This document shows positions 1-64,000 of a DNA stretch of 64,000 bases, piece by piece. Origin of the DNA: Candidatus Zixiibacteriota bacterium (lineage in GTDB: Bacteria > Zixibacteria > MSB-5A5 > GN15 > FEB-12). The notes under the pieces were generated by a model. That model saw only the letters and a list, made by a program, of their open reading frames with translations, had not been told where the DNA came from and did no database searches. The stretch covers positions 1 through 64,000 of the forward strand of contig JAGNLV010000003.1 in NCBI GenBank assembly GCA_017999435.1, written 5' to 3'. The position numbers were made by a program, and so were the translations under genes. Every line of letters begins with the position of its first letter. The first letter of the stretch is position 1.

Positions 1-53
1 AGAGCATCTGCCTTCTAAGCAGAGGGTAGCAGGTTCGAGTCCTGCCGGGGGTA
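1..53 (+). tRNA. tRNA-Arg (anticodon TCT), 5' end cut by window edge
   Basis: The anticodon stem pairs 7-11 with 19-23 around the seven-base loop CTTCTAA (12-18), giving anticodon TCT (14-16), which reads AGA (Arg). The T arm is 29-45 with loop TTCGAGT, followed by the 3' acceptor strand 46-52 and discriminator A53. CCA is not encoded. The acceptor 5' strand and the D arm lie outside the window, so identity rests on the anticodon alone. Confidence 0.88.
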
Positions 54-489
54 TGTAATCCCAGACCAGCACGAGGAGCAGCATTCAGTCTGCCCGAGAG
101 CGAGACAGATGGCCTGGCCGGGCATGCGATAGCAGCGTCATCGAAGGTGAATCCTGAACCGGCAGCGGCGGCGCCCCTGGATGATCGAGCCCAGCAGGTT
201 TACGGCTACCGTATGTCTTCTGGCGCAGCCTGATCCAGCAAGTCCATCACTAATTGAATATAGTCGGAAATCGGACCGTCGCCGGCGCAGTATGCCGGAC
301 AGAAACGGCGGGAGGTTCGGGGATGGGGCCGCCGAACCGCAACGTGGCCAACGTCCGGGGCCAGGCGGAAATTGCGTTGACTCCGCGGAAAGGGTGTATT
401 AGTGTGTGGAATTGGGCGGCGGAGGCGTTCAGCCCGACCCTGCGCGCCGCCGATAAAGAGTGATACGAGAAGATTGATGAAGGGTGCCT
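54..489. other. 436-base non-coding stretch between tRNA-Arg and glnS
   Basis: I see no convincing gene here: short ORFs on both strands have no family resemblance and are shadows of GC-rich sequence. The only regulatory candidate is a weak promoter-like pair for glnS near 377-405. I looked for a T-box leader (the AGGGTGG-type antiterminator box) ahead of the synthetase gene and found none. Confidence 0.5.
377..405 (+). promoter_or_regulatory. weak sigma-70-like promoter candidate for glnS
   Basis: TTGACT (377-382) is followed after 17 bases by TAGTGT (400-405). The -35 is good and the -10 poor (3 of 6). It would start transcription near 412, about 80 bases before glnS. Low confidence. Confidence 0.28.
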
Positions 490-2193
490 ATGGCCAGCGA
501 CGAACGAGCGACATCGAACTTCATTCGCGACATTATCGATGATGACCTTGCGAAGGGAACCTACGACGGACGGGTGCACACCCGCTTTCCTCCGGAGCCG
601 AACGGGTACCTCCATATCGGGCACGCCAAGTCGATTCTCCTGAACTACGGCCTGGCCCAGACCTACGGCGGGAAGTTCAACCTCCGCTTCGACGACACGA
701 ATCCGACTAAAGAGGAGGAGGAGTACGTCAACTCCATCATCGAGGATGTCCGGTGGCTCGGAGCCGACTGGGAGGACCGTCTCTTTTTCGCCTCGGACTA
801 TTTCCCGCAGCTCTACGAGTGGGCGGTGCAGTTGATCAAGGCGGGGAAAGCCTATGTCGATGATCTGACGCCCGAGGAGATCCGCGCGACGCGGGGGACG
901 CTGACCGAGCCGGGCCAGGAGTCGCCCTTCCGCAACCGGCCGATCGAGGAGAATCTGGATCTGTTCGAGCGGATGAAGAACGGGGAGTTTCCCAACGGGG
1001 CGAAGACGCTGCGGGCGAAGATCGACATGGGAGCGGGGAATGTCAACCTGCGCGACCCGGTCATGTACCGGGTGCTGCACGCCCGGCACCACCGCACCGG
1101 CGACGCCTGGTGCATCTACCCCATGTACGACTGGGCGCACGGTCAGTCGGACTCGGTCGAGGGGATCACGCACTCGATCTGCACGCTCGAGTTCGAGGAC
1201 CACCGCCCGCTGTACAACTGGTTTCTCGACCAGCTGGGGATCTACCACCCGCGGCAGATCGAGTTCGCCCGCCTCGATCTCACCTACACGGTGATGAGCA
1301 AGCGGAAGCTGCTGCGGCTGGTGCAGGAGAAGTATGTCGACGGGTGGGACGATCCGCGGATGCCCACGATTTCCGGCCTGCGGCGGCGGGGGTACACGCC
1401 GGAGTCGCTGCGCGATTTCGCCGAGCGGGTGGGCGTGGCCAAGAAGAAAGGCTCGGTGGCCGACCTCGCGCTTCTGGAGCACTGCCTGCGCGACGACCTC
1501 AACAAGCGGGCGCGGCGGGTGATGGCGGTGCTTGATCCGCTCAAGGTCGTGATCACGAACTACCCGGAGGACCGGGTCGAGGAGATCGAGGCGGTCAACA
1601 ATCCGGAAAATGCGGCCGAGGGAACCCGCATGGTGCCGTTCGCCCGGGAAATCTATATCGAGCGCGATGACTTCATGGAGCACCCGCCCGCGAAGTTTTT
1701 CCGCCTCTCCCCCGGCGCCGAAGTGCGCCTGAAGCACGCCTACTTCATCCGGTGCCAGGAGGCGGTCAAGGATGCGGCCGGGAAGATTGTGGAGCTCCGC
1801 TGCACGTACGACCCGGCCTCGCGGGGGGGCGAGGCGCCGGACGGCCGCAAGGTGAAGGGGACGCTCCACTGGGTGTCGGCCGCGCACGCGTTCGAAGGCG
1901 AGGTGCGGTGGTACGAGAACCTGTTCTCGAACGAGTTTCCGGAGGAGATTGCGCCGGAGGAGGCGGCCGCCGGGAAGGATTTCACCGCCCACATCAACCC
2001 GCATTCGCTGCGCATCCTGACCGGCTGCAGACTCGAACCGATGCTGAAAGAGGCCCGTCCGGGCGACCGCTTCCAGTTTCTGCGCCACGGCTATTTCTGC
2101 GTGGACAACAAGTTCTCCGCGCCCGGGAGGCCGATTTTCAACAGGACCGTGGGCCTCCGGGACACGTGGGCGAAACTCGCCGCGAAAGACTAG
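490..2193 (+). CDS. glnS: glutaminyl-tRNA synthetase
   Basis: Cytoplasmic class I aminoacyl-tRNA synthetase that charges tRNA-Gln directly. The 567-residue length is close to the usual 550-560. The HIGH signature is residues 42-45 within [11 protein letters not shown], and the KMSKS-equivalent is the GlnRS-specific VMSKR at 268-272. The Rossmann catalytic core is followed by the C-terminal beta-barrel anticodon-binding region. I chose the ATG at 490, with AAGGG just upstream (480-484); an in-frame GTG at 484 would add two residues but lacks a spaced ribosome site. A stem-loop with a T run follows the gene. Direct charging by GlnRS, as opposed to transamidation of Glu-tRNA-Gln, is a minority bacterial strategy; a tRNA-Gln gene lies about 3.8 kb downstream. 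Function is secure. Confidence 0.97.
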
Positions 2194-2220
2194 CCGCGCG
2201 CACGCGACATCGGACATTCG

Positions 2221-2257
2221 GGCCGCCGTCGGGTATCCGCCGGCGGTCTCCTTTTTT
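2221..2257 (+). terminator. intrinsic terminator after glnS
   Basis: An 8-bp GC-rich stem (2221-2228 with 2241-2248, one G-T pair) and a 12-base loop are followed by TCC and six T residues (2252-2257). It lies 28 bases past the glnS stop codon. Confidence 0.7.
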
Positions 2258-2373
2258 GCGGGAAAGGGGTGACAGCCGGCGGCAGGAGAAGCGCGGTCGA
2301 CCGGCCTCCGCCGCCCCCCGGCGGGCGCCCTGTGCGCGGCCGCGCCAAAAGCGGAGCGGGGGCAAACTTTCGC

Positions 2374-2401
2374 TTGCATTTTAGAGGAAAGCACTTACAC
2401 T
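2374..2401 (+). promoter_or_regulatory. promoter candidate for the methylmalonyl-CoA decarboxylase operon
   Basis: TTGCAT (2374-2379), 16-base spacer, TACACT (2396-2401), about 40 bases before the first gene. Both boxes are moderate matches. It sits in the 248-base gap after the glnS terminator, where a new promoter is expected. Confidence 0.4.
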
Positions 2402-2441
2402 ACCGGGGCGAAGTATGTGAAATTTGTAACAAGGATTGGAC

Positions 2442-3992
<1,551 letters not shown>

Positions 3993-4006
3993 CCCGGGAG
4001 ACGGTG

Positions 4007-4354
4007 ATGGCGGACGGAGCAGAGTTCAATGTCGCGCTTTTTGTCGTGGTCGGCCTGCTGGTCGTGTTTGCCGCGCTGGCGATCATCGTCACGGCCGTCT
4101 CCCTGTTCGGCCGGCTCGACAAGCGGTGGCGGGCGCGCGAGGCGCAGGCCGACGAGGCGGCTTTCGGGAAGGAGCCGACGATCGACACCACCACGCTGGT
4201 GCTGATCGCGGCGGCCGCGGCCACCGTCACCCAGGGGCGGTTCCACATCACCCGCATCCGGCGGCTGTTGCCGGTCGATGGCGGGACGCGCACGTGGTCG
4301 GCCTCGGGCCGGGCGGTGCTGATGGGATCGCACGTCGTGCCGCGGCGAAGGTAG
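4007..4354 (+). CDS. mmdD: OadG-like gamma/delta subunit of the Na+-pumping decarboxylase
   Basis: A 115-residue protein with one N-terminal membrane helix (about residues 8-32, rich in V, L and A) and a charged cytoplasmic part. It fits the OadG / MmdD family of small membrane anchors that hold the carboxyltransferase, biotin carrier and beta subunit together. Sequence similarity in this family is low, so the call depends on the single membrane segment and on position between mmdA (14 bases upstream) and the biotin carrier gene. The start is the ATG at 4007, with GGGAG at 3996-4000; a GTG immediately before it (4004) is also in frame. The C-terminal part (ITRIRRLLPVDG onward) I do not recognise. 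Confidence 0.72.
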   Translation: MADGAEFNVALFVVVGLLVVFAALAIIVTAVSLFGRLDKRWRAREAQADEAAFGKEPTIDTTTLVLIAAAAATVTQGRFHITRIRRLLPVDGGTRTWSASGRAVLMGSHVVPRRR

Positions 4355-4392
4355 CGCCCCAGAGAAAGAAACGAGAGACCAGGAGTGAGACG

Positions 4393-4776
4393 ATGAAGCT
4401 GAGAATAACGGTGCACGGGGTGGCGTATGAAGTTGATGTCGAGGTGCTTGACGCCGGGGAGGGTTTCCCGGCCGCGGCGCCGCGCCCGCGGCCGCGCCAG
4501 TCGCTGACGGCGGGCGGGCCGCCTGCCCCCGCCCCGACCCCGGCGGCGCCGGCCGCCGCCGGCCAGGGAGCGGTCGCCTCGCCGATCGCCGGGACGGTGG
4601 TCGAGATCAAGGCGAAAGTCGGAATGGCGGTCAAACAGGGGGACATCCTCCTGTCGATCGAGGCGATGAAAATGAAGACCGCGATCGCGGCGCCGACGGC
4701 GGGCAAGGTGAAGGCGATCCCGGTGGCGGTCGGCGACTCGGTGCGCGAAAACCAGACACTCGTGGAGTTCGAGTAG
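4393..4776 (+). CDS. mmdC: biotin carboxyl carrier subunit of methylmalonyl-CoA decarboxylase
   Basis: A 127-residue biotinyl-domain protein. The N-terminus (KLRITVHGVAYEVDVEVLD) is typical of decarboxylase gamma/biotin subunits. A proline/alanine-rich flexible linker (roughly residues 35-58) leads to a C-terminal biotinyl domain with the canonical EAMKMKT site, whose first lysine is biotinylated. It shuttles CO2 from MmdA to the membrane-embedded beta subunit. I set the start at ATG 4393, preceded by AGGAG (4381-4385, 7-base spacing). The open frame extends further upstream, but that portion overlaps mmdD out of frame and looks like shadow. The gene is followed after 28 bases by mmdB. Confidence 0.93.
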   Translation: MKLRITVHGVAYEVDVEVLDAGEGFPAAAPRPRPRQSLTAGGPPAPAPTPAAPAAAGQGAVASPIAGTVVEIKAKVGMAVKQGDILLSIEAMKMKTAIAAPTAGKVKAIPVAVGDSVRENQTLVEFE

Positions 4777-4804
4777 CGGGCGCGGCCCCGCCACGGGACA
4801 CGCT

Positions 4805-5929
4805 ATGGACATGCTGCTCAATTTCCTCCAGCAGGGCGCGTTCTTCAACTTCAGTTGGGGCAACCTCGTAATGCTCCTCGCCGGGTGCGGCTTCCTCTTC
4901 CTGGCCCTCACCAAAGGGTACGAGCCGCTCCTGCTCGTGCCAATCGGCTTCGGAATTCTGATGGGGAACATCCCCCTCGCGCCCGGCCAGGAGATCGGCA
5001 TTTACGAGGAAGGGAGCGTGCTGTCGATCCTCTACAAGGGAGTGAGCGAGGGGTGGTACCCGCCGCTGATATTTCTGGGGATCGGGGCGATGACCGACTT
5101 CTCGGCCATGCTCGCCAGTCCGCGGCTGATTCTGCTCGGCGCGGCGGCCCAGTTGGGCATCTTCGTGACTTTCCTGGGGGCGCTCTGGCTCGGCTTTGAC
5201 GCCGACAGTTCCGCCTCGATCGGCATCATCGGCGGGGCGGACGGACCGACGGCGATCTTTCTGACGTCGAAGCTGGCGCCGCACCTGCTCGGGGCGATCG
5301 CGGTTTCGGCCTACTCCTACATGGCGCTGGTGCCGGTGATTCAGCCGCCGATCATCAAGCTGCTGACGACGCGCAACGAGCGCCTGATCCGGATGAAACC
5401 GGCGCCGCCGGTGAGCAAGCGGCTGCGCATCCTCTTCCCCATTGTCGCCTTCATCATCACCTGTTTCATCGCCCCGGGCGCGCTGATTCTGCTGGGCATG
5501 CTGTTTTTCGGGAATCTGCTCAAGGAGTCCGGGGTCACGGAGCGGCTGGCGGCGACGGCGCGGACGGCGTTTATCGACATCGTGACGATCCTGCTCGGCC
5601 TCACCGTTGGCGCCTCGACCGATGCGAGCCGGTTTCTCACGCCGGACTCGATCAAGGTGTTCGTGCTCGGGGCGGCCTCGTTTGCGATCGCGACGGCCGG
5701 CGGCGTGCTGTTCGCGAAAGTGATGAACCTGATCGCGCGGAACAAAATCAACCCGATCATCGGCGCCGCGGGCGTCTCGGCGGTGCCGCATTCGGCGCGC
5801 GTCTGCCAGGTGATGGGCGCCCGCGAGGATCCCAACAACTACCTCATCATGCATGCCATGGCGCCGAATGTGGCGGGAGTTATCGGGTCGGCGGTGGCGG
5901 CAGGGGTGCTGTTGGCGACGTTCGGCTGA
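4805..5929 (+). CDS. mmdB: Na+-transporting decarboxylase beta subunit (OadB/MmdB family)
   Basis: A 374-residue integral membrane protein that decarboxylates carboxybiotin and exports Na+. The sequence shows about nine or more hydrophobic segments and both family signatures: GIIGGADGPTAIFLTS, containing the essential Asp of region IIIa, and NPIIGAAGVSAVPHSAR near the C-terminus, with the conserved Asn and Ser. Length matches the family (about 375-430). It closes a compact four-gene set in the order alpha, small anchor, biotin carrier, beta. The complex would turn the free energy of methylmalonyl-CoA decarboxylation into a sodium gradient, as in propionate-forming anaerobes. Assignment to the decarboxylase Na+ pump family is secure; the acyl substrate is inferred. 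Confidence 0.95.
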   Translation: MDMLLNFLQQGAFFNFSWGNLVMLLAGCGFLFLALTKGYEPLLLVPIGFGILMGNIPLAPGQEIGIYEEGSVLSILYKGVSEGWYPPLIFLGIGAMTDFSAMLASPRLILLGAAAQLGIFVTFLGALWLGFDADSSASIGIIGGADGPTAIFLTSKLAPHLLGAIAVSAYSYMALVPVIQPPIIKLLTTRNERLIRMKPAPPVSKRLRILFPIVAFIITCFIAPGALILLGMLFFGNLLKESGVTERLAATARTAFIDIVTILLGLTVGASTDASRFLTPDSIKVFVLGAASFAIATAGGVLFAKVMNLIARNKINPIIGAAGVSAVPHSARVCQVMGAREDPNNYLIMHAMAPNVAGVIGSAVAAGVLLATFG

Positions 5930-5958
5930 GAGCGCCGGGCGCGGCGGGCATAAAAAAG

Positions 5959-6029
5959 CTGGGCGACAGGGATTCGAACCCCGATTCTACGGTCCAGAGC
6001 CGCATGTCCTACCATTGGACGATCGCCCA
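5959..6029 (-). tRNA. tRNA-Gln (anticodon CTG)
   Basis: On the minus strand the 7-bp acceptor stem TGGGCGA/TCGCCCA closes perfectly, with discriminator G (5959) as expected for tRNA-Gln. The anticodon loop CTCTGGA carries CTG, reading CAG. The T loop is TTCGAAT. CCA is not encoded. A T run follows directly and may terminate transcription. A near-consensus promoter lies upstream. Confidence 0.94.
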
Positions 6030-6095
6030 GTGTCTACGGTCTTGTCGGCAGGACACAACGATCTCTGGATGCCCGGCCGATTTTTACAGGCCCTG

Positions 6096-6123
6096 AATAT
6101 AGGCATCTGCACCCTGTTGTCAA
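6096..6123 (-). promoter_or_regulatory. strong sigma-70 promoter of tRNA-Gln
   Basis: Reading on the minus strand: perfect TTGACA (6118-6123), 16-base spacer, TATATT (6096-6101). Transcription would begin near 6089, about 60 bases before the mature tRNA, leaving a leader for RNase P removal. Confidence 0.8.
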
Positions 6124-6229
6124 GATAAACGGGGGGCAATTTTGCGGGGGAGAGTCGGGAGCGCCGGGCCGGCGCGCGCCGGGCGGCTGGGCGGCCGCGA
6201 CAGCAGTTTTCCCGATGGGAGACACCGCC

Positions 6230-6898
6230 TTATGGGCGGGCCGCCAAGCCGCCGGAAAAACGGCGCACCACCAGCGCTTGCCCCCGGACAGCGACCGTCG
6301 CGCGGGCGCGGACGATGCGATTGCGCAGCCCCCGGGTATCGCCGAATTGCAGCCAAGCCTCAGTCACGTCGTACTCGGTCCCCTCGGTGGTGAGCCGGAT
6401 TCGCGCCGAGAGCGGCAGAACCGAGACGAGGTCTCCCCCGCGCCGGCGATAGGTGATCCGGCTGTCGGCCACGAGGCGGATCTCGCATTGCGGGCTGACC
6501 ACACGGATATCGGCGCGGCCGCTTCGGGCGGCGGGGCGATCGCGCAGGCCGAGGAGAAAGACGACGCCGAGGGCATGGTCAATCTCGCCGAGGCCGGGCA
6601 TCACCAGGTCGATCGCCCCGAGGCCGCGCTCCCGACAGCACTCAATCGCCAGGTGGGCGTCGGTCTTGTCCTTGCGGGACGGGAATCGCAGGACGCGGGT
6701 GCGGGGCGGGAGGTTGGCGGGGAGGCGTTTCAGCGAGTCAAAATCGCCCAGCAGAATGTCGGGAAACAGCCCAGCCATCCGGAAAAAGCGGTAACCGCCG
6801 TCGACCGCAATCGTCAGCCGCCCGCGGCAGAGCGCGCGGTAGAACGGAAGATCGCGGCGGCGGTAGACGCCGTGGAGGAACGCAACGGCGCGCGTCAT
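6230..6898 (-). CDS. thiN: thiamine pyrophosphokinase
   Basis: A 222-residue enzyme transferring pyrophosphate from ATP to thiamine, giving thiamine diphosphate. The N-terminal catalytic domain shows the family signatures AVDGGYRFF and PDILLGDFDSL, followed by SRKDKTDAHLAIE and the GDFDS-linked Mg-ATP site. The C-terminal beta-rich thiamine-binding domain includes ISV-like LVSVLPLSA and the TTEGTEYDVT segment. The ATG at 6898 overlaps the stop codon of the glucokinase-like gene (ATGA), which indicates translational coupling. It is the last gene of the pgi-tkt operon. Its product is the cofactor of transketolase encoded two genes upstream, which makes the grouping functionally sensible. The open frame extends well upstream of this start, but that part is antisense-like shadow of the neighbour. 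Confidence 0.93.
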   Translation of the reverse strand: MTRAVAFLHGVYRRRDLPFYRALCRGRLTIAVDGGYRFFRMAGLFPDILLGDFDSLKRLPANLPPRTRVLRFPSRKDKTDAHLAIECCRERGLGAIDLVMPGLGEIDHALGVVFLLGLRDRPAARSGRADIRVVSPQCEIRLVADSRITYRRRGGDLVSVLPLSARIRLTTEGTEYDVTEAWLQFGDTRGLRNRIVRARATVAVRGQALVVRRFSGGLAARP

Positions 6899-7875
6899 TG
6901 CGGGTGCTCGAATTCCAGAGCCATGCGGGCGACTCCCCGCAGCGGCGCGGCGCTGTCCAGAATCACCCGGATGGGAATGGGACGCAGCTTCTCCTCGGCG
7001 GCCCCGCGCTTGAGGTAGTTGTCCAGAAAGCGGCCCTGGTCGAGCGAGGGGAGCAGCTCGGTGGTGACGCGGCCGGCGAGGTAGAGCCCGCCCGTAGTCG
7101 CGCCGCGCAGGGCGAGGTTGGCCGCTTCGCCCGCGAAGCAGTCGACGAACAGGTCGACGGCGTCGACAGCCACCTGCTGTTTTCCCGCGAGGGCCGTCTC
7201 GACGATGCGGGAGGGCGGGTCCGGGGCGTTCTGCAGCCACTCCGGCACTTCGTGGCCGTGCGACTCGAGATAGAAGTCCACGAGCCGGACAAGCCCCGCC
7301 GAACTGACCACGTCGCCGACCTCGACCACATCCCGCTGGGCGTAGAGATACTGCCACAACTCGGCCTCGAGCTGGGTGGCGGGGGCGAGACCGGTGTGGC
7401 CGCCGTTGGTGAGGAAGCTGAGGTAGCCGTTGTCCCGGCGCACCATGAGCACCTCGGCGAGAAGTTCATCGACCGCCATGAGACCGATGTTGCCGGGAAC
7501 CGCCGGTTGGTCGTTGATCGTGAAGAGCGCATCGGGCGGCAGGTCGAACAGACCGCGCGCGGTGGCGAGGTGTTCGTTCACGAGCCGGACGACGTCAAAT
7601 GAGAAGTGCGCGCGAATGCTGTCGCCGTCGATCGCCCATGGCAGCAGGGCCGAGGAGACGGTCGAGCCGACCGGGAGGCCGGCCACGGCGACGAAGAAGA
7701 GCGCGCCCTCGGTGCGCCGCCGGCTGAAATAGCGCTGGAGAATAGTTTCGAAACTGTCGAAGTCCGCCGCGTCAAAGCGGGCCTGGTCTTTCAGGGTGAC
7801 GCGCCCCTGGGCCTCGGTAACGGCGGCAAGGCGGACAGTACGCCGGCTGACGGACGCGACAAACATGGCGCTCAC
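6895..7875 (-). CDS. glucokinase-fold protein, active-site motifs lost
   Basis: A 326-residue protein that lines up along its length with bacterial glucokinase (Glk, ROK-unrelated PF02685 family). In place of the N-terminal phosphate-binding DxGGTNxR it has VASVSRRTVRLA. Where the catalytic Asp sits in the family (INDFTA) it reads VNEHLAT, giving Glu. The second phosphate motif (GAGTGLG) is replaced by AVDELLAEV, EGGH has become NGGH, and the adenosine-site AGG has become AGR. Overall spacing and secondary-structure pattern remain, including GYLSFLTNGGHTGLAPATQ. I infer a non-catalytic relative, perhaps regulatory or sugar-sensing; weak or altered activity cannot be excluded. It lies between tkt (183 bases upstream) and thiN (4-base overlap), and good reading frame and codon usage argue against a decaying pseudogene. 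Confidence 0.75.
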   Translation of the reverse strand: MSAMFVASVSRRTVRLAAVTEAQGRVTLKDQARFDAADFDSFETILQRYFSRRRTEGALFFVAVAGLPVGSTVSSALLPWAIDGDSIRAHFSFDVVRLVNEHLATARGLFDLPPDALFTINDQPAVPGNIGLMAVDELLAEVLMVRRDNGYLSFLTNGGHTGLAPATQLEAELWQYLYAQRDVVEVGDVVSSAGLVRLVDFYLESHGHEVPEWLQNAPDPPSRIVETALAGKQQVAVDAVDLFVDCFAGEAANLALRGATTGGLYLAGRVTTELLPSLDQGRFLDNYLKRGAAEEKLRPIPIRVILDSAAPLRGVARMALEFEHPQ

Positions 7876-8058
7876 AGGCTCCGCAATTGTGGACAGCAGG
7901 TTCGGGGAACGGTGGCGTTCACGGCGGTAGCATAACCGCGCGCGGGGAGGGCGGGCAAGGGAAAACTTGCCGGCGGAAACGCCCGGCGGCGGGAGGCACA
8001 GCCCCGCCCGGGCCGGCGGACGCCTGCGGCCCGACGGCGCGGATACTGCCGAGGACCG

Positions 8059-10035
8059 TCAGCCGAGAATGGCCTTCACCCGAGCGACCACGGACGCCGG
8101 GTCGAGCCCCAAAAGCCGGAAGAGGTCGGCGGGCGGGCCCGAGGAGGCGTACGCCGTCACGCCCATTTTGGTGAGCGTGGAGCGGGCGCCGGCCTGGAAG
8201 AGCTCGGCGGCAAGAGCGGTCCCCAATCCGGTCTTGACGTTGTGGTCCTCGAGCACGACAAGGTGCTCGTGGGCCGCCAGCATCTGGAGATCATCGGCGT
8301 GAAAGTCCGACCAGTCGGCCACGCTGATGAGCGAGATTCCCACGCCCTCTCGGGACAGCCGCTGCCAGGCGTCGAGAGCGATTGCGCACATGTTGCCGGC
8401 GGCGACGAGGGCGAGGCGCTCGCCGCGCCGGAGGACGTCCATGCGCCCGTAGCGGTACTCGTAGTCGCCGCCGAAGAAGGGACGGCCGTCGGCGTCGGGG
8501 ATGATCGGCGTCGCGGAACGCCCCATGAACACGGCGAAGTTGCCCGGCCGGCTCAAAACCCACCGGGTGATGCGGTCGGTCTGGTTGGGATCGGCCGGGG
8601 TGATGACTCTCCAGCCGAAAGTCGAGTTGAGGAGGGCGAAGTAGTCGATGCACTGGTGGGTCTTGCCGTCCTCGCCGACCTGAACGCCGGTGTGGGTGCA
8701 GAAGAGTTTCAGATTGGCGTGGTTGATATCGTTCAGGCGGGCCTGGTTGAAAGTCTCGTCGACGCCGAAGACCGCGAAGTCGGCCCAGATCGAGACGGCG
8801 CGCTCGGCGGAGAGGGAGCCGGCGATGGCGGCAGTGTTGTGTTCGGTAATGCCGCACTGGAAAAAATTGTCGGGGTACTTCTGGCCGAAGGCCGCAGTCT
8901 TGACCGAGCCGGCGAGGTCACAGTCGAAGACGGCCATGACGAAGTCCTCGCGGGGGAGGTTGAGATCGGCGACGGCCAGGAGAGCTTTGCCGAAAGCCGT
9001 GCGGTTGTCCATTTTGACGTCGGCGCCGTAGGTGGCCGGCTGCCCGGTTTCGACCGGCGGGTAGGGGGGCCGGGGGATCTTGAACGCGGGCGGCGGCCCC
9101 TGCTTGCGCAGCTCGCGCAGCGCGGGGAGGTCTTTCCCGTGGTCGCCCAGGAGGGCGAGGGCCGGGGTGAGCATGTCGGGGGCGACCGGAGCCCCGTGGA
9201 AAGCCTCGTCGTTTTCCATGAAGCCGACGTCTTTGCCCATGACGGTGTTGGCGATGATGACGATCGGGCGGCCTTCATTGGTGACGGCGCGGTGCAGTTC
9301 CCCGTAGATCTGGTCAAATGAGTGGCCGTCGATTTCGACCGCCTGCCAACCGTCGGCCTCCCACTCGGCGGCGAGATCCTGCGGCAGGATGTCGACGGTG
9401 CGGCCGGAAATCTGGAGGCGGTTGCGGTCGATGATCGCGGTCAGACGGGAGAGGGCGAATTTGGCGGCGACCCGGCGCGCCTCGCCCACCTGCCCCTTCT
9501 GCTGCTCGCCGTCGCCCATGATCACGAACGTGTGGAAATTCAGACCCGAGAGCCGCGCGTAGAGCGCTTTGCCGATGCCGACCGAGAGCCCCTGCCCGAG
9601 GTTGCCGGTGTCCCATTCGATGCCGGGGACGCTCCGCTCGACATGCCCTTCGAAGGGGGAGCCGGCCTGGCGGAAACCGTGCATGGCCGCGGCGGGATCG
9701 AAGAAACCGGCGGCCGCCAGCGCCGTATAAGCGCCCGGCGAGGTGTGGCCGTGCGACACGATGATGCGGTCGCGGTCATCGCGCATCGGGTTGCGGGGAT
9801 CGACGCGGGCCATGTGGTAGAGAGTGAGGTACAGCTCGAGCGACGACATGGAACCGCCGGGATGGCCGGAGGCGGCGAGGCTGGTCATCTTGAGAATCTG
9901 CGCGCGGCAACGGCGGGCCGTCTCGCTGAGTTTCTTCCGCCACTCGGGCGAGAGAGCGCTGGAGGTGAAGCCGCGCCAGGGATCGAAATCTTTCACTCGG
10001 GTATCCTGTTCATTGGCAAACCGCATGGAGGACAT
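8059..10035 (-). CDS. tkt: transketolase
   Basis: A 658-residue thiamine-diphosphate enzyme of the non-oxidative pentose phosphate pathway, exchanging two-carbon ketol units. The N-terminal ThDP-binding region has SLAASGHPGGSMSSLE and the GDGEQQKGQ...DRN Mg2+/ThDP motif. The pyrimidine-binding half carries QCGITEHNTAAIAGSLS with the essential Glu, followed by the C-terminal transketolase domain (VVLEDHNVKTGLG). The N-terminus overlaps the 3' end of pgi by 26 bases, indicating tight coupling. It differs in detail from the E. coli type: the segment VRLPSG is absent and the central region resembles the more divergent full-length transketolases of FCB and Acidobacteria-like genomes. Function is well supported, exact subfamily less so. 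Confidence 0.93.
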   Translation of the reverse strand: MSSMRFANEQDTRVKDFDPWRGFTSSALSPEWRKKLSETARRCRAQILKMTSLAASGHPGGSMSSLELYLTLYHMARVDPRNPMRDDRDRIIVSHGHTSPGAYTALAAAGFFDPAAAMHGFRQAGSPFEGHVERSVPGIEWDTGNLGQGLSVGIGKALYARLSGLNFHTFVIMGDGEQQKGQVGEARRVAAKFALSRLTAIIDRNRLQISGRTVDILPQDLAAEWEADGWQAVEIDGHSFDQIYGELHRAVTNEGRPIVIIANTVMGKDVGFMENDEAFHGAPVAPDMLTPALALLGDHGKDLPALRELRKQGPPPAFKIPRPPYPPVETGQPATYGADVKMDNRTAFGKALLAVADLNLPREDFVMAVFDCDLAGSVKTAAFGQKYPDNFFQCGITEHNTAAIAGSLSAERAVSIWADFAVFGVDETFNQARLNDINHANLKLFCTHTGVQVGEDGKTHQCIDYFALLNSTFGWRVITPADPNQTDRITRWVLSRPGNFAVFMGRSATPIIPDADGRPFFGGDYEYRYGRMDVLRRGERLALVAAGNMCAIALDAWQRLSREGVGISLISVADWSDFHADDLQMLAAHEHLVVLEDHNVKTGLGTALAAELFQAGARSTLTKMGVTAYASSGPPADLFRLLGLDPASVVARVKAILG

Positions 10036-11734
10036 CGGCGAACTCCTTTACCGCAGTGGTGACGTTTCCCTTGACGGCGAAGACGAGCACGGGGAGGTCG
10101 CGACTCGCCAGGGCGCGCACATCGCCGATCGCCTGGGCCGTGATGAGCTGCCCGAAATCGTAGAACCGCCCGGGAATCTCGAGCCGGTCATAATCGGCCC
10201 GGAGGAAGACGATGAACCGGCCGACATCGGGCCCGCCCTTGTAGAGCTGGCCGATGGAATGGAGGTAGCGCGGTCCGTAGCCGCACAGGGTCGCGACCCC
10301 CCGGCGGCGCCGGATGGCCGCCCGCATGCCCGCGAACTGGCGATCCAGAGCGCGCTCTTCCTTGCTGTAGCAGAGCAGCGCGACATATTCGGGCGGCCGG
10401 AGGCCGGCCAGGAATCGGGTGAGCAGCCGTTTCAAATCGGCCAGGTCCGACGGGCGGAGGTGACTCTCGCCCCCGTGGCTCACGAGCGTGAGACGGCCGT
10501 AGGTCCGGCCCGCGGCCAGGTCGGCGAACTGGCCCGACTCGCGATATTGGTCCAGGATGCGTTCGGTGTTGCGTTTGCTCTCGGTGACGTTGGGTTCATC
10601 GAACGGGTTGATCCCCATGAGATAGCCGGCCGCGGCCACGGCGACCTCCCAGAGGAGAAACTGGCCGCCCAGGGCATCGTACGAGGGCAAACTGAGGTCG
10701 ACGATCGGGAACCCTTTCTTCCGGAAAGCGGCGCGAAGGTTCTCGGGCAGCGGAGGTTTTTCGGAGGCCAGGCGGAGGGTGACGAACATCCGATCGTCCC
10801 GGTAGTCCGCCGCTGCGCCGAGCGGCTCGCCGTCGATCGGGACTACACCCCTGGTCTTCTTCCCGGTCGACTCGGCCACCAGTTGCTCGATCCACGGGAC
10901 AAGCGGGGCGAGACCCCGCGAGGCGATGAATGTCATCTTGTCGCTGCCCGACTCGGCGCCCGCCGCCATGAGCGCGGCCAGCGCTGCGGCCGGGTTGGTC
11001 TCGTCGTCGCGCGCGCGGAGGATCTTCTCCATCGCATACGCATCGTCCAGCAGCGCCGCCAGGTTGACCCCGGCGAAGAAACCGGGGACGAGCCCGAAGT
11101 AGGAGAGGGCCGAGTAGCGCCCCCCGATGTCGGGCGGGTTCAGGTAGATGCGGCGGAATCCCTCGCTCCGGGCGGCGGAGTGCAGCGCGCTGTCCGAGTC
11201 GGTGATGGCGACGAACTGGCGCCCCTGCCGCGAAAAACCCTCCTGCCGCAGACGGTCGAGGAAGCAGATCATCTGCGAGCGCGTCTCGACCGTGGCGCCC
11301 GACTTGGAGGAGACGATGAAGAGCGTGCGGTCAAGCTGGACCTTGCGGAGAGCGGCGGTGACGGCGCGGGGATCGGTGGAATCGAGCACGGCAAAAGAGT
11401 CGAGCGATCGGTGGCGGCCGAAAATGCGGCCGAAGAGATCGGGGCAGAGCGAGGATCCGCCCATGCCGAGGAGCACGACGTCGCGGAAGCCCGCCTTGAT
11501 GACGTCGTGACCGAACGATTCGATGGCGGCGACGCGTTTGCGGATGGTGCCGGCCACATCGACCCAACCGAGGCGGTTGGCGATCTTGTCGCGGACGGCC
11601 GGCTGCCGCGAAAACAGCCCGGCGTCGCGCACCATGATGCGCGGCAGAACCGCGTTGCGTTCCAGCCGGCGCAGGGCGCGCTGACAGGCCGCCTCCGTCC
11701 GACCGGCACTAATGGAAAAGGCTCCCGGCTTCAC
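10010..11734 (-). CDS. pgi: glucose-6-phosphate isomerase, stand-alone form related to the Pgi half of transaldolase-Pgi fusions
   Basis: Interconverts glucose-6-phosphate and fructose-6-phosphate. The SIS fold is clear: VVLLGMGGSSLCPDLF with the sugar-phosphate loop, FIVSSKSGATVETRSQ, and NPPDIGGRYSALSYFGLVP. The C-terminal part (VALLCYSKEERALDRQF, then YGPRYLHSIGQLYKGGP) matches the Pgi domain of bifunctional transaldolase/Pgi proteins better than the classic 550-residue enzyme. No transaldolase domain precedes it here. The start is uncertain: I chose GTG 11734 (574 residues), which has GAGGTGG upstream with 8-base spacing; GTG 11746 is an alternative. The open frame runs on to 12319, but this extension is arginine/proline-rich shadow over queG. 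A good promoter sits 190 bases upstream. First gene of the pgi-tkt-glk-thiN operon. Confidence 0.88.
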   Translation of the reverse strand: MKPGAFSISAGRTEAACQRALRRLERNAVLPRIMVRDAGLFSRQPAVRDKIANRLGWVDVAGTIRKRVAAIESFGHDVIKAGFRDVVLLGMGGSSLCPDLFGRIFGRHRSLDSFAVLDSTDPRAVTAALRKVQLDRTLFIVSSKSGATVETRSQMICFLDRLRQEGFSRQGRQFVAITDSDSALHSAARSEGFRRIYLNPPDIGGRYSALSYFGLVPGFFAGVNLAALLDDAYAMEKILRARDDETNPAAALAALMAAGAESGSDKMTFIASRGLAPLVPWIEQLVAESTGKKTRGVVPIDGEPLGAAADYRDDRMFVTLRLASEKPPLPENLRAAFRKKGFPIVDLSLPSYDALGGQFLLWEVAVAAAGYLMGINPFDEPNVTESKRNTERILDQYRESGQFADLAAGRTYGRLTLVSHGGESHLRPSDLADLKRLLTRFLAGLRPPEYVALLCYSKEERALDRQFAGMRAAIRRRRGVATLCGYGPRYLHSIGQLYKGGPDVGRFIVFLRADYDRLEIPGRFYDFGQLITAQAIGDVRALASRDLPVLVFAVKGNVTTAVKEFADVLHAVCQ

Positions 11735-11925
11735 CGTTGTTGCCACCTCACTGCTATTGGAACTGGGATTTTCCTGCTCGTGCGGGCGCGGCGCGACGCG
11801 GGAGGGACGGAGAGCGCGACCGGGGCCGAAGGCCCGGGGGAGCAGCGGCGCACGGAGATCCGCCCCGGACCCCGGCCGGAGCCCGTTCGGATCGCTGTCG
11901 CTTGCGCGTCCTTGACCATACGGCA

Positions 11926-11954
11926 ATAATAGGCACATCCCCCGGACGGGGCAA
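11926..11954 (-). promoter_or_regulatory. sigma-70 promoter of the pgi-tkt-thiN operon
   Basis: Minus strand: TTGCCC (11949-11954), 17-base spacer, TATTAT (11926-11931, 5 of 6). Predicted start near 11919, giving an untranslated leader of about 185 bases that contains a GC-rich dyad (GGGCC GAA GGCCC). Located directly after the queG stop codon. Confidence 0.62.
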
Positions 11955-11958
11955 CCGT

Positions 11959-12957
11959 TTATTGCGGAACCTCTCCCCCGCCGGCGGCGCCGCCGCCTTC
12001 CCGGGTGCGGCGGCTCTCGTTCTCCAGGACGATCCGGGCGTTGCGCTGCAGGCCCTCCAGGCGCGGCCGAACGAGCGGCGTGCCGGCCGCGAACGCGAGG
12101 AACTCCTCGCGGTCGCGCAGGGCGAGGACGCGCCGGGTGTCGACGAACTCCCCCGCGCCGGCGGCCGGCAGGAGTTCCCGGTGCGGGGTCGGCGTCGCCC
12201 GCCGATTGTACGGGCAGACCTGCTGGCAAATGTCGCAGCCGAAAATGAGCGCCCCCATGCGGCTCTGCAGCGCTTCGGGAATCGCGCGGGGTCGTTCGAT
12301 GGTCAGGTACGAGATGCACTTCGCGGCCTCGATCATGGCCGGGCCGACGATGGCCCCGGTCGGGCAGGCATCAATGCAGGCGGTGCACTCCCCGCAGGCG
12401 CCGTGGCGCCCGCCGCAGGGTTCGTCCGGATCAAGCGCCAGCGATGTGAGGATCTCGGAGAGGAAGACCCACGATCCAAACGTCCGGTTGATGAGCATGC
12501 TGTTCTTGCCGATGAAGCCGAGCCCGGCCCTGGCCGCATAGGCGCGTTCGAGAAAGGGGCCGTAGTCGACGTACCAGATGAAGTCGTGGCGCTGCGGGGC
12601 AACCTGCTCCTGCAGGCGTTGGATCAGGTGGAGGGTCAGGCGCCGGATGACCTTGTGGTAGTCGCGGCCCCGGGCGTAGCGGGAGACGCGGCCGTGGCCC
12701 GGCGGGCGATCGGGGCTGTTGGGATTGTAGTAGTTAACGCCGAGCATGATGACCGACTTGACGCTCGGCAGCAGTTCTCTTGGGTCAACGCGACGGTGTG
12801 TGGAGCGGGCGATCCAGTGCATCTCGGCGTGGCGGCCCTCGGCGAGCCACCGGAGAAACCGGTCGCGGGCCTCGGGGATGACCTCGGGGGAGGTGACGCC
12901 GCAGAGGTCGAAGCCGGCGGCGGCGGCGAGGCGTTTGACGAGTTCGCTGGTGAGCAT
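11959..12957 (-). CDS. queG: epoxyqueuosine reductase
   Basis: Cobalamin- and iron-sulfur-dependent enzyme performing the last step of queuosine synthesis in the wobble position of tRNAs for Asp, Asn, His and Tyr. The 332-residue length is typical. The N-terminal cobalamin-binding domain contains GVNYYNP and the [12 protein letters not shown] signature with the catalytic region [24 protein letters not shown]. Two [4Fe-4S] motifs follow, [15 protein letters not shown] and [11 protein letters not shown]. The ATG at 12957 has AAGG five bases upstream. The C-terminal tail is glycine- and glutamate-rich and lacks the HEAT-like extension of longer QueG. A 104-base gap separates it from nfnB upstream on the same strand, so co-transcription is possible. 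Confidence 0.95.
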
Positions 12958-13061
12958 GGCGGCCTTGACGGGCGGCGGAGGGTGAAACAGCGAAGGCGGA
13001 CCGCGCGGCCCGCCTCTGCTGTATTGCTACCATCACCCGGAGGGAGAAATCCGCCGCGGGC

Positions 13062-14540
13062 TTATGTCCTGACTTTCTCCATCATGTACTTGTGCATGGC
13101 GCGGGCGGCTTTCTTCCCCGCCCCGGCGGCGAGGATGACCGTGGCCCCGCCGGTGACGATGTCGCCGCCGGCGTAGACCCCCTCGCGGGAGGTCTGCATG
13201 GTCTCCTCGTCGACGACGATATTCTGCCACCGGTTGGTCTTGAGGCCGGGAGTGGTCTGCGGGATCAGCGGGTTGGAACCGTTGCCGATCGCCACGACCA
13301 CGAGATCGACCTCCATGGTGAAATTCGAACCTTCTATGGGGACGGGCCGGCGCCGGCCGGAGGCGTCCGGTTCGCCGAGCTCCATCTGGAGGCACTCCAT
13401 CGCCCGCACCCGGTTCCGTTCATCGCCCAGGAACCGGATGGGGGTCGTGAGCATGTGGAACTGCACGCCCTCTTCGAGCGCGTGGTGGATTTCCTCCTTG
13501 CGGGCGGGCATTTCGGCCTCGCTGCGGCGGTAGACGATGTAGGCATTTTCGGCGCCGAGCCGGAGGGCGGTGCGGACGGCATCCATGGCCGTGTTGCCGC
13601 CGCCGAGGACGGCGACGTTGCGGCCGCGGATGATCGGCGTGTCGTAGCTGTCCTCCTCGAACGCCCGCATGAGGTTCGACCGGGTGAGGTACTCGTTGGC
13701 GGAGTAGATGCCGATGAGGTTTTCGCCGGGGACGCCCATGAAATTCGGCAGGCCGGCGCCAGTGCCGATGAAAACCGCGTCGTAGCCCATCTCGAAGAGC
13801 TCGTCGATGGTGTCCATTTTGCCGATGACGGTGGAATTGCGGAATTCGACGCCGAGGTCGCGGAGGTAGTCGCACTCGGACTGGACGATCGCCTTGGGGA
13901 GGCGGAATTCGGGAATGCCGTAGACGAGCACGCCGCCGGGCTTGTGGAGAGCCTCGAAAATAGTGACCTCGTGGCCGAGAAGGATGAGGTCGCCGGCGAC
14001 CGTGAGTCCGGCCGGGCCGGCGCCGACGACCGCGGCTTTGCGCCCCGTCGGCGGCTGCTTCCGGGGAAGCTGGACGAGATGGTTCTCGCGCTCGTAGTCG
14101 GCGACGAAGCGTTCGAGGGCGCCGATCGCGACCGGCTGGAACTTCTTGTGCAGCACGCAGGCGATTTCGCACTGCTCCTCCTGCGGGCAGACGCGGCCGC
14201 AGACGGCGGGCAGGGAGTTCGTCTCCTTGATCTTGCGGGCGGCGGCGGCGAAGTCCTTTTCCAGGATGAGGCGGATGAAGCCGGGGATGTCGACCTCCAC
14301 CGGGCAGCCCTTGATGCAGGGGGCTTTGGGACACTCGAGACAGCGCTGGGCCTCGGTGAGCGCCAGGTCAATCGTGAACCCGAAGGGAACCTCTTTGAAA
14401 TTGCCGACCCGCACCTCCGCCTGCTGTTCCGGCATCTTCTGGCGCGGGATGCGCATGCGGTCTTTCTTGGCGATCGGATTCGAGGAGCCGGCCTCGGCCC
14501 GGGATTCATCCTGCCCCAGGGCGGTGTCTTTTTCGCTCAT
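13062..14540 (-). CDS. nfnB: NADPH-binding large subunit of Nfn transhydrogenase (GltA/glutamate synthase small-subunit family)
   Basis: A 492-residue flavoprotein. The N-terminal region binds two [4Fe-4S] clusters through CLECPKAPCIKGCP and CGRVCPQEEQCEIAC. A FAD-binding Rossmann motif AVVGAGPAGLTVAGDL and an NADP-binding motif VAVLGGGNTAMDAVRTALRLG follow. Alone it could be called glutamate synthase small subunit, but the partner gene immediately upstream is the ferredoxin-NADP reductase-like NfnA, and no large glutamate synthase subunit is nearby. The pair is therefore best read as NADH-dependent reduced ferredoxin:NADP oxidoreductase, which bifurcates electrons from NADPH to NAD and ferredoxin or the reverse. 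Start: ATG 14540 with GAGGA seven bases upstream and overlapping the end of nfnA. The upstream ATG at 14561 would lie inside nfnA. Confidence 0.9.
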   Translation of the reverse strand: MSEKDTALGQDESRAEAGSSNPIAKKDRMRIPRQKMPEQQAEVRVGNFKEVPFGFTIDLALTEAQRCLECPKAPCIKGCPVEVDIPGFIRLILEKDFAAAARKIKETNSLPAVCGRVCPQEEQCEIACVLHKKFQPVAIGALERFVADYERENHLVQLPRKQPPTGRKAAVVGAGPAGLTVAGDLILLGHEVTIFEALHKPGGVLVYGIPEFRLPKAIVQSECDYLRDLGVEFRNSTVIGKMDTIDELFEMGYDAVFIGTGAGLPNFMGVPGENLIGIYSANEYLTRSNLMRAFEEDSYDTPIIRGRNVAVLGGGNTAMDAVRTALRLGAENAYIVYRRSEAEMPARKEEIHHALEEGVQFHMLTTPIRFLGDERNRVRAMECLQMELGEPDASGRRRPVPIEGSNFTMEVDLVVVAIGNGSNPLIPQTTPGLKTNRWQNIVVDEETMQTSREGVYAGGDIVTGGATVILAAGAGKKAARAMHKYMMEKVRT

Positions 14541-14550
14541 GGTCGTTTCC

Positions 14551-15429
14551 TCACTTCTCATCCGGGTAGGCGAAGGCCTGGACGGACTTGGTCAGGCGGC
14601 AGTTCGGGTCGTCGAGCAGCCGTTTCATCGCCCGCCGCTCCTGCTCGCGGTAGGCCGTCAGGCGGGAGGTGAGCAGGTCGAAATCGACCAGGTGGCCGTC
14701 GAAATCCGGACCATCGACGCAGGCAAACTTGGTTTCCTCGCCGATTTTCACGCGGCACCCGCCGCACATGCCCGTGCCGTCGATCATCAGCGGGTTCAGC
14801 GACACCCAGGTCGAGACGCCGTAGGGCGCCGTCAGCTTTGACACGACGCGCATCATCGGCACCGGGCCGATCGCCATGATGTGCTTGATCGGGGCGCCGC
14901 GGTCGAGAAGCTGCTTGAGAACGTCGGAGACAAAACCATGGTGGCCATAGGATCCGTCGTCCGTGCACGGGTAGAACTCATCGGCCACGGCCTTGTGCTC
15001 CTCTTCGTAAAAAAGCAGGTCCCTGGTGCGGGCGCCGATGATCGTGACCACTTTGTTGCCGGCTTTTTTGAAGGCCTGGGCGATCGGGTAGACCGGCGCG
15101 ATGCCGATGCCGCCCCCGACGACGCAGGCGGTGCCCCAGGTATCGACGTGGGTGGGGATGCCGAGCGGCCCGACGCAATCGGACAGCTCGTGGCCCGGCG
15201 CAACGGTCGTCATCAACGCCGAGGTCTTCCCCACGACCTGGTAGACGATGGTGAGGAGTCCGTTGGCTTGGTCGAGGCCGGCGATCGACATCGGCACGCG
15301 CTCCCCCTCGTTGTTGACGCGCAGGATGACGAATTGGCCGGCTTTGGCTTTCGCGACGAGGCGCGGGACAGCCACGCGCATTTTCCAGATCATCGGGCCG
15401 AGTTCAACATTGTCGACAATCTTAGGCAT
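14551..15429 (-). CDS. nfnA: NfnA, ferredoxin-NADP reductase-type subunit of Nfn transhydrogenase
   Basis: A 292-residue FAD/NAD-binding protein of the dihydroorotate dehydrogenase electron-transfer / sulfide dehydrogenase subunit family. It has the FAD-binding beta-barrel region (GERVPMSIAGLD), a nucleotide-binding segment VVGGGIGIAPVYPIAQAF, and a C-terminal [2Fe-2S] cysteine cluster in GTGMCGGCRVKIGEETKFACVDGP. In characterised Nfn complexes this subunit holds the bifurcation-side FAD for NADH and passes electrons to NfnB. Start ATG 15429 has GGAGG upstream. A near-consensus promoter lies 35 bases before the start. The gene is followed by nfnB with only 10 bases between stop and next start. 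Confidence 0.92.
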   Translation of the reverse strand: MPKIVDNVELGPMIWKMRVAVPRLVAKAKAGQFVILRVNNEGERVPMSIAGLDQANGLLTIVYQVVGKTSALMTTVAPGHELSDCVGPLGIPTHVDTWGTACVVGGGIGIAPVYPIAQAFKKAGNKVVTIIGARTRDLLFYEEEHKAVADEFYPCTDDGSYGHHGFVSDVLKQLLDRGAPIKHIMAIGPVPMMRVVSKLTAPYGVSTWVSLNPLMIDGTGMCGGCRVKIGEETKFACVDGPDFDGHLVDFDLLTSRLTAYREQERRAMKRLLDDPNCRLTKSVQAFAYPDEK

Positions 15430-15463
15430 CAGACCTCCAAAGTGGTGGTAGAATCAGCCGAAG

Positions 15464-15491
15464 AATATACCAATTGGGGCCGAAAAATCAA
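15464..15491 (-). promoter_or_regulatory. sigma-70 promoter of nfnAB
   Basis: Minus strand: TTGATT (15486-15491), 16-base spacer, TATATT (15464-15469). Start predicted near 15457, giving a leader of about 28 bases with the GGAGG ribosome site. Confidence 0.7.
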
Positions 15492-15756
15492 GCTTATCCG
15501 GTCAATTTTACTCCTGTTAGGTCGAGCAAAACCGGTACGATCGGGTATTTTTTTTCGCGCACATTCGCTTGGGGCACATGTCCTTCCCGACCGACCCGGA
15601 ACGGGTGGTCCGACGCGCGACGGAGGGACCAAATAGCCCCGATCTGGTCTATTTTCGACGATTCCCCGAATGAAATCACGCTGCGGAGCGGGCCGGAAAC
15701 AGGCGCGAAAGTGACTGAACTACAACGCAGAATGCGCGTTTTTCGAGCGGCATCAC

Positions 15757-15785
15757 TTGAGTTTTTGGGGCGGACGACATATATT
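15757..15785 (+). promoter_or_regulatory. sigma-70 promoter of the ornithine aminotransferase gene
   Basis: TTGAGT (15757-15762), 17-base spacer, TATATT (15780-15785). Start predicted near 15792, about 42 bases ahead of the ATG, with GAGGTG as ribosome site. Confidence 0.72.
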
Positions 15786-15833
15786 TGGGCGACGTGTAAC
15801 GCCATTTTTTATGGCTTTTTTACGAGGTGTACC

Positions 15834-17114
15834 ATGGCTGATGTAAGAACGACTCACCGCGGACCGGTTGGGTACTCGACGTACTCTGACCAGATGATCT
15901 ACGATTTCGAGAGCAGTTACGGTGCACACCATTACAGTCGTCAGCATCTGGTGGTCCGGAAGGCCGAGGGGATCTGGTTGCACGATGAGAAGGGCGACCG
16001 GTACCTCGATTGCCTGGCGGCCTACTCGGCCGTGAACCAGGGCCACCACCATCCGCGTATTGTTCAGGCGGTCGTTGAGGCGCTCCAGAGCGGTTACGGC
16101 TCGGTCATTTCCAACGTCGTCTATACCGATCCCCTGGGCGTGTTCCTCAAGAAGCTGGCGACGCTGGTGCCGCAGATGGGCCCGCGTTTCGGCGACAACG
16201 GCAACAAGGTGCTGCCGAAAAACGGCGGGGTCGAATCGGTGGAGACGGCCGTCAAGCTGGCCCGGTACTACGGCTACAAGGAGAAGGGGATTCCGGACGG
16301 GCAGCAGGAGATCGTGGTCTTCAACAACAATTTCCACGGCCGCATGATCACCACGGTGTCCTTCTCCAGCAACGCCTACTACAAACAGGGATTCGGCCCG
16401 CTCACGCCGGGGTTCCGGACGGTTGATTTCGGCAGCCTCGACAAGGTGGAGAAAGCCATTACCAAGAACACCTGCGGGATCCTCGTCGAGCCGATGCAGG
16501 GGGAGGGCGGGATGTACCAGGCGCCGGCCGGGTTCCTCAAAGGGCTGCGCGAGCTCTCCGACCGCCACAACCTCATCCTCCTGTTCGACGAGATCCAGGT
16601 GGGACTCGGGCGGACCGGCAAGATGTTTGCGTTCGAGCACGAAGGGGTGGTTCCGGACGGCATCATCCTGGGCAAGGCGCTCTCGGGCGGGCTGGTGCCC
16701 CTGTCGTGTTTCGTCACCAACGCGAAACTCATGGACATCGTTTTCCAGCCGGGCCGGGACGGGTCGACCTACGGCGGCTACCCGCTCGCGTGCGTGGCCG
16801 GGAATGCGGCGCTCGACGTGATTGTCGAGGAGCGGCTGCCGGAGAACGCCGATCAGGTCGGCGCTTACCTCGCCGAGCAGATCCGGGCGATCGGGGCGCG
16901 CTCGCCGCACGTGAAAGAGGTGCGGGCCCGCGGGCTGTTTATCGGCATCGAGGTCAAGAACGGCGACGCCATGAAGTACTGCCGGGAGATGCTCGGAGCG
17001 CGCCTGATGGCCAACGACAGCCACGGGCACACGATCCGGATCTCGCCGCCGCTCATCATCACGAAGAAGGACGCCGACTTTATCGCGGCCGGTTTGGAGC
17101 GCGTGCTCGTGTAG
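15834..17114 (+). CDS. rocD: ornithine/acetylornithine-type class III aminotransferase
   Basis: A 426-residue PLP enzyme of the class III aminotransferases. The N-terminus YGAHHYSRQHLVVRKAEG matches ornithine aminotransferases (usually YGAHNY). The active-site region is LLFDEIQVGLGRTG, and the PLP-lysine is K281 in ILGKALSGGLVP. Length agrees with ornithine-oxo-acid transaminase, which makes glutamate semialdehyde from ornithine. Lysine or acetylornithine activity is possible; no other arginine or proline pathway gene adjoins it. It is monocistronic: own promoter upstream and a strong hairpin terminator 32 bases downstream. Start ATG 15834, GAGGTG four bases upstream; the ORF extends further 5' but only through intergenic sequence containing the promoter. 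Confidence 0.85.
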   Translation: MADVRTTHRGPVGYSTYSDQMIYDFESSYGAHHYSRQHLVVRKAEGIWLHDEKGDRYLDCLAAYSAVNQGHHHPRIVQAVVEALQSGYGSVISNVVYTDPLGVFLKKLATLVPQMGPRFGDNGNKVLPKNGGVESVETAVKLARYYGYKEKGIPDGQQEIVVFNNNFHGRMITTVSFSSNAYYKQGFGPLTPGFRTVDFGSLDKVEKAITKNTCGILVEPMQGEGGMYQAPAGFLKGLRELSDRHNLILLFDEIQVGLGRTGKMFAFEHEGVVPDGIILGKALSGGLVPLSCFVTNAKLMDIVFQPGRDGSTYGGYPLACVAGNAALDVIVEERLPENADQVGAYLAEQIRAIGARSPHVKEVRARGLFIGIEVKNGDAMKYCREMLGARLMANDSHGHTIRISPPLIITKKDADFIAAGLERVLV

Positions 17115-17146
17115 CGGGCGGGAGCCCACGAGCGACGTTTATAACA

Positions 17147-17177
17147 GCGCGGCGGATCAGGTGATCCGCCGTGCTTT
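17147..17177 (+). terminator. strong intrinsic terminator after the aminotransferase gene
   Basis: GGCGGATCA (17151-17159) and TGATCCGCC (17162-17170) pair perfectly across GG; flanking GCGC and GTGC extend the stem. Seven T residues follow. It may also stop transcription from the opposite strand. Confidence 0.9.
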
Positions 17178-17202
17178 TTTTGTGCGGCGCATCAGCTTTG
17201 GA

Positions 17203-17883
17203 TCAAGGCTCAGTCCGGGCGGGGCGGGATTCAGTGAGATCCCGGAGGAGGTCGGCGGTCCGCGTTACGTGCGCGAACCCGAACGCCAGGCCCATGAGGG
17301 CGGCCAGATGCAGTTCCTCGCTGACCGACCCGGCGGCATCGGCCGGAAAGAACACGCGGTAGTCGCGGAAGTAGGCGTCGCGGGCGGTGGATTCGCAGCA
17401 GAGGTTGGTCATCACGCCGGTGATGACAAGGTCGGTGATGCGCAGGCCGCGCAGGACGATCTCGAGGTCGGTGCCGTAGAAAGCCGAGTAGCGGTGTTTC
17501 GCAATGACCTTCTCCCCCGCCGCCGGGGCGAGGTCGGGGTGAATTTCGCTCTCCGGGGTTCCCTCGAGGCACATTCCTTTCCACCACCAGGCCATGATGC
17601 CGGCGTCGTGACCGGACGGGTGGTGAACGTGCTTTGTGTAGATGACGGGACGGTTCTGCGCCCGGAAGGCAGCGATCAGCAGAATTACATTGGGAATGAT
17701 CGGCGGACCGCCGCAGGTGAAGGCGGCGGAGTTCGGGTCGAGGAAGAAGTTCTGCATGTCGACCACGAGGAGGGCGGAGGATCCCCGATTCAGGGTCATG
17801 GGGTGGCGATTCACCTGTTCGATGTGTTTCAGCCAGGCCGCGGTCTTTTCCGACAGGGAGCCGGTACGGGGGTTGCTTTCCAT
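17203..17883 (-). CDS. isochorismatase-family cysteine hydrolase
   Basis: A 226-residue cytoplasmic hydrolase of the isochorismatase/nicotinamidase superfamily. The catalytic Asp is in ALLVVDMQNFF, the Lys in KHRYSAFYGTDLE, and the nucleophilic Cys in the GVMTNLCCESTARDAY segment with the preceding cis-peptide region. Superfamily members cleave isochorismate, nicotinamide, N-carbamoyl compounds or peroxyureidoacrylate. GTDLEIVLR and the TARDA motif fit the general group but do not settle the substrate. The start is ATG 17883, with GAGG eight bases upstream; TTG 17889 is less likely. It follows an EamA transporter gene by 21 bases on the same strand, so the two may act on the same unknown compound. 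Confidence 0.87.
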   Translation of the reverse strand: MESNPRTGSLSEKTAAWLKHIEQVNRHPMTLNRGSSALLVVDMQNFFLDPNSAAFTCGGPPIIPNVILLIAAFRAQNRPVIYTKHVHHPSGHDAGIMAWWWKGMCLEGTPESEIHPDLAPAAGEKVIAKHRYSAFYGTDLEIVLRGLRITDLVITGVMTNLCCESTARDAYFRDYRVFFPADAAGSVSEELHLAALMGLAFGFAHVTRTADLLRDLTESRPARTEP

Positions 17884-17904
17884 TGGCAATGCCTCACGAG
17901 TCGT

Positions 17905-18846
17905 TCACGTGCCCGCCGGGGTGGTGCGGGATTGCTGCCCGGCGGGGCGGCGGACGGTTCCGAGGTAGATTCCGAGCAGGGTTATGGCTGCTCCGAGCGT
18001 CTGCAGCGGGGTCAGGCGTTCAGCGAAAAAGAGCGCCCCCCAGACGGCGGCCAGCACCGGCTGCAGCAGCAGGGCGAGGCCGCTCCGGTGGGCATCGAGA
18101 CGCGGGAGCGCCTGCGAGATCGCCCACCAGCCGAGCGCCTGCGCGACGAGGGCGAGCAGGACGAGGATGCCCACGCTCGTCCAGTCGGGCGGGAAGAATT
18201 CGTGCCGCTCATACAGCAACGAGGCGATCAGCAGGAAGAACGCCGCGGCGGACGACACCCAGGCCATGAGCGTGATGAAACTCGGCGGCGGTCCCTCCCG
18301 CTGCCCGGCAATCTTGATCGTGACGATGTAGTGGGCATAGAACACGGCCGTGAGCAGGCCGAGCAGCACTCCGCGGAGGTAGGGGGCGGTGAAGGCGATG
18401 TCGCTCCCGACCCCGATCAGCAGGATCAGGCCGAGAATCGCACCGGCCGCGGCGGCGAAGAATCCGAGCGTGAGCCGCTCCCTGAAGATGAAGTAGCTCA
18501 GGACGGCGGTGCCGAACACCTGCGTGTTGGCGAAAATGGTCGACATGCCGACGCCGACCAGGAGAACGGAGCGGTGCCAGACGAAGAGGTCGCCGGCGAA
18601 GAGGACGCCGGCGAGGATAGTCCAGCGTTTCAGCGCCCAGGGCAGGCCGAGGCGGTGGCCGGCGAGAGCCGCCCAGACAAAGAGGATGCCGGCGCCGAAG
18701 AAGGTTCGCCAGAAAGCGATGGCGCCCGGCCCCAGCCGGCCAGCCCCGAGCAATGTGACAAAAACCGCGGCGAAACTGATACACAGCGCCCCGAACGCCA
18801 GAATCGCCAGCGCCCGCCCGGTTCTCTCTTGCGAATGTCTGCGCAT
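17905..18846 (-). CDS. EamA/DMT-family transporter
   Basis: A 313-residue inner-membrane protein with ten predicted hydrophobic helices arranged as two five-helix EamA repeats; FWRTFFGAGILF and TQVFGTAVLSYFIFRERLT mark the first, QPVLAAVWGALFFAERLTP the second. The family exports metabolites such as amino acids, purine bases or amines, and the substrate cannot be predicted. I chose ATG 18846 (MRRHSQERTGR), giving a short basic N-terminus; a GTG at 18873 would extend it by nine residues. It precedes the isochorismatase-fold gene by 21 bases. One of three EamA proteins in this window (others at 38117-39067 and 51475-52389). Confidence 0.9.
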   Translation of the reverse strand: MRRHSQERTGRALAILAFGALCISFAAVFVTLLGAGRLGPGAIAFWRTFFGAGILFVWAALAGHRLGLPWALKRWTILAGVLFAGDLFVWHRSVLLVGVGMSTIFANTQVFGTAVLSYFIFRERLTLGFFAAAAGAILGLILLIGVGSDIAFTAPYLRGVLLGLLTAVFYAHYIVTIKIAGQREGPPPSFITLMAWVSSAAAFFLLIASLLYERHEFFPPDWTSVGILVLLALVAQALGWWAISQALPRLDAHRSGLALLLQPVLAAVWGALFFAERLTPLQTLGAAITLLGIYLGTVRRPAGQQSRTTPAGT

Positions 18847-18959
18847 GGCCCATGATAGCCGCGGCCGCAACACCGGCCAAGGAAATTCGTAGATTCTGCA
18901 GCCCCGCGTCTCTTGGCATCATCGTGCGGAAACGGCAGCGGCCGTGGAAGGAGGCTTGC

Positions 18960-19880
18960 GTGCGATCGTATTGCCCGATGGTTCTGTCGCTGTTAATGCT
19001 GGCGGCGCCGGCCGCCCCGGCCCAGCAGGTGCCGGACTCGGCTTTCCGGCCGCCGATCGAAAACCCGGCCTTCCCCGCCCCGAACGGCCCGGTGGTGCTG
19101 ATCGACGAGGGGCATCACAACTTCCACACCGCCGGCGGCCGCTACTACACGTTCGCAGAGCTGCTGCGCCGCGACGGGTACCGCGTGCTCCCCTCGGGTT
19201 GCCGGTTCACGGGGGATTCGCTCGCGCGGGGGGAGATCCTGGTGGTCTCCAACGCGCTCCATGAGCGCAACGCGCAGGAGTGGTCGCTGCCGACGCCCTC
19301 GGCGTTCACGCCCGACGAAATCGCCGCGGTCGCGGCCTGGGTGCAGGGGGGCGGCGCGCTCTTGTTGATCGCCGATCACATGCCGTTTCCCGGGGCGGCG
19401 GCCGAACTCGCCGCGGCCTTCGGCTTCCATTTGCACAACGGTTTCGCCGTCGACACGGCCTCGCCGACCGGCGGCACGTATGTCTTCCGCCGGGCGGACG
19501 GCACGCTGCGCGACCACGCGATCACGCGCGGGCGCAACGATAGGGAACGGATCGACTCGGTCGCGTCGTTTACGGGCGAGGCTTTTCGTGCGGATAGCGC
19601 GGCCGGGCTGATGGTGTTCGGCGATGGAGTGGTGTCGCTTGCGCCCGATACTGCCTGGCAATTCGACGCCAACACAGCCGCGGTCGCGGTGAGCGGGTGG
19701 TGTCAGGGAGCGGTGAAAGTGATCGGCGCGGGGCGGGTGGCCGTGTTCGGGGAGGCGGCGATGTTCTCGGCGCAACTGGCGGGTCCGAACCGGACGCCGG
19801 CCGGGATGAACAGCCCGGCGGCGCCGCAGAATGCCCGGTTTCTACTGAACGTCCTGCACTGGCTGAGCGGGGAGCTGTGA
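18960..19880 (+). CDS. secreted DUF4350-like protein
   Basis: A 306-residue protein with an N-terminal signal peptide (RSYCPMVLSLLMLAAPAAPAQ, cut about residue 20). The body resembles the DUF4350 / GldG-type flavodoxin-like fold: VVLIDEGHHNFHTA near the start, FAELLRRDGYRV, EILVVSNALHE, VAAWVQGGGALLLIADH and GRVAVFGEAAMFSAQL. These proteins are thought to bind sugars or act with ABC-type exporters, but their function is unproven. Start: GTG 18960, with GAAGGAGG ideally placed at 18947-18954; the longer frame from 18852 has no ribosome site and would bury the signal peptide. It is divergent from the EamA gene and convergent with rodA, 16 bases away, so it is probably expressed alone. Confidence 0.75.
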   Translation: MRSYCPMVLSLLMLAAPAAPAQQVPDSAFRPPIENPAFPAPNGPVVLIDEGHHNFHTAGGRYYTFAELLRRDGYRVLPSGCRFTGDSLARGEILVVSNALHERNAQEWSLPTPSAFTPDEIAAVAAWVQGGGALLLIADHMPFPGAAAELAAAFGFHLHNGFAVDTASPTGGTYVFRRADGTLRDHAITRGRNDRERIDSVASFTGEAFRADSAAGLMVFGDGVVSLAPDTAWQFDANTAAVAVSGWCQGAVKVIGAGRVAVFGEAAMFSAQLAGPNRTPAGMNSPAAPQNARFLLNVLHWLSGEL

Positions 19881-19896
19881 GCGCGGCCCCGGCGGA

Positions 19897-21120
19897 TCAG
19901 TATTCCTGCCAGTGGTAGTCGGCTTTGAGGAGGAACGCGACCAGCACCCACGAGAGGACGAGCGACGTGCCGCCATAGGAGAGAAACGGGAGCGGCACGC
20001 CGGTGACGGGCATCAGACCGAGCGTCATGCCGATGTTGACGAGGAACTGGAAGAAGATGATCGCCACGCCCCCGAAAGAGACATAGGAGAGAAAACGCGA
20101 GCGGGAACGGGCGGCGATGCGAATCCCCCTGTAGAAGAAGACGAAGAAGAGGGCGAGGACAATGAGCGCCCCCCAGAGGCCGAACTCCTCGCCGAGCACG
20201 CTGAAAATGAAATCGGTGTGCCGCTCGGGGAGGAAATCAAGCTTGGTCTGCGACCCGCCGAGAAACCCTTTGCCCCAGAGACCGCCCGACCCGATGGCGA
20301 TTTTCGACTGAATGATCTGATAGCCGGCGCCGCGCGGATCCTGCGAGGGATCGACGAACGAGATGATGCGCAGTTGCTGGTACTCCTCGAGACGGTTCCA
20401 CACGAGCGGCATGACGGCGCCGAAGGCGAGGTTGGCGACGACGATGAGGACGCTGAAGATGAGCTGGCGGCCCGGCTTGAACAGGATGAGCACGGCCAGA
20501 AGCACGGCCATGTAGATCGACCACGAGATCGCGTTGCTGGCCGCTACCAGCGACAACAGGGGCGAGGCGATGAGCAGCAGGTAGAGAGGGGGAATGCCCG
20601 ACCAGAACCAGAGTGCGTACATGACCACGGGGAAAGTGAGGGCGGTGCCGAGGTCGGGCTGCTTCAGGATCAGCATCATGGGGACGACGGTGAGTCCGAG
20701 CGAGACCGCCACCCGCTGACCCGACAGGAGGGGGCTTTTCGAGTAGGCGAAGAAGCGGGCGAGGGCGAAAATGAGTGCGAGTTTTGCGACATCCGCCGGC
20801 GCGAAATTTATGGGGCCGAAAGAAAACCAGCGCGTCGCCCCCATCCGCGTGGCGCCGAACATCAGCACCGCCACCAGCAGGAGCACGGCGACGGCGTAGA
20901 AAATGTAGGCGGCGAAGTCGAACAGCCGGTAGGGCAGGTGGAGCACGGCCGCGGCCGCGGCCAGGGCGATGACCAGCCAGAGCAACTGGCGCAGGTAGAA
21001 GGTGCGGGCGTACTCGCTCTCGGCATGGTGCTGGGCGGTCATGATGAGAACCACCCCGATGGCCGAGAGCGCGAAGACGGCGCCGATGAGTTTCCAGTCC
21101 AGCTGGCGATAGTCGAGCAT
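19897..21120 (-). CDS. rodA: rod-shape peptidoglycan polymerase RodA
   Basis: SEDS-family glycosyltransferase that polymerises lipid II during lateral wall growth. It has 407 residues with ten hydrophobic helices. Signatures include FSFGPINFAPADVAKLALI (catalytic-region Asp-rich turn), LKQPDLGTALTF, WGKGFLGGSQTKLDFLPERHTDFIFSVLGEEFG and the C-terminal PVTGVPLPFLSYGGTS. It follows mrdA (PBP2), its cognate transpeptidase, with a TGATG one-base overlap, indicating coupled translation. Last gene of a seven-gene elongasome operon. The stop codon is 16 bases from the stop of the convergent secreted protein gene, and I see no clear terminator between them. Confidence 0.96.
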   Translation of the reverse strand: MLDYRQLDWKLIGAVFALSAIGVVLIMTAQHHAESEYARTFYLRQLLWLVIALAAAAAVLHLPYRLFDFAAYIFYAVAVLLLVAVLMFGATRMGATRWFSFGPINFAPADVAKLALIFALARFFAYSKSPLLSGQRVAVSLGLTVVPMMLILKQPDLGTALTFPVVMYALWFWSGIPPLYLLLIASPLLSLVAASNAISWSIYMAVLLAVLILFKPGRQLIFSVLIVVANLAFGAVMPLVWNRLEEYQQLRIISFVDPSQDPRGAGYQIIQSKIAIGSGGLWGKGFLGGSQTKLDFLPERHTDFIFSVLGEEFGLWGALIVLALFFVFFYRGIRIAARSRSRFLSYVSFGGVAIIFFQFLVNIGMTLGLMPVTGVPLPFLSYGGTSLVLSWVLVAFLLKADYHWQEY

Positions 21121-23009
21121 CAGTTCCCCCTCGCGGCGCGCGCCGGCGCGGCCGCCGTGTCGGAAAGGCCCGCGAGGGCTCTCGCCGCGGCCAGGCTGTC
21201 CGCGCGGGCCTGCTGTTCGGCGAAGAAGGCCTCGGGATCGCGCTTCTTCTTCATGTAGGCGTCGATGATCTTGCCGACCACCGGGGCGGCCGCCGTGGAA
21301 CCGTGGCCGGCGTTCTCGACGATAGCGACGACGACGATCTCGGGGGCCTCGAGCGGGGCGACGCCGCAGAACCAGGCGTGGTCGTTGCCGTGCGGGTTCT
21401 GGGCCGTGCCGGTTTTGCCGCCAATGCGGTATTCCTTGCGCCGCAGCGAGCGGGCCGTGCCGCGGTCTCCCTGCACGACCAGCTCGATGCCCTCGCGGAG
21501 AATCGCCAGCGTAGATTCGGAGAAGGGGAGGGCGAACTTGATCTTCGGACTCACCTCCAGTTCATCCCCCGCCGGGGTGGTGAATCTGCGCACGATGTGG
21601 AGCTGCTGCACGATGCCGTTGCCGGCCAGGCCGCAGTAGAGCTGGAGGAGGTGGAGCGGCGTGGCGAGGACCTCGCCCTGGCCGATGGAGTTGTTGAGCA
21701 CAACCGCGCGCGTCCAGCCGCTCTTGCCGTAGGTCCGGTTGTACCACTCGGTGGTCGGGATGAAACCTTTCAGCTCGCCGGGGAGATTGATGCCGGTCGG
21801 GCGGCCGAAGCCGCACTTAATGTAGTACTCGCTCAGCCGGTCGACGCCGAGCTTGAGTCCCGCCTGGTACATGTAGACATCGCAGGACTGCTCGATGGCG
21901 TGGGCGGCCACAAGGCTGCCGTGGCCCCCTTTCTCCCAACAGCGGAAGAACCGGTTGCCGAACTGGTAGCCCCCGATGCACGACCTGAACGTCGACGAGG
22001 GCGTGATGAGGCCCTCCTCGAGGCCGGCGCCGACCGTGACCACCTTGGCGGTCGAACCGGGCGGATAGAGCCCGGCGAGGGGGCGGTTGAGCAGCGGGTG
22101 GAGGGTGTCGGAGGAGATGGCGGTCCAGAGGGACTCGGGGATGACGCCGGAGAAGACGTTGGCGTCAAAAGCCGGGTACGAGGCCATGGCGAGGATCTCT
22201 CCGGTGCGCGGGTCGGCGGCGACGATGGCGCCGCAGCGGAGCGTGTCGAGGGCCTCGCCGCAGGCGCGCTGGAGATCGAGGTCGATGGTGAGGGTGAGAT
22301 CGGTGCCGGGAGTGGCCTCCTGGCGCTGTCTCCCCCGGTACTCGCCGAGCAACTGGCCGGTGGCCGAGACCTCCATGTAGCGCGTGCCTTCCCGCCCCCG
22401 CAAAAGCTGGTCGTACTGCTTCTCGATCCCCTTTTTCCCGATCATGCTGCCGAGCGGGTAGTTGTCATTGCCGTAGCGCTCGAGTTCCTCGCGCGACACC
22501 TCGCCCACGTAGCCGGTGAAAACCTCGGCCCCGAGACCGACCGGGTACTGCCGCACCTGTTCCACCTGGTAACCGACACCCGGGAACTGCTCGACCTGTT
22601 CTTCGATCACGGCGATCGTCTCGAAGGAGACGTCGCGCTGGACCGGGGCGGGCTGGAAAACGCTGATGGTGTTGCGGCGGATGCGCTTGCGGATCTCGAG
22701 TGTGTCGACACCGAGGAGGCGGGCGAGATTCGGCACCGTCACCCCGCGGACTTCCTCGGCGGGGACGACGGAGAGGGTGTAGGAGGGCCGGTTGTCGATG
22801 ATCCGGCGGCCGTCGCGATCGTACACGACACCGCGGCGGGGAACGATCGGCACGATGCGGAGGCGGTTGGCCTCCGACTGCGCGGCCATCTGGGCATACT
22901 TGAAAATCTGAAGGCGGACCAGCCCGGCGACGAGAAACAGGGCGCCCGCGATCACAAGGGCGAGGGCGGCCTTCGCGCGAAGCTCCAGTGGCAAATGCGG
23001 GTGCGTCAT
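21120..23009 (-). CDS. mrdA: penicillin-binding protein 2, elongation transpeptidase
   Basis: A 629-residue class B PBP: a short cytoplasmic N-terminus, one membrane helix (about residues 14-33), a pedestal/dimerisation domain (RRGVVYDRDGRRI), and a C-terminal transpeptidase domain. The active-site nucleophile is Ser319 in YPPGSTAKV; the SxN motif is in EQSCDVYMYQ, and the KTG motif in GGKTGTAQNPHGN. Cross-links new peptidoglycan during elongation, working with RodA (next gene, overlapping by one base) and MreC/MreD (upstream). The C-terminal extension after the transpeptidase domain is alanine-rich. Positioned 18 bases after mreD. Assignment is secure. Confidence 0.96.
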   Translation of the reverse strand: MTHPHLPLELRAKAALALVIAGALFLVAGLVRLQIFKYAQMAAQSEANRLRIVPIVPRRGVVYDRDGRRIIDNRPSYTLSVVPAEEVRGVTVPNLARLLGVDTLEIRKRIRRNTISVFQPAPVQRDVSFETIAVIEEQVEQFPGVGYQVEQVRQYPVGLGAEVFTGYVGEVSREELERYGNDNYPLGSMIGKKGIEKQYDQLLRGREGTRYMEVSATGQLLGEYRGRQRQEATPGTDLTLTIDLDLQRACGEALDTLRCGAIVAADPRTGEILAMASYPAFDANVFSGVIPESLWTAISSDTLHPLLNRPLAGLYPPGSTAKVVTVGAGLEEGLITPSSTFRSCIGGYQFGNRFFRCWEKGGHGSLVAAHAIEQSCDVYMYQAGLKLGVDRLSEYYIKCGFGRPTGINLPGELKGFIPTTEWYNRTYGKSGWTRAVVLNNSIGQGEVLATPLHLLQLYCGLAGNGIVQQLHIVRRFTTPAGDELEVSPKIKFALPFSESTLAILREGIELVVQGDRGTARSLRRKEYRIGGKTGTAQNPHGNDHAWFCGVAPLEAPEIVVVAIVENAGHGSTAAAPVVGKIIDAYMKKKRDPEAFFAEQQARADSLAAARALAGLSDTAAAPARAARGN

Positions 23010-23027
23010 AACCTGCGGGAAACCGCG

Positions 23028-23513
23028 TCAAAACATCGCTTTCAGTTTCTGCGCCGTCACCCGTCTCTCCTTGAAGAGAAAGAACACCCAGGCGACGAGG
23101 GCGGTGTACACGGCGCCCGGAATCTGCAGCCGGTAGACGTGGAACCAGTACCCCTCCAGCCCCCCCACGGCCGCGGCCACCAAGTTATACGCCAGGACGC
23201 CGAGGAACACCAGTAAGAGTTTCGACAGGAGAGCCTCGAGATTGAGCCGCTCGCGCACGTGCCAGGCGGCGGCGGCCAGCCCCGCCGTCAGGAGGGCGTA
23301 CCAGCCGGACAGTTCGGGCCGGGCGGCCGAGGCCGCGAGCCCGGCGGCGAAGCCGAACCACAGGGCCGCCGCCTCCGGCTTGTACAGCGCCACCCCGAGG
23401 ACCAAAAGAACCGGCAGGTTGATCGTGACGCCGTAGATGGCCGTGAGGTCGCGCAGGATCACCTCGTGAAAAGCCACCAGGAGCAGATAGAGGAGGTAGG
23501 GGATGACGGTCAT
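23028..23513 (-). CDS. mreD: rod-shape-determining protein MreD
   Basis: A 161-residue polytopic membrane protein with five or six hydrophobic helices. It fits the MreD family by length and by features such as FHEVILRDLTAIYGVTINLP and KPEAAALWFGFAAGLA. It links MreC and the synthases in the elongasome. Similarity in this family is always low, but position settles it: the start overlaps the mreC stop by four bases, and mrdA follows after 18 bases. Confidence 0.93.
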   Translation of the reverse strand: MTVIPYLLYLLLVAFHEVILRDLTAIYGVTINLPVLLVLGVALYKPEAAALWFGFAAGLAASAARPELSGWYALLTAGLAAAAWHVRERLNLEALLSKLLLVFLGVLAYNLVAAAVGGLEGYWFHVYRLQIPGAVYTALVAWVFFLFKERRVTAQKLKAMF

Positions 23514-24304
23514 GGCCGCCCCTCCGTGCGCAGGAGGAAGAGCTCCTCGATGGACTGGAAATTCACGGCCGGGTCAATGGCGACGTCGGCAAAAGCGGCG
23601 TGTTCCCCTCGGTGGACGTCGGTCACCACCCCGACCACGAGACCCTCGGGGTAGATTCCGCCGAGACCGGAGGAGACGACCGTGTCGCCGACGGCGATGT
23701 CGCCGAAGATGGGGAAGTTGTCGAGGATCATCCCTCGGCCCGGCAGGTAGCGGACGATGCCCATCTCGCGGCTGCGTTCGATCCGCCCGGCGACGCGGTT
23801 GGCGGGGTCGGTGAGGAGCTGGACGGTGGCGAAGCGCGGGGTGGTCGAGCGCACCCGGCCGATGAGGCCGTACTGGTTGATGACCGGCTGGTCGACGCGG
23901 ACGAAGTCGGCCGAGCCGCGGTCGATCACCGCGCTCACCGGCATCTCGGCGCCCGCCACGGCGACCACCTCGGCGGGGAGAATGGTGCGGCCGGGGGGTG
24001 GGGTGTAGCCGAGCTGCTCGCGCAGGCGGGCGTTCTCGCGGACCGCCTCGCGGCTGGCGGCCAGTTCGAGCGACGCGGCCATGAGCGCCTCGCGCAGTTG
24101 CTGGTTGGCCGCCGCCTGCGAGCGAAGCAGTTCCACGGCGCTGCGAAGTTTGAAAAACGGGTAGTACAGACCGTTGAGCACCACCGGCCGGACCGTCTGG
24201 TCCAAGAGGGCGGGCCAAAGAATGAGCGCGGCCGACAAAACGGCCACGAGAGTATACTGGATGTTGCGCCAGTGCTTGGCAAACTGCGTCGAAATCCAGG
24301 TCAT
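23510..24304 (-). CDS. mreC: rod-shape-determining protein MreC
   Basis: A 264-residue bitopic membrane protein: short cytoplasmic start, membrane helix at about residues 15-34, a coiled-coil region (ELLRSQAAANQQLREALMA) and periplasmic beta-domains with the MreC signatures VIDRGSADFVRVDQPV and LIGRVRSTTPRFATVQLLTDP. It scaffolds PBP2 activation. No mreB gene is upstream; the preceding gene is ptsN-like, 22 bases away. mreB is usually the first gene of this operon, so it must be elsewhere or absent. The start (ATG 24304) has only a weak ribosome site, which suits coupling. Confidence 0.95.
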   Translation of the reverse strand: MTWISTQFAKHWRNIQYTLVAVLSAALILWPALLDQTVRPVVLNGLYYPFFKLRSAVELLRSQAAANQQLREALMAASLELAASREAVRENARLREQLGYTPPPGRTILPAEVVAVAGAEMPVSAVIDRGSADFVRVDQPVINQYGLIGRVRSTTPRFATVQLLTDPANRVAGRIERSREMGIVRYLPGRGMILDNFPIFGDIAVGDTVVSSGLGGIYPEGLVVGVVTDVHRGEHAAFADVAIDPAVNFQSIEELFLLRTEGRP

Positions 24305-24326
24305 ACCGGGATGATCGGCAGGGCGG

Positions 24327-24779
24327 CTATTCGACGTTATCCATTAAGGCCAGTACATCCCCCGGCGAATTCGCCTCGAGCAGTTTCTGCCGGTTCTTCT
24401 CGGACTTCATCAAAAAGGACAGCCGCGCCATCACGTTCAGGTGAGCGCCGATGGCGTCCTCGGGGGCGGCGATCAGGAAGAACAAATGGACCGGCTTGTG
24501 GTCCATGGCGTCGAAGTCCACCCCCTGCTTGCTTCGCCCGAACGCGATCACGATGCCTTTGACCGACTTGGTCTTGGCGTGGGGGAAGGCGACCCCGTAG
24601 CCGACCCCGGTGGTGACGAGGTTCTCGCGTTCACGGACGTCGGTCAGCAGCTGGTCGCGGTCCTTGACCATGTTGGAGGTGGCGACGAGGTCGACCAGTT
24701 CCTCGATGAGGTCGTCCTTGGTGGCCGACTTGAGGTTGAACTTGACCAGGGTTTCGTCGCAGAACTTAGACAGTTTCAT
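24327..24779 (-). CDS. ptsN: PTS EIIA / PtsN-like phosphocarrier protein
   Basis: A 150-residue EIIA domain of the fructose/nitrogen-PTS class. The phosphorylatable His is residue 67 in GVAFPHAKTKSV, preceded by the family's TGVGYG. There is no attached permease or other PTS domain, so a regulatory role like that of PtsN is more likely than sugar transport; its partners (EI, HPr) are not in the window. It sits between a Trm112 gene (15 bases upstream) and mreC (22 bases downstream), which is an unusual place. AGGTAGGGG serves as ribosome site before ATG 24779. Confidence 0.92.
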   Translation of the reverse strand: MKLSKFCDETLVKFNLKSATKDDLIEELVDLVATSNMVKDRDQLLTDVRERENLVTTGVGYGVAFPHAKTKSVKGIVIAFGRSKQGVDFDAMDHKPVHLFFLIAAPEDAIGAHLNVMARLSFLMKSEKNRQKLLEANSPGDVLALMDNVE

Positions 24780-24794
24780 TGCCCCTACCTTTGC

Positions 24795-24962
24795 CTACAG
24801 TTTTTCCGCCTCATCGACGAGCAGGACCGGGATATCCTCGCGGACCGGGTACGAGAGCCGGCAGGCGGAACAGAGCAGCCGGTTCTGGTCGGCGTCAAAA
24901 GAGAGCGGGCCCCGGCATTTGGGGCAGGCCAGTTTGGAAAGCAGTTTGTCGGACAACGGCAT
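24795..24962 (-). CDS. Trm112-family small zinc-ribbon protein
   Basis: A 55-residue protein too short for many ORF filters. It reads MPLSDKLLSKLACPKCRGPL and then CSACRLSYPVREDIPVLLV, with two CxxC pairs (residues 13/16 and 31/34) and the terminal DIPVLLVDEA block that defines the Trm112/YcaR family. Such proteins act as activating partners of methyltransferases or as small metal-binding factors; in bacteria the partner is usually unknown. Start ATG 24962 is preceded by GGAG with suitable spacing. It lies 20 bases after accA and 15 bases before ptsN. In other bacteria this family often neighbours lpxK/kdsB envelope genes; here it is in an elongasome operon. Confidence 0.92.
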   Translation of the reverse strand: MPLSDKLLSKLACPKCRGPLSFDADQNRLLCSACRLSYPVREDIPVLLVDEAEKL

Positions 24963-24982
24963 ATGCACAACTCCACGTCTAC

Positions 24983-25942
24983 TTACTCGTCAAATTCTCC
25001 AATCACCCGGTACTTGGCGAGCCGGCGCTCGAGCAGCCGGTCGACCGGGAGAGCTTTGAGATCGGCGAGCGCGCCCTGGATTTCAGCCCGGACAGCGGCG
25101 GCGGCGCCCTCGGGATCGCTGTGCGCCCCACCGCTCGGCTCGGGAATCACCTTGTCAACGATCTTCAACGCCATGAGGTCGGAGGCGGTGGGCCGGAGGG
25201 CCTCGGCCGCCTCGGGCGCTTTGGCCGCGTCGCGCCAGAGGATGGCCGCGCATCCCTCCGGCGAAATCACCGAGTACCACGAGAACTGAAGCATCATCAC
25301 CACGTCGCCCACGCCGATTCCGAGCGCCCCCCCGGAGGCGCCTTCGCCGATGATGACGATGACGATCGGCACCCGGAGCCCGAACATCTCGCGGATGTTG
25401 TAGGCGATCGCCTCCGCCTGACCGCGCTCTTCCGCGCCGATGCCGGGGAAGGCGCCGGGGGTGTCGATGAGAATGACGATCGGGACGTCGAACTTCTCGG
25501 CCAGGCGGAAGAGGCGCAGGGCCTTGCGGTACCCCTCGGGGTGGGCCATGCCGAAATTCCGCCGCACTTTTTCCTTGGTGTCGCGCCCCTTCTGCTGCCC
25601 GACGATCATGACGGGCTGGTCATCGAGCCAGGCCAACCCGCCGACCATGGCCGGATCATCGGCAAACCGCCGGTCGCCGTGCAGCTCGATGAACCCGGTG
25701 GTCATGAGGCGGATGTAGTCGAGGGTGTAGGGGCGCTTGGGGTGGCGCGAGAGCTGCACCATCTGCCAGCGGTTCAGGTTGGAGTAAACCTCCTCCCGCA
25801 GGCGCTCGAGCTTGCGCTCGAGGAGGGCAATCTCCCCCGACAGCTCGATGCTCTCGCCGATGCTGAAATCCTTCATGCCGGAGATCTTCTTCTCCAGCTC
25901 ACGGATCGGTCTCTCGAAATCCAGTATCGGGCCTTCCGGCAT
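24983..25942 (-). CDS. accA: acetyl-CoA carboxylase carboxyltransferase subunit alpha
   Basis: A 319-residue crotonase-fold subunit that, with AccD, transfers CO2 from biotin to acetyl-CoA to make malonyl-CoA. The helical N-terminus (ILDFERPIRELEKKI) and the core signatures RHPKRPYTLDYI, ELHGDRRFADDPAMVGG, LIDTPGAFPGIGAEERGQ and GEGASGGALGIGVGD are all present, and the length matches the family. No accD, accB or accC is next to it. It opens an operon with Trm112, ptsN-like, mreC, mreD, mrdA and rodA, coupling lipid supply to wall elongation. A promoter candidate lies about 80 bases upstream. Confidence 0.97.
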   Translation of the reverse strand: MPEGPILDFERPIRELEKKISGMKDFSIGESIELSGEIALLERKLERLREEVYSNLNRWQMVQLSRHPKRPYTLDYIRLMTTGFIELHGDRRFADDPAMVGGLAWLDDQPVMIVGQQKGRDTKEKVRRNFGMAHPEGYRKALRLFRLAEKFDVPIVILIDTPGAFPGIGAEERGQAEAIAYNIREMFGLRVPIVIVIIGEGASGGALGIGVGDVVMMLQFSWYSVISPEGCAAILWRDAAKAPEAAEALRPTASDLMALKIVDKVIPEPSGGAHSDPEGAAAAVRAEIQGALADLKALPVDRLLERRLAKYRVIGEFDE

Positions 25943-26023
25943 ACGCAGTCCCCGTCGCTACTTGTGCCGTCCGCGGCGCGCACAGGCTTCCCCGGCCGCC
26001 CCGCGGGACGCGGTCAAGTTTTT

Positions 26024-26051
26024 AAGATAACGATCGGCAATGAAATAACAA
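26024..26051 (-). promoter_or_regulatory. promoter candidate for the accA-rodA operon
   Basis: Minus strand: TTGTTA (26046-26051), 16-base spacer, TATCTT (26024-26029), in a locally AT-rich patch in the 143-base gap ahead of accA. Each box matches 4 of 6. Confidence 0.45.
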
Positions 26052-26085
26052 CCTCAAAAAATGGAGCGATGGGAAGGGCGGGGTG

Positions 26086-26967
26086 TCAGGGGCGGCGGTT
26101 GGCCGGCTGCGACACCGGCAGCACCGTCACCAAGAGAAGGTTGAGCGCCAGAGCGAAGGGCAACAGGGCATAGGACAGGATATTCGGGTAGTGCTTGGCG
26201 AAGTAGCGCCAGACGTTGATATGGTGGTGGAGGTTGCGGCGGAACTTGCCGACCCGGCTGCCTCTCCCCCACAGGTGCACGGCCCCCGCGGCGGGCACAA
26301 AGTAGTTCCGGTAGCCCAGGAGCCCCAGCCGCAGACAGAGATCCACGTCTTCCATGAACATGAAGAAGCGCTTGTCGAACCCGCCGACGTCCCGAAACAG
26401 CCGCTTCTCGATCATCATCATCGTCCCGGCCGCCGCCGGCACCGGGGTCACCTCGGGAAAATCCGGGAGCGTGTACTGGCCGTTGGTGCGCATGAGCCGC
26501 GCGAAGATCGACCCGCGCGAGAAGAGCATGTTGTTGAATTGCGGCAGGCGGCGGCAGGTCGCCTGGAACGAACCGTCGGGAAACCGCATCCGCCCCACGG
26601 CCGTGCCCACCCGCTCGGCGCGCCGACACACCTCCAGGAGGTTCTCAATCGAATTCCGGTCGACCTGGAGATCGGGGTTGAGGAACAGAAGGTAGTCGCC
26701 GGTGGCGTGCTCGGCAGCCAGGTTGCAGGCGCGGCCGAACCCGACATTGGAGGGGTTGCGGATAATCTTGGCCTGCGGGAAGTAGCGTTTCACCACCTCG
26801 GGCGAATCGTCGGCGGAGCGGTTATCGACGTTGATAATCTCCAGGCGGGTGCCGTTAGCGCCGGCGCGCAGGCTGCGCAGACAGTCCTCCAGCGGGGGCA
26901 TGGAGTTATGCGTCACGATGACGACCGATACGGTTTCTTTATCCGCCGACATGTCCCCGTCTCTCAT
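26086..26967 (-). CDS. GT2-family glycosyltransferase (rhamnosyltransferase-like)
   Basis: A 293-residue GT-A fold enzyme. The N-terminus SVVIVTHNSMPPLEDCLRSL, the NPSNVGFGRACNLAA segment and the LFLNPDL metal-binding motif are typical of GT2 enzymes that add sugars to lipid-linked glycans or O-antigens. The later FFMFMEDVDLCLRLGL motif places it near rhamnosyltransferase-like members. It ends with a hydrophobic segment (SYALLPFALALNLLLVTVL) that may anchor it to the membrane. I chose ATG 26967, which overlaps the stop of the upstream gene (ATGA); ATG 26952 is an alternative. Last gene of the glycan cluster. Confidence 0.86.
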   Translation of the reverse strand: MRDGDMSADKETVSVVIVTHNSMPPLEDCLRSLRAGANGTRLEIINVDNRSADDSPEVVKRYFPQAKIIRNPSNVGFGRACNLAAEHATGDYLLFLNPDLQVDRNSIENLLEVCRRAERVGTAVGRMRFPDGSFQATCRRLPQFNNMLFSRGSIFARLMRTNGQYTLPDFPEVTPVPAAAGTMMMIEKRLFRDVGGFDKRFFMFMEDVDLCLRLGLLGYRNYFVPAAGAVHLWGRGSRVGKFRRNLHHHINVWRYFAKHYPNILSYALLPFALALNLLLVTVLPVSQPANRRP

Positions 26968-27698
26968 TTCAGCAGGCCGAACATCGCTTTGATGCGCAGC
27001 CACCACACCATCCAGATAGCCTCCCGGACAATCCGCTTGGACATTTTGGATTCCCCGGAGGTCCGATCATAAAAGATAATGGGGATTTCTTTGATTCTAA
27101 AGCCTTTTTTCCAGACGCGCATGGAAACTTCGATCTGGAACGAGTAGCCGTTGGAGCGGATAGCATCAAAATCAAGCGATTCAAGCACTTTCCGCCGGAA
27201 GCACTTGAACCCGCCGGTGGCGTCGCGCAAAGGCAGGCCGGTGATCCAGCGTGTGTAGACGTTGGCGAAATAGGACAGAAGCAGGCGCGACATGGGCCAG
27301 TTGATGACGTTGACACCGTTGATGTAGCGCGAGCCGATCACCAGATCGTGACGCTGAATCTCGCGGAGGAAATCCTTGATGTACTCCGGCCCGTGCGAGA
27401 AGTCGGCATCCATTTCGAAGATAAAGTCGTAACCGTTTTCGAGCGCCCATTGGAAACCGGCGAGATAGGCGCGGCCCAGCCCTTCCTTTTTTTCGCGGTG
27501 AAGGACGTGGACTTTGGGTTCCTGCCGGGTCAGGCGGTCGACAATCTCCCCCGTGCCGTCGGGAGAGTTGTCATCGACCACGAGCACATTGATGCGTGGG
27601 TCCAGCGGCAGGACCGCGTGGACGATCTTTTCGATGTTTTCCCGCTCGTTGTAAGTCGGGAAGATGATCAGCGCACGCTGGGAGTGGGGCGCGGGCAT
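26964..27698 (-). CDS. polyprenol-phosphate mannosyltransferase-like GT2 enzyme
   Basis: A 244-residue dolichol/polyprenyl-phosphate mannose synthase-type protein. It shows LIIFPTYNERENIEKIV, VLVVDDNSPDGTGEIVD, KEGLGRAYLAGFQWAL, FEMDADFSH (DxD) and DATGGFKCFRRKVLE, all standard for this family. There is no C-terminal membrane domain, so it is the single-domain type. It would charge a polyprenyl phosphate with a sugar for use by a membrane GT-C enzyme such as the GT39 protein encoded nearby. Start ATG 27698 follows the yfhO-like stop by a single base; longer frames add an arginine-rich stretch over the neighbour. Confidence 0.92.
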   Translation of the reverse strand: MPAPHSQRALIIFPTYNERENIEKIVHAVLPLDPRINVLVVDDNSPDGTGEIVDRLTRQEPKVHVLHREKKEGLGRAYLAGFQWALENGYDFIFEMDADFSHGPEYIKDFLREIQRHDLVIGSRYINGVNVINWPMSRLLLSYFANVYTRWITGLPLRDATGGFKCFRRKVLESLDFDAIRSNGYSFQIEVSMRVWKKGFRIKEIPIIFYDRTSGESKMSKRIVREAIWMVWWLRIKAMFGLLK

Positions 27699-27699
27699 A

Positions 27700-30177
27700 T
27701 CAGGCAGCCATCTCCTCGCCGCGGCGGCGGCGCGTTCGCACAACCTGGAAAACGACCACACCGGCGAGGAAGAGGGCGGTCAGGACGGTGACCAGTTTCC
27801 CCAGCCGGTACCTATCGGATTTATACACAAACATGGCGGCTCTTGTCCCGGCCGGCACGGCCACGGCGCGGAAACTGCCGTCGGCGCGCAGGATCTCGGC
27901 GGGGCGGCCGTCGAGCATCACCTGCCAGGCATCGTACCAGTTGTCGGTCAGGACAAGGAGCTTGTTCGCTGCCGCCTGCAGCCCCAGGACCACGGTGTCG
28001 GGCTGGTAGTCGACAAACCAGACGGAGTCGGCGCCGAGCGAGTCGCGGGGAATGTCCAGGCCGGGGGCTTTCTCGAGGTAGACGATCTCGCGGAGGTTCT
28101 CATCGCCGTGGAGGACGAGCGAGTCGATGGCGGCGTTGTCCTCGACCACGCGGAACCGGTCGGCCAGGAACGCGCGGGGGAAAGCGTTGTCGTTTTGGAG
28201 GACCGAGGCTTGGGCGCTGGAGGCGAGCTCGGTCACCGGGCGGTCGCCCAGAAAACCGTCGGGCAGCCGCGTGCCGCCGGGTACGAGCAGGTACCTGGCC
28301 CCCACGAGATTGAGGAAGCGGGGATTGGCCGCCGCCGGCATCCGGTCGCCGCCCGCGTGGGGCGCCCCCGGGCCGCCGAGGAGGTCGTCGTACCAGCGGA
28401 GCTGGTTGCCGTGGTAGCCGGTCACCACCGGGATCCCGTAGTAGGGGAGCAGATCCATGCGCAGGACGCTGAAGTTCATGACCCGGAACGGGCCGGGCTG
28501 CTCGAGGAGGAACTGGGCGACCGGATGGTTCTCCGGCCACTCCTGCCGGGGATCCATGACCTCGATGAAGCGGCTGTTGAGACGAATTCCGTCGACCATC
28601 AGCACCAGCACGAGAACGGCCAGCACGGCCGCGCCGGCGCGCCGCGAGCGGTAGGCCCAGATCAGCGCGGCCGCCAGCGCCGCAAAAACAAACGCGAGCC
28701 AGGCCCCGGATTGGATGGCCGGGAGATTGCGGTAGGCGACGTCGAGCTTGCTCACGCCCCGGGCCACCTGGGTCTGAGCCGCCTCGCTGTAGAACAGCGA
28801 GGTCCAGAGATTCAGCATCCCCTCCCCCGCCGCGCTGAACAGCAGCGCGAGGACGAACAGCCCGCCGGGTACGCCCCAGAGGAGCCACTCGAAACGCGCG
28901 CCGGGCGGGTCGGCATTCCCGGCCTGACGGGCATCGCGCAGACGCTGGACCGCCATCCCGGCCAGCATCGCCGCCGAGAACGAAAACAGGAACATGATCA
29001 TGGACGGGGCGCGGAGCGATTTCACCATCGGGATGAGCCAGTAGAATAATCGGAAAACCGGGGTGGTGTCGGCCAGAGCATAGAGGAGGGCGAAGAGAGC
29101 CAGGCCGGCGAAGAAGTAGGCCTCGCGGCGGCGGGCGAAAAAGGCGCCCAGCAGCGCCAGGAAGAATGTCACCGCCCCGACCGCCTCGGAATTGTCCTTG
29201 AAAGCGTTCTTGCCCCAGTAGAACGTCTGCGCCCCCCGGGTCATCACCCCGGCGAATTCCGGGATCACCAGCGAGACGGCCTCCTCCTCATGGAGGGACC
29301 ACGACGTCGCCCACTCCCAGCCGCGCTTGGTGTCGGCGCGCGGCGAAAACTCCCGGGTGTAAGTGTAACCGGGATAGAACTGGATGGCCGACAGGAGGAG
29401 GCCGATCACCACGGCGTAGGCGGTGAGCGCCGCCGGACGCACCAGCAGGCGGATCCTGCGCTTCTCCCGAAAGAGAAATACAAGTCGAAAAACCATGTAC
29501 GCTGCCAGCGCCCAGAGTGTGAAATACGACATCTGCGGGTGCGGCGAGAGTACGATGAACCCGATCACGAGCCCGAGCATCGAGAAGTCGAAAAAGGACC
29601 CGCGGGCGATCCCCCGGTCGAGGAAATACACCGTCAGCGGAAACAGGGCGGTCACAAACATCTTGCCGTCGTGGCCGGGCGCGACGAACGACACGAGGTA
29701 AGGAGCGAACATGTACGCCACGCCGGCCAGCAGGGCGGCGATTTTCGAGAGCCGAAACTGCCGGGCGGCAAGGTACATGAAAATGCCCGCGAGATAAATG
29801 TGCCAGAACTGCACCCAGCCGAGCATGCGGAAGATGTTGCCGAAGTATTTCAGGAACGACAGGGGGTAGAAAATGTCGCCGTGAAAGGCATCGACAAAAG
29901 GCATCCCACCGAAGATGTAGGGGTTCCAGCGCGGCACTGCGCCGTGGGCGTGGTAGTAGTCAACCAGAAAGGAGCGGAAGAAAATCCCGGCCTGGATCAT
30001 GTCCGATCCGGCGAGCATGAGTCGGGAGAAGATGAAGTCGCGGAAGAGGATGACGAGCCCGATGAAGATGATGGCGAAGGCGACCGGGGTGAACCAGGGC
30101 GACTGCTCGATATTCAGGCGACTCGTTTCGCGCTTTGCGGCGGGGGGAGCATCCCCCGCTTTTTTCTTTTTGGCCAA
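27700..30177 (-). CDS. YfhO-family large membrane protein
   Basis: An 825-residue polytopic protein with roughly a dozen hydrophobic helices and a soluble C-terminal region. Features of the bacterial YfhO family (PF09586, GT-C related) include GSDMIQAGIFFRSFLVDYYH with PRWNPYIFGGMPFVD early on, FYWGKNAFKDNSEAVG, and the late YYGIPVVTGYHGNQLRWYDDL and RAFLADRF segments. In Firmicutes, YfhO glycosylates lipoteichoic acid; here the substrate is unknown, but GT-C topology suggests sugar transfer from a polyprenyl carrier on the outer face. It begins with a lysine-rich cytoplasmic tail (MAKKKKAG). One base separates its stop from the next gene's start. A promoter candidate is 108 bases upstream. 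Confidence 0.85.
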   Translation of the reverse strand: MAKKKKAGDAPPAAKRETSRLNIEQSPWFTPVAFAIIFIGLVILFRDFIFSRLMLAGSDMIQAGIFFRSFLVDYYHAHGAVPRWNPYIFGGMPFVDAFHGDIFYPLSFLKYFGNIFRMLGWVQFWHIYLAGIFMYLAARQFRLSKIAALLAGVAYMFAPYLVSFVAPGHDGKMFVTALFPLTVYFLDRGIARGSFFDFSMLGLVIGFIVLSPHPQMSYFTLWALAAYMVFRLVFLFREKRRIRLLVRPAALTAYAVVIGLLLSAIQFYPGYTYTREFSPRADTKRGWEWATSWSLHEEEAVSLVIPEFAGVMTRGAQTFYWGKNAFKDNSEAVGAVTFFLALLGAFFARRREAYFFAGLALFALLYALADTTPVFRLFYWLIPMVKSLRAPSMIMFLFSFSAAMLAGMAVQRLRDARQAGNADPPGARFEWLLWGVPGGLFVLALLFSAAGEGMLNLWTSLFYSEAAQTQVARGVSKLDVAYRNLPAIQSGAWLAFVFAALAAALIWAYRSRRAGAAVLAVLVLVLMVDGIRLNSRFIEVMDPRQEWPENHPVAQFLLEQPGPFRVMNFSVLRMDLLPYYGIPVVTGYHGNQLRWYDDLLGGPGAPHAGGDRMPAAANPRFLNLVGARYLLVPGGTRLPDGFLGDRPVTELASSAQASVLQNDNAFPRAFLADRFRVVEDNAAIDSLVLHGDENLREIVYLEKAPGLDIPRDSLGADSVWFVDYQPDTVVLGLQAAANKLLVLTDNWYDAWQVMLDGRPAEILRADGSFRAVAVPAGTRAAMFVYKSDRYRLGKLVTVLTALFLAGVVVFQVVRTRRRRGEEMAA

Positions 30178-30284
30178 ACGATTCTCCGCTCTCTGCGCCT
30201 CAGCTTCCGGGAAGTGTCGGACACGGCCACGGGCTTGTGAGACAAACTGTTAGGGCGTTTCGGCCGCGCCGATACCCGAGGCCA

Positions 30285-30313
30285 AGCATAACCACAAACC
30301 ATCGGCAAAGCAA
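30285..30313 (-). promoter_or_regulatory. promoter candidate for the yfhO-like gene
   Basis: Minus strand: TTGCTT (30308-30313), 17-base spacer, TATGCT (30285-30290), within the 216-base gap between two glycan genes. Moderate match. Confidence 0.4.
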
Positions 30314-30393
30314 CCTTTTTTGTCCCCCCGGATCATGGCGTGGCGCGGCCCCGAGAATCATGGCCCCCGGAAAGATGACGGCAGGAAAACGGC

Positions 30394-31365
30394 TCAGCCG
30401 TGGTCGCGGTCCCGGCTGAGCTGACGCAGCCGGCTCTCGACCTCGCGGCGCATGGAGGCAAGCTCCTCTTTAATGGCGGCCTGACCCTCGGTGATGAATC
30501 CCATGGCAAAGAGAGCGATCCCCAGACCGACCAGCAACAGCACGAGGTACAGAAGCGGGAGCTGCGTTTCCCCGCGCCAGTATTTCAGGTACACGGCCCA
30601 CAGACCGACGAGGAACCCGAGCAGGAAGAACCCCAGGCCGGTGAAGCCGAAAAACATGAGCGGCTTGCGCAGAAAGGTCAACTGGAACTTCACCGCCAGC
30701 ATGTCCAGCACGCCGACCGGGACGCGCCAGATCGACTGGTACTTCGATCTGCCCCAGGCCCGCGGGTACAAACGGACCTTGACTTCCTCGACCCGGAAAC
30801 CCTCGTTGGCGGCGAGCACGACGAGATAGCGGTGCCAGTCTTTGCGCATGAAGATCTGTTCGACCACTCCGCGGCGGAACGCTTTGCAGGCGTTAAGATC
30901 GTGGACCTTGAGGTTGAAGATCTTGCGGGACAGCCAGTTATAGACTGTCGAGACAAACCTCTTCTGGTACTCGCCCTGTTTCCAGCCGGCCACCAGGTCG
31001 GCGCCGTCGGCAATCGGCGCCACCAGGGCCGGGATGTCTTCGGGGAGAAACTGCAAATCGGCCGGATAGAAAACAAACACATCTCCCCGCGCGGCGCTGA
31101 ACCCGGAGCGGAGCGCGTCGGTCACGCCGCGCCGGTGCTGGTGCGAAACATAGCGGACAAAAGGGTAAGCCGCGGCGGCCGCCTTGATCTTGTCCAGCGT
31201 GTCATCGGTCGAACCGTCGTCGATGTAGACCAACTCACCGTCGAAAGGGGCCGACTGAAGCATGTCGGCAAACAGCCGGCAGAACTGCTCGATGTTGCCC
31301 GCCTCGTTACAGGCCGGAACAATCGTGGAGACGAAGAACGGAAAGCGAGCTGACGGTTTCGGCAT
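30394..31365 (-). CDS. membrane-anchored GT2 glycosyltransferase (GtrB/ArnC-like)
   Basis: A 323-residue protein with an N-terminal GT2 domain (FVSTIVPACNEAGNIEQFC, VYIDDGSTDDTLDKI) and two C-terminal membrane helices (about residues 235-262 and 272-296) followed by a coiled-coil tail (EGQAAIKEELASMRREVES). This is the layout of bactoprenol-phosphate glucosyl/undecaprenyl-phosphate aminoarabinose transferases. The first Asp of the usual DADLQ metal motif is Pro here (YPADLQFLPED), which leaves one Asp and may weaken metal binding. Separated from the GT39 gene by 117 bases and from yfhO by 216, so it may be its own transcript unit. Confidence 0.87.
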   Translation of the reverse strand: MPKPSARFPFFVSTIVPACNEAGNIEQFCRLFADMLQSAPFDGELVYIDDGSTDDTLDKIKAAAAAYPFVRYVSHQHRRGVTDALRSGFSAARGDVFVFYPADLQFLPEDIPALVAPIADGADLVAGWKQGEYQKRFVSTVYNWLSRKIFNLKVHDLNACKAFRRGVVEQIFMRKDWHRYLVVLAANEGFRVEEVKVRLYPRAWGRSKYQSIWRVPVGVLDMLAVKFQLTFLRKPLMFFGFTGLGFFLLGFLVGLWAVYLKYWRGETQLPLLYLVLLLVGLGIALFAMGFITEGQAAIKEELASMRREVESRLRQLSRDRDHG

Positions 31366-31482
31366 ACACTAACCCCCACCGCGGGCTACCGGCTGAAGGC
31401 GGTCCCGGGTGCGCGATCTCCCAACCTGAGTAAAGCATCCTGCATACTCAAAACATCGCCAATCGGCCGGTGAAACTCAACG

Positions 31483-33672
31483 CTAATTTTCGAGGTTCGC
31501 CGAGTCGGCGCCGGCCGGAGCCGGGGAGTCGACCTCCTCCTCGGGCTCGGTCCGGCCGGTTTTCAACTGATTGCAGGCGGACTTGAGCTTGGCGACCGAC
31601 GGGGCCAGGCGGATGGCTTCCTCGTACAGCAGGAGGCCCTTGTGCCGCAACTCGGGGTCGCCGGTTTCATCGAACCGTTCCCGGTAGAGCTCGGCCAGGC
31701 GGGCGTTGAGGTTGTAGCTGGTAGGTGAAAACGCCAGAGCGCCCTTGAGGCTCTCCTCGGCCAGATCGAATTGTCCCTCAAGGTCGGCGATCTCCCCCAC
31801 CGCGAGGTAGGCGGAGAGGTTCCGGGGATGGCGTTCGAGGAACTGGGCGGCCCACGCGTGCCCCTCCCCCGTCCGCCCGCCGTGGTAGGCGTCGATCGCC
31901 CGCTCCAGAAGCGAGGGCCGGTAGGCGTTCGCGGCGGGATTGGGGGTACGGCCAGCGATCCGATAGAGGCGCACCTGATCGGTCCCCACGTGGTAGGTGA
32001 CGACATGGGCGGCGCTGTCCATGATCGCGGGATAATCGGCCCGCGCTTTTGCCTCGTTGGCCTCATCGACCAGGAGATGAGTGATCGGGAAACGGCCGAA
32101 CAGGCCGGGGTCGGCCTTGGCCACACCGAACATATGGACGACCACGGGGAGGTTGTTCTCCGCGGCCAGGAGGGGGGCGTAGGGGCCGGACACCACCGCG
32201 CCGGGGCCGAGGGTCATCGCCAAATCACGGCTCACGTCGCGGGCGGTGAAGGTCGGCCGCACGCTCCAGTTGTGGTAGTTACTGATGCCGAGCACGGTGG
32301 TGCCGAGCAGCACCGCCCCCACCAGCGCCCGGGCGGCTGTCTGAGTCCCGGGCCGCCCGCCGAACGGGCGGAAGCGAAGGCCGAGAGCGATGGCGGCGAC
32401 AATCACGGCGGACGCGGCGACCACCCACACCCGCGCGTCGGCCCATTCGAGGCCCCCGCCATAGTGCTCCGACAAACTGTCCCAGATCTGATACACCGGC
32501 ACCATGACGATCGGAACGGCGAGCGGATAGAAGAGCAGCGGGACCGACCGCCGCGAGGGCACCCCCCACGGCCGCCAGAGGCCCGCCAGCACCACGGCCG
32601 CCGCCCCGTAAATCGGGTAGATGAGCACCACCTGGTAGCGGAGGGGGCGGTAGTTCCAGATCATGAGCGCGCCGTAGAAGGCCACGATCATCGCGGCGAC
32701 GAAGACGTGCCCGGCGGCGAGCCGGCCGAATCCCTCGCGCCATGAGGTCCGGCGGGTGACGTGGAACAGCATGATCAACAGGAACGCCGCGGAGAGCAGC
32801 GCCGCGCTCCGCATGCGCGGGAAAAGCCGGGTGGTGGCGCCGAAAGTCACGAGCTTGAAGAAGAAATCGTCGACCGACTGCAGCCCCTCGGGCGCCCCGT
32901 AGAGATCCACGATCTGCTCGCTGTAGTAGCCGGCCACCTGCGCCTGGGCGGGGGCAAACACCCAGAGGTACCAACCGGCGAGCACGACGAGGAAACCGGC
33001 CGCAAAAGCGGCCAGCCGGAGCAGCCATCGCCCCCGTTCCCGCCGGCCGACGAGGATCTCGTAGGCGAACCAGCAGGCGAAGGGAAAGAGGAAGACGAGG
33101 CCGATCGCTTTGCCGAAGTAAATGCCGAGTGCGAGCGAGGCGCCGGCGGCGGCGGCGATGGCCGGTCGCCGGCCGTAGGCCAGAAGCGCGGCCGCGAGAA
33201 ACGCCCAAAACACCAGCGCCTGTTCCAGAAAGGGCAGCCGCCCGAAGAAAATGAGGTTGTAGTTGAAGGCCGCGAGAAAGAGGAAGAGCAGGCCGGCGAG
33301 CGGGCCGGCGACTTTCCGCATGAAGAGCCAGAACAACACGAGAGCGGCCAGCCCCAGGAGCAGGCCGACCAGATGCGCCTGCCACAGCCCGGCGCCGAGG
33401 AGGGAGAAGACCGCGACGGCGAGGGCGGTGACGCTCGATTTCAGGAAAACCGCCCGGCGGGCATCATCGAAAGGATCGAAATCCCCGGTCTGGACATAGT
33501 TCCGCGCGAACAGCGTGTACTGGGGCGGGTCGGTCTGCTCGCCGGTGGATATCGACAGGCCGAGCGGCGGGTCGGCCCCCAACTGGTAGCTGCGCAGGAG
33601 GGCCACCAGCGCGAGCAGGGCCAGCGCCGCGATCACCTCGAGCCTCGGACTGAAACCGGCGTTACGCTCCAT
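31483..33672 (-). CDS. GT39-like (PMT/ArnT family) membrane glycosyltransferase with C-terminal TPR repeats
   Basis: A 729-residue protein. The first two thirds hold about ten to twelve membrane helices. The first periplasmic loop has TGEQTDPPQYTLFARNYVQTGDFDPFDD, with the acidic residues expected of GT-C enzymes. The last 150 residues are soluble and include two or three TPR units (AYLAVGEIADLEGQFDLAEESLKGALAFSP, then a LLLYEEAIRLAP unit). GT39/ArnT proteins use polyprenyl-phosphate sugars to modify proteins or lipids; the nearby polyprenol-phosphate mannosyltransferase could supply the donor. A TPR tail on such an enzyme is uncommon. Start ATG 33672 overlaps the DegT aminotransferase stop by 11 bases. 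Confidence 0.82.
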   Translation of the reverse strand: MERNAGFSPRLEVIAALALLALVALLRSYQLGADPPLGLSISTGEQTDPPQYTLFARNYVQTGDFDPFDDARRAVFLKSSVTALAVAVFSLLGAGLWQAHLVGLLLGLAALVLFWLFMRKVAGPLAGLLFLFLAAFNYNLIFFGRLPFLEQALVFWAFLAAALLAYGRRPAIAAAAGASLALGIYFGKAIGLVFLFPFACWFAYEILVGRRERGRWLLRLAAFAAGFLVVLAGWYLWVFAPAQAQVAGYYSEQIVDLYGAPEGLQSVDDFFFKLVTFGATTRLFPRMRSAALLSAAFLLIMLFHVTRRTSWREGFGRLAAGHVFVAAMIVAFYGALMIWNYRPLRYQVVLIYPIYGAAAVVLAGLWRPWGVPSRRSVPLLFYPLAVPIVMVPVYQIWDSLSEHYGGGLEWADARVWVVAASAVIVAAIALGLRFRPFGGRPGTQTAARALVGAVLLGTTVLGISNYHNWSVRPTFTARDVSRDLAMTLGPGAVVSGPYAPLLAAENNLPVVVHMFGVAKADPGLFGRFPITHLLVDEANEAKARADYPAIMDSAAHVVTYHVGTDQVRLYRIAGRTPNPAANAYRPSLLERAIDAYHGGRTGEGHAWAAQFLERHPRNLSAYLAVGEIADLEGQFDLAEESLKGALAFSPTSYNLNARLAELYRERFDETGDPELRHKGLLLYEEAIRLAPSVAKLKSACNQLKTGRTEPEEEVDSPAPAGADSANLEN

Positions 33673-34768
33673 GGAAGAACGCTTGTATCTGCGCGGCGAC
33701 GTAATCCACCTGCGCCTCCGTCATCTCCGGAAAGATCGGGAGCGACAGGATCTGCTCCGCCTGGCGCTCGGCGACCGGGAAATCTCCCTTGCGCCGGCCG
33801 AGGAAGTCATAGCCGCGCTGCAGGTGCACCGGCACCGGGTAGTGAATGAGAGTCGGGACGCCCCGCTCGGCGAGGAAGGCCTGAAGGGCGTCGCGGCGCT
33901 CGGTTTCGATCACGTAAAGGTGGTAGACCGGCTCGACCTCGGGATCGACCGGGGGGGTGGTCACCGGGAGATCCCGGAGCAGCTCGTCGTAGCGGGCCGC
34001 GACCCGGCGCCGGGCCTCATTCCACTGGTCGAGGCGGCGAAGTTTGACGCCGAGGACCGCGCCCTGGATCCCCTCCATGCGCGCATTGTAGCCGACCAGG
34101 TCGTGGTAGTACTTCCGCTCGCTTCCGTGGTCGCGGAGCATGCGCAGGCGGCGGTCGAGTTCGGGGTCATCGGTGGTCACCGCCCCCGCCTCCCCGTAGG
34201 CGCCGAGGTTTTTGCCGGGATAGAAAGAGAAGGCGGCGAGCCGCCCGAAAGATCCGATCCGCCGCCCCCGGTAGCGCGCCCCGTGGGCCTGGGCGGCGTC
34301 CTCGACCACGCTCACCTCGTATTTTTCGGCCAGGCGCATGATCGCCTCCATGTCGGCCGGGCGGCCGTAGAGGTGGACCGGGATGACGGCGCGGGTCCGT
34401 CGGGAGAGCGCCATCGGCAGCAGCCTCGGGTCGATCGTGCGGGTGCGGGGGTCGATGTCGACAAGCACGGGATGGGCCCCGGTGTGGGCGATGGCGGCGA
34501 CGGTCGCGACAAAGGTGTTGGCGGCGGTGACCACCTCGTCCCCGGGACCGATCTCGAGGGCGCGGAGGGCGAGCACGAGGGCGCTCGTGCCACTGTTGAC
34601 GCCCGCGCAGTGCGCCGTCCCGCAGTAGCGGGCGAACGCCTCCTCAAACTCGCGCACCGAGGGCCCGAGGACATAAGTGGAACTGTCCAGCACGCGCTGG
34701 ACGGCGGCGGCGATATCGTCTTTGATCGATTGGTACTGGGCCTGCAGGTCGAGGTAGGGTACTTTCAT
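33662..34768 (-). CDS. DegT/DnrJ/EryC1-family sugar aminotransferase
   Basis: A 368-residue PLP aminotransferase that aminates nucleotide-linked keto-sugars. Key signatures: CAGVNSGTSALVLALRAL, PVHLYGRPADM, VVEDAAQAHGARYRG and the PLP-lysine K186 in FSFYPGKNLGAYGEAG. Family products feed O-antigens, capsule or glycoprotein glycans. The ATG at 34768 begins MKVPYLDLQAQ, the family's usual N-terminus; further upstream frame is intergenic. The first gene of the glycan cluster, it overlaps the GT39 gene by 11 bases. Confidence 0.93.
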   Translation of the reverse strand: MKVPYLDLQAQYQSIKDDIAAAVQRVLDSSTYVLGPSVREFEEAFARYCGTAHCAGVNSGTSALVLALRALEIGPGDEVVTAANTFVATVAAIAHTGAHPVLVDIDPRTRTIDPRLLPMALSRRTRAVIPVHLYGRPADMEAIMRLAEKYEVSVVEDAAQAHGARYRGRRIGSFGRLAAFSFYPGKNLGAYGEAGAVTTDDPELDRRLRMLRDHGSERKYYHDLVGYNARMEGIQGAVLGVKLRRLDQWNEARRRVAARYDELLRDLPVTTPPVDPEVEPVYHLYVIETERRDALQAFLAERGVPTLIHYPVPVHLQRGYDFLGRRKGDFPVAERQAEQILSLPIFPEMTEAQVDYVAAQIQAFFHGA

Positions 34769-34841
34769 GATGCTTCCTTTGGTAGGATGCCAAAGTACCC
34801 GACGCCGGGGCAAAAGTCAAGGCGGATGGGATCGCGGGGAG

Positions 34842-35747
34842 CTACCCGGTGCGCACGGGGACCAGGAGGAGGGGCAGACCGGCGGAGCGGCAAACGCGGG
34901 CGGTCAGGTTGGCCGTTCCGAGCGCCCCGCTCCCCGTGCCGCCGTGGGTCGCCAGCGCGACCAGATCGATGCCGGGCGCCGCCGCCGCCCGTCGGACCAC
35001 CGCCGCCGGGTCGCCGCGGAACACGTGCGCGCTTACCCGCACGCCCTGTCCGACCAGCCGCCGGCGGGGGGATGCGAGGTAGTTCTTCGCCTCCTGCGCC
35101 GACATGTCGAGGAGCCGGGCGGTGGCGGCCGGCATCAGGCGGCTCGGCGCGGTCATGGCCCCCGAGAGCGTTTCGAAAGTGGGGACGACCAGGGCGAGGA
35201 CGACGGTCGCGGCGCACCGCGCGGCGAGCGCCGCCACCGCGGGCAACACCCCCTCGTGGTCGGGATCGCCGTCGAGCGGCACGAGGATCGAGCGGCACGC
35301 GAACGCGGCGGGGTCCGGTCCACCCCCGGCCGGGACCAGGAGCACGGGGGTGGTTCCGAGGCGGATGACCTGCTGGGCGATGCTGCCGAACAGGCGGTGC
35401 CGCAGACCGCCGCGCCCGTGGGTGCACAGGGCGATGACGCCGCTCGCGAACTCCTCGGCGTGCTCGACAATGCTCTGCGCCACGCTGGCGACCTCCACCG
35501 TGTGCACGTGGGTGCGGACCGCCAGCCGCCCGGCGGCGATACGGCGGGCGATCGCGCCGAGATACTGCTCGGCCTCCTCCGCCGTGCGAAGGTGGCGCTC
35601 GCCGTGGATTTCGGCCGGCGCCCGCCGTTCAATCAGGTGCACGAGCGTCACCGCCGCGCCGAGGCGTTCGGCGAAGCACCCAACGGCGGGGAGCACCTGC
35701 TCGGCCACCGCCGAACCATCGAGAGGAACCAGCACGCGTTCAAACAC
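34842..35747 (-). CDS. tandem-domain universal stress protein
   Basis: A 301-residue cytoplasmic protein with two Usp domains, at about residues 1-140 and 150-300. Each starts with the ILVPLDGS-type strand (VLVPLDGSAVAEQVLP; ILVPLDGDPDHEG). The ATP-binding loop is seen in the first as THGRGGLRHRLFGSIAQQV (GxxG-9-G) and in the second as a shorter THGGTGSGALGTANLT. Usp proteins bind ATP and modulate stress responses. The start is a GTG at 35747, three bases after the mntH stop, and its ribosome site GGGAG lies inside the mntH end. The pair is probably translated together. Confidence 0.92.
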   Translation of the reverse strand: MFERVLVPLDGSAVAEQVLPAVGCFAERLGAAVTLVHLIERRAPAEIHGERHLRTAEEAEQYLGAIARRIAAGRLAVRTHVHTVEVASVAQSIVEHAEEFASGVIALCTHGRGGLRHRLFGSIAQQVIRLGTTPVLLVPAGGGPDPAAFACRSILVPLDGDPDHEGVLPAVAALAARCAATVVLALVVPTFETLSGAMTAPSRLMPAATARLLDMSAQEAKNYLASPRRRLVGQGVRVSAHVFRGDPAAVVRRAAAAPGIDLVALATHGGTGSGALGTANLTARVCRSAGLPLLLVPVRTG

Positions 35748-35750
35748 AGC

Positions 35751-37082
35751 TCACTCCCTGAAAAGCAGTTGGTACAGGAGGAACACGTTCAGGCCGATGA
35801 TGAGCGACGCCACGATCGCGGCCGCGACGGTAGTCGGTTTCCGGTTCACCAGCACGCCCATGATCGAGCGGCGAGCGGTGAACAGCACGAGCGGCACGAC
35901 GGCGAACGGGAGGCCGAAACTCAGGACCACCTGGCTGATGACCAGCGTCCGCGTCGGGTCGAGCCCGAGGGCGATGACGATCAGCGCCGGCGCCATCGTC
36001 ACCAGCCGGCGCACCCAGACCGGGATGTGGCGCCTCAGGAAGCCCTGCATGATCACCTGGCCGGCGCTCGTACCGACAGTTGAGGAGGACAACCCGGAGG
36101 CCAGCAGCGACACGGCGAAGACGCCGCTGGCGGCGCTGCCGAGAAGCGGTTCGAGAGTCCGGTGGGCCTCCTCGATGGAGGCGATCTCGGACAGGCCGTG
36201 GCGATGGAAAGTGGCCGCGGCCATGATGAGGATGGCCATGTTGACGAGGCTGGCGAGCCCCATGGCGACGGTGACGTCGATGATTTGGAAACGAAAGAGC
36301 CGCTGCAGCTGGGCGGCGCCGCGAACCTGGATGCGGCCCTGGGTCAGGGCCGAATGGAGAAAAATCGCATGCGGCATCACGGTCGCGCCGAGAATCCCGG
36401 CCGCCAGCAACACCGCCTCCGGGCCGGGAAGGCTCGGGACGACCGCATGGCAGGCCACCAGCCCCCAGTCCGGCCGGTCCATGATCGATTCCACAACATA
36501 GGCGAAGACGATGACGGCGACCATGGCCGTGATGACCGCCTCCAGGCGGCGGAACCCCCGGCGCTCCAGACCGAGAATGAGGAAGGTCGCGATCCCGGTA
36601 AGCACCGCGCCCCAGATGAGCGGGATGCCGAGCAGGAGGTAGAACCCGAGGGCGGCGCCGAGGAATTCGGCCAGGTCGGTGGACATGGCGACCGCTTCCA
36701 TGAGCACCCACATCCCCCAGGCGACCCAGGTCGGAAACTCGCGGCGGCAGTGCTCGGCGAGGTTGTAGCCGGTGGCGATGCCCAGTTTCGCGGAGAGCGT
36801 CTGGAGCAGCATGGCCATGAGATTGGAGAAGACGATCACCCAGAGGAGGCGGTAGCCGAACTCGGCGCCGCCCTGGATATTGGTGGCGAAATTACCGGGA
36901 TCGACGTAGGCGACGCTGGCGATGAAGGCCGGCCCGAGGAACGGCAGCAACCGCTGCCAGCGGGACACGCGCTCCCCCGACAGCACCTGCTCGGCGATCC
37001 GCCGCGTCAGGTCGTCCGAGAGCACGGGCGGCGGCTTCCTCGGGACAATCTCGTCGGGCGGTTCGGATGGCGCGTCGGTCAT
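35751..37082 (-). CDS. mntH: Nramp-family divalent metal (Mn2+/Fe2+) transporter
   Basis: A 443-residue H+-coupled importer with eleven or so membrane helices. The metal-binding DPGN motif is residues 61-64 (VAYVDPGNFATNIQGG) and the helix-6 motif is ATVMPHAIFLHS, both intact, so Mn2+/Fe2+ transport is expected. An unusually long polar N-terminus (about 45 residues, proline-rich) precedes the first helix. Usp follows after three bases. No clear MntR or Fur operator is visible to me in the upstream region, and the promoter is not obvious. Confidence 0.93.
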   Translation of the reverse strand: MTDAPSEPPDEIVPRKPPPVLSDDLTRRIAEQVLSGERVSRWQRLLPFLGPAFIASVAYVDPGNFATNIQGGAEFGYRLLWVIVFSNLMAMLLQTLSAKLGIATGYNLAEHCRREFPTWVAWGMWVLMEAVAMSTDLAEFLGAALGFYLLLGIPLIWGAVLTGIATFLILGLERRGFRRLEAVITAMVAVIVFAYVVESIMDRPDWGLVACHAVVPSLPGPEAVLLAAGILGATVMPHAIFLHSALTQGRIQVRGAAQLQRLFRFQIIDVTVAMGLASLVNMAILIMAAATFHRHGLSEIASIEEAHRTLEPLLGSAASGVFAVSLLASGLSSSTVGTSAGQVIMQGFLRRHIPVWVRRLVTMAPALIVIALGLDPTRTLVISQVVLSFGLPFAVVPLVLFTARRSIMGVLVNRKPTTVAAAIVASLIIGLNVFLLYQLLFRE

Positions 37083-37231
37083 ATTTCGCTCGCTGTCGAA
37101 ATCGGGTCGGGCGCGTTACTTTCGGGGCTGCGCCGCCCGCCGACAACACGTACGCAGGAGTCTCCCGCAGGCGCAAGATTCTCTTCGCACCGCAGCCGCC
37201 GCACCCCCCATCGGCGGTTCCCACAAAGAAG

Positions 37232-37260
37232 TTGAATTTACCGGGAGTTTGCGCTACCTT
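37232..37260 (+). promoter_or_regulatory. promoter candidate for the DUF3298 lipoprotein gene
   Basis: TTGAAT (37232-37237), 17-base spacer, TACCTT (37255-37260), 27 bases before the ATG. Fair -35, weak -10. Confidence 0.4.
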
Positions 37261-37286
37261 GGCGGAACCAACTCGAGGTATCACCC

Positions 37287-38111
37287 ATGGCGGCGCGACA
37301 TTACGCGATTCTCTCGATCAGCGCGGCGGCCCTCCTGCCCGCGGCCTGCGGTTCCGACCAGGACCGCTTCCCCACAATCACGTATGAGATGAAAACGATC
37401 GAGCGGCGGTTCGGCACCGAGGGAGACACGGTCAACGGTTTCGCCTACCTCAACGTGACCTACCCGGAGGTCACGGCAGCCTCGGAGAGAGGGGTCGCCG
37501 ACTCGGTCTCCGCGCGCGTCTGGCAGTTCCTCCTGCGGCCGATGGCGGGAGCGGGCACGTTCGAGACGGTCGACGACATGGCCAAGGAGTTCATCCGGAA
37601 TTTCAAGGACCGGCCGGATCCCGCGCGGACAGCCAGCTACGGCTGGACGTGGTTGCGGAAAGCCCGGGTGGAGACCGACACGCTCGGCATCTTGGGAGTG
37701 AGCCTGGTGGAGACCCGGTACCAGGGTCCGGAGGACCAGCATGCGGAGCGGCGGTATGTCAATTTCGACGCCCGGACGGGCCGGCTGCTCGCCCTGAGCG
37801 ACCTGCTGATTCCCGGCGGCGACACACTTCTCAACCGAACCGCCGAGCAGGCGTTCCGGCGCGCCCGCAGACTCGATCTCGTGGAGTCGCTGGCCGCGGC
37901 CGGGTTTGCGTTCGATTCCACGGCCGGTTTCCGTCACAACGGAAACTTCCTCATCACCCCGAAAGGCTTGGCCTTCTATGTCAACCGCGGCGAGGCGGGC
38001 AAGGAGGAATTGGGCCCGACCGGCTACACGGTCCCCTATACCGACCTGGCGGCGCTCGCCCGCCCCGATGGTCCCCTGACCCCCTTTGTCGCGCCCCCAC
38101 CGGGGCTGTAG
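37287..38111 (+). CDS. DUF3298/DUF4163-type secreted lipoprotein
   Basis: A 274-residue protein with a signal peptide ending in ALLPAACGSDQD, so Cys21 is probably lipidated. The body resembles the DUF3298 fold also found in RsiV: YEMKTIERRFGTEGDTVNGFAYLNVTYPEV and the C-terminal FDARTGRLLALSDLLIP plus NFLITPKGLAFYVNRGE, as in RsiV, which binds lysozyme. Here there is no anti-sigma domain or membrane helix. The role is unknown. GAGG lies eight bases before ATG 37287. The EamA gene follows after five bases. Confidence 0.8.
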   Translation: MAARHYAILSISAAALLPAACGSDQDRFPTITYEMKTIERRFGTEGDTVNGFAYLNVTYPEVTAASERGVADSVSARVWQFLLRPMAGAGTFETVDDMAKEFIRNFKDRPDPARTASYGWTWLRKARVETDTLGILGVSLVETRYQGPEDQHAERRYVNFDARTGRLLALSDLLIPGGDTLLNRTAEQAFRRARRLDLVESLAAAGFAFDSTAGFRHNGNFLITPKGLAFYVNRGEAGKEELGPTGYTVPYTDLAALARPDGPLTPFVAPPPGL

Positions 38112-38116
38112 CCGTC

Positions 38117-39067
38117 ATGCCGACCAAGCCGAGCCGCCCCGGACCGGCCGGCGCGCTTGCGGCGCAACGGCGCACCGGTTACCTTTTGGCGCTGATTTCG
38201 GCGGTTGGGGGCGGGGCGGCCACGGCGACCGGGAAATGGAACCTTGTGCACCTCTCCCCCCTGGCCATGAACGCGCTGATTTTCTCGCTGGCGACGGTGA
38301 TGTTGTCGGCGTGGGTGCTGCCCGGCTACGGTCCGGCGCGGGTTTTCCGGCAGACCCGGCGCGCCTGGTTCTGGATTCTCCTGTTCAGCCTCTCGTCCTG
38401 GTTCGCCGTCCTCCTGGTGTGGGCCGGCGTCCAGAAGATGGATCCATCGCTGGCCTCCTTCCTCAACCGGTCGGAGGTGCTGGTGGCGATCGCGCTCGGC
38501 ATTCTGTTCCTCGGGGAGCGGCTCAGCCGGATCGAGACGCTGGGGGTGCTGCTGTCGCTGGCCGGGATCGCGCTCATGCGGCTGACGCTGCGGGGGGAAT
38601 ACTCGGTCGGGTTCGGGCTCGTGCTCCTGGGGTCGATCGGTTTCGGCCTCACCGAGTTCATTTCCAAGCACGCGGTGCGGCATGTCGACCCGCTGATCCT
38701 GACATACATCCGCAACGGACTGCTCGCGCTGGGGTACTGGGCGGTGCTGTTCGCCGCGGGCGGCGATCTGGCGGGACTCGCCCAGGTGTGGCCCGGGGTG
38801 ATCGCCCTGGCGCTGTTCGGGCCGCTCGTCTCCCGGCTGTTCTACCTGCAGGCGCTGGCCCGGTTGGAACTCACCAAGGTGGCGGTGATCAGCCAGAGCC
38901 AGCCGGTGGTGGTGATGCTCATCGCGCTGGCGCTCTTGCACCAGTTGCCGACGGCGCGGGAGGCGCTCGGCGGGTTGCTGCTCCTGATCGGCTGCGTCAT
39001 CATGGCCGCCGCGCATCGGAGGCCGTGGGCGCGATTCGGGCAACAGGCGGACACCCGGGCCGGATAG
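38117..39067 (+). CDS. EamA/DMT-family transporter
   Basis: A 316-residue inner-membrane protein of two EamA repeats and about ten helices, for instance DPSLASFLNRSEVLVAIALG in the first half and TKVAVISQSQPVVVMLIALA in the second. Substrate unknown. ATG 38117 begins five bases after the lipoprotein stop, suggesting an operon of the two. Convergent with the APH-fold gene, with 28 bases between stops. The N-terminal extension (PTKPSRPGPAGALAAQRR) is basic and cytoplasmic. Confidence 0.9.
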   Translation: MPTKPSRPGPAGALAAQRRTGYLLALISAVGGGAATATGKWNLVHLSPLAMNALIFSLATVMLSAWVLPGYGPARVFRQTRRAWFWILLFSLSSWFAVLLVWAGVQKMDPSLASFLNRSEVLVAIALGILFLGERLSRIETLGVLLSLAGIALMRLTLRGEYSVGFGLVLLGSIGFGLTEFISKHAVRHVDPLILTYIRNGLLALGYWAVLFAAGGDLAGLAQVWPGVIALALFGPLVSRLFYLQALARLELTKVAVISQSQPVVVMLIALALLHQLPTAREALGGLLLLIGCVIMAAAHRRPWARFGQQADTRAG

Positions 39068-39095
39068 GACGGGCTGCCGCCCACCGGGGCCCGGG

Positions 39096-40121
39096 TCAAA
39101 ATTCCGCGAAATCCAGGTCGACGACCGGGCGATCGGCGAGGATGCGGTCGCGCCGCCCCTCGAGGTACGCGCCGGGCCAGCCGCCGACGTCGGCTCCGAG
39201 GTGAAGCACAATCTGGCTGTAGAGGTCGAGCTCGCGGAGTTTGAGGAACATCGGGAGACGCCGCAGGTCCTCCGGCCCCAGCGCGGCGTGACGGCGGTAA
39301 CCGCGGAGGAACGGCGGAAGGAACGTCTCCGCGAACGCCTCGGCGGTCCTCGGCCGAGCGGGCAAGGGCAAGGCATAAAACAGGGCCATCGCTACATCAT
39401 TGACCAGAAACTGGTAGTGGCAATCGTCGAAATCGAACGCCGTCAGACAGTCGCCGTCGATGAAGAAATTGCCGGGGTGAAGGTCGTTGTGGATCAGACC
39501 GTAGGCCGTACGATCGACCGGCAGCGCCCTGAGCTGCGCCACGATCCGGGCGAAGCGGGCGAGGACGTCGTCGTCGACGGCCGGGCGATAGGGCGCCGGG
39601 TCGAGCGTCGGGTCCTCATGCCAGTGGAAGCGCCGGACCGGCGGCGCGAGCGGCAGGTACTCCCGGGTGACGCGGTGGATCCGGCCGACCAGCTCCCCCC
39701 AGTTTTCGAAGAAGCGGTCGCTGTAGTCGCTCCGGAGCGGTCTCCGGCCGGGGGCTTTCGCACAGAGTGAGGCAACGAAGAAGGAGTCGGCGGCGGGGAT
39801 CACGCGGGCGAGGGCGCCGCCGCGGCCGGGAACGGGCGCGGCCACGGGCAACCCGCGCCGGGCCAGGAAGTCCAGCCAGTGCAATTCAGCGCAGACGAGC
39901 GCGGCCGTACGGTGGAGCGAGTGGCACAGACGGAGCACGAACGGACGCCCGCCGCGCGCGACCTCAAAGATGTGGTTCTCGAAGCCATCCAGTTCGGCGG
40001 CCGTGCGCGGCTCAAAATCCCACTCGCGCGCCGCTTCCGAAAGCAGCGCGGTTCGGCCGGCTGCGAATGCCTCACGGGATCGTCGGTCCACAGACGTCTC
40101 CCTTCTCCGGAGCGGGCTCAC
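39096..40121 (-). CDS. aminoglycoside phosphotransferase-fold (APH/choline kinase) protein
   Basis: A 341-residue small-molecule kinase-like protein. The catalytic loop is intact: GLIHNDLHPGNFFID has the HxDxxxxN pattern, and AFDFDDCHY provides the metal-binding Asp equivalent to DFG. The ATP lobe is recognisable (NHIFEVARGGRPFVLRL with the Lys/Arg pair). Family members phosphorylate aminoglycosides, homoserine, choline, thiamine or proteins (SrkA). The WHEDP and YFQ-like spacing resembles SrkA/YihE and homoserine kinase type II relatives, but I cannot name the substrate. The start overlaps the permease stop by four bases (ATGA), so it is translated with the ABC exporter genes. Confidence 0.85.
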   Translation of the reverse strand: MSPLRRRETSVDRRSREAFAAGRTALLSEAAREWDFEPRTAAELDGFENHIFEVARGGRPFVLRLCHSLHRTAALVCAELHWLDFLARRGLPVAAPVPGRGGALARVIPAADSFFVASLCAKAPGRRPLRSDYSDRFFENWGELVGRIHRVTREYLPLAPPVRRFHWHEDPTLDPAPYRPAVDDDVLARFARIVAQLRALPVDRTAYGLIHNDLHPGNFFIDGDCLTAFDFDDCHYQFLVNDVAMALFYALPLPARPRTAEAFAETFLPPFLRGYRRHAALGPEDLRRLPMFLKLRELDLYSQIVLHLGADVGGWPGAYLEGRRDRILADRPVVDLDFAEF

Positions 40122-41590
40122 TCATTGCGGAGGGCTTCGACCGGATTGACGCGGGCGGCCCGCGCGGCGGGGTAAAGGCCGGCGGCGACGCTCACCGCCG
40201 TGCCGAACAGGAGCGCGACCGCGATCAACCACAGGGGGAGATCGAACAATTCCACCGCCGTCATTCCCTGGTTCTCCATCACCCGCACGGCCACGAACGA
40301 AGCGATGCGGGTCACAACCCAACCGAGGAGAATGCCGAGGACGGCGCCGACCGAGCCGATGACGCCGGATTCGGCGAGGAACTGGAGCCAGACGTCGCGG
40401 TCGTCGGCGCCGAGCGATTTCAGCACGCCGATCTCGCGGCGGCGTTCGAGGATCGACATGACCATGGTGTTGACGATCCCCAGGGAGGCGGTTACCAGCG
40501 CGATCATCCCCACCACCCCGAGCATGAGGTCGAAATAGAGGAAGAAGCGCTGGATCTCGGCGAACTGCTCGAGGTAGCTGAAGGTCTCGTAGCCCATCGC
40601 CCTGATGCTGTCGCTCAGGGCGGCGTAGCCGGTCCCCGGTTCGAGGTCGAGCGTGACGCGGCTGTAGGCGTCGGGCGCCGCTGTGTCGCCGCCGAAGAGG
40701 TTGCCGACGCGCCCGCTCTGGAAGGCGGCCAGCAGTTCGGCCGGGTCCGGGCCGCTCTTGGCCGCGGCGAAGCGCCGGGCGCTTTGCTCCGGAATGATGA
40801 GGGGTTTGACCCGGAGCCGGCGGCCCTGCGGGCCGTCGATCACGCCGACAATGGTCAGCGTGTCGGTGGTAATCATCGGCCGCCCGAGATACCCCTCGAG
40901 AAAGCTCCGCGCCGCGGCGTTGAATTCGCCGGTCGCCGTCCGCCGAAGGTACCCGACGTTGTCGAGGGAATCGAAGTCAAAGGCGTCGATGAATTGTTCG
41001 ACGCGCCGGCTCTCCTGGCGGACGACGTGGACCACGGCGCTGTCGAGCGTCGAGGACGAGACGGAGACGGCGATCGATCGACCGAGGATCGAGTCGGCGG
41101 GTCCGAGCGCGTGATCTTCCAGAAACTCGCGCGTCACCATCGCCTCGCGCGAGCCGTTGGCGTCCGGTCGCCGCCCCGCGACGAGACGGGAATACAGACG
41201 GGTCGCGACGGCCGCCGGCGGAAGCACCTGAGCCTCAGCCGAGAGCTCGAGCGTGTCGAGGCGGACGGAGACGCTGAAGGCGTCGTAGGGATAAGCGAGG
41301 CGCACGCCCGGCAGACGCGCCAGGCGGGCGACGACCGAGTCGGTCAGCGGCGGCGGCGGCACCGAGTCGCCGAGGCTGTCGGCCGCCGGCGGGTAGACCT
41401 GCATGGTCGTGAACAAACCGAGTTTCTCATACTCCTCGGAGACGTTCTTCTCCGCGCCGGCCCCGAACGAGACCATGGCGACGAAGGCGCCGATGGCGAT
41501 AACGACACCCGCCAGGGTGAGGCAAGTCCGCAGTTTCATCCGCCAGAGATTGCCGGCGGAGATCTCGACGAGGTCGCGGACGGTCATCAT
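40118..41590 (-). CDS. MacB/FtsX-family ABC transporter permease
   Basis: A 490-residue permease with one N-terminal membrane helix (about residues 17-42), a large periplasmic MacB_PCD domain, and three C-terminal helices of the FtsX fold (LMLGVVGMIALVTASLGIVNTM; GAVLGILLGWVVTRIASF; LWLIAVALLFGTAVSVAAGLYPAARA). ERRREIGVLKSLGADDRDVW is the cytoplasmic coupling loop. Such permeases act in mechanotransmission, export of lipoproteins or peptides, or signalling. Four-base overlap with the ATPase gene upstream and with the kinase-fold gene downstream. A single copy suggests a homodimer. Confidence 0.92.
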   Translation of the reverse strand: MMTVRDLVEISAGNLWRMKLRTCLTLAGVVIAIGAFVAMVSFGAGAEKNVSEEYEKLGLFTTMQVYPPAADSLGDSVPPPPLTDSVVARLARLPGVRLAYPYDAFSVSVRLDTLELSAEAQVLPPAAVATRLYSRLVAGRRPDANGSREAMVTREFLEDHALGPADSILGRSIAVSVSSSTLDSAVVHVVRQESRRVEQFIDAFDFDSLDNVGYLRRTATGEFNAAARSFLEGYLGRPMITTDTLTIVGVIDGPQGRRLRVKPLIIPEQSARRFAAAKSGPDPAELLAAFQSGRVGNLFGGDTAAPDAYSRVTLDLEPGTGYAALSDSIRAMGYETFSYLEQFAEIQRFFLYFDLMLGVVGMIALVTASLGIVNTMVMSILERRREIGVLKSLGADDRDVWLQFLAESGVIGSVGAVLGILLGWVVTRIASFVAVRVMENQGMTAVELFDLPLWLIAVALLFGTAVSVAAGLYPAARAARVNPVEALRNE

Positions 41591-42285
41591 CCGGCCTCGG
41601 TTCCTTCGACCAGCCGCCCGTAGTGCATCCGCACGACGCGGCCGGCGAGCCGCTCGGCCAACGGGAGATCGTGGGTGACGAGGATCACGGTCAGCCCGTC
41701 GCGATTGTGTGCGGTCAGGAGGTCCGCCAACTGCCGCGTGTTCTCGCGGTCGAGGTTGCCGGTCGGTTCATCGGCAAGCAGAATCTCCGGGCCTTTCACC
41801 AGCGCGCGGGCCAGCGCGACCCGCTGCTGCTCGCCGCCCGACAGATCAGCCGGGCGGTGGTCGGCCCGGTCGGCCAGGCCGAGGCGGTCGAGCATCGCAG
41901 CGGCCCGGCGGCGGCGTTCGGGGCGCGGCGTACCGTTGAAACAGAGCGCCAGCTCGACGTTGCGGAGGGCGGTTAAATGGGGAATCAGGTTGAAGGTCTG
42001 GAAGACGACCCCCACCCGGTTGGCGCGGTAGGCCGACAGCTCGCGCCGCGACATCGCCCCGAGCGGGGCTCCGGCGACCGCGATGTGTCCCGAGGTGGGC
42101 GTGTCAAGACCGGCTAAGAGATTGAGCAATGTCGACTTACCGGAACCGGAAGCCCCTACGATGGCGAGGAAGCCGCCCCTCTCAACGGCCAGGCTGACCC
42201 GGTCGACCGCGCGGACTTCGCTGGCGCCGCGTCGATAGTAGCGGCAGACCTCGTCGGTTTGGATGTAGGCCGCAGAATCCATCAT
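41587..42285 (-). CDS. LolD/MacB-type ABC transporter ATP-binding protein
   Basis: A 232-residue ATPase with all motifs intact: Walker A GASGSGKSTLL, Q-loop VFQTFNLIPHLT, signature LSGGEQQRVALARAL, Walker B ILLADEPTGNLD and switch His in ILVTHDLPLAE. It belongs to the LolD/MacB/FtsE branch that pairs with FtsX-type permeases, here the next gene. The start is uncertain: two consecutive ATGs at 42285 and 42282 begin MDSAAYIQTDEVCR, and neither has a clear ribosome site; a TTG at 42408 would add about 40 basic residues with no family match. Confidence 0.9.
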   Translation of the reverse strand: MMDSAAYIQTDEVCRYYRRGASEVRAVDRVSLAVERGGFLAIVGASGSGKSTLLNLLAGLDTPTSGHIAVAGAPLGAMSRRELSAYRANRVGVVFQTFNLIPHLTALRNVELALCFNGTPRPERRRRAAAMLDRLGLADRADHRPADLSGGEQQRVALARALVKGPEILLADEPTGNLDRENTRQLADLLTAHNRDGLTVILVTHDLPLAERLAGRVVRMHYGRLVEGTEAG

Positions 42286-42379
42286 GAGAAGTTCGCCGAT
42301 GCTGACCGGCTGGCGGGCCGCCGATACGCGCCTCCACTTCCGCCGCGGCGGGAGTAACCAAGCTCCCGTCCGCAGCCGA

Positions 42380-42408
42380 TTGATACTAGAGTACGTCGCG
42401 GCGTGCAA
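42380..42408 (-). promoter_or_regulatory. promoter candidate for the ABC exporter operon
   Basis: Minus strand: TTGCAC (42403-42408), 17-base spacer, TATCAA (42380-42385). Moderate match. It is back to back with the promoter of the cohesin/HYR gene. Confidence 0.4.
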
Positions 42409-42437
42409 TTAGATTCGGCAACGTCGGGAATCGACGT

Positions 42438-42465
42438 TTGACAGCGGAGACGAATCCGTTAGATT
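42438..42465 (+). promoter_or_regulatory. sigma-70 promoter of the cohesin/HYR/dockerin gene
   Basis: Perfect TTGACA (42438-42443), 16-base spacer, TAGATT (42460-42465). Start predicted near 42472, about 19 bases before the chosen ATG. Confidence 0.66.
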
Positions 42466-42490
42466 AGGGTGTAGCTGGGTGTATGCGTCC

Positions 42491-45136
42491 ATGAAAGTAC
42501 TCGTCGTTGCGGCAGCCGTCATAGCGAGCCTCGCGGGCCGGGCGCTCGCCGATATAGCGATGCGGATCGAGCGGTCGGAGTTGGCGCGCCCGGGCGACCG
42601 GGTGACGCTGACCCTGGCGGCCGTCGACAGCACGGGGGCTTTTCAGATGGGCGGATTCGAGATGACGGTCCGCTACGACACCACGCTCACGCTGATCGCG
42701 GTCAACCGGGGGCAGATGCTTAATCTCTGCGGGTGGGAGTATTTCACCTCCAACCTGATCGGCGTCAACAATATCCACATCACCGCGATCGCCGACATAT
42801 CCAACGGCGCCCACCACCCCTCGTGCTTCGGGATGCCAACCGCGGATCTGGTGGACATCACTTTCGACATCCCCTGGGATTACAGCCTCTACGGCCGGTT
42901 CCTGCCCGTGAAATACATCTGGTACGACTGCGGCGACAACGCCGTGTCCTCGCGCTGGGGGGATACGCTCTACATGTCGGACGATGTCTACGGTTTCGAT
43001 GGGATCTCGGAGTGGGAGATCACGCGGGATACGGCCTTTCCCACCCCGTACGGTGCGCCCAGCTGGTGCAGCTCGGTGGCGGGCGGGCGGATTCTGGATT
43101 TCTACAGCGGCGGGGTCAGTCTCATTCAGCAGGATTTTCAGCCGCCGGTGGCGCACTGCCCGAATGATACGACGGTGGCGGCCGGGCCGAGCGAGTGCGC
43201 CGCAGTGGTGGAGTTCACCGCCACCGTCACCGACAACCGCCCGGGAGCGACCATCTCGTGCACCCCTCCCTCCGGCACGTATTTTTACCGGGGCGCCAAC
43301 TACGTGCAGTGCATTGCCGTCGACGCCTGGGGGAACCGGGACACCTGCGGGTTCACGGTTACGGTGACCGACACCTCCGCGCCGATCCTGGCTGCCCTGC
43401 GCGATACGGTCATCGGCAATGCCCCGAACGAGTGCGGCACGGTGTGGACCTACAGCGCCGCGACGTACGATAACTGCCCGGGCGTGACCTGGTCCGGGTC
43501 GCCTCCCCCCGGTTCGTACTTCTCCGTCGGGGCCACCGACGTGATCGTCACCGCCGTCGACTACTCCGGCAACCGGAAAGTCGACACATTCTGGGTGACG
43601 GTGGAGGACCGGCAATGGCCGGTGGCCCATCACCCCGACTCGGTCATGGTCGCCGCCGCACCCGGCCAATGCAGCGCCCCGGCGACGTTTTCGGTAACGG
43701 CAACCGACAACTGCCCGCTCGCCACGGCGGTCGCCTACCCCCCATCGGGATCGGTCTTCCCGGTGGGGACAACGATGGTGCAGGTGATCGCCACCGACCT
43801 CCTGAATAACTGCGATACGACCTGGTTTCCGGTCACCGTTCGCGATACCGAGCCGCCGCAGTTGATCTACCCGGAGAGCCTGGTGGTCGGCGTCGACAGC
43901 GGCCAGTGCGCCGCGGCCGTCACTTACACCCTGTCGGCAGTGGACAACTGCGGCACGCCGGCGGTGACGGTGTCGCTGCCGCCCGGCTCGCTCTTCCCGC
44001 TGGGCACGACGGCGGTGACGGCGGCGGCGGCGGACCTCTCCGGCAACGTCGACTCCGCAGCCTTTTACATCACGGTCGTGGACGACGAGCCTCCGCGCCT
44101 CACGGCGCCCCATGACCTGATGGTGCCCGCCGAACCGGGAGTGTGCAGCGCGATGGTCGCGTACGCGGTGACGGCGGCCGACAACTGCGGGAGCGCCGCG
44201 CTGTCGGTCAACCCGCCCTCGGGATCGTACTTTCCGGTCGGAGTCTCCACGGTCGAGGCGGTGGCGGTCGATGCCGCCGGCAACGTCGACACCGCGCGGT
44301 TCACGGTGACGGTGCGGGATGAAGAGCCGCCCGCGGTGACGGCGCCCGCCGATCTGGATCTGCCGAACGACTCCGGAGCCTGCGGGGCCGCGGCCGCCTA
44401 CGAGGCCGCGGCGTCGGACAACTGCGGCCTTCCCGCGGTGACGCTCCAGCCGTCCGCGGGTTCGTTCTTTCCCGTCGGGGCGACCGCGGTCCGGGCGGTG
44501 GCGGTCGATGCCGCCGGCAATGCCGATACCGCCTTTTTCACAGTGACCGTGCACGACACCGAACCGCCGACCGTCCAGTGTCCCGAGGCCGTCGAGGTGA
44601 CGAGCGATTCGGGGTTGTATGGAGCGGTTGTCCATTTCGCGATCGCCGCGCTCGACAACTGCGCCGGGGCTCTGGCTGCGGCCGAGCCGCCCTCCGGATC
44701 GCTGTTCCCGCTTGGGAGCACCGTGGTGACGGTCGCCGCGCAGGACGCCGCGGGCAATGCCGATACCGCGCAGTTCACCGTGACCGTGGTGCTCGATGAT
44801 CCGGATGCCGACGGGCTGCCCTCGTGGGCGGACAACTGCGCCGAGGACCACAACCCCGATCAGACGGACACGGACGGCGACGGCGTGGGCGACGCCTGCT
44901 GCTGCGCGGTGCGGGGAGACGTCAACGACAGCGGGTTGCCGGGCGCGCAGGTCAATGTGAGCGATCTGACGGCCCTCATTGCCTACCTGCTGCAGGGCGG
45001 AGCCACGCCCCCGTGCCCGGAGCAAGCCAACGCCAACGGCAGCACGGAGAGCGGCGGGCGAATCACCGTATCGGACCTGACGTTCCTGATCTCCTACCTG
45101 TTCCGCGGCGGTCCGGCGCCGTCCCCCTGTCCCTGA
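42491..45136 (+). CDS. secreted multi-domain protein: cohesin-like, seven HYR repeats, type-3 repeat, dockerin-like
   Basis: An 881-residue exported protein. A signal peptide (KVLVVAAAVIASLAGRALA) is followed by a cohesin-like domain at about 21-205 (RIERSELARPGDRVTLTLAA, then MGGFEMTVRYDTTLTL). Seven HYR repeats of about 80 residues follow (roughly 210-780), each ending in a VTV-[RTV]D-[DET]-xPP junction and containing TDNC and PVGxT elements. Next come a thrombospondin type-3-like Ca2+ repeat (DPDADGLPSWADNC with NPDQTDTDGDGVGDAC) and a dockerin-like pair of Ca2+ loops (RGDVNDSGLPG...VSDLTALIAYLLQGG, then a second VSDLTFLISYLFRGG). It is likely a cell-surface or extracellular adhesion/scaffold protein. 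The ATG 42491 gives a classical signal peptide; a GTG at 42479 adds four residues. No enzyme domain is present. Confidence 0.85.
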   Translation: MKVLVVAAAVIASLAGRALADIAMRIERSELARPGDRVTLTLAAVDSTGAFQMGGFEMTVRYDTTLTLIAVNRGQMLNLCGWEYFTSNLIGVNNIHITAIADISNGAHHPSCFGMPTADLVDITFDIPWDYSLYGRFLPVKYIWYDCGDNAVSSRWGDTLYMSDDVYGFDGISEWEITRDTAFPTPYGAPSWCSSVAGGRILDFYSGGVSLIQQDFQPPVAHCPNDTTVAAGPSECAAVVEFTATVTDNRPGATISCTPPSGTYFYRGANYVQCIAVDAWGNRDTCGFTVTVTDTSAPILAALRDTVIGNAPNECGTVWTYSAATYDNCPGVTWSGSPPPGSYFSVGATDVIVTAVDYSGNRKVDTFWVTVEDRQWPVAHHPDSVMVAAAPGQCSAPATFSVTATDNCPLATAVAYPPSGSVFPVGTTMVQVIATDLLNNCDTTWFPVTVRDTEPPQLIYPESLVVGVDSGQCAAAVTYTLSAVDNCGTPAVTVSLPPGSLFPLGTTAVTAAAADLSGNVDSAAFYITVVDDEPPRLTAPHDLMVPAEPGVCSAMVAYAVTAADNCGSAALSVNPPSGSYFPVGVSTVEAVAVDAAGNVDTARFTVTVRDEEPPAVTAPADLDLPNDSGACGAAAAYEAAASDNCGLPAVTLQPSAGSFFPVGATAVRAVAVDAAGNADTAFFTVTVHDTEPPTVQCPEAVEVTSDSGLYGAVVHFAIAALDNCAGALAAAEPPSGSLFPLGSTVVTVAAQDAAGNADTAQFTVTVVLDDPDADGLPSWADNCAEDHNPDQTDTDGDGVGDACCCAVRGDVNDSGLPGAQVNVSDLTALIAYLLQGGATPPCPEQANANGSTESGGRITVSDLTFLISYLFRGGPAPSPCP

Positions 45137-45161
45137 CCGGCGGGATCCCGCGCGCCGCGAC

Positions 45162-45503
45162 TCACTTCTCGGCCTCGGCGAAAGTCTGCCAGATTTCCGG
45201 ATGATACCCGGCCGCCGCGCGCGGGCCTGATCGCACAATCGGCGTGCGAAAAAGAAGGGGGTGGGCCAGGAGCATCTCCTCCACGTTGTGGCGGATGTAT
45301 CTCAGGTTCAGCCGCTCGTACTCCTTGCCCTCCGTGTCGATCAGTTCGGAAAGGGGCACGGCGCGGGCGAGGCTGCGCAGCTCCCCCGGACTCACTCCCT
45401 TCTCGCGCAGATCGATGACCTGGATAGCCACCCCGCGCTCGCGGAAGAACCGTTCCGCCTTGCGGGTGTCCGGGCATTTTCGCGTGCCGAATATCTGAAT
45501 CAT
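45162..45503 (-). CDS. ArsC/Spx-family thioredoxin-fold protein
   Basis: A 113-residue protein of the ArsC/YffB/Spx family. The N-terminus IQIFGTRKCPDTRKAERFF carries the single cysteine of the protein (Cys10), with the following Arg/Lys pattern of the family, and the late LFRTPIVRSG holds the arginine region that binds arsenate in ArsC. The CxxC of Spx-type redox switches is absent. It could be a glutathione- or thioredoxin-dependent reductase or an unspecialised YffB-like protein; no other ars gene is near. AAGGAT serves as ribosome site. Convergent with the cohesin/HYR gene. Confidence 0.85.
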   Translation of the reverse strand: MIQIFGTRKCPDTRKAERFFRERGVAIQVIDLREKGVSPGELRSLARAVPLSELIDTEGKEYERLNLRYIRHNVEEMLLAHPLLFRTPIVRSGPRAAAGYHPEIWQTFAEAEK

Positions 45504-45551
45504 CGACGGATCCTTTTTCTCAACTTAGCGCGGGGCGGCCCGGGAGAGAAC

Positions 45552-45594
45552 AAAAAAGCCGAGTCTGCGCCGGCCGGTTCGGGGCGTTTTTTTT
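45552..45594. other. A6...T8 hairpin between divergent genes
   Basis: Six A residues (45552-45557), a GC-rich segment with CCGA/TCGG and CCGGCCGG dyads, and eight T residues (45587-45594) resemble a bidirectional terminator, yet the flanking genes diverge and no transcript is expected to end here. Confidence 0.3.
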
Positions 45595-45668
45595 CACAAC
45601 CGTCTGCGGCGCGGCCGTTGTGTTTTCGTATATTGGCAGTAGAAGGAACCTCAATAGGGAACAGACCT

Positions 45669-48551
45669 ATGAGTCGGGTGCTCGCAGCGGCATTCTGTAT
45701 CTGCCTGGCGGCCTCGGCCGCGGCGGAAGATCTCCTCGAAGTAACAATCGGCAGCCATCGTGACGCCCGGGCGCTGCGCGAATCTGCGCTGACCCCGGTG
45801 GCGCTGACGGGCAACGTGTACCTCGCGCTGGGGGAGCGCGCGGAGTGGAAGAAGCTGGTCGAGGCGGGGGTGCGGATCGAACCGGTCGCCTTTGATGTGG
45901 CGCGGCCTCTGCTGGCGTTCGACCGCCGTCCGCCGGGAGATGCCCGGCCCGGCTACCCGGCCGTGTATGACCGCCACGGCTTTCGCCTCGTCGCTCTGCC
46001 GAACCGCTCGGCCCTCGCGGGCCCGCACGCCGCCGACCTGGCGCCGCTCGTCCGGGGCCCGGTTGCGGTCCGCTACGTCCCTCCGCGCCCGGCGCCGCAG
46101 CCGGCCGCCGGCGCCATGGGCACCATCGACAGCCTGGTCGCGCTGATCAGCGAAGATTCGCTTCGGTCGTACACCGAGCGCCTGCAGGCCTTTCACCGCC
46201 GCCTCACCGGCACCGATTCCTCCGCCGCGGCGCGCGACTGGATTGCCGCCCGGTTCCTGGCCTTCGGCTACGACTCGGTGGCGATCGATCCCTTTGTCGG
46301 CGAGCAGCTCTGGGACCGGGTCCCGGTGCCGAGCTACAACGTCGTGGCGTGCAAAGTCGGGGCGCTCTACCCGGAGCAGGAGATCATCATCGGCGGCCAT
46401 TTCGACGCGGTGCCGGATTGTCCCGGCGCCGACGACAACGCCACCGGAACGGCGGGCACGATGGAGATCGCGCGCGTGCTCGCCGCCGGGGACTTCCCCA
46501 TGACCCTCAAATTCATCGCGTTCGACTCGGAAGAGTCCTGGATGTGGGGATCGTACCACTACGCCGATTCGGTGGCGGCCGAGGGGGCGGAAATCGTCCT
46601 CATGATCAACCTCGACATGATCGCGCATGAATCCAACACCGCCGGAGCGAACCTCTACTGGGGAGCCGACCAGTCCTACGCGGCGCTCTGGGCGGATTTG
46701 GCGCCGACCTACGGCGGAATTGCCGCGAGCCTGATGGGGGGCACGGCCTCCGACCACCTGCCGTTCGCGGAGAACGGCTACGACGTGATTTTCGTCCAGG
46801 AGCGCAACTTCTCGACCCACTACCACGAGCCCAGCGACAGCACCACCCACCTCAATTTCGAATACATGACGCGCATGGTGAAAGTGAGCCTGGCGACCGC
46901 GGCGACAGTCTGGACGCTGCCTCCGCCGGTGCGCATCACGGCCATCCGGGAGCCGGGCGACGGCCAGTCGCAACTGGTCCAGTGGCGCGCGATTCACAGC
47001 GCCAACATCGACCACTACCGGGTGTACTGGTACCCGGACGGTTCTCCGGGAAACGCGCACAACCTCACCCTCCCCGCCGGCGACAGCAGCGCGCTGGTGA
47101 CCGGGCTCACCGAAGGAGTCACGTATGTCTTCGGCGTGCGGGCGTACGACGTGCAGGGGCGGACGGCGCTGGCGGTGGAGGAGGTGCTCGGACGGCCCGA
47201 TTCGCGGCCGGCCGCGCCGCCCGGACTGGCGGCGCTCCCGATCTCTCACGGGGTCCGGGTCTGGTGGCGCCACACCGATCACGAACTCGATTTCGAGCAC
47301 TACGCCGTCTACCGCGACGGCACGCTTGCAGGCACGACCGCCGACAGCGTGTACGAGGACCGCGACCCCGCGCTGGGAACCGAGCTGCACCGCTACCTGG
47401 TCGCGGCGGTCGACTTCGACGGCAACCTGTCGGACACCGCGGCGGCTGTCGAGGCCCGGGCGGCGACCTTGACGCCGGGGCGGATACTGGCGATCAACCG
47501 CGACAATGTCGCGGTTCCCGGAGCCGAGGTCGCGCTCACCGGGGAGTTCCTCCGCGCCGCCCTGGCCGGCGCCGCCTGCGACTACCGCTCCGATTCCGCC
47601 TACGCCGACGCCTCCTCCCGCACCCGGCTCTACGACCTCGTCAGCTACGAACTGGTGGTGGTGGCCGGAGAGACGTTCTACGACAATGTCGCTTTCAGCC
47701 CGGCGGGGGGCGGACTGCTCGACACCCTGGCCTACTACCTCGCGATCGGCGGGAAGCTGCTCGTCTTCGGCCGGTTCGGTCCGAGTTCGGGCAACACGGT
47801 GGTGACCATCCCCTACGCGGCCACCGCGGCCGCCTGGGACGACGCCTACAGCACCGTGTTCCACCTCGCCGAGCGGTCGGTGCTGCCCCTGGTGGCGGGA
47901 GGCCAGGTCTCCGGGGATCTGGTCGGGGCCCATCCCCAGCAGGCGGGCTGGCCGGCGCTGCCGTGGGATTCGCTGCGGACGGCGCAGCAGGAGCCCTCGA
48001 TCCAGACGCCTTTCGGCATCTGCGCGGGGTCGTTTGTGACGCTGAACTCTTCCCTGCCCGATGTCCTCTACACCTACGATTCGGGCACGGATGACACGCT
48101 GACGGAGGGGAAAGCGGTGGCCTGGCGGTACCTGGGGGCGGACTACCGCTACATCTGGTTTGACCTGCCCTTGTCGTTCTTCGACGAGGCGGCGGCGATC
48201 GCGGCGGTGCACCGGGCGGTCAATGACCTGACCGGCACGGCGACTGCTCTGCCGCCGGAGGAGACGCTGCCGGACGGATTCGCCCTGACGCCCAATTACC
48301 CCAATCCGTTCAATCCGCGCACGACCATCGGGTACACGCTTCCCCGGACGGTGCGGGTGAAGCTGACGGTGTACAATCTGCTCGGGCAGCAGGTGCGGGT
48401 GCTGGTGGATGGGGAGCAGGCGGGGGGACGGCATGAGGCGGTCTGGGACGGGACAACCGGGAAGGGGCGGCCGGCGGCCAGCGGCGTCTACCTCTACCGC
48501 CTGGAGACCCCCTCCCGCTGCGCTGCCAGGAAAATGCTCCTCCTCAAGTAG
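45669..48551 (+). CDS. secreted M28-family zinc metallopeptidase with C-terminal sorting domain, copy 1
   Basis: A 960-residue exported protein. A signal peptide (MSRVLAAAFCICLAASAAAE) is followed by a propeptide-like region to about 135 and an M28 aminopeptidase domain at roughly 145-420. All five metal and catalytic positions are visible: His244 (GGHFDAVPD), Asp255 (GADDNATG), Glu288/289 (DSEES), Asp316 (NLDMI) and His386 (HYHEPSD). Two fibronectin-III-like modules come next (about 425-600), then a 290-residue region shared with copy 2, and a YPNPFNPRTTIGYTLP... C-terminal domain (last 95 residues) of the FlgD-like/type-A sorting kind found in secreted proteins of FCB phyla. The last 1.1 kb is nearly identical to copy 2. 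Start ATG 45669, AGGGA upstream. It probably trims peptides outside the cell. Confidence 0.9.
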   Translation: MSRVLAAAFCICLAASAAAEDLLEVTIGSHRDARALRESALTPVALTGNVYLALGERAEWKKLVEAGVRIEPVAFDVARPLLAFDRRPPGDARPGYPAVYDRHGFRLVALPNRSALAGPHAADLAPLVRGPVAVRYVPPRPAPQPAAGAMGTIDSLVALISEDSLRSYTERLQAFHRRLTGTDSSAAARDWIAARFLAFGYDSVAIDPFVGEQLWDRVPVPSYNVVACKVGALYPEQEIIIGGHFDAVPDCPGADDNATGTAGTMEIARVLAAGDFPMTLKFIAFDSEESWMWGSYHYADSVAAEGAEIVLMINLDMIAHESNTAGANLYWGADQSYAALWADLAPTYGGIAASLMGGTASDHLPFAENGYDVIFVQERNFSTHYHEPSDSTTHLNFEYMTRMVKVSLATAATVWTLPPPVRITAIREPGDGQSQLVQWRAIHSANIDHYRVYWYPDGSPGNAHNLTLPAGDSSALVTGLTEGVTYVFGVRAYDVQGRTALAVEEVLGRPDSRPAAPPGLAALPISHGVRVWWRHTDHELDFEHYAVYRDGTLAGTTADSVYEDRDPALGTELHRYLVAAVDFDGNLSDTAAAVEARAATLTPGRILAINRDNVAVPGAEVALTGEFLRAALAGAACDYRSDSAYADASSRTRLYDLVSYELVVVAGETFYDNVAFSPAGGGLLDTLAYYLAIGGKLLVFGRFGPSSGNTVVTIPYAATAAAWDDAYSTVFHLAERSVLPLVAGGQVSGDLVGAHPQQAGWPALPWDSLRTAQQEPSIQTPFGICAGSFVTLNSSLPDVLYTYDSGTDDTLTEGKAVAWRYLGADYRYIWFDLPLSFFDEAAAIAAVHRAVNDLTGTATALPPEETLPDGFALTPNYPNPFNPRTTIGYTLPRTVRVKLTVYNLLGQQVRVLVDGEQAGGRHEAVWDGTTGKGRPAASGVYLYRLETPSRCAARKMLLLK

Positions 48552-48569
48552 CCCGCCGGCGGGCGGTGG
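47449..48569 (+). repeat. 1,121-bp direct repeat, copy 1 (3' end of peptidase gene 1)
   Basis: Matches 50380-51500 at a constant offset of 2,931 bases. I count four differences (at 47487, 48440, 48462 and 48524), three silent and one Lys/Glu change. It includes the stop codon and 18 bases beyond. Upstream of 47449 similarity drops sharply. Confidence 0.95.
48551..48564. other. GCCCGCC/GGCGGGC palindrome after peptidase gene 1
   Basis: A 14-base perfect palindrome just past the stop codon, repeated at 51482-51495. It has no T run, so it is not a standard intrinsic terminator, but might slow or stabilise transcript ends. Confidence 0.45.
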
Positions 48570-48587
48570 CGTTGGAGGAAAGTGGAT

Positions 48588-51482
48588 ATGACGTTCCGCA
48601 TGGGATTCCTGACGCTAGCGGCGGTGATGCTCGGCGCCGCCCCGGTAGTCGCCGACAAATTGGTGGAAGTGACGCTTCGGGATTTTGCCGAGGCCCAGCA
48701 GCTCGAGGCCGCCGGCGCGACGGCGGTGGCGGCGGCGGGGAACTTGTACCTGGCGGTGATCTCCGACTCGGGCCTGGCCCGCCTGACCGCGGCCGGCGTG
48801 GAGGCCGCTGTCGTAGCCCAGGGCGTCGCAGCCGACCGTCTGGCGATCGACCGCAGCGCCCCCGGCGCGTACCGGGGACCGCACGCGGTGGTGTTTGCGC
48901 GCGATCGACTCCGGCTGGTGCAGGTTGATTCTCGCGCCGCCGCCGAGAAGGACCCCGAGCTGGTTCCGATCACCGACTTCCCCGTGCCGATCCGCTACTC
49001 CCCCGCGCGCCCGGCGCCGCAGCCGGCCGCCGGCGCCATGGATACAATCGACAGCCTGGTCGCCCTGGTGAGCGAGGACTCGCTGCGCAGTTACACCGAG
49101 CGGCTGCAGGCATTCTACCGCCGCGTGTCCGACACCGACTCGAGCCGGGCGGCGCGGGACTGGCTGGCGGCTAAGTTTGCCGCGTTCGGCTACGATTCGG
49201 TGGTGCTCGACTATTTCGATCCCTACCCCTCATCGAGCACGCCCCCCGGCGAGTGCTGCAACGTGGTGGCCTGCCGGCCGGGCGCGGCATATCCCGAACA
49301 GCAGATCGTGATCGGCGCGCACTACGACGCGGTGGCAAGCAGCCCCGGCGCCGACGACAACGCCTCGGGGACGGCGGCGGTGCTCGAACTCGCCCGCGTT
49401 CTCGCCGGGTGCGCGGCGCCCGTGACTCTGACGTATATCCCGTTCGACGCCGAGGAGAGCGGCCTGCTGGGCTCGCGCCACTACGCCGATTCGATGGCGG
49501 CGCTCAACCGCGAGATCGTCCTCATGGTTAATTTCGACATGATCGGGCACGAGACGAACGATTCGGTCGCGCGCGTGTATTTCAACCACGATTCGGTCTA
49601 CGCCGATCTGTGGGTGCTCCTCGCCCCGACTACCGGACCGCTCGTCGGGGATATCGCCGGGTACGGCGGGAGATCGGACCACGTGCCGTTCGGGAGCAAC
49701 GGCTACGACTTCCTCAGTCTGACCGAGGACGACTTCTCCACCCACTACCACTCGCCGAGCGATTCGACGACCTATCTCAATTTCGATTACGTGGAGCGGA
49801 TCGTGCGCGTGTCGCTGGCCGCCGTGTATGCGGCGGCGACGCTGCCGCCGCCGGTGCCGATAGCCGCGATCCGGCAGCCGGGCGACGGCCGGTCGCTCCT
49901 CGTGGAGTGGCGCCCCCTCCGCCGGACCGCGCTCGATCACTACCGCCTCTGCTGGTACCGCCAGGGAAGCCCCGCGACCCTCCAGTGTCTCGACCTCCCT
50001 CCTTCCGACAGCATACACACCGTGGAGGGGCTGACCGAAGGGGCCGCGTACATCTTCTACGTGCAGGCGTTCGATTCCGCGGGACAGACCTCGCTGACGT
50101 GGCCCGACGGGATCGGCATCCCGCAGTCGCGGCCGGCGCCGCCGGAGGGGCTGACAGGACTGCCGATTCATCAGGGCGTGGCGCTGCAGTGGGGTCGGAA
50201 CAACCAGGAACTGGATTTGAGCCACTACGCGATCTACCGCGACGGCGCGCTTGCGGGCACAACTTCCGACACGGTTTTTCAGGACCAGGATCCGGGGCTG
50301 GGGGAGGAGTTCCATGAGTACCTTGTCGCGGCCGTGGATGACGACGGCATTGTCTCCGACACGATCGGCCGGACGCCGTTCGAGGCCCGGGCGGCGACCT
50401 TGACGCCGGGGCGGATATTGGCGATCAACCGCGACAATGTCGCGGTTCCCGGAGCCGAGGTCGCGCTCACCGGGGAGTTCCTCCGCGCCGCCCTGGCCGG
50501 CGCCGCCTGCGACTACCGCTCCGATTCCGCCTACGCCGACGCCTCCTCCCGCACCCGGCTCTACGACCTCGTCAGCTACGAACTGGTGGTGGTGGCCGGA
50601 GAGACGTTCTACGACAATGTCGCTTTCAGCCCGGCGGGGGGCGGACTGCTCGACACCCTGGCCTACTACCTCGCGATCGGCGGGAAGCTGCTCGTCTTCG
50701 GCCGGTTCGGTCCGAGTTCGGGCAACACGGTGGTGACCATCCCCTACGCGGCCACCGCGGCCGCCTGGGACGACGCCTACAGCACCGTGTTCCACCTCGC
50801 CGAGCGGTCGGTGCTGCCCCTGGTGGCGGGAGGCCAGGTCTCCGGGGATCTGGTCGGGGCCCATCCCCAGCAGGCGGGCTGGCCGGCGCTGCCGTGGGAT
50901 TCGCTGCGGACGGCGCAGCAGGAGCCCTCGATCCAGACGCCTTTCGGCATCTGCGCGGGGTCGTTTGTGACGCTGAACTCTTCCCTGCCCGATGTCCTCT
51001 ACACCTACGATTCGGGCACGGATGACACGCTGACGGAGGGGAAAGCGGTGGCCTGGCGGTACCTGGGGGCGGACTACCGCTACATCTGGTTTGACCTGCC
51101 CTTGTCGTTCTTCGACGAGGCGGCGGCGATCGCGGCGGTGCACCGGGCGGTCAATGACCTGACCGGCACGGCGACTGCTCTGCCGCCGGAGGAGACGCTG
51201 CCGGACGGATTCGCCCTGACGCCCAATTACCCCAATCCGTTCAATCCGCGCACGACCATCGGGTACACGCTTCCCCGGACGGTGCGGGTGAAGCTGACGG
51301 TGTACAATCTGCTCGGGCAGCAGGTGCGGGTGCTGGTGGATGGGGAGCAGGCGGGGGGACGGCATGAGGCCGTCTGGGACGGGACAACCGGGGAGGGGCG
51401 GCCGGCGGCCAGCGGCGTCTACCTCTACCGCCTGGAGACCCCCTCCCGCTGCGCCGCCAGGAAAATGCTCCTCCTCAAGTAG
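48588..51482 (+). CDS. secreted M28-family zinc metallopeptidase with C-terminal sorting domain, copy 2
   Basis: A 964-residue paralogue of the upstream gene with the same domain order: signal peptide (TFRMGFLTLAAVMLGAAPVVA), propeptide-like region, M28 domain with His245 (GAHYDAVAS), the ADDNASG Asp, the Glu pair in DAEESGLLGS, NFDMIGH and HYHSPSD, fibronectin-like modules, the shared C-terminal region and YPNPFNP domain. The first 600 residues are clearly diverged from copy 1 (for example CNVVACRPGAAYPEQQIVIG against NVVACKVGALYPEQEIIIG), while the last 360 differ by one residue. Start ATG 48588 has GGAGG nine bases upstream; it is only 36 bases after copy 1, so the two are likely co-transcribed. 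The stop codon overlaps the convergent EamA gene by eight bases. Confidence 0.9.
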   Translation: MTFRMGFLTLAAVMLGAAPVVADKLVEVTLRDFAEAQQLEAAGATAVAAAGNLYLAVISDSGLARLTAAGVEAAVVAQGVAADRLAIDRSAPGAYRGPHAVVFARDRLRLVQVDSRAAAEKDPELVPITDFPVPIRYSPARPAPQPAAGAMDTIDSLVALVSEDSLRSYTERLQAFYRRVSDTDSSRAARDWLAAKFAAFGYDSVVLDYFDPYPSSSTPPGECCNVVACRPGAAYPEQQIVIGAHYDAVASSPGADDNASGTAAVLELARVLAGCAAPVTLTYIPFDAEESGLLGSRHYADSMAALNREIVLMVNFDMIGHETNDSVARVYFNHDSVYADLWVLLAPTTGPLVGDIAGYGGRSDHVPFGSNGYDFLSLTEDDFSTHYHSPSDSTTYLNFDYVERIVRVSLAAVYAAATLPPPVPIAAIRQPGDGRSLLVEWRPLRRTALDHYRLCWYRQGSPATLQCLDLPPSDSIHTVEGLTEGAAYIFYVQAFDSAGQTSLTWPDGIGIPQSRPAPPEGLTGLPIHQGVALQWGRNNQELDLSHYAIYRDGALAGTTSDTVFQDQDPGLGEEFHEYLVAAVDDDGIVSDTIGRTPFEARAATLTPGRILAINRDNVAVPGAEVALTGEFLRAALAGAACDYRSDSAYADASSRTRLYDLVSYELVVVAGETFYDNVAFSPAGGGLLDTLAYYLAIGGKLLVFGRFGPSSGNTVVTIPYAATAAAWDDAYSTVFHLAERSVLPLVAGGQVSGDLVGAHPQQAGWPALPWDSLRTAQQEPSIQTPFGICAGSFVTLNSSLPDVLYTYDSGTDDTLTEGKAVAWRYLGADYRYIWFDLPLSFFDEAAAIAAVHRAVNDLTGTATALPPEETLPDGFALTPNYPNPFNPRTTIGYTLPRTVRVKLTVYNLLGQQVRVLVDGEQAGGRHEAVWDGTTGEGRPAASGVYLYRLETPSRCAARKMLLLK

Positions 51483-51500
51483 CCCGCCGGCGGGCGGTGG
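50380..51500 (+). repeat. 1,121-bp direct repeat, copy 2 (3' end of peptidase gene 2)
   Basis: See copy 1 at 47449-48569. This copy also contains the last 26 bases of the convergent EamA gene (51475-51500). Confidence 0.95.
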
Positions 51501-52389
51501 GCGCGCGTTTCGGCCGGAAAGCCGGGGGATCGGGCAAGGCGGAGAGAATGAGGCCGAGGAATATGAGCAGACCGCCGCCGGCCGTGCGGAGAATGAACGG
51601 CTCCCCGCCCAGAGTCCAGGCGAAAACCCCCGCAAACACCGGCTCAAAGGCAAAAACCAGCGACACCCGCACCGGCGCGATGATGCGCTGGGCCAGCATC
51701 TGAATCACGAACGCCGAGGCGGTCGGCAGCAGGGCCAGGAAGATCACCACCCACATCGCACCGGCCGTCCGCACCGCGAACGGCCGCCCGGTCACCCACC
51801 CCGCCGCAATGCTCAGTGCGCCCACCAGGAGAAACTGCTGGCAGCTCATCACCCAAGGATCCAGGCCCTCCTTGAGATACTTGTCGGAATACAGCAGGTG
51901 CAGGGCGTAGGTCATGGCCGAAATGAGGGTGAGCATGTCGCCGACATTGACCTGGCGCAATCCCCCGGTGAGAATCCACAGCCCGACCAGCGAGACCGCC
52001 GAAGCGATAACCTCCATGATCGTCGGCCGGCGGCGAAAGAGCAGTCTCAGAAGGATCGGGACAAAAGCGATGAATAGACCGGTGATGAAGCCGGAGTTGG
52101 AGGCCGTGGTGTACTGCAGGCCGACCGTCTGCGAGATGTAGAGGGTCCAGAGAATCACGGCGAGGATGGCGGACCGTCCGAGATGGGCCGTGAGGTTCCG
52201 TCCGAGGATGATCACAACCGCCAGCAGGAGCCCGCCGGCGATGAGGAAGCGGTACCCGACCAGGATGAGGGGATCGACGGCGGCGAGCGCCCCTTTGACG
52301 ACGAAAAAGGTCGCCCCCCAGATAGCGGCGGCGTAGAAGAGGCCGAGGTGGCCGAGGACGGTAGGGGCTTTCGGCGCCGGTGTCGGCAT
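51475..52389 (-). CDS. EamA/DMT-family transporter
   Basis: A 304-residue membrane protein with ten hydrophobic helices and two EamA repeats: YAAAIWGATFFVVKGALAA and TASNSGFITGLFIAFVPILL in the first, LFAFEP-type VSLVFAFEPVFAGVFAW in the second. Substrate unknown. ATG 52389 has GGGTG six bases upstream; GTG 52398 adds three residues. Its last eight codons lie inside the 1.1-kb repeat that ends the neighbouring peptidase gene, and the two genes overlap tail to tail by eight bases. Confidence 0.9.
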   Translation of the reverse strand: MPTPAPKAPTVLGHLGLFYAAAIWGATFFVVKGALAAVDPLILVGYRFLIAGGLLLAVVIILGRNLTAHLGRSAILAVILWTLYISQTVGLQYTTASNSGFITGLFIAFVPILLRLLFRRRPTIMEVIASAVSLVGLWILTGGLRQVNVGDMLTLISAMTYALHLLYSDKYLKEGLDPWVMSCQQFLLVGALSIAAGWVTGRPFAVRTAGAMWVVIFLALLPTASAFVIQMLAQRIIAPVRVSLVFAFEPVFAGVFAWTLGGEPFILRTAGGGLLIFLGLILSALPDPPAFRPKRAPTARRRAT

Positions 52390-52443
52390 AGGGCTCACCC
52401 GGGAGTGGGCGGCGCGGACGTCGCGCTTAAGAGAGTGCCGGGC

Positions 52444-53424
52444 CTAGCGCCGCACCACCCGGAGGGCATCGGCAATCAGCCGGTAGGGGGTTTTTTCGGA
52501 ATTGGCGCGGATCGCCGTGTAGCAGTCGCCGCACTCATTCGTGCGGCTGAACCGCTCGCGGATCTGCGCCGGATCATCGTAGTGGTCGCGGCACATGCCG
52601 CACGGGGTCAGCTTCCCCCACGGGTTGACGATCATGAACCGTTCCCCGGCGCGGCAGCGGGGGTGGCCGCCGGTACGGAAAAAGTCGATCATTTGCCGCA
52701 TCGTCCATTCGGAGGTCATGATCGGGTAGCCCTCCCGCTGCATCGCCGCCAGCCGGTCGACAATCGTCTCCAGCTCGGCGAGATCCTGCGGCGACGTGAT
52801 CAGGTAGTACTTCTTCCCGGTGCGCAGAGCGTTGTAGGTGCTGAAATTCACCCCCACCCCCCATTCCCGCGCGAGCTCGGCGATTTTCGGAAGGTCGCGG
52901 AAGTTGTCCGACTGCACGACGCAGGCGAGCACGATGTCCTTGTGGCCGTGGGCCGCCAGCGTCGGGACCAACTCGCTCATCTTGCGAAAGTTGTCCTTGA
53001 GGTGGCGGAAGGCGCTGTGGCGGTCGTCGGGATAGTCCAGCGAGAAGGAGAACTCGTCCATGCCGGCCTCCCGGAGCTGGAGGTATTTCTTCTCGGTCAT
53101 GATCTGGACATTGGTGGTGATGACGAAGACGGGGACCGGGTCGCGCTCGCGCATGGCGCGCACGATGTCGACGAGGTCCTTGCGCAGCAGCGGTTCTCCC
53201 CCGGAGATCTGGGCGACTGCCGGTTTGAGGCGGGTCAGCCAGTCGGCGAACACCTCCGGGCCGAGCCGGGGTTCCTTGACATAGTCGCCGAGGTCGCAGT
53301 GTTCGCACCGGGCGTTGCAGTTGTAGGTGATTTCGAACGAAACATTGATGGGCCGGCGGCGGGCCATGTTTGCGAGCGTCCGTGCAGCGATCCGCGCCAT
53401 GCGGCTGCGACTTAAGGTCGGCAT
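52444..53424 (-). CDS. radical SAM protein with C-terminal SPASM-like cysteines
   Basis: A 326-residue radical SAM enzyme. The [4Fe-4S]-AdoMet motif is CNARCEHC in FEITYNCNARCEHCDLG, followed by QISGGEPLLRKDLVDIV. The C-terminal region has additional cysteines (PRCRAGERF, then CGMCRDHYDDP and NECGDCYTAIRANSE) that could hold an auxiliary cluster as in SPASM proteins. Members modify peptides or act in cofactor synthesis (PqqE/MoaA-like, HpnH-like). No peptide substrate or partner gene is visible nearby, so the reaction remains unknown. GGAGG precedes ATG 53424. Isolated between the EamA gene and the pyr operon. Confidence 0.88.
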   Translation of the reverse strand: MPTLSRSRMARIAARTLANMARRRPINVSFEITYNCNARCEHCDLGDYVKEPRLGPEVFADWLTRLKPAVAQISGGEPLLRKDLVDIVRAMRERDPVPVFVITTNVQIMTEKKYLQLREAGMDEFSFSLDYPDDRHSAFRHLKDNFRKMSELVPTLAAHGHKDIVLACVVQSDNFRDLPKIAELAREWGVGVNFSTYNALRTGKKYYLITSPQDLAELETIVDRLAAMQREGYPIMTSEWTMRQMIDFFRTGGHPRCRAGERFMIVNPWGKLTPCGMCRDHYDDPAQIRERFSRTNECGDCYTAIRANSEKTPYRLIADALRVVRR

Positions 53425-53566
53425 TTCGCCTCCTTGCTGGTGGATGCCGATCGGACCGGGCGGCCGGGCCGCCGCGATCCGCTGTCAATGGGTCAAAGGT
53501 ACGCGGGCGCGGCCCCGATCACAAGGTCATTTTGGGAAACCGCACGCGCGGCCCCGCGCGGGACTG

Positions 53567-53590
53567 CCGGGGGCGAACCGCCGCCCCCGG
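53567..53590 (-). terminator. terminator-like hairpin after the pyr operon
   Basis: A perfect 9-bp stem (CCGGGGGCG/CGCCCCCGG) with a six-base loop lies 19 bases past the pyrC stop. No T run follows on the minus strand, so termination may depend on Rho or be partial. Confidence 0.4.
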
Positions 53591-53608
53591 GGCGTCCTGC
53601 GCCGCACC

Positions 53609-54919
53609 TTAGCGCTGGTAGACCGTGCGGCCGCCGAGAATGGTCCGGGCGACCTGGCCCGTCAGCTTCCACCCGATATAGGGCGAGTTCTTCGATTTCG
53701 ACCGGAACTTGTCGGCCCGCACCGTCCACTTCTTCTCCGGGTCGATGATCGTGATGTCGGCGGAGGAACCGACCGCCAGCGTCCCGCCGGGGAGTTTCAG
53801 GATGTGGGCCGGGTTGACGGTCATTTTGCGGATCACGTCGGCCCAGTTCATCAGACCCTTCTCGATGAGGAACGTGTTGATGAGTGCGAGGGAAGTCTCC
53901 AGCCCGATCATACCGGGGGGAGCCAGGTCGAACTCGCAGTCTTTCTCCTCCTCGGAGTGGGGTGCGTGATCGGAGGCGATGCAGTCGATCGTGCCGTCCA
54001 CGAGGCCTTCGATGAGCGCCTGCCGGTCGCTCTCCGAGCGGAGGGGCGGGTTGACCCGGAGGTTGGTATTGAACGCTTTCGCGATTTCCGCGTCGTTGAG
54101 GACGAGGTGGTGCGGGGCGGCCTCGGCGGTGACGCGGATCCCTTCCTTCTTGGCCTGCCGGATGGCCTCGATCGCCCGCTTGGTCGTGATATGCTGGAAG
54201 TGCACCCGTCCGCCGGTCGAGCGGGCGAGGGCGATGTCGCGGAGCACGGCGATCTCCTCGGCCTCGGGCGGCGCCCCTTTCAGGCCGAGCTTGGTCGACT
54301 CGAACGATTCGTTCATGACGGCGCCCTCGCACAGCTGCTGGTCCTCGGCGTGCTGGAGGACCGGGATGTTGAACATGCGGCTGTACTGGAGGGCGCGGCG
54401 CATGATCTCGGCGTTCTGCAGGTAGGCGCCGTCGTCGGAGACCGCCACCGCGCCGACCTTCACGAGATCCCCGATTTCGGAGAGCTCGGCCCCTTTGCGT
54501 CCCTTGGTGATGGCGCCGACCACGTACACGCGGGCGTCGGCCGACTGGGCGCGGTCCTGGACGAACTTGACGGTTTCCTGGTTGTCGATGGCCGGGGCGG
54601 TATTGGGCATGCAGCAGAGCGAGGTGAAGCCGCCGGCGGCGGCCGCCCGGCAGCCGGTCTCGACCGTTTCCTCATCCTCGCGCCCCGGCTCGCGCAGGTG
54701 GACGTGCACGTCGATCAGGCCGGGGGTGACGATCATCCCCGCCGCATCAATGACTTTCTCCTCGGGCATGCCTTTCAGGTCGCGCGACCCCTCGGAGGTC
54801 TTTTCCATCTTGACGATCTTGCCGTCTTTGATGAAAATGCTCGCTTCGCGGCCGAAGCCGAGCGCGGGGTCGATGACGCGGCCGCCGCGAATGACCAGAT
54901 CGTATGATTTTTTCGGCAT
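53609..54919 (-). CDS. pyrC: dihydroorotase
   Basis: A 436-residue metal-dependent cyclase of the amidohydrolase superfamily (type I) that closes carbamoyl aspartate to dihydroorotate. The metal-binding LIDVHVHLREPG, the VQHITTKRAIEAIR His region and CIASDHAPHSEEEKD (with the catalytic Asp) are all present, indicating an active enzyme rather than a pseudo-dihydroorotase partner of PyrB. The usual active-site lysine position lies around residues 150-160. The ATG at 54919 overlaps the pyrB stop by one base. Last gene of pyrR-pyrB-pyrC. Confidence 0.96.
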   Translation of the reverse strand: MPKKSYDLVIRGGRVIDPALGFGREASIFIKDGKIVKMEKTSEGSRDLKGMPEEKVIDAAGMIVTPGLIDVHVHLREPGREDEETVETGCRAAAAGGFTSLCCMPNTAPAIDNQETVKFVQDRAQSADARVYVVGAITKGRKGAELSEIGDLVKVGAVAVSDDGAYLQNAEIMRRALQYSRMFNIPVLQHAEDQQLCEGAVMNESFESTKLGLKGAPPEAEEIAVLRDIALARSTGGRVHFQHITTKRAIEAIRQAKKEGIRVTAEAAPHHLVLNDAEIAKAFNTNLRVNPPLRSESDRQALIEGLVDGTIDCIASDHAPHSEEEKDCEFDLAPPGMIGLETSLALINTFLIEKGLMNWADVIRKMTVNPAHILKLPGGTLAVGSSADITIIDPEKKWTVRADKFRSKSKNSPYIGWKLTGQVARTILGGRTVYQR

Positions 54920-55857
54920 TACTCGACCTCCCCCTCGTCCTTGCCGCGCAGGAGATAGAGGACGGCCATGCGGACCGCCTGCCCGTTGGTGACCTGGTCG
55001 AGGATCACCGACCGGTCGCCGTCGGCCACGTCGCTGGTGATCTCCACGCCGCGGTTGATCGGACCCGGGTGCATAATCGTGTAGTTCTTGTTGAGCCGTT
55101 TGAGGCGCTCACGGTTGATGCCCCAGAGGTTGGTGTACTCCCGCTGGGACGGGAAAAGGCCGGCCTGCTGGCGTTCGAGCTGGATGCGCATGACATTGAC
55201 GACGTCCGCGCCGTCGAGCGCCTCATCGAGATCGGTGTAGCTGTCGCAACCGAACTGCTCGATCTCGCGCGGCAGGAGGGTGGATGGTCCGCAGAGGGCG
55301 ACCGAGGCGCCCATGGTCTTGAGCCCCCAGATGTTCGAGCGGATCACGCGCGAGTGCCGCACGTCCCCGACCAGCACCACCCGAAGACCGTCGAGCCGGC
55401 CGTACTTCTTGCGGATCGTGTACATGTCCAGAAGCGCCTGGGTGGGGTGTTCGTGCGACCCGTCGCCGGCGTTGATGATGTTGGCGTCGACGCACTGGGT
55501 CAGGAAGTAGGGCGCGCCGGCCGAGCTGTGCCGCACCACGACCATGTCGATCTTCATGGCCTCGATATTCTGCACCGTGTCGCGGAGGGACTCCCCTTTC
55601 GACACCGAGGTGCCGGCCTTGGTAAAGGCGATGGTGTCGGCCGAGAGCCGCTTCTCCGCCAGCTCGAAGGAAATCCGGGTGCGCGTGGACGGCTCGTAGA
55701 AGAGGTTGAGAACGGTGAGGCCGCGCAGGGTCGGCACCTTCTTGATCGTCCGTTCCAGCACCTCGCGGAAGGTGTCGGCCGTATCCAGGATCAGTTCGAT
55801 GTCGGCGCGCGGGACCCCTTCGAGTCCCAGCAGGTGGTTGGAACTCAGTCGGCTCAT
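54919..55857 (-). CDS. pyrB: aspartate carbamoyltransferase catalytic subunit
   Basis: A 312-residue enzyme joining carbamoyl phosphate to aspartate in the first committed step of pyrimidine synthesis. The carbamoyl-phosphate loop LFYEPSTRTRISFELA, the KGESLRDT loop with its Lys, and HPGPINRGVEI near the C-terminus are intact. No pyrI regulatory gene follows, so control should come from PyrR (next gene upstream) and not from allosteric PyrI. The start overlaps the pyrR stop by four bases. Confidence 0.97.
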   Translation of the reverse strand: MSRLSSNHLLGLEGVPRADIELILDTADTFREVLERTIKKVPTLRGLTVLNLFYEPSTRTRISFELAEKRLSADTIAFTKAGTSVSKGESLRDTVQNIEAMKIDMVVVRHSSAGAPYFLTQCVDANIINAGDGSHEHPTQALLDMYTIRKKYGRLDGLRVVLVGDVRHSRVIRSNIWGLKTMGASVALCGPSTLLPREIEQFGCDSYTDLDEALDGADVVNVMRIQLERQQAGLFPSQREYTNLWGINRERLKRLNKNYTIMHPGPINRGVEITSDVADGDRSVILDQVTNGQAVRMAVLYLLRGKDEGEVE

Positions 55858-56492
55858 TTGGCGCTCCCCTTCCCTTTCGGTTTTTTCCCGGCCGCGCGTG
55901 CGGTCTTCTTCGCCGGCGCTGTCCCGGGAGCCGCCGGCCGGCTCTTCAGGCCCCCGGCGCGGATCACGTACACCCGGTCCTGACCTTCCTTCTCCTTCAC
56001 TTCCAGAACCACCCGGTCGTCGCGGGCGGTGGGGATATTCACGCCCACGTAGTCGGGGCGGAAAGGCAGTTCGCGGTGGCCGCGGTCGACGAGCACGGCC
56101 AGCTGGATCGAGCGCGGCCGGCCGAAATCGATGATCTGATCGAGCGCGGCGCGCACCGTGCGCCCCGTGAAGAGCACGTCGTCGATGAGGATGACGTTGC
56201 GGTCGACGACGGCGAAGAGGATCTGGGTCTGCTGGACGATGGGCTGGTCGAGTTTCGAGTGCACGTCGTCCCGGTAGAGGCTGATATCCATGAGCCCGAC
56301 CGGGACTTTGACGCCTTCCAGTTCCTCGATGTGCCGGGCGATGCGGCGGGCGAGAAAGGCGCCGCGGGTGAGCACACCGATGATGACGAGCGATTCGGCC
56401 CCGGCGTTGCGCTCGACAATTTCGTGCGCGATCCGCTGCAGGGCGCGGGCGATTTTCTTCTCATCGAGAATTAGATCCGTCTGTGCAGGCAA
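55854..56492 (-). CDS. pyrR: bifunctional pyr operon regulator / uracil phosphoribosyltransferase PyrR
   Basis: A PyrR protein of about 212 residues. The PRPP-binding motif VILIDDVLFTGRTVRAALD and the RNA/UMP region DISLYRDD and DRGHRELPFRPDYVG are typical. It binds a hairpin in pyr mRNA when UMP is high. The family usually stops near residue 180; here about 30 extra residues, rich in Lys, Ala and Pro, form a basic tail. The start is ambiguous: ATG 56504 has no ribosome site, whereas TTG 56492 has GGAGG five bases upstream and begins MPAQTDLILDEKK, the family's normal N-terminus. I chose the TTG. A PyrR-type RNA element lies in the leader of this operon. Confidence 0.94.
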   Translation of the reverse strand: MPAQTDLILDEKKIARALQRIAHEIVERNAGAESLVIIGVLTRGAFLARRIARHIEELEGVKVPVGLMDISLYRDDVHSKLDQPIVQQTQILFAVVDRNVILIDDVLFTGRTVRAALDQIIDFGRPRSIQLAVLVDRGHRELPFRPDYVGVNIPTARDDRVVLEVKEKEGQDRVYVIRAGGLKSRPAAPGTAPAKKTARAAGKKPKGKGSAK

Positions 56493-56612
56493 TGAAACCT
56501 CCATGTCGGCAACAGTGGATAGGGTTGGCGCATGCTCCGTGGTGCGCGGCGCGGGCGGCGCGGGGAATCGGCCGGCGGCGCGTATCCTTGTTCGGCGTTC
56601 AACTCCGTCAAT

Positions 56613-56645
56613 CCTTTGGTGACCTCACCGGATCACCTTAAAAGG
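56613..56645 (-). promoter_or_regulatory. PyrR-binding RNA hairpin in the pyr leader
   Basis: On the minus strand CCTTT-TAA-GGTGA-[UCCGGUGAGG]-TCACC-AAAGG forms a lower stem, an internal bulge, an upper stem and a terminal loop. The loop region reads GATCCGGTGAGGTC; this fits the known PyrR consensus ARUCCNGNGAGGYU at 12 of 14 positions, and the two exceptions (first A to G, last U to C) are partners that keep the base pair. The segment lies about 120 bases before pyrR, downstream of a promoter. No T-tract terminator is visible after it, so the output may be translational or Rho-linked. Confidence 0.82.
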
Positions 56646-56702
56646 TTCGGTCGGGCGACCGGGCGCAGGCGCGCGGGCGGCCTGCGGTCATTTCCGGGGC
56701 GC

Positions 56703-56730
56703 AAAATACGCTCTGCCGCCCGGCCGTCAA
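56703..56730 (-). promoter_or_regulatory. sigma-70 promoter of the pyrRBC operon
   Basis: Minus strand: TTGACG (56725-56730), 16-base spacer, TATTTT (56703-56708). Start near 56696, placing the PyrR hairpin about 50 bases into the transcript. Confidence 0.62.
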
Positions 56731-56733
56731 GCT

Positions 56734-56766
56734 CCCCGCGCGAAAAAAAAGCAGCTTTTTTCGGGG
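56734..56766 (-). terminator. terminator after the beta-barrel protein gene
   Basis: CCCCG with a run of six A, GC-containing loop, eight T and CGGGG on the minus strand forms an A/T-flanked stem 26 bases past the stop of the upstream gene, separating it from the pyr promoter. Confidence 0.5.
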
Positions 56767-56791
56767 CCTCCGCTCAGCCCGGCGCGAGGCG

Positions 56792-57475
56792 TCAGAAGAG
56801 CCGGTCCAGCGGAGCGACCAGCCCGAGCGCGGCCGAGAAGTAGCGGGCGGTCTGCGCCGCCGGGCGGCCGCCCCCGGCATCGTCGGTTGGAACCACCCGG
56901 TCCACCCCGAACAGGCGGTCAAAGGTGAAATCGAGCGCAATTCCCCACTTCTCGGCGAAGAACACGTCGATCCCGCCGTTGCCGCGGAGACCGAATTCGA
57001 AACTGGTCTCGTCATCGGACAGGAACGGGTCGTCCTCGCGGTCGACGCGGTAGGCGATGTCGCTGTTGAACATCCACAGGCCCGCCCCCAACGCGACTCT
57101 CGGGCGGATCGGGCTGCGGGCGGCGGGCGGATTGAGCTGGACGCCCAGGTGGAGGGCGAACGCAGTCTCGGTGGTCGAGCGGGTGGCCGGCATGTACCCG
57201 CCGTCGGTCGGCACACTCACGACCTCCTCCTCGCTGTTGAAAAGGTTGCCGCTGAGATTGGACCAGAGGGCGAAGATGCTCATCGGTTTCGGGCGCAAAG
57301 TGACCCGGCCGAGCACGCTGAAGGCGCGGAGACCGTAGCGGGACACATCCCCCTCGGCCCACGTGATGCCGGCGCTGAGAGCCGCCTCTCCGGGGCGGTC
57401 AAGCGGATCGGCGCCGGCCGGGGCGGCCGGCAGCGTCGCCAACAGAACCAACAGGAATGACCTTGCCCTGCGCAT
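56792..57475 (-). CDS. outer-membrane beta-barrel-like protein
   Basis: A 227-residue exported protein. A signal peptide (RRARSFLLVLLATLPAAPAGA) is followed by alternating hydrophobic strands typical of small beta-barrels (LSAGITWAEGDV, RPRVALGAGLWMFNSD, GLRGNGGIDVFFAEKWGIALDF) and a C-terminal aromatic residue (LDRLF), as needed for outer-membrane assembly. I recognise no named family; OmpW/OmpA-barrel-like. It lies 64 bases after the NodB-fold gene on the same strand, so they may be co-expressed. Confidence 0.72.
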   Translation of the reverse strand: MRRARSFLLVLLATLPAAPAGADPLDRPGEAALSAGITWAEGDVSRYGLRAFSVLGRVTLRPKPMSIFALWSNLSGNLFNSEEEVVSVPTDGGYMPATRSTTETAFALHLGVQLNPPAARSPIRPRVALGAGLWMFNSDIAYRVDREDDPFLSDDETSFEFGLRGNGGIDVFFAEKWGIALDFTFDRLFGVDRVVPTDDAGGGRPAAQTARYFSAALGLVAPLDRLF

Positions 57476-57539
57476 AAAACCTCCTCCCGTCCGCGCGGCG
57501 CGGGCCGGCTGTACCCAACCTCCCGCGCCGCAGTGACTG

Positions 57540-58454
57540 TCACTCGCCCGCCGGGAGCAAGTCCGGGTCGCTTCGGTCGATCATCTCGAGATACCCGACC
57601 CCCTTGCCGCCGAAATACGCGTGTGGCTTCTGGTAGGCCTCGTCCTGGAGCGCCCGGTCGAGGGAAATGAACTCGTAGCCCATGTCCTTGATCGCCTGGA
57701 GCATGACGTCGAGGTACATCGCGTTGAGCTGGTTCGCGCGCAACTGGAGGATCTGGCGGCAGGGCCGGCCGAGTATCTCCTTGGCCAACACCTCCGCGGC
57801 TTCGATCTGATCGAGGACATGGTTGACGTATTCGTTCATGAGCTGTTCGTACTCTTTGTCGGTCGGCCGGCCGCCGACTTTCTGCAGCCCGAGGTCGTAG
57901 AGGTAGTCATCGACGATGACGCTCGCGTGGGCGACCGCGATGTCGTTGGCGTCGAGGTACCCGGCGACAGCGCGGTACATTTCGAGGGAGGTGCCGTAGT
58001 GGAGGAAGGGGTAGCGGAAATAGCGGCGCTGCTGACCGAACCCCTCGAGCATCGGCTCGATCGCCTGCTGCCCGGCGACGATGTCGGCGATGAAAGCTTC
58101 GACATTGACCGCGCCGACCTCGTTGAGATCGCTGTAGGAGTACGTGAGATTGCCCAGGCAGTGGCCGTCGTTGAGCCATTGGCCGAGCAGATCGAATGAG
58201 GATTCAAGGTTCTGGCCGACGACGAAGCCGGCCGCTTTGACATCGTACTTCTTGAGCGCCTTGAGGATCGGCCGCAAGACCTGGTCGGGCGCGGTGGACG
58301 AGAACCCCTGGGCGGCCGGGAGCTCGTCAAAGGTGATGCAGATCTCGTGGTCGCCCTTCGCCTCGGCCGAGGTGAAACTCAGACCGGCAAGCAGCAGGAC
58401 GACAACGGCGGCCCGCCCGGAGTGCCGGCACAGCCGGCTGCACATGTGCCACAT
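57540..58454 (-). CDS. NodB-fold polysaccharide deacetylase-like protein lacking metal-binding histidines
   Basis: A 304-residue exported protein with an N-terminal signal segment (about residues 14-31). The NodB fold is visible from ICITFDELPA on. In active deacetylases this motif is TFDD and is followed by HxxxH (GNHTYSH). Here the second Asp is Glu and the His pair is replaced: GHCLGNLTYSYSD has Leu and Tyr. The later RxPFLH is RYPFLHYG. The metal site therefore appears dismantled while the fold is preserved over its full length, so it may bind glycan without cutting it or use another chemistry. Only six bases separate it from pyruvate kinase upstream. Confidence 0.72.
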   Translation of the reverse strand: MWHMCSRLCRHSGRAAVVVLLLAGLSFTSAEAKGDHEICITFDELPAAQGFSSTAPDQVLRPILKALKKYDVKAAGFVVGQNLESSFDLLGQWLNDGHCLGNLTYSYSDLNEVGAVNVEAFIADIVAGQQAIEPMLEGFGQQRRYFRYPFLHYGTSLEMYRAVAGYLDANDIAVAHASVIVDDYLYDLGLQKVGGRPTDKEYEQLMNEYVNHVLDQIEAAEVLAKEILGRPCRQILQLRANQLNAMYLDVMLQAIKDMGYEFISLDRALQDEAYQKPHAYFGGKGVGYLEMIDRSDPDLLPAGE

Positions 58455-58460
58455 ACTTCT

Positions 58461-59888
58461 CTACCCGGATTCCCTTTCGTCCAGAATGGTCACGATCATC
58501 ATGAAATTTGTCGGTTTCATTTGGCCGAACGGCGCACCGCCGGTCACTACCACGCGGTCGCCCGGCCGCACGCCGGCGTAGGCGCGGCCGATCGCGCTCA
58601 CCAGACGCGCGATCTCATCAAACGAAGCCGGCTGCTCCACCAACACCGGATACACCGAGCGGTGGAGCGACAGGGCCGACATCACGCAGCGATTCAAAGT
58701 CAAAGCTATAATCGGATACGGCGAAAACAAGTTTGAGATGAGCTGGGCGGTGAAGCCGGAGCTGGTAAAGGCGAATACGACGCGGGCGGTTCCCTGCTCC
58801 TGAACGAAGCTGACGGCGTCGGCGATCGCCTGCGGGACGGGATCGGTGACCGTTCGCTCGACCCGGACGGCACTTGCGGCGGGGAGGGCCTCCTCGGTGG
58901 CGGTGATCACCTGCGTCATCATGCGGGCCGCCTCCACCGGGAATTTGCCGGTGGCCGTTTCCGCCGAGAGCATGACGGCGTCGACAAAGTCGAGCACCGC
59001 CGAGGCTACGTCGTTAACCTCTGCCCGGGTGGGCCGCGGATTGAACCGCATCGACTCGAGCATCTGAGTGGCGACGATCACCGGTTTGTGGAACTTGTTC
59101 GCGACCTTGATGATATGCCGCTGCAGGCGGGGCAGGACCTCCGGCGGCAGTTCGACGCCGAGATCCCCCCGCGCGATCATCACCCCGTCGGCCGCCGACA
59201 TTATCTCGTCGAGCCGGTCGATCGCCTCGCGCTTCTCGAGCTTGGCGATAACCTTCGGGCCACCGCCGGCGGCGGCGATGAGTTCCCGCGCCTGAACGAC
59301 ATCGTCGGCCGAGCGCACAAACGAGAGCGCGATATAGTCGGCGCCGCAGCGCACCGCGGTCTCGATATCTTGGCGGTCCTTGGCGGTGATCGTGGGAATC
59401 GGCAGGGGCACGCCGGGAAGGTTAATTCCCTTGCCGCCCAATAACTTTCCGGAGCTGTGCGACCGCACGGTCACGGCCTGTTCAGTCCGTGCGGTCACGT
59501 GAAAGAGAAACTGACCGTCATCCATGAACAGCCGGTCGTCGACACGCAGCGAGGCAATCACGGCGGGATGGTTGACCGCGATCAGTCGATGGGCCAGGTC
59601 TGTCCGGTCGGCGACCAGGGTGAGCTCGGTCCCCTCGGCAATGTCGAGGCTCCCCTCAAAGCGATCCAGGCGCAATTTGGGCCCGGAAATATCGAACAAC
59701 AGGCCGATCGGGAAACAAGCCCGGGCGGTGGCCTGGCGGATCGTGGCGGCGGCCCGGCAGAAATCGGCGGACTCGCCATGGGAGCAGTTGACTCGGAACA
59801 GGTTGACGCCGGCCGAGACGAGCTCCCGAAGCCGATCGGGATCGTCGATGGCTGGACCGAAGGTGGCCAGTATCTTCGTATGTTTCAC
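58461..59888 (-). CDS. pyk: pyruvate kinase
   Basis: A 475-residue glycolytic enzyme making pyruvate and ATP from phosphoenolpyruvate and ADP. The N-terminal block KHTKILATFGPAID, the substrate-binding FRVNCSHGES (usually RLNFSHG), the catalytic ARGDLGVELPPEV and the KPVIVATQMLESM signature are present, followed by the C-terminal allosteric domain (VMSALSLHRSVYPVL, DRVVVTGG). I chose GTG 59888, giving the normal family start; the longer frame from TTG 59927 adds thirteen residues with no family match. The NodB-fold gene follows after six bases. Confidence 0.95.
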   Translation of the reverse strand: MKHTKILATFGPAIDDPDRLRELVSAGVNLFRVNCSHGESADFCRAAATIRQATARACFPIGLLFDISGPKLRLDRFEGSLDIAEGTELTLVADRTDLAHRLIAVNHPAVIASLRVDDRLFMDDGQFLFHVTARTEQAVTVRSHSSGKLLGGKGINLPGVPLPIPTITAKDRQDIETAVRCGADYIALSFVRSADDVVQARELIAAAGGGPKVIAKLEKREAIDRLDEIMSAADGVMIARGDLGVELPPEVLPRLQRHIIKVANKFHKPVIVATQMLESMRFNPRPTRAEVNDVASAVLDFVDAVMLSAETATGKFPVEAARMMTQVITATEEALPAASAVRVERTVTDPVPQAIADAVSFVQEQGTARVVFAFTSSGFTAQLISNLFSPYPIIALTLNRCVMSALSLHRSVYPVLVEQPASFDEIARLVSAIGRAYAGVRPGDRVVVTGGAPFGQMKPTNFMMIVTILDERESG

Positions 59889-60047
59889 GAACTTCTTAGT
59901 ACGGGATAAGAATCGGGAAATCAACAAAAAGGCGCAGCCGCAGACGGGCGGGGAAGGTCGAGGGCATCACGGATGGCGGAGGGTGCCACCGGCGGCATGT
60001 GATCTATCTGGCTGACAACCAGTTACCACTTTTCTACGGCTCCCGGT

Positions 60048-60076
60048 TTGACTTCGCCCGCCGGATAGTGTATATT
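60048..60076 (+). promoter_or_regulatory. strong sigma-70 promoter of the receiver-like gene
   Basis: TTGACT (60048-60053), 17-base spacer, TATATT (60071-60076). Start predicted near 60083. Among the best promoters in the window. Confidence 0.78.
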
Positions 60077-60077
60077 G

Positions 60078-60099
60078 CCCCGGTCAGGGGTTACCGGGG
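60078..60099 (+). promoter_or_regulatory. 7-bp inverted repeat at the predicted transcription start
   Basis: CCCCGGT (60078-60084) and ACCGGGG (60093-60099) are perfect inverted arms with an eight-base spacer, straddling the predicted start. It could be an operator or a 5' hairpin in the leader. Confidence 0.4.
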
Positions 60100-60148
60100 A
60101 TGGCTCTTCCCTGGGTTAGGGATGAAACCGTAACAATGGATTGACACA

Positions 60149-60517
60149 GTGAGTAAGAGAGTCATTATCGCTGCCAACAACATGATCTTCACCTCCAAGA
60201 TCATGACGGCGCTGGATTCTCTCAAGGCCGAGGGGATCAAAGCCATCAGATCGGAGGAAATCTTCAGCAAGGCCCAGGACCTCCAGCCTGATCTCATCAT
60301 CATCGACCTGAATCTGAACGGGATTGAAGCGCCGGCGCTGATCAACAAGCTCCGCTCGTACGGCGCCACCAAGCAGATCCCGATCGTGTGTTATTCGCCG
60401 AACCTGCTGAAGGACCAGATGAAAGCGGCCAAGGTGGCCGGCGCCACCGAGGTGTATCCGAACTCCCAGATGACGTCGCGCATGAACCAGATTCTGGGCA
60501 AGTATATCCAGAACTGA
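60149..60517 (+). CDS. CheY-like receiver-fold protein with altered phosphorylation site
   Basis: A 122-residue single-domain protein of the response-regulator receiver shape. The phospho-acceptor Asp is present (D53 in LIIIDLNLNG), and Ser83 (IVCYSPNL) corresponds to the switch Ser/Thr. The acidic pair that binds Mg2+ after strand 1 is Asn-Asn (residues 10-11, IAANNMIF), and the invariant Lys after strand 5 is missing (ATEVYPNSQ). Standard phosphorylation therefore seems impaired. No kinase or output domain is attached. The start is a GTG at 60149 behind a strong promoter; the leader of about 65 bases has a 7-bp inverted repeat. Likely abundant and regulatory or structural; function unknown. 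Confidence 0.75.
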   Translation: MSKRVIIAANNMIFTSKIMTALDSLKAEGIKAIRSEEIFSKAQDLQPDLIIIDLNLNGIEAPALINKLRSYGATKQIPIVCYSPNLLKDQMKAAKVAGATEVYPNSQMTSRMNQILGKYIQN

Positions 60518-60529
60518 CGATCGGAGGGG

Positions 60530-60547
60530 GCCGGTCACACGACCGGC
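60530..60547 (+). terminator. hairpin after the receiver-like gene
   Basis: GCCGGTC and GACCGGC pair perfectly around ACAC, 13 bases past the stop. No T run follows. Confidence 0.4.
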
Positions 60548-60726
60548 GGGCGGGCAGTCTTCCCCCGTTCGGCAGCGGCGCTGACAGATCGCGGCATCAT
60601 CCCCGGCCGTCCGACGGGCCGCGGATCTTCCGGGAAAATCATCGCCGCACCGGCACCATTCCGGATTCGATTTTCCCGGCGACATTTTAGCTTTCGCCCG
60701 GCGCCGATTTAGCGTATACGTGCATC

Positions 60727-62337
60727 GTGGACAGGTGTACAAGACAACGGACCGTTATGGGCAGCCTGGTGCTGACAGCGGCGGCAGTTGTCGTCGCGGC
60801 CGCGGCCGGAGCGGTCGATGTGGATTCGCTCCTGGTGCAGTCGGTCGGCGGGCCGGAGGCGTACCGCACGCTCGCCGCCATGACCTCCTACCGGACGGAG
60901 GGGAAGGCCGATATCAACGGTCTGGAGGGGACTTACACTCAGGTCTATGCCGCCCCGGACCGATTCTATATGGAAATCCGGATCGGCGGGATGACGCTGG
61001 TGTCAGCCTTTGACGGCCGGACCGCCTGGCAGCGCGACCACAACGGCCGGGTGTCGGAAGTGGAAGGGATGGAGAAGCGCCAGTTGATTGAACAGGTCTA
61101 CCTGGCCTCGTATTCATTTATCATCTCCGGTCGTCTGCCCGGCCGCTCCGAGTTTCTGGGGGACACGACGATCGCCGACACCTCGTGGCTTCGGGTCGCC
61201 CTCTATCCCCGGCCGGACGACACGGTCGTCATGCTGCTGGACGGGCAGTCGGCCCTGCCGGCGTACGTCGTGCAGCGGCTCGATAACCTCACGGGCGTGA
61301 CGCGGCTGTCCGATTACCGGACGGTTGCGGGGGTGGCGCTGGCGCACTCCGCGCGGACCGAATTCCCCGAGGCGGCGTTATATACGGAGATGACAACCGA
61401 GAGCGTGGCGTTCAACGTCGAGGTCGATCCCGCGCTGTTCGACCTGCCGGGGGCGGAACCGGTCGACTACCGCTTCGCCGCAGGCGCCGATTCCGTGGTG
61501 ATTCCTTTCACGTACTACCGGGGGCACGTGTGGCTGCCCGCCGCGGTCAACGGCGCGACGGTCGCCTGGTTCATCCTCGATTCCGGGGCCTCGGCCAACC
61601 TGCTCAACGATGCGCTGACCGCGCCGCTGGGACTGACATCGGTCGGGTCGGTCCCCGCCAAAGGGGTAGGCGGGTTCGAGGAAGTCCCTCTGGTGCGGAC
61701 CGACTCCATTACGATCGGCTCGCTCACCCTGGTGGACCAGATTGCCGCGGCGATGGACTGGGACCGGCTGGGGATCGAACCGCCGCCGGGCGCCCAGGCA
61801 GGGGGTATCCTGGGCCATGACTTCCTGTCCCGTTTTCCGGTGCTGATTGACTACTCCGATTCGACGCTGACCGCGTACAACCCGGCTGCCTTCACCGCGC
61901 CCGCCGGTGGAACGGCGGTCGATTTTCACCTGACCATGCTCGTCCCGACGATTTCGGCGTCGGTCGGCGGCGTCGAAGGAGACTTCATCATCGACCTCGG
62001 CAACTCGGTCGGGCTGGTGCTGCACGATCGGTTTTTTCAGGATCACCGTCTCGACACGGTCCTGACCAACCTCGCCTCCGTTGATCGGCCGATCGGCGGG
62101 GTGGGGGGAACCGCGCGCACCCGCTCGGCGGTGGTGCCGGCGTTTCGCATCGGCGGCATGGTGCTGTCCGATGTGCCGGTGGTCATTCCCGAATCGACCC
62201 AGGGGTTGGCGGGGAGTACGGAGCTGGCGGGCAATATCGGCAATCTGGTGCTGCAGGAGTTTCGGGTGCTGCTGGACTACCGCGCGAGCCGGGTGTACTT
62301 TTACCCGCCCGGCGCGCGGGAAGGAGTCGCACGATGA
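60727..62337 (+). CDS. secreted protein with two retropepsin-like aspartyl protease domains
   Basis: A 536-residue exported protein. A signal peptide with basic n-region (MDRCTRQRTVMGSLVLTAAA, cut near 30) precedes an outer-membrane lipoprotein-sorting-like N-terminal domain (about 35-240). Two retropepsin-like halves follow. The first has the canonical triad FILDSGASANLL (Asp285). The second has IIDLGNSVGLVLHD, where DSG/DTG is replaced by DLG (Asp423). Both later contain the ILGHDFLS and NIGNLVLQEF flap-type blocks typical of bacterial aspartyl protease repeats. GTG 60727 is chosen because the basic signal sequence begins there; ATG 60757 would remove it. It overlaps the next gene by four bases, and that gene overlaps gap. 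Confidence 0.82.
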   Translation: MDRCTRQRTVMGSLVLTAAAVVVAAAAGAVDVDSLLVQSVGGPEAYRTLAAMTSYRTEGKADINGLEGTYTQVYAAPDRFYMEIRIGGMTLVSAFDGRTAWQRDHNGRVSEVEGMEKRQLIEQVYLASYSFIISGRLPGRSEFLGDTTIADTSWLRVALYPRPDDTVVMLLDGQSALPAYVVQRLDNLTGVTRLSDYRTVAGVALAHSARTEFPEAALYTEMTTESVAFNVEVDPALFDLPGAEPVDYRFAAGADSVVIPFTYYRGHVWLPAAVNGATVAWFILDSGASANLLNDALTAPLGLTSVGSVPAKGVGGFEEVPLVRTDSITIGSLTLVDQIAAAMDWDRLGIEPPPGAQAGGILGHDFLSRFPVLIDYSDSTLTAYNPAAFTAPAGGTAVDFHLTMLVPTISASVGGVEGDFIIDLGNSVGLVLHDRFFQDHRLDTVLTNLASVDRPIGGVGGTARTRSAVVPAFRIGGMVLSDVPVVIPESTQGLAGSTELAGNIGNLVLQEFRVLLDYRASRVYFYPPGAREGVAR

Positions 62338-63083
62338 CGGTGCACGGCCGACGGGGGCGCGGCGGGATCGCGGCGCTCGTGTTCGCGGTGCTGGCGGCCG
62401 CGGCCTGGGGCGGGGCGCGGGCGGCCGGCGAGGAACCGACCACCTCGCAGCTCTTCCTCCAGTCCCACCAGGCGGGCGTGCGGCTGGGCCCGTGGTTCAA
62501 CCTCGGCGACATGCCGCCGGCCCGCGGGGAGACCAGCGGCGGCGAAGAAGTGTTCAAGACCAATTTTCACGACGCCAGTTTCCTTTTCGAGGGGTTTTAC
62601 GCCCACCGGCTCACACCCGCGCTCATGGGCGAACTTTCGCTGGCGATCCTCAACCGCGGCTCGGTCACGTTCACCGCCGGCAACCAAACCAACGTGGGCA
62701 ACGTGCTGGTGTACGCCGGGCTGCTGCAGGCGAAGGTGTATCCGCTGGCGGGGGGCGGCGCCAGCGTGCAGCCGTATCTGACGGCCGGCGGCGGGCTATA
62801 TGTCGGGCGGCGCTCGGTGCAGTTCACCTCGGTCCCCGAGGGCTACTACTACCCGAATATCGACGAGGAGACGGCCGCGAAGATCAGCTATGCGGTCGGC
62901 GGCGGCATCGACTGGCCGATCGCCTCGCAGATCGGCCTGGAAATCAACGCCAAGTATTGTCCCATTCCTTTCGGCAAGCCGCTCATGACGATTGAGGACT
63001 ATGACGGCCTTGCCGTTTCCATCGGAATCAAATATCTATATAGACCGGCAAAAGACGAAACGGATAGCAGGAGGAGACCATGA
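62334..63083 (+). CDS. outer-membrane beta-barrel-like protein
   Basis: A 249-residue exported protein with a signal peptide (residues about 10-31, ending in GGARAAG) and short alternating strands (FLFEGFYAHRLTPALMGELS, VYAGLLQAKVYPLAGGGA, YAVGGGIDWPIASQIGLEIN) consistent with an eight-stranded barrel. No named family is evident. The C-terminus is not a clear aromatic Omp end but basic (SRRRP). Its ATG overlaps the protease-like gene stop (ATGA), and its own stop overlaps the gap start, making a tightly coupled trio. Confidence 0.72.
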   Translation: MTVHGRRGRGGIAALVFAVLAAAAWGGARAAGEEPTTSQLFLQSHQAGVRLGPWFNLGDMPPARGETSGGEEVFKTNFHDASFLFEGFYAHRLTPALMGELSLAILNRGSVTFTAGNQTNVGNVLVYAGLLQAKVYPLAGGGASVQPYLTAGGGLYVGRRSVQFTSVPEGYYYPNIDEETAAKISYAVGGGIDWPIASQIGLEINAKYCPIPFGKPLMTIEDYDGLAVSIGIKYLYRPAKDETDSRRRP

Positions 63084-64000
63084 GAGTTGCCATCAACGGA
63101 TTCGGACGTATCGGGCGCCTCGTGTTTCGGGCCGCTCAGGACACCAGCATTGAGTTTGTCGCGATTAACGATATCACCGATGCCGCCACACTCGGACACC
63201 TGCTCAAGTACGATTCCGTCCACCGGAGCTACCCCGGCGAGGTGAAGGCCGAGGGGACGAACCTGAAGGTCGACGGGCGGACGATTCCGGTCATGGCGGT
63301 GCTCGACCCGGCCCAGTTGCCGTGGAAGGAGCTCAAAGTCGACGTGGTGCTCGAGTGCACGGGGAAGTTCACGAAGAAGGACGACGCGATGAAGCACGTC
63401 GCGGCGGGCGCCCACAAGGTGCTCATCTCGGCGCCGGCCAAGGGCCACGACGGCACCTTTATCCCGGGGATCAACTCGGACCTCTACGACCGCGACAAGC
63501 ACCACGTCATTTCGATCGGATCGTGCACGACCAACTGCCTGGCCCCGGTGGCGAAGGTTCTGCTGGAGAGTTTCGGGATCGTCAACGGGTTCATGACGAC
63601 GATCCACTCGTACACGGCCGACCAGCGGCTCATGGATGCGCCGCACAAAGATCTGCGGCGGGCGCGCTCGGCGGCCCTGTCGATGGTGCCGACGACCACG
63701 GGCGCGGCCAAGGCGATTGCCGAGGTGATCCCGGCGCTCAAGGGGAAAATGGACGGCTGCGCCATCCGCGTCCCCACCCCGAACGCCTCGCTGGTGGATC
63801 TCGCAGTGACGCTGGAGCGGGAGGCCACGGTGCAGGAGATCAACGCGGCCATGAAGAAGGCGGCGGAATCGCCGGCTCTGCGGCGCGCGCTGCAGTACAT
63901 GGAGGACCCGATCGTGTCGGTCGACGTGATCGGTAACCCGCACGGCTCGGTGTTCGACAGCCAGTTGACGATGGTGCACGGGCGGCTGGCGAAAGTGTTC
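63080..64000 (+). CDS. gap: glyceraldehyde-3-phosphate dehydrogenase, 3' end cut by window edge
   Basis: The first 307 residues of GAPDH, which converts glyceraldehyde-3-phosphate to 1,3-bisphosphoglycerate with NAD+. The Rossmann start VAINGFGRIGRLVFRA, NAD-preferring Asp (VAINDITD), catalytic Cys149 in IGSCTTNCLAPVAKV and its partner His176 (TTIHSYTADQRLMD) are at the classic positions. The frame is open to the window end, so about 25-30 residues are missing. The ribosome site GGAGGAG is strong, and the ATG overlaps the beta-barrel gene stop. A glycolytic gene coupled behind two exported-protein genes is unusual. Confidence 0.96.
   Translation, partial: MRVAINGFGRIGRLVFRAAQDTSIEFVAINDITDAATLGHLLKYDSVHRSYPGEVKAEGTNLKVDGRTIPVMAVLDPAQLPWKELKVDVVLECTGKFTKKDDAMKHVAAGAHKVLISAPAKGHDGTFIPGINSDLYDRDKHHVISIGSCTTNCLAPVAKVLLESFGIVNGFMTTIHSYTADQRLMDAPHKDLRRARSAALSMVPTTTGAAKAIAEVIPALKGKMDGCAIRVPTPNASLVDLAVTLEREATVQEINAAMKKAAESPALRRALQYMEDPIVSVDVIGNPHGSVFDSQLTMVHGRLAKVF

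Follow-up and report, generated by a model that had tools for sequence, protein, structure and literature searches.

Partial homogenisation of paralogous genes has been described in Helicobacter pylori, where segment 1 of homA and homB groups by gene and segment 3 groups by strain, a pattern explained by gene conversion (PMC2795765). The babA and babB genes are cited in the same account as a further case of segment 3 concerted evolution (PMC2795765, citing Pride & Blaser 2002), and tail homogenisation is, as these two gene pairs are presented there, an already known process. A second described arrangement is that of the P. gingivalis gingipains, in which near-identical C-terminal adhesin modules follow different protease domains (PMC5266723).

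The locus examined here lies in a window of 64,000 nucleotides, the whole stretch of DNA that was analysed (Candidatus Zixiibacteriota bacterium, assembly GCA_017999435.1, contig JAGNLV010000003.1, positions 1 to 64,000, forward strand). Two M28 peptidase genes, designated A and B, are arranged head to tail in it and comprise the following features.

45669-48551, + strand: gene A, secreted M28 peptidase, 960 aa (ORF; Pfam M28 E 1e-34, fn3, FlgD_ig; TIGR04183 29.2 bits)
48588-51482, + strand: gene B, tandem paralogue, secreted M28 peptidase, 964 aa, architecture as gene A (ORF; Pfam M28 E 9e-39; TIGR04183 28.6 bits)
45669-47448, + strand: diverged 5' half of gene A, with signal peptide, M28 catalytic domain and FN3 (62% nt and 53% aa identity to gene B, dS 0.94)
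48588-50379, + strand: diverged 5' half of gene B (same values against gene A)
47449-48569, + strand: homogenised tract, gene A copy, covering the spacer and sorting domains, the stop codon and a further 18 bases downstream (4/1121 mismatches to the gene B copy, dS 0.010)
50380-51500, + strand: homogenised tract, gene B copy (4/1121 mismatches to the gene A copy)
48299-48551, + strand: YPNPFNP / FlgD-like sorting domain inside the tract, gene A copy (TIGR04183 stretch 877-955 and FlgD_ig 885-946 of gene A)
about 51230-51482, + strand: YPNPFNP / FlgD-like sorting domain, gene B copy (same domain as in gene A)

The gene pair and its homogenised tract

Both genes encode a signal peptide, an M28 domain, an FN3 domain, a spacer and a C-terminal sorting domain of the type IX secretion system (T9SS) type. 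The start ATG of gene A was picked by eye, guided by the signal peptide; the ATG of gene B at 48588 is preceded by a GGAGG ribosome-binding site at 48574-48578. M28 Pfam scores were 120 and 134 bits for the two genes (cut-off 21.3), and the HxD, GADDN, EES, NxDM and HYH motifs were found in both translations by inspection. Export of A and B by the T9SS is likely, because their tails pass the TIGR04183 cut-off (23 bits) and genes for SprA (588 bits in frame, cut-off 200) and the PorU sortase (638 bits, cut-off 420) are present in the genome. The spacer had no Pfam match in the gene A copy and none that was consistent among 31 members, its best hit in a profile search against the PDB had an E of only 0.58, and an AlphaFold2 model from the single sequence was useless (pLDDT 36). 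The gene upstream of the pair (42479-45136, + strand) contains a 237-nt direct repeat in three copies (61-100% identity), with repeated HYR-like domains and a dockerin-like end.

The initial annotation had placed a 3' tract with four mismatches and one amino-acid change on the two genes, and these coordinates and counts proved exact: the mismatches fall at tract offsets 38, 991, 1013 and 1075 (0-based), one of them exchanging Lys and Glu. Codon alignment of the tract (366 codons) gave 99.6% nucleotide and 99.7% amino-acid identity with three synonymous and one non-synonymous differences, and that of the upstream part (592 codons) gave 62.0% and 53.0%, in keeping with the moderate similarity originally noted, with pS 0.53 and dN 0.43; synonymous divergence along the pair thus drops from a dS of 0.94 upstream to 0.010 in the tract. 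Its boundary, described from the outset as sharp, is so at both ends, with identity at background directly outside: 10 or fewer matches per 20-base block just upstream, and 4-8 per 20 in the first blocks downstream. In gene A the tract opens with codon 594, directly behind the FN3 domain, and it ends 18 bases past the stop, 5 bases short of the GGAGG of gene B. No third copy was found elsewhere in the 3.5-Mb genome.

Strong constraint on the encoded protein does not account for this uniformity. Three differences at 297 synonymous sites cannot be conservation, because the tract protein (with its spacer) is only 34-46% identical to that of 30 relatives. A whole-gene duplication of recent date, with the catalytic half then diversifying rapidly under selection, would account for the high ratio of dN to dS in the fronts (0.43/0.94) and for the long branch of gene B, but the synonymous sites of the fronts are near saturation (the pS given above) against the very low dS of the tail, protein-level selection cannot lift dS about 90-fold, and the step occurs at one base. 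Moreover, the fronts of A and B (54% identical) are as diverged as genes of other genera (A against G029, G066 and G033, 47-48%). Judged from the aligned codons, this scenario is already refuted by dS unless the mutation rate differs about 90-fold between the halves, and it was given practically no credence.

A 5' patch of similarity (46005-46137 and 48933-49059) was considered as an older conversion tract and rejected, being not above chance (permutation p = 0.67). On the question of which gene was the donor, codon usage differed by 1.9 standard errors, against the usage of gene A; neither this difference nor GC3 singled out one of the two, and the tree carried no polarity.

Other tail-bearing genes of the same genome

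The initial annotation had described a C-terminal module kept uniform, and new secreted enzymes made around a fixed export tag. Uniformity was borne out inside the tandem group and did not extend across the genome, where some 50 further tail domains match that of gene B at no more than 41-58% identity; for this reason the tail is not one fixed export tag. A single tag throughout the genome was rejected on the same identities, on the lack of another DNA copy and on the scarcity of long repeats around tail genes: a k-mer survey of about 0.6 Mb around these genes returned only two repeats longer than 1 kb at 99% identity or more, and a contig scan with the tail as query returned mostly matches to the sorting domain alone. 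No recent tract was seen in other adjacent tail-bearing pairs of the genome beyond the cases that follow.

Two adjacent genes at G000:C1:1004654-1009887 share a 3' module of 1345 bp that is 100% identical (L161 4154-5498 and 8043-9387). The module runs to 24 bases beyond the stop and comprises the tail together with a BACON-like domain and a dockerin-like stretch. In front of it the genes are non-homologous, one encoding a beta-propeller protein (1267 aa) and the other a beta-helix/PKD protein (1376 aa). Site-specific recombination at a palindrome after the stop (CCCGCCGGCGGG in the window, GCGCCGGCGC in the 1345-bp case) was considered and rejected, since the palindromes are absent from other tail genes and such stems arise by chance.

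In a tandem FG-GAP pair (L159 1301-4440, G000:C4), identity is 98% for the 27 aligned codons at the start, reaches 93-96% in stretches of the C-terminal end and drops to 44-66% in the middle; the pair is homogenised only at the signal-peptide and C-terminal ends, with a diverged middle. An M4 protease gene and the M28 gene just downstream of it have related C-terminal halves (C-halves) at 56-74% nucleotide identity per window. These two genes stand in a row of secreted proteases (M4, M28 and an apparent M6) at G000:C2:638441-646498, in which the C-half is shared by the M4 and M28 members. Elsewhere on that contig, a tail-bearing gene region (L190 9425-11076) contains internal repeats that are 92-97% identical in 279-bp steps. 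The genome (G000), rated 98% complete, gave no match to 16S rRNA.

Tandem arrays in related genomes

Arrays of 2-4 tandem M28 genes are common across the order. In G012, which belongs to another genus of the family, a tandem pair with fronts of 50% amino-acid identity shares an 863-bp tract at 99.4%, beginning just after an FN3-like region, a place comparable to that in the window pair; the G012 pair ends in a dockerin and not in a YPNPFNP tail. Among the tandem M28 pairs examined, seven recent tracts were found in otherwise diverged pairs, all seven in the last 40% of the gene and with midpoints beyond 80%. The two exceptions to this location (L062 and L150) arose by recent duplication, over much of the gene or all of it; as whole-gene duplicates they were left out of the tail-tract count. 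Other pairs (G045) showed no excess similarity in the C-half. The tandem fronts of a second M28 subfamily group as sisters, which leaves the excess similarity of the C-half as the sole support for conversion there, with no tree conflict. About 102 bp are identical at L146 13096-13197, L147 1055-1157 and L149 9692-9794, near M28 arrays of two genomes of genus g30.

Concerted evolution was tested in the M28 arrays of four g30 genomes (G029, G064, G065 and G066), three of which are single contigs. Fronts of one paralogue type clustered together whatever their genome (G065_10492 and G066_10035, for example, at 100/100), and C-halves grouped by genome with 97-100 bootstrap. Approximately unbiased (AU) tests rejected genome groups on the front data (p 9e-7, 0.013, 2.9e-4 and 3e-8, the rejection being moderate for the G064 genome clade at 0.013) and paralogue groups on the C-half data (p 1e-54, 4e-44 and 3e-4), all of these p-values being optimistic because the tested groups were named after the trees had been seen. 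On these trees and tests, the segments of the g30 arrays conflict, fronts following orthology and C-halves following genome. With the window pair left out, the excess of C-half over N-terminal identity was 9 points higher within arrays than between arrays (permutation p 5e-5). The recent gene conversion or domain replacement first proposed for the window fits this conflict, with its AU rejections in both directions, and the 3'-end tracts of the other tandem M28 pairs likewise back conversion.

Between genomes, the divergence of the C-half roughly equals that of the front; homogeneity of the tails inside a genome thus goes without conservation from one genome to the next. For gene A against its relatives the identities were about 38-48% for the front and about 34-46% for the C-half; a uniform tail is therefore not simple purifying selection on an export tag, the tail being no better conserved between genomes than the catalytic half.

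These related arrays also bear on whether the shared tail could be an artefact of assembly or polishing, a collapsed or duplicated tail placed on both genes. The genome is probably a MAG (7 contigs), recent copies could be affected by either process, and in one case from the same genome the two copies match at every one of 1345 bp. Assemblers, however, merge only sequences already sharing long words, turning at most about 98-99% identity into 100%, so an assembler cannot make the pattern from tails that are 62% identical. The window copies also retain their four differences and are bordered by distinct sequence at either end, the pattern is repeated in the independently assembled G012, and older, partly diverged homogenisation is found in single-contig genomes. 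An artefact was accordingly judged very improbable.

The arrays likewise make unequal exchange between copies plausible. The second gene could have gained its tail by unequal crossing-over, triplication and loss of a third copy, and the tandem same-strand layout and the 2-4 copies in relatives make such exchange likely to occur; but two events are required, including a precise deletion, and a remnant of a third gene is absent after 51500. The route was considered improbable, and would in any case still be intragenomic recombination between tandem copies with the same outcome.

Exchange was also found across catalytic families. Three papain-like (C1) genes from two genomes of a sister family have fronts that are 48-54% identical to one another. 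Each of their C-halves nevertheless falls with M28 genes from the genome it belongs to: two cluster with neighbours in the array, the third with a gene located on a different contig. A clade uniting the C1 genes on C-half data was rejected (p 4e-5). The modular construction of enzymes in the initial annotation gains support from unrelated fronts on one tail module (propeller with beta-helix/PKD, papain C1 with M28, and M4 with M28), and fails in its assumption of a single tag genome-wide. Read as tail copying between neighbours, the pattern recurs in the same genome, in G012, in the g30 arrays and in the C1 genes.

Proposed mechanism and comparison with described systems

The shared half of A and B was very probably made by recent partial gene conversion, that is, intragenomic recombination between old tandem paralogues. 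Under this explanation both genes would be old copies with an M28 front, FN3, spacer and T9SS-type sorting tail, and a recent non-reciprocal recombination would have overwritten the spacer-plus-tail half of one gene with that of the other, with four substitutions since. The left end of the tract lies just after FN3, where similarity between A and B was already low, and the right end most likely corresponds to the end of the duplicated unit. Homologous recombination of the RecA type is the presumed agent, its non-reciprocal action between tandem copies being the most economical reading. The diverged fronts may escape since divergence blocks pairing, since selection keeps different specificities, or both; blocked pairing in the fronts would keep the step sharp and let the tails go on exchanging, and selection for matching tails may add to the contrast. 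In the 1345-bp case the tail would first have been joined to the second gene by non-homologous fusion or duplication, a step needed because the fronts are unrelated; either this joining was itself recent, or later conversion made the copies identical.

Selection for a uniform, genome-specific export or anchoring tail, co-adapted with the T9SS or, for dockerin-ended tails, with a cohesin partner, could fix such conversions. SprA and PorU are encoded, tails are uniform within arrays and change fast between genomes, tracts end at a sorting or dockerin end, and the FG-GAP pair is homogenised at signal-peptide and tail ends alike. The some 50 other tails of the genome are nevertheless not homogenised, from which it follows that one export machinery tolerates very different tails, and neutral conversion driven by remaining homology explains the data equally well. 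Such selection is possible but was rather doubted; it addresses why tails are homogenised, not how, and is compatible with gene conversion.

A broader proposal is offered tentatively, as one that may well not hold: that secreted multidomain proteins of this bacterial family carry their tail modules as exchangeable cassettes, with recurrent intragenomic recombination keeping a genome-specific tail on neighbours whatever their front (M28, papain C1, M4, propeller or beta-helix), and that this, favoured by selection, lets new catalytic fronts be tried on a working export tail.

On the observations made here, C-terminal modules for export or anchoring and catalytic fronts evolve on different schedules, the tails being homogenised inside a genome and changing quickly between genomes, and the fronts retaining old identities. 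Tail homogenisation explains how one tail sits on unrelated fronts, and it carries the warning that whole-protein trees of secreted proteins mix two histories. The natural tail swaps also provide a tractable set with which to test what parts of a T9SS substrate can be exchanged. A literature search with partial coverage found nothing on such tail exchange in tandem M28 arrays or across catalytic families, and exchange between unrelated catalytic types appears to be undescribed in the literature so covered.

Non-reciprocal homogenisation of part of a paralogue is a known process that would apply here as well; the present case differs in its strong 3'-end bias, domain-like left boundary, array-wide extent and recurrence over a bacterial family. 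The likeness is close to H. pylori homA/homB and babA/babB, which, in the account cited, are surface-protein paralogues with 5' parts grouping by gene and 3' parts by strain through intragenomic gene conversion. Those comparisons were made between close strains of a single species, at loci encoding one family of outer-membrane proteins, whereas the present ones span genera and involve secreted peptidases in tandem arrays along with other multidomain proteins. Here, too, the part in common terminates in a tail of the T9SS type or a dockerin, and it also occurs on genes whose fronts are unrelated. P. gingivalis rgpA/kgp and hagA resemble the present genes in joining different proteases to shared, near-identical C-terminal modules and a T9SS sorting domain, a combinatorial modularity involving recombination (PMC5266723); their shared modules are adhesin repeats, whereas those described here consist of a spacer without a Pfam match plus the tail, on tandem neighbours.
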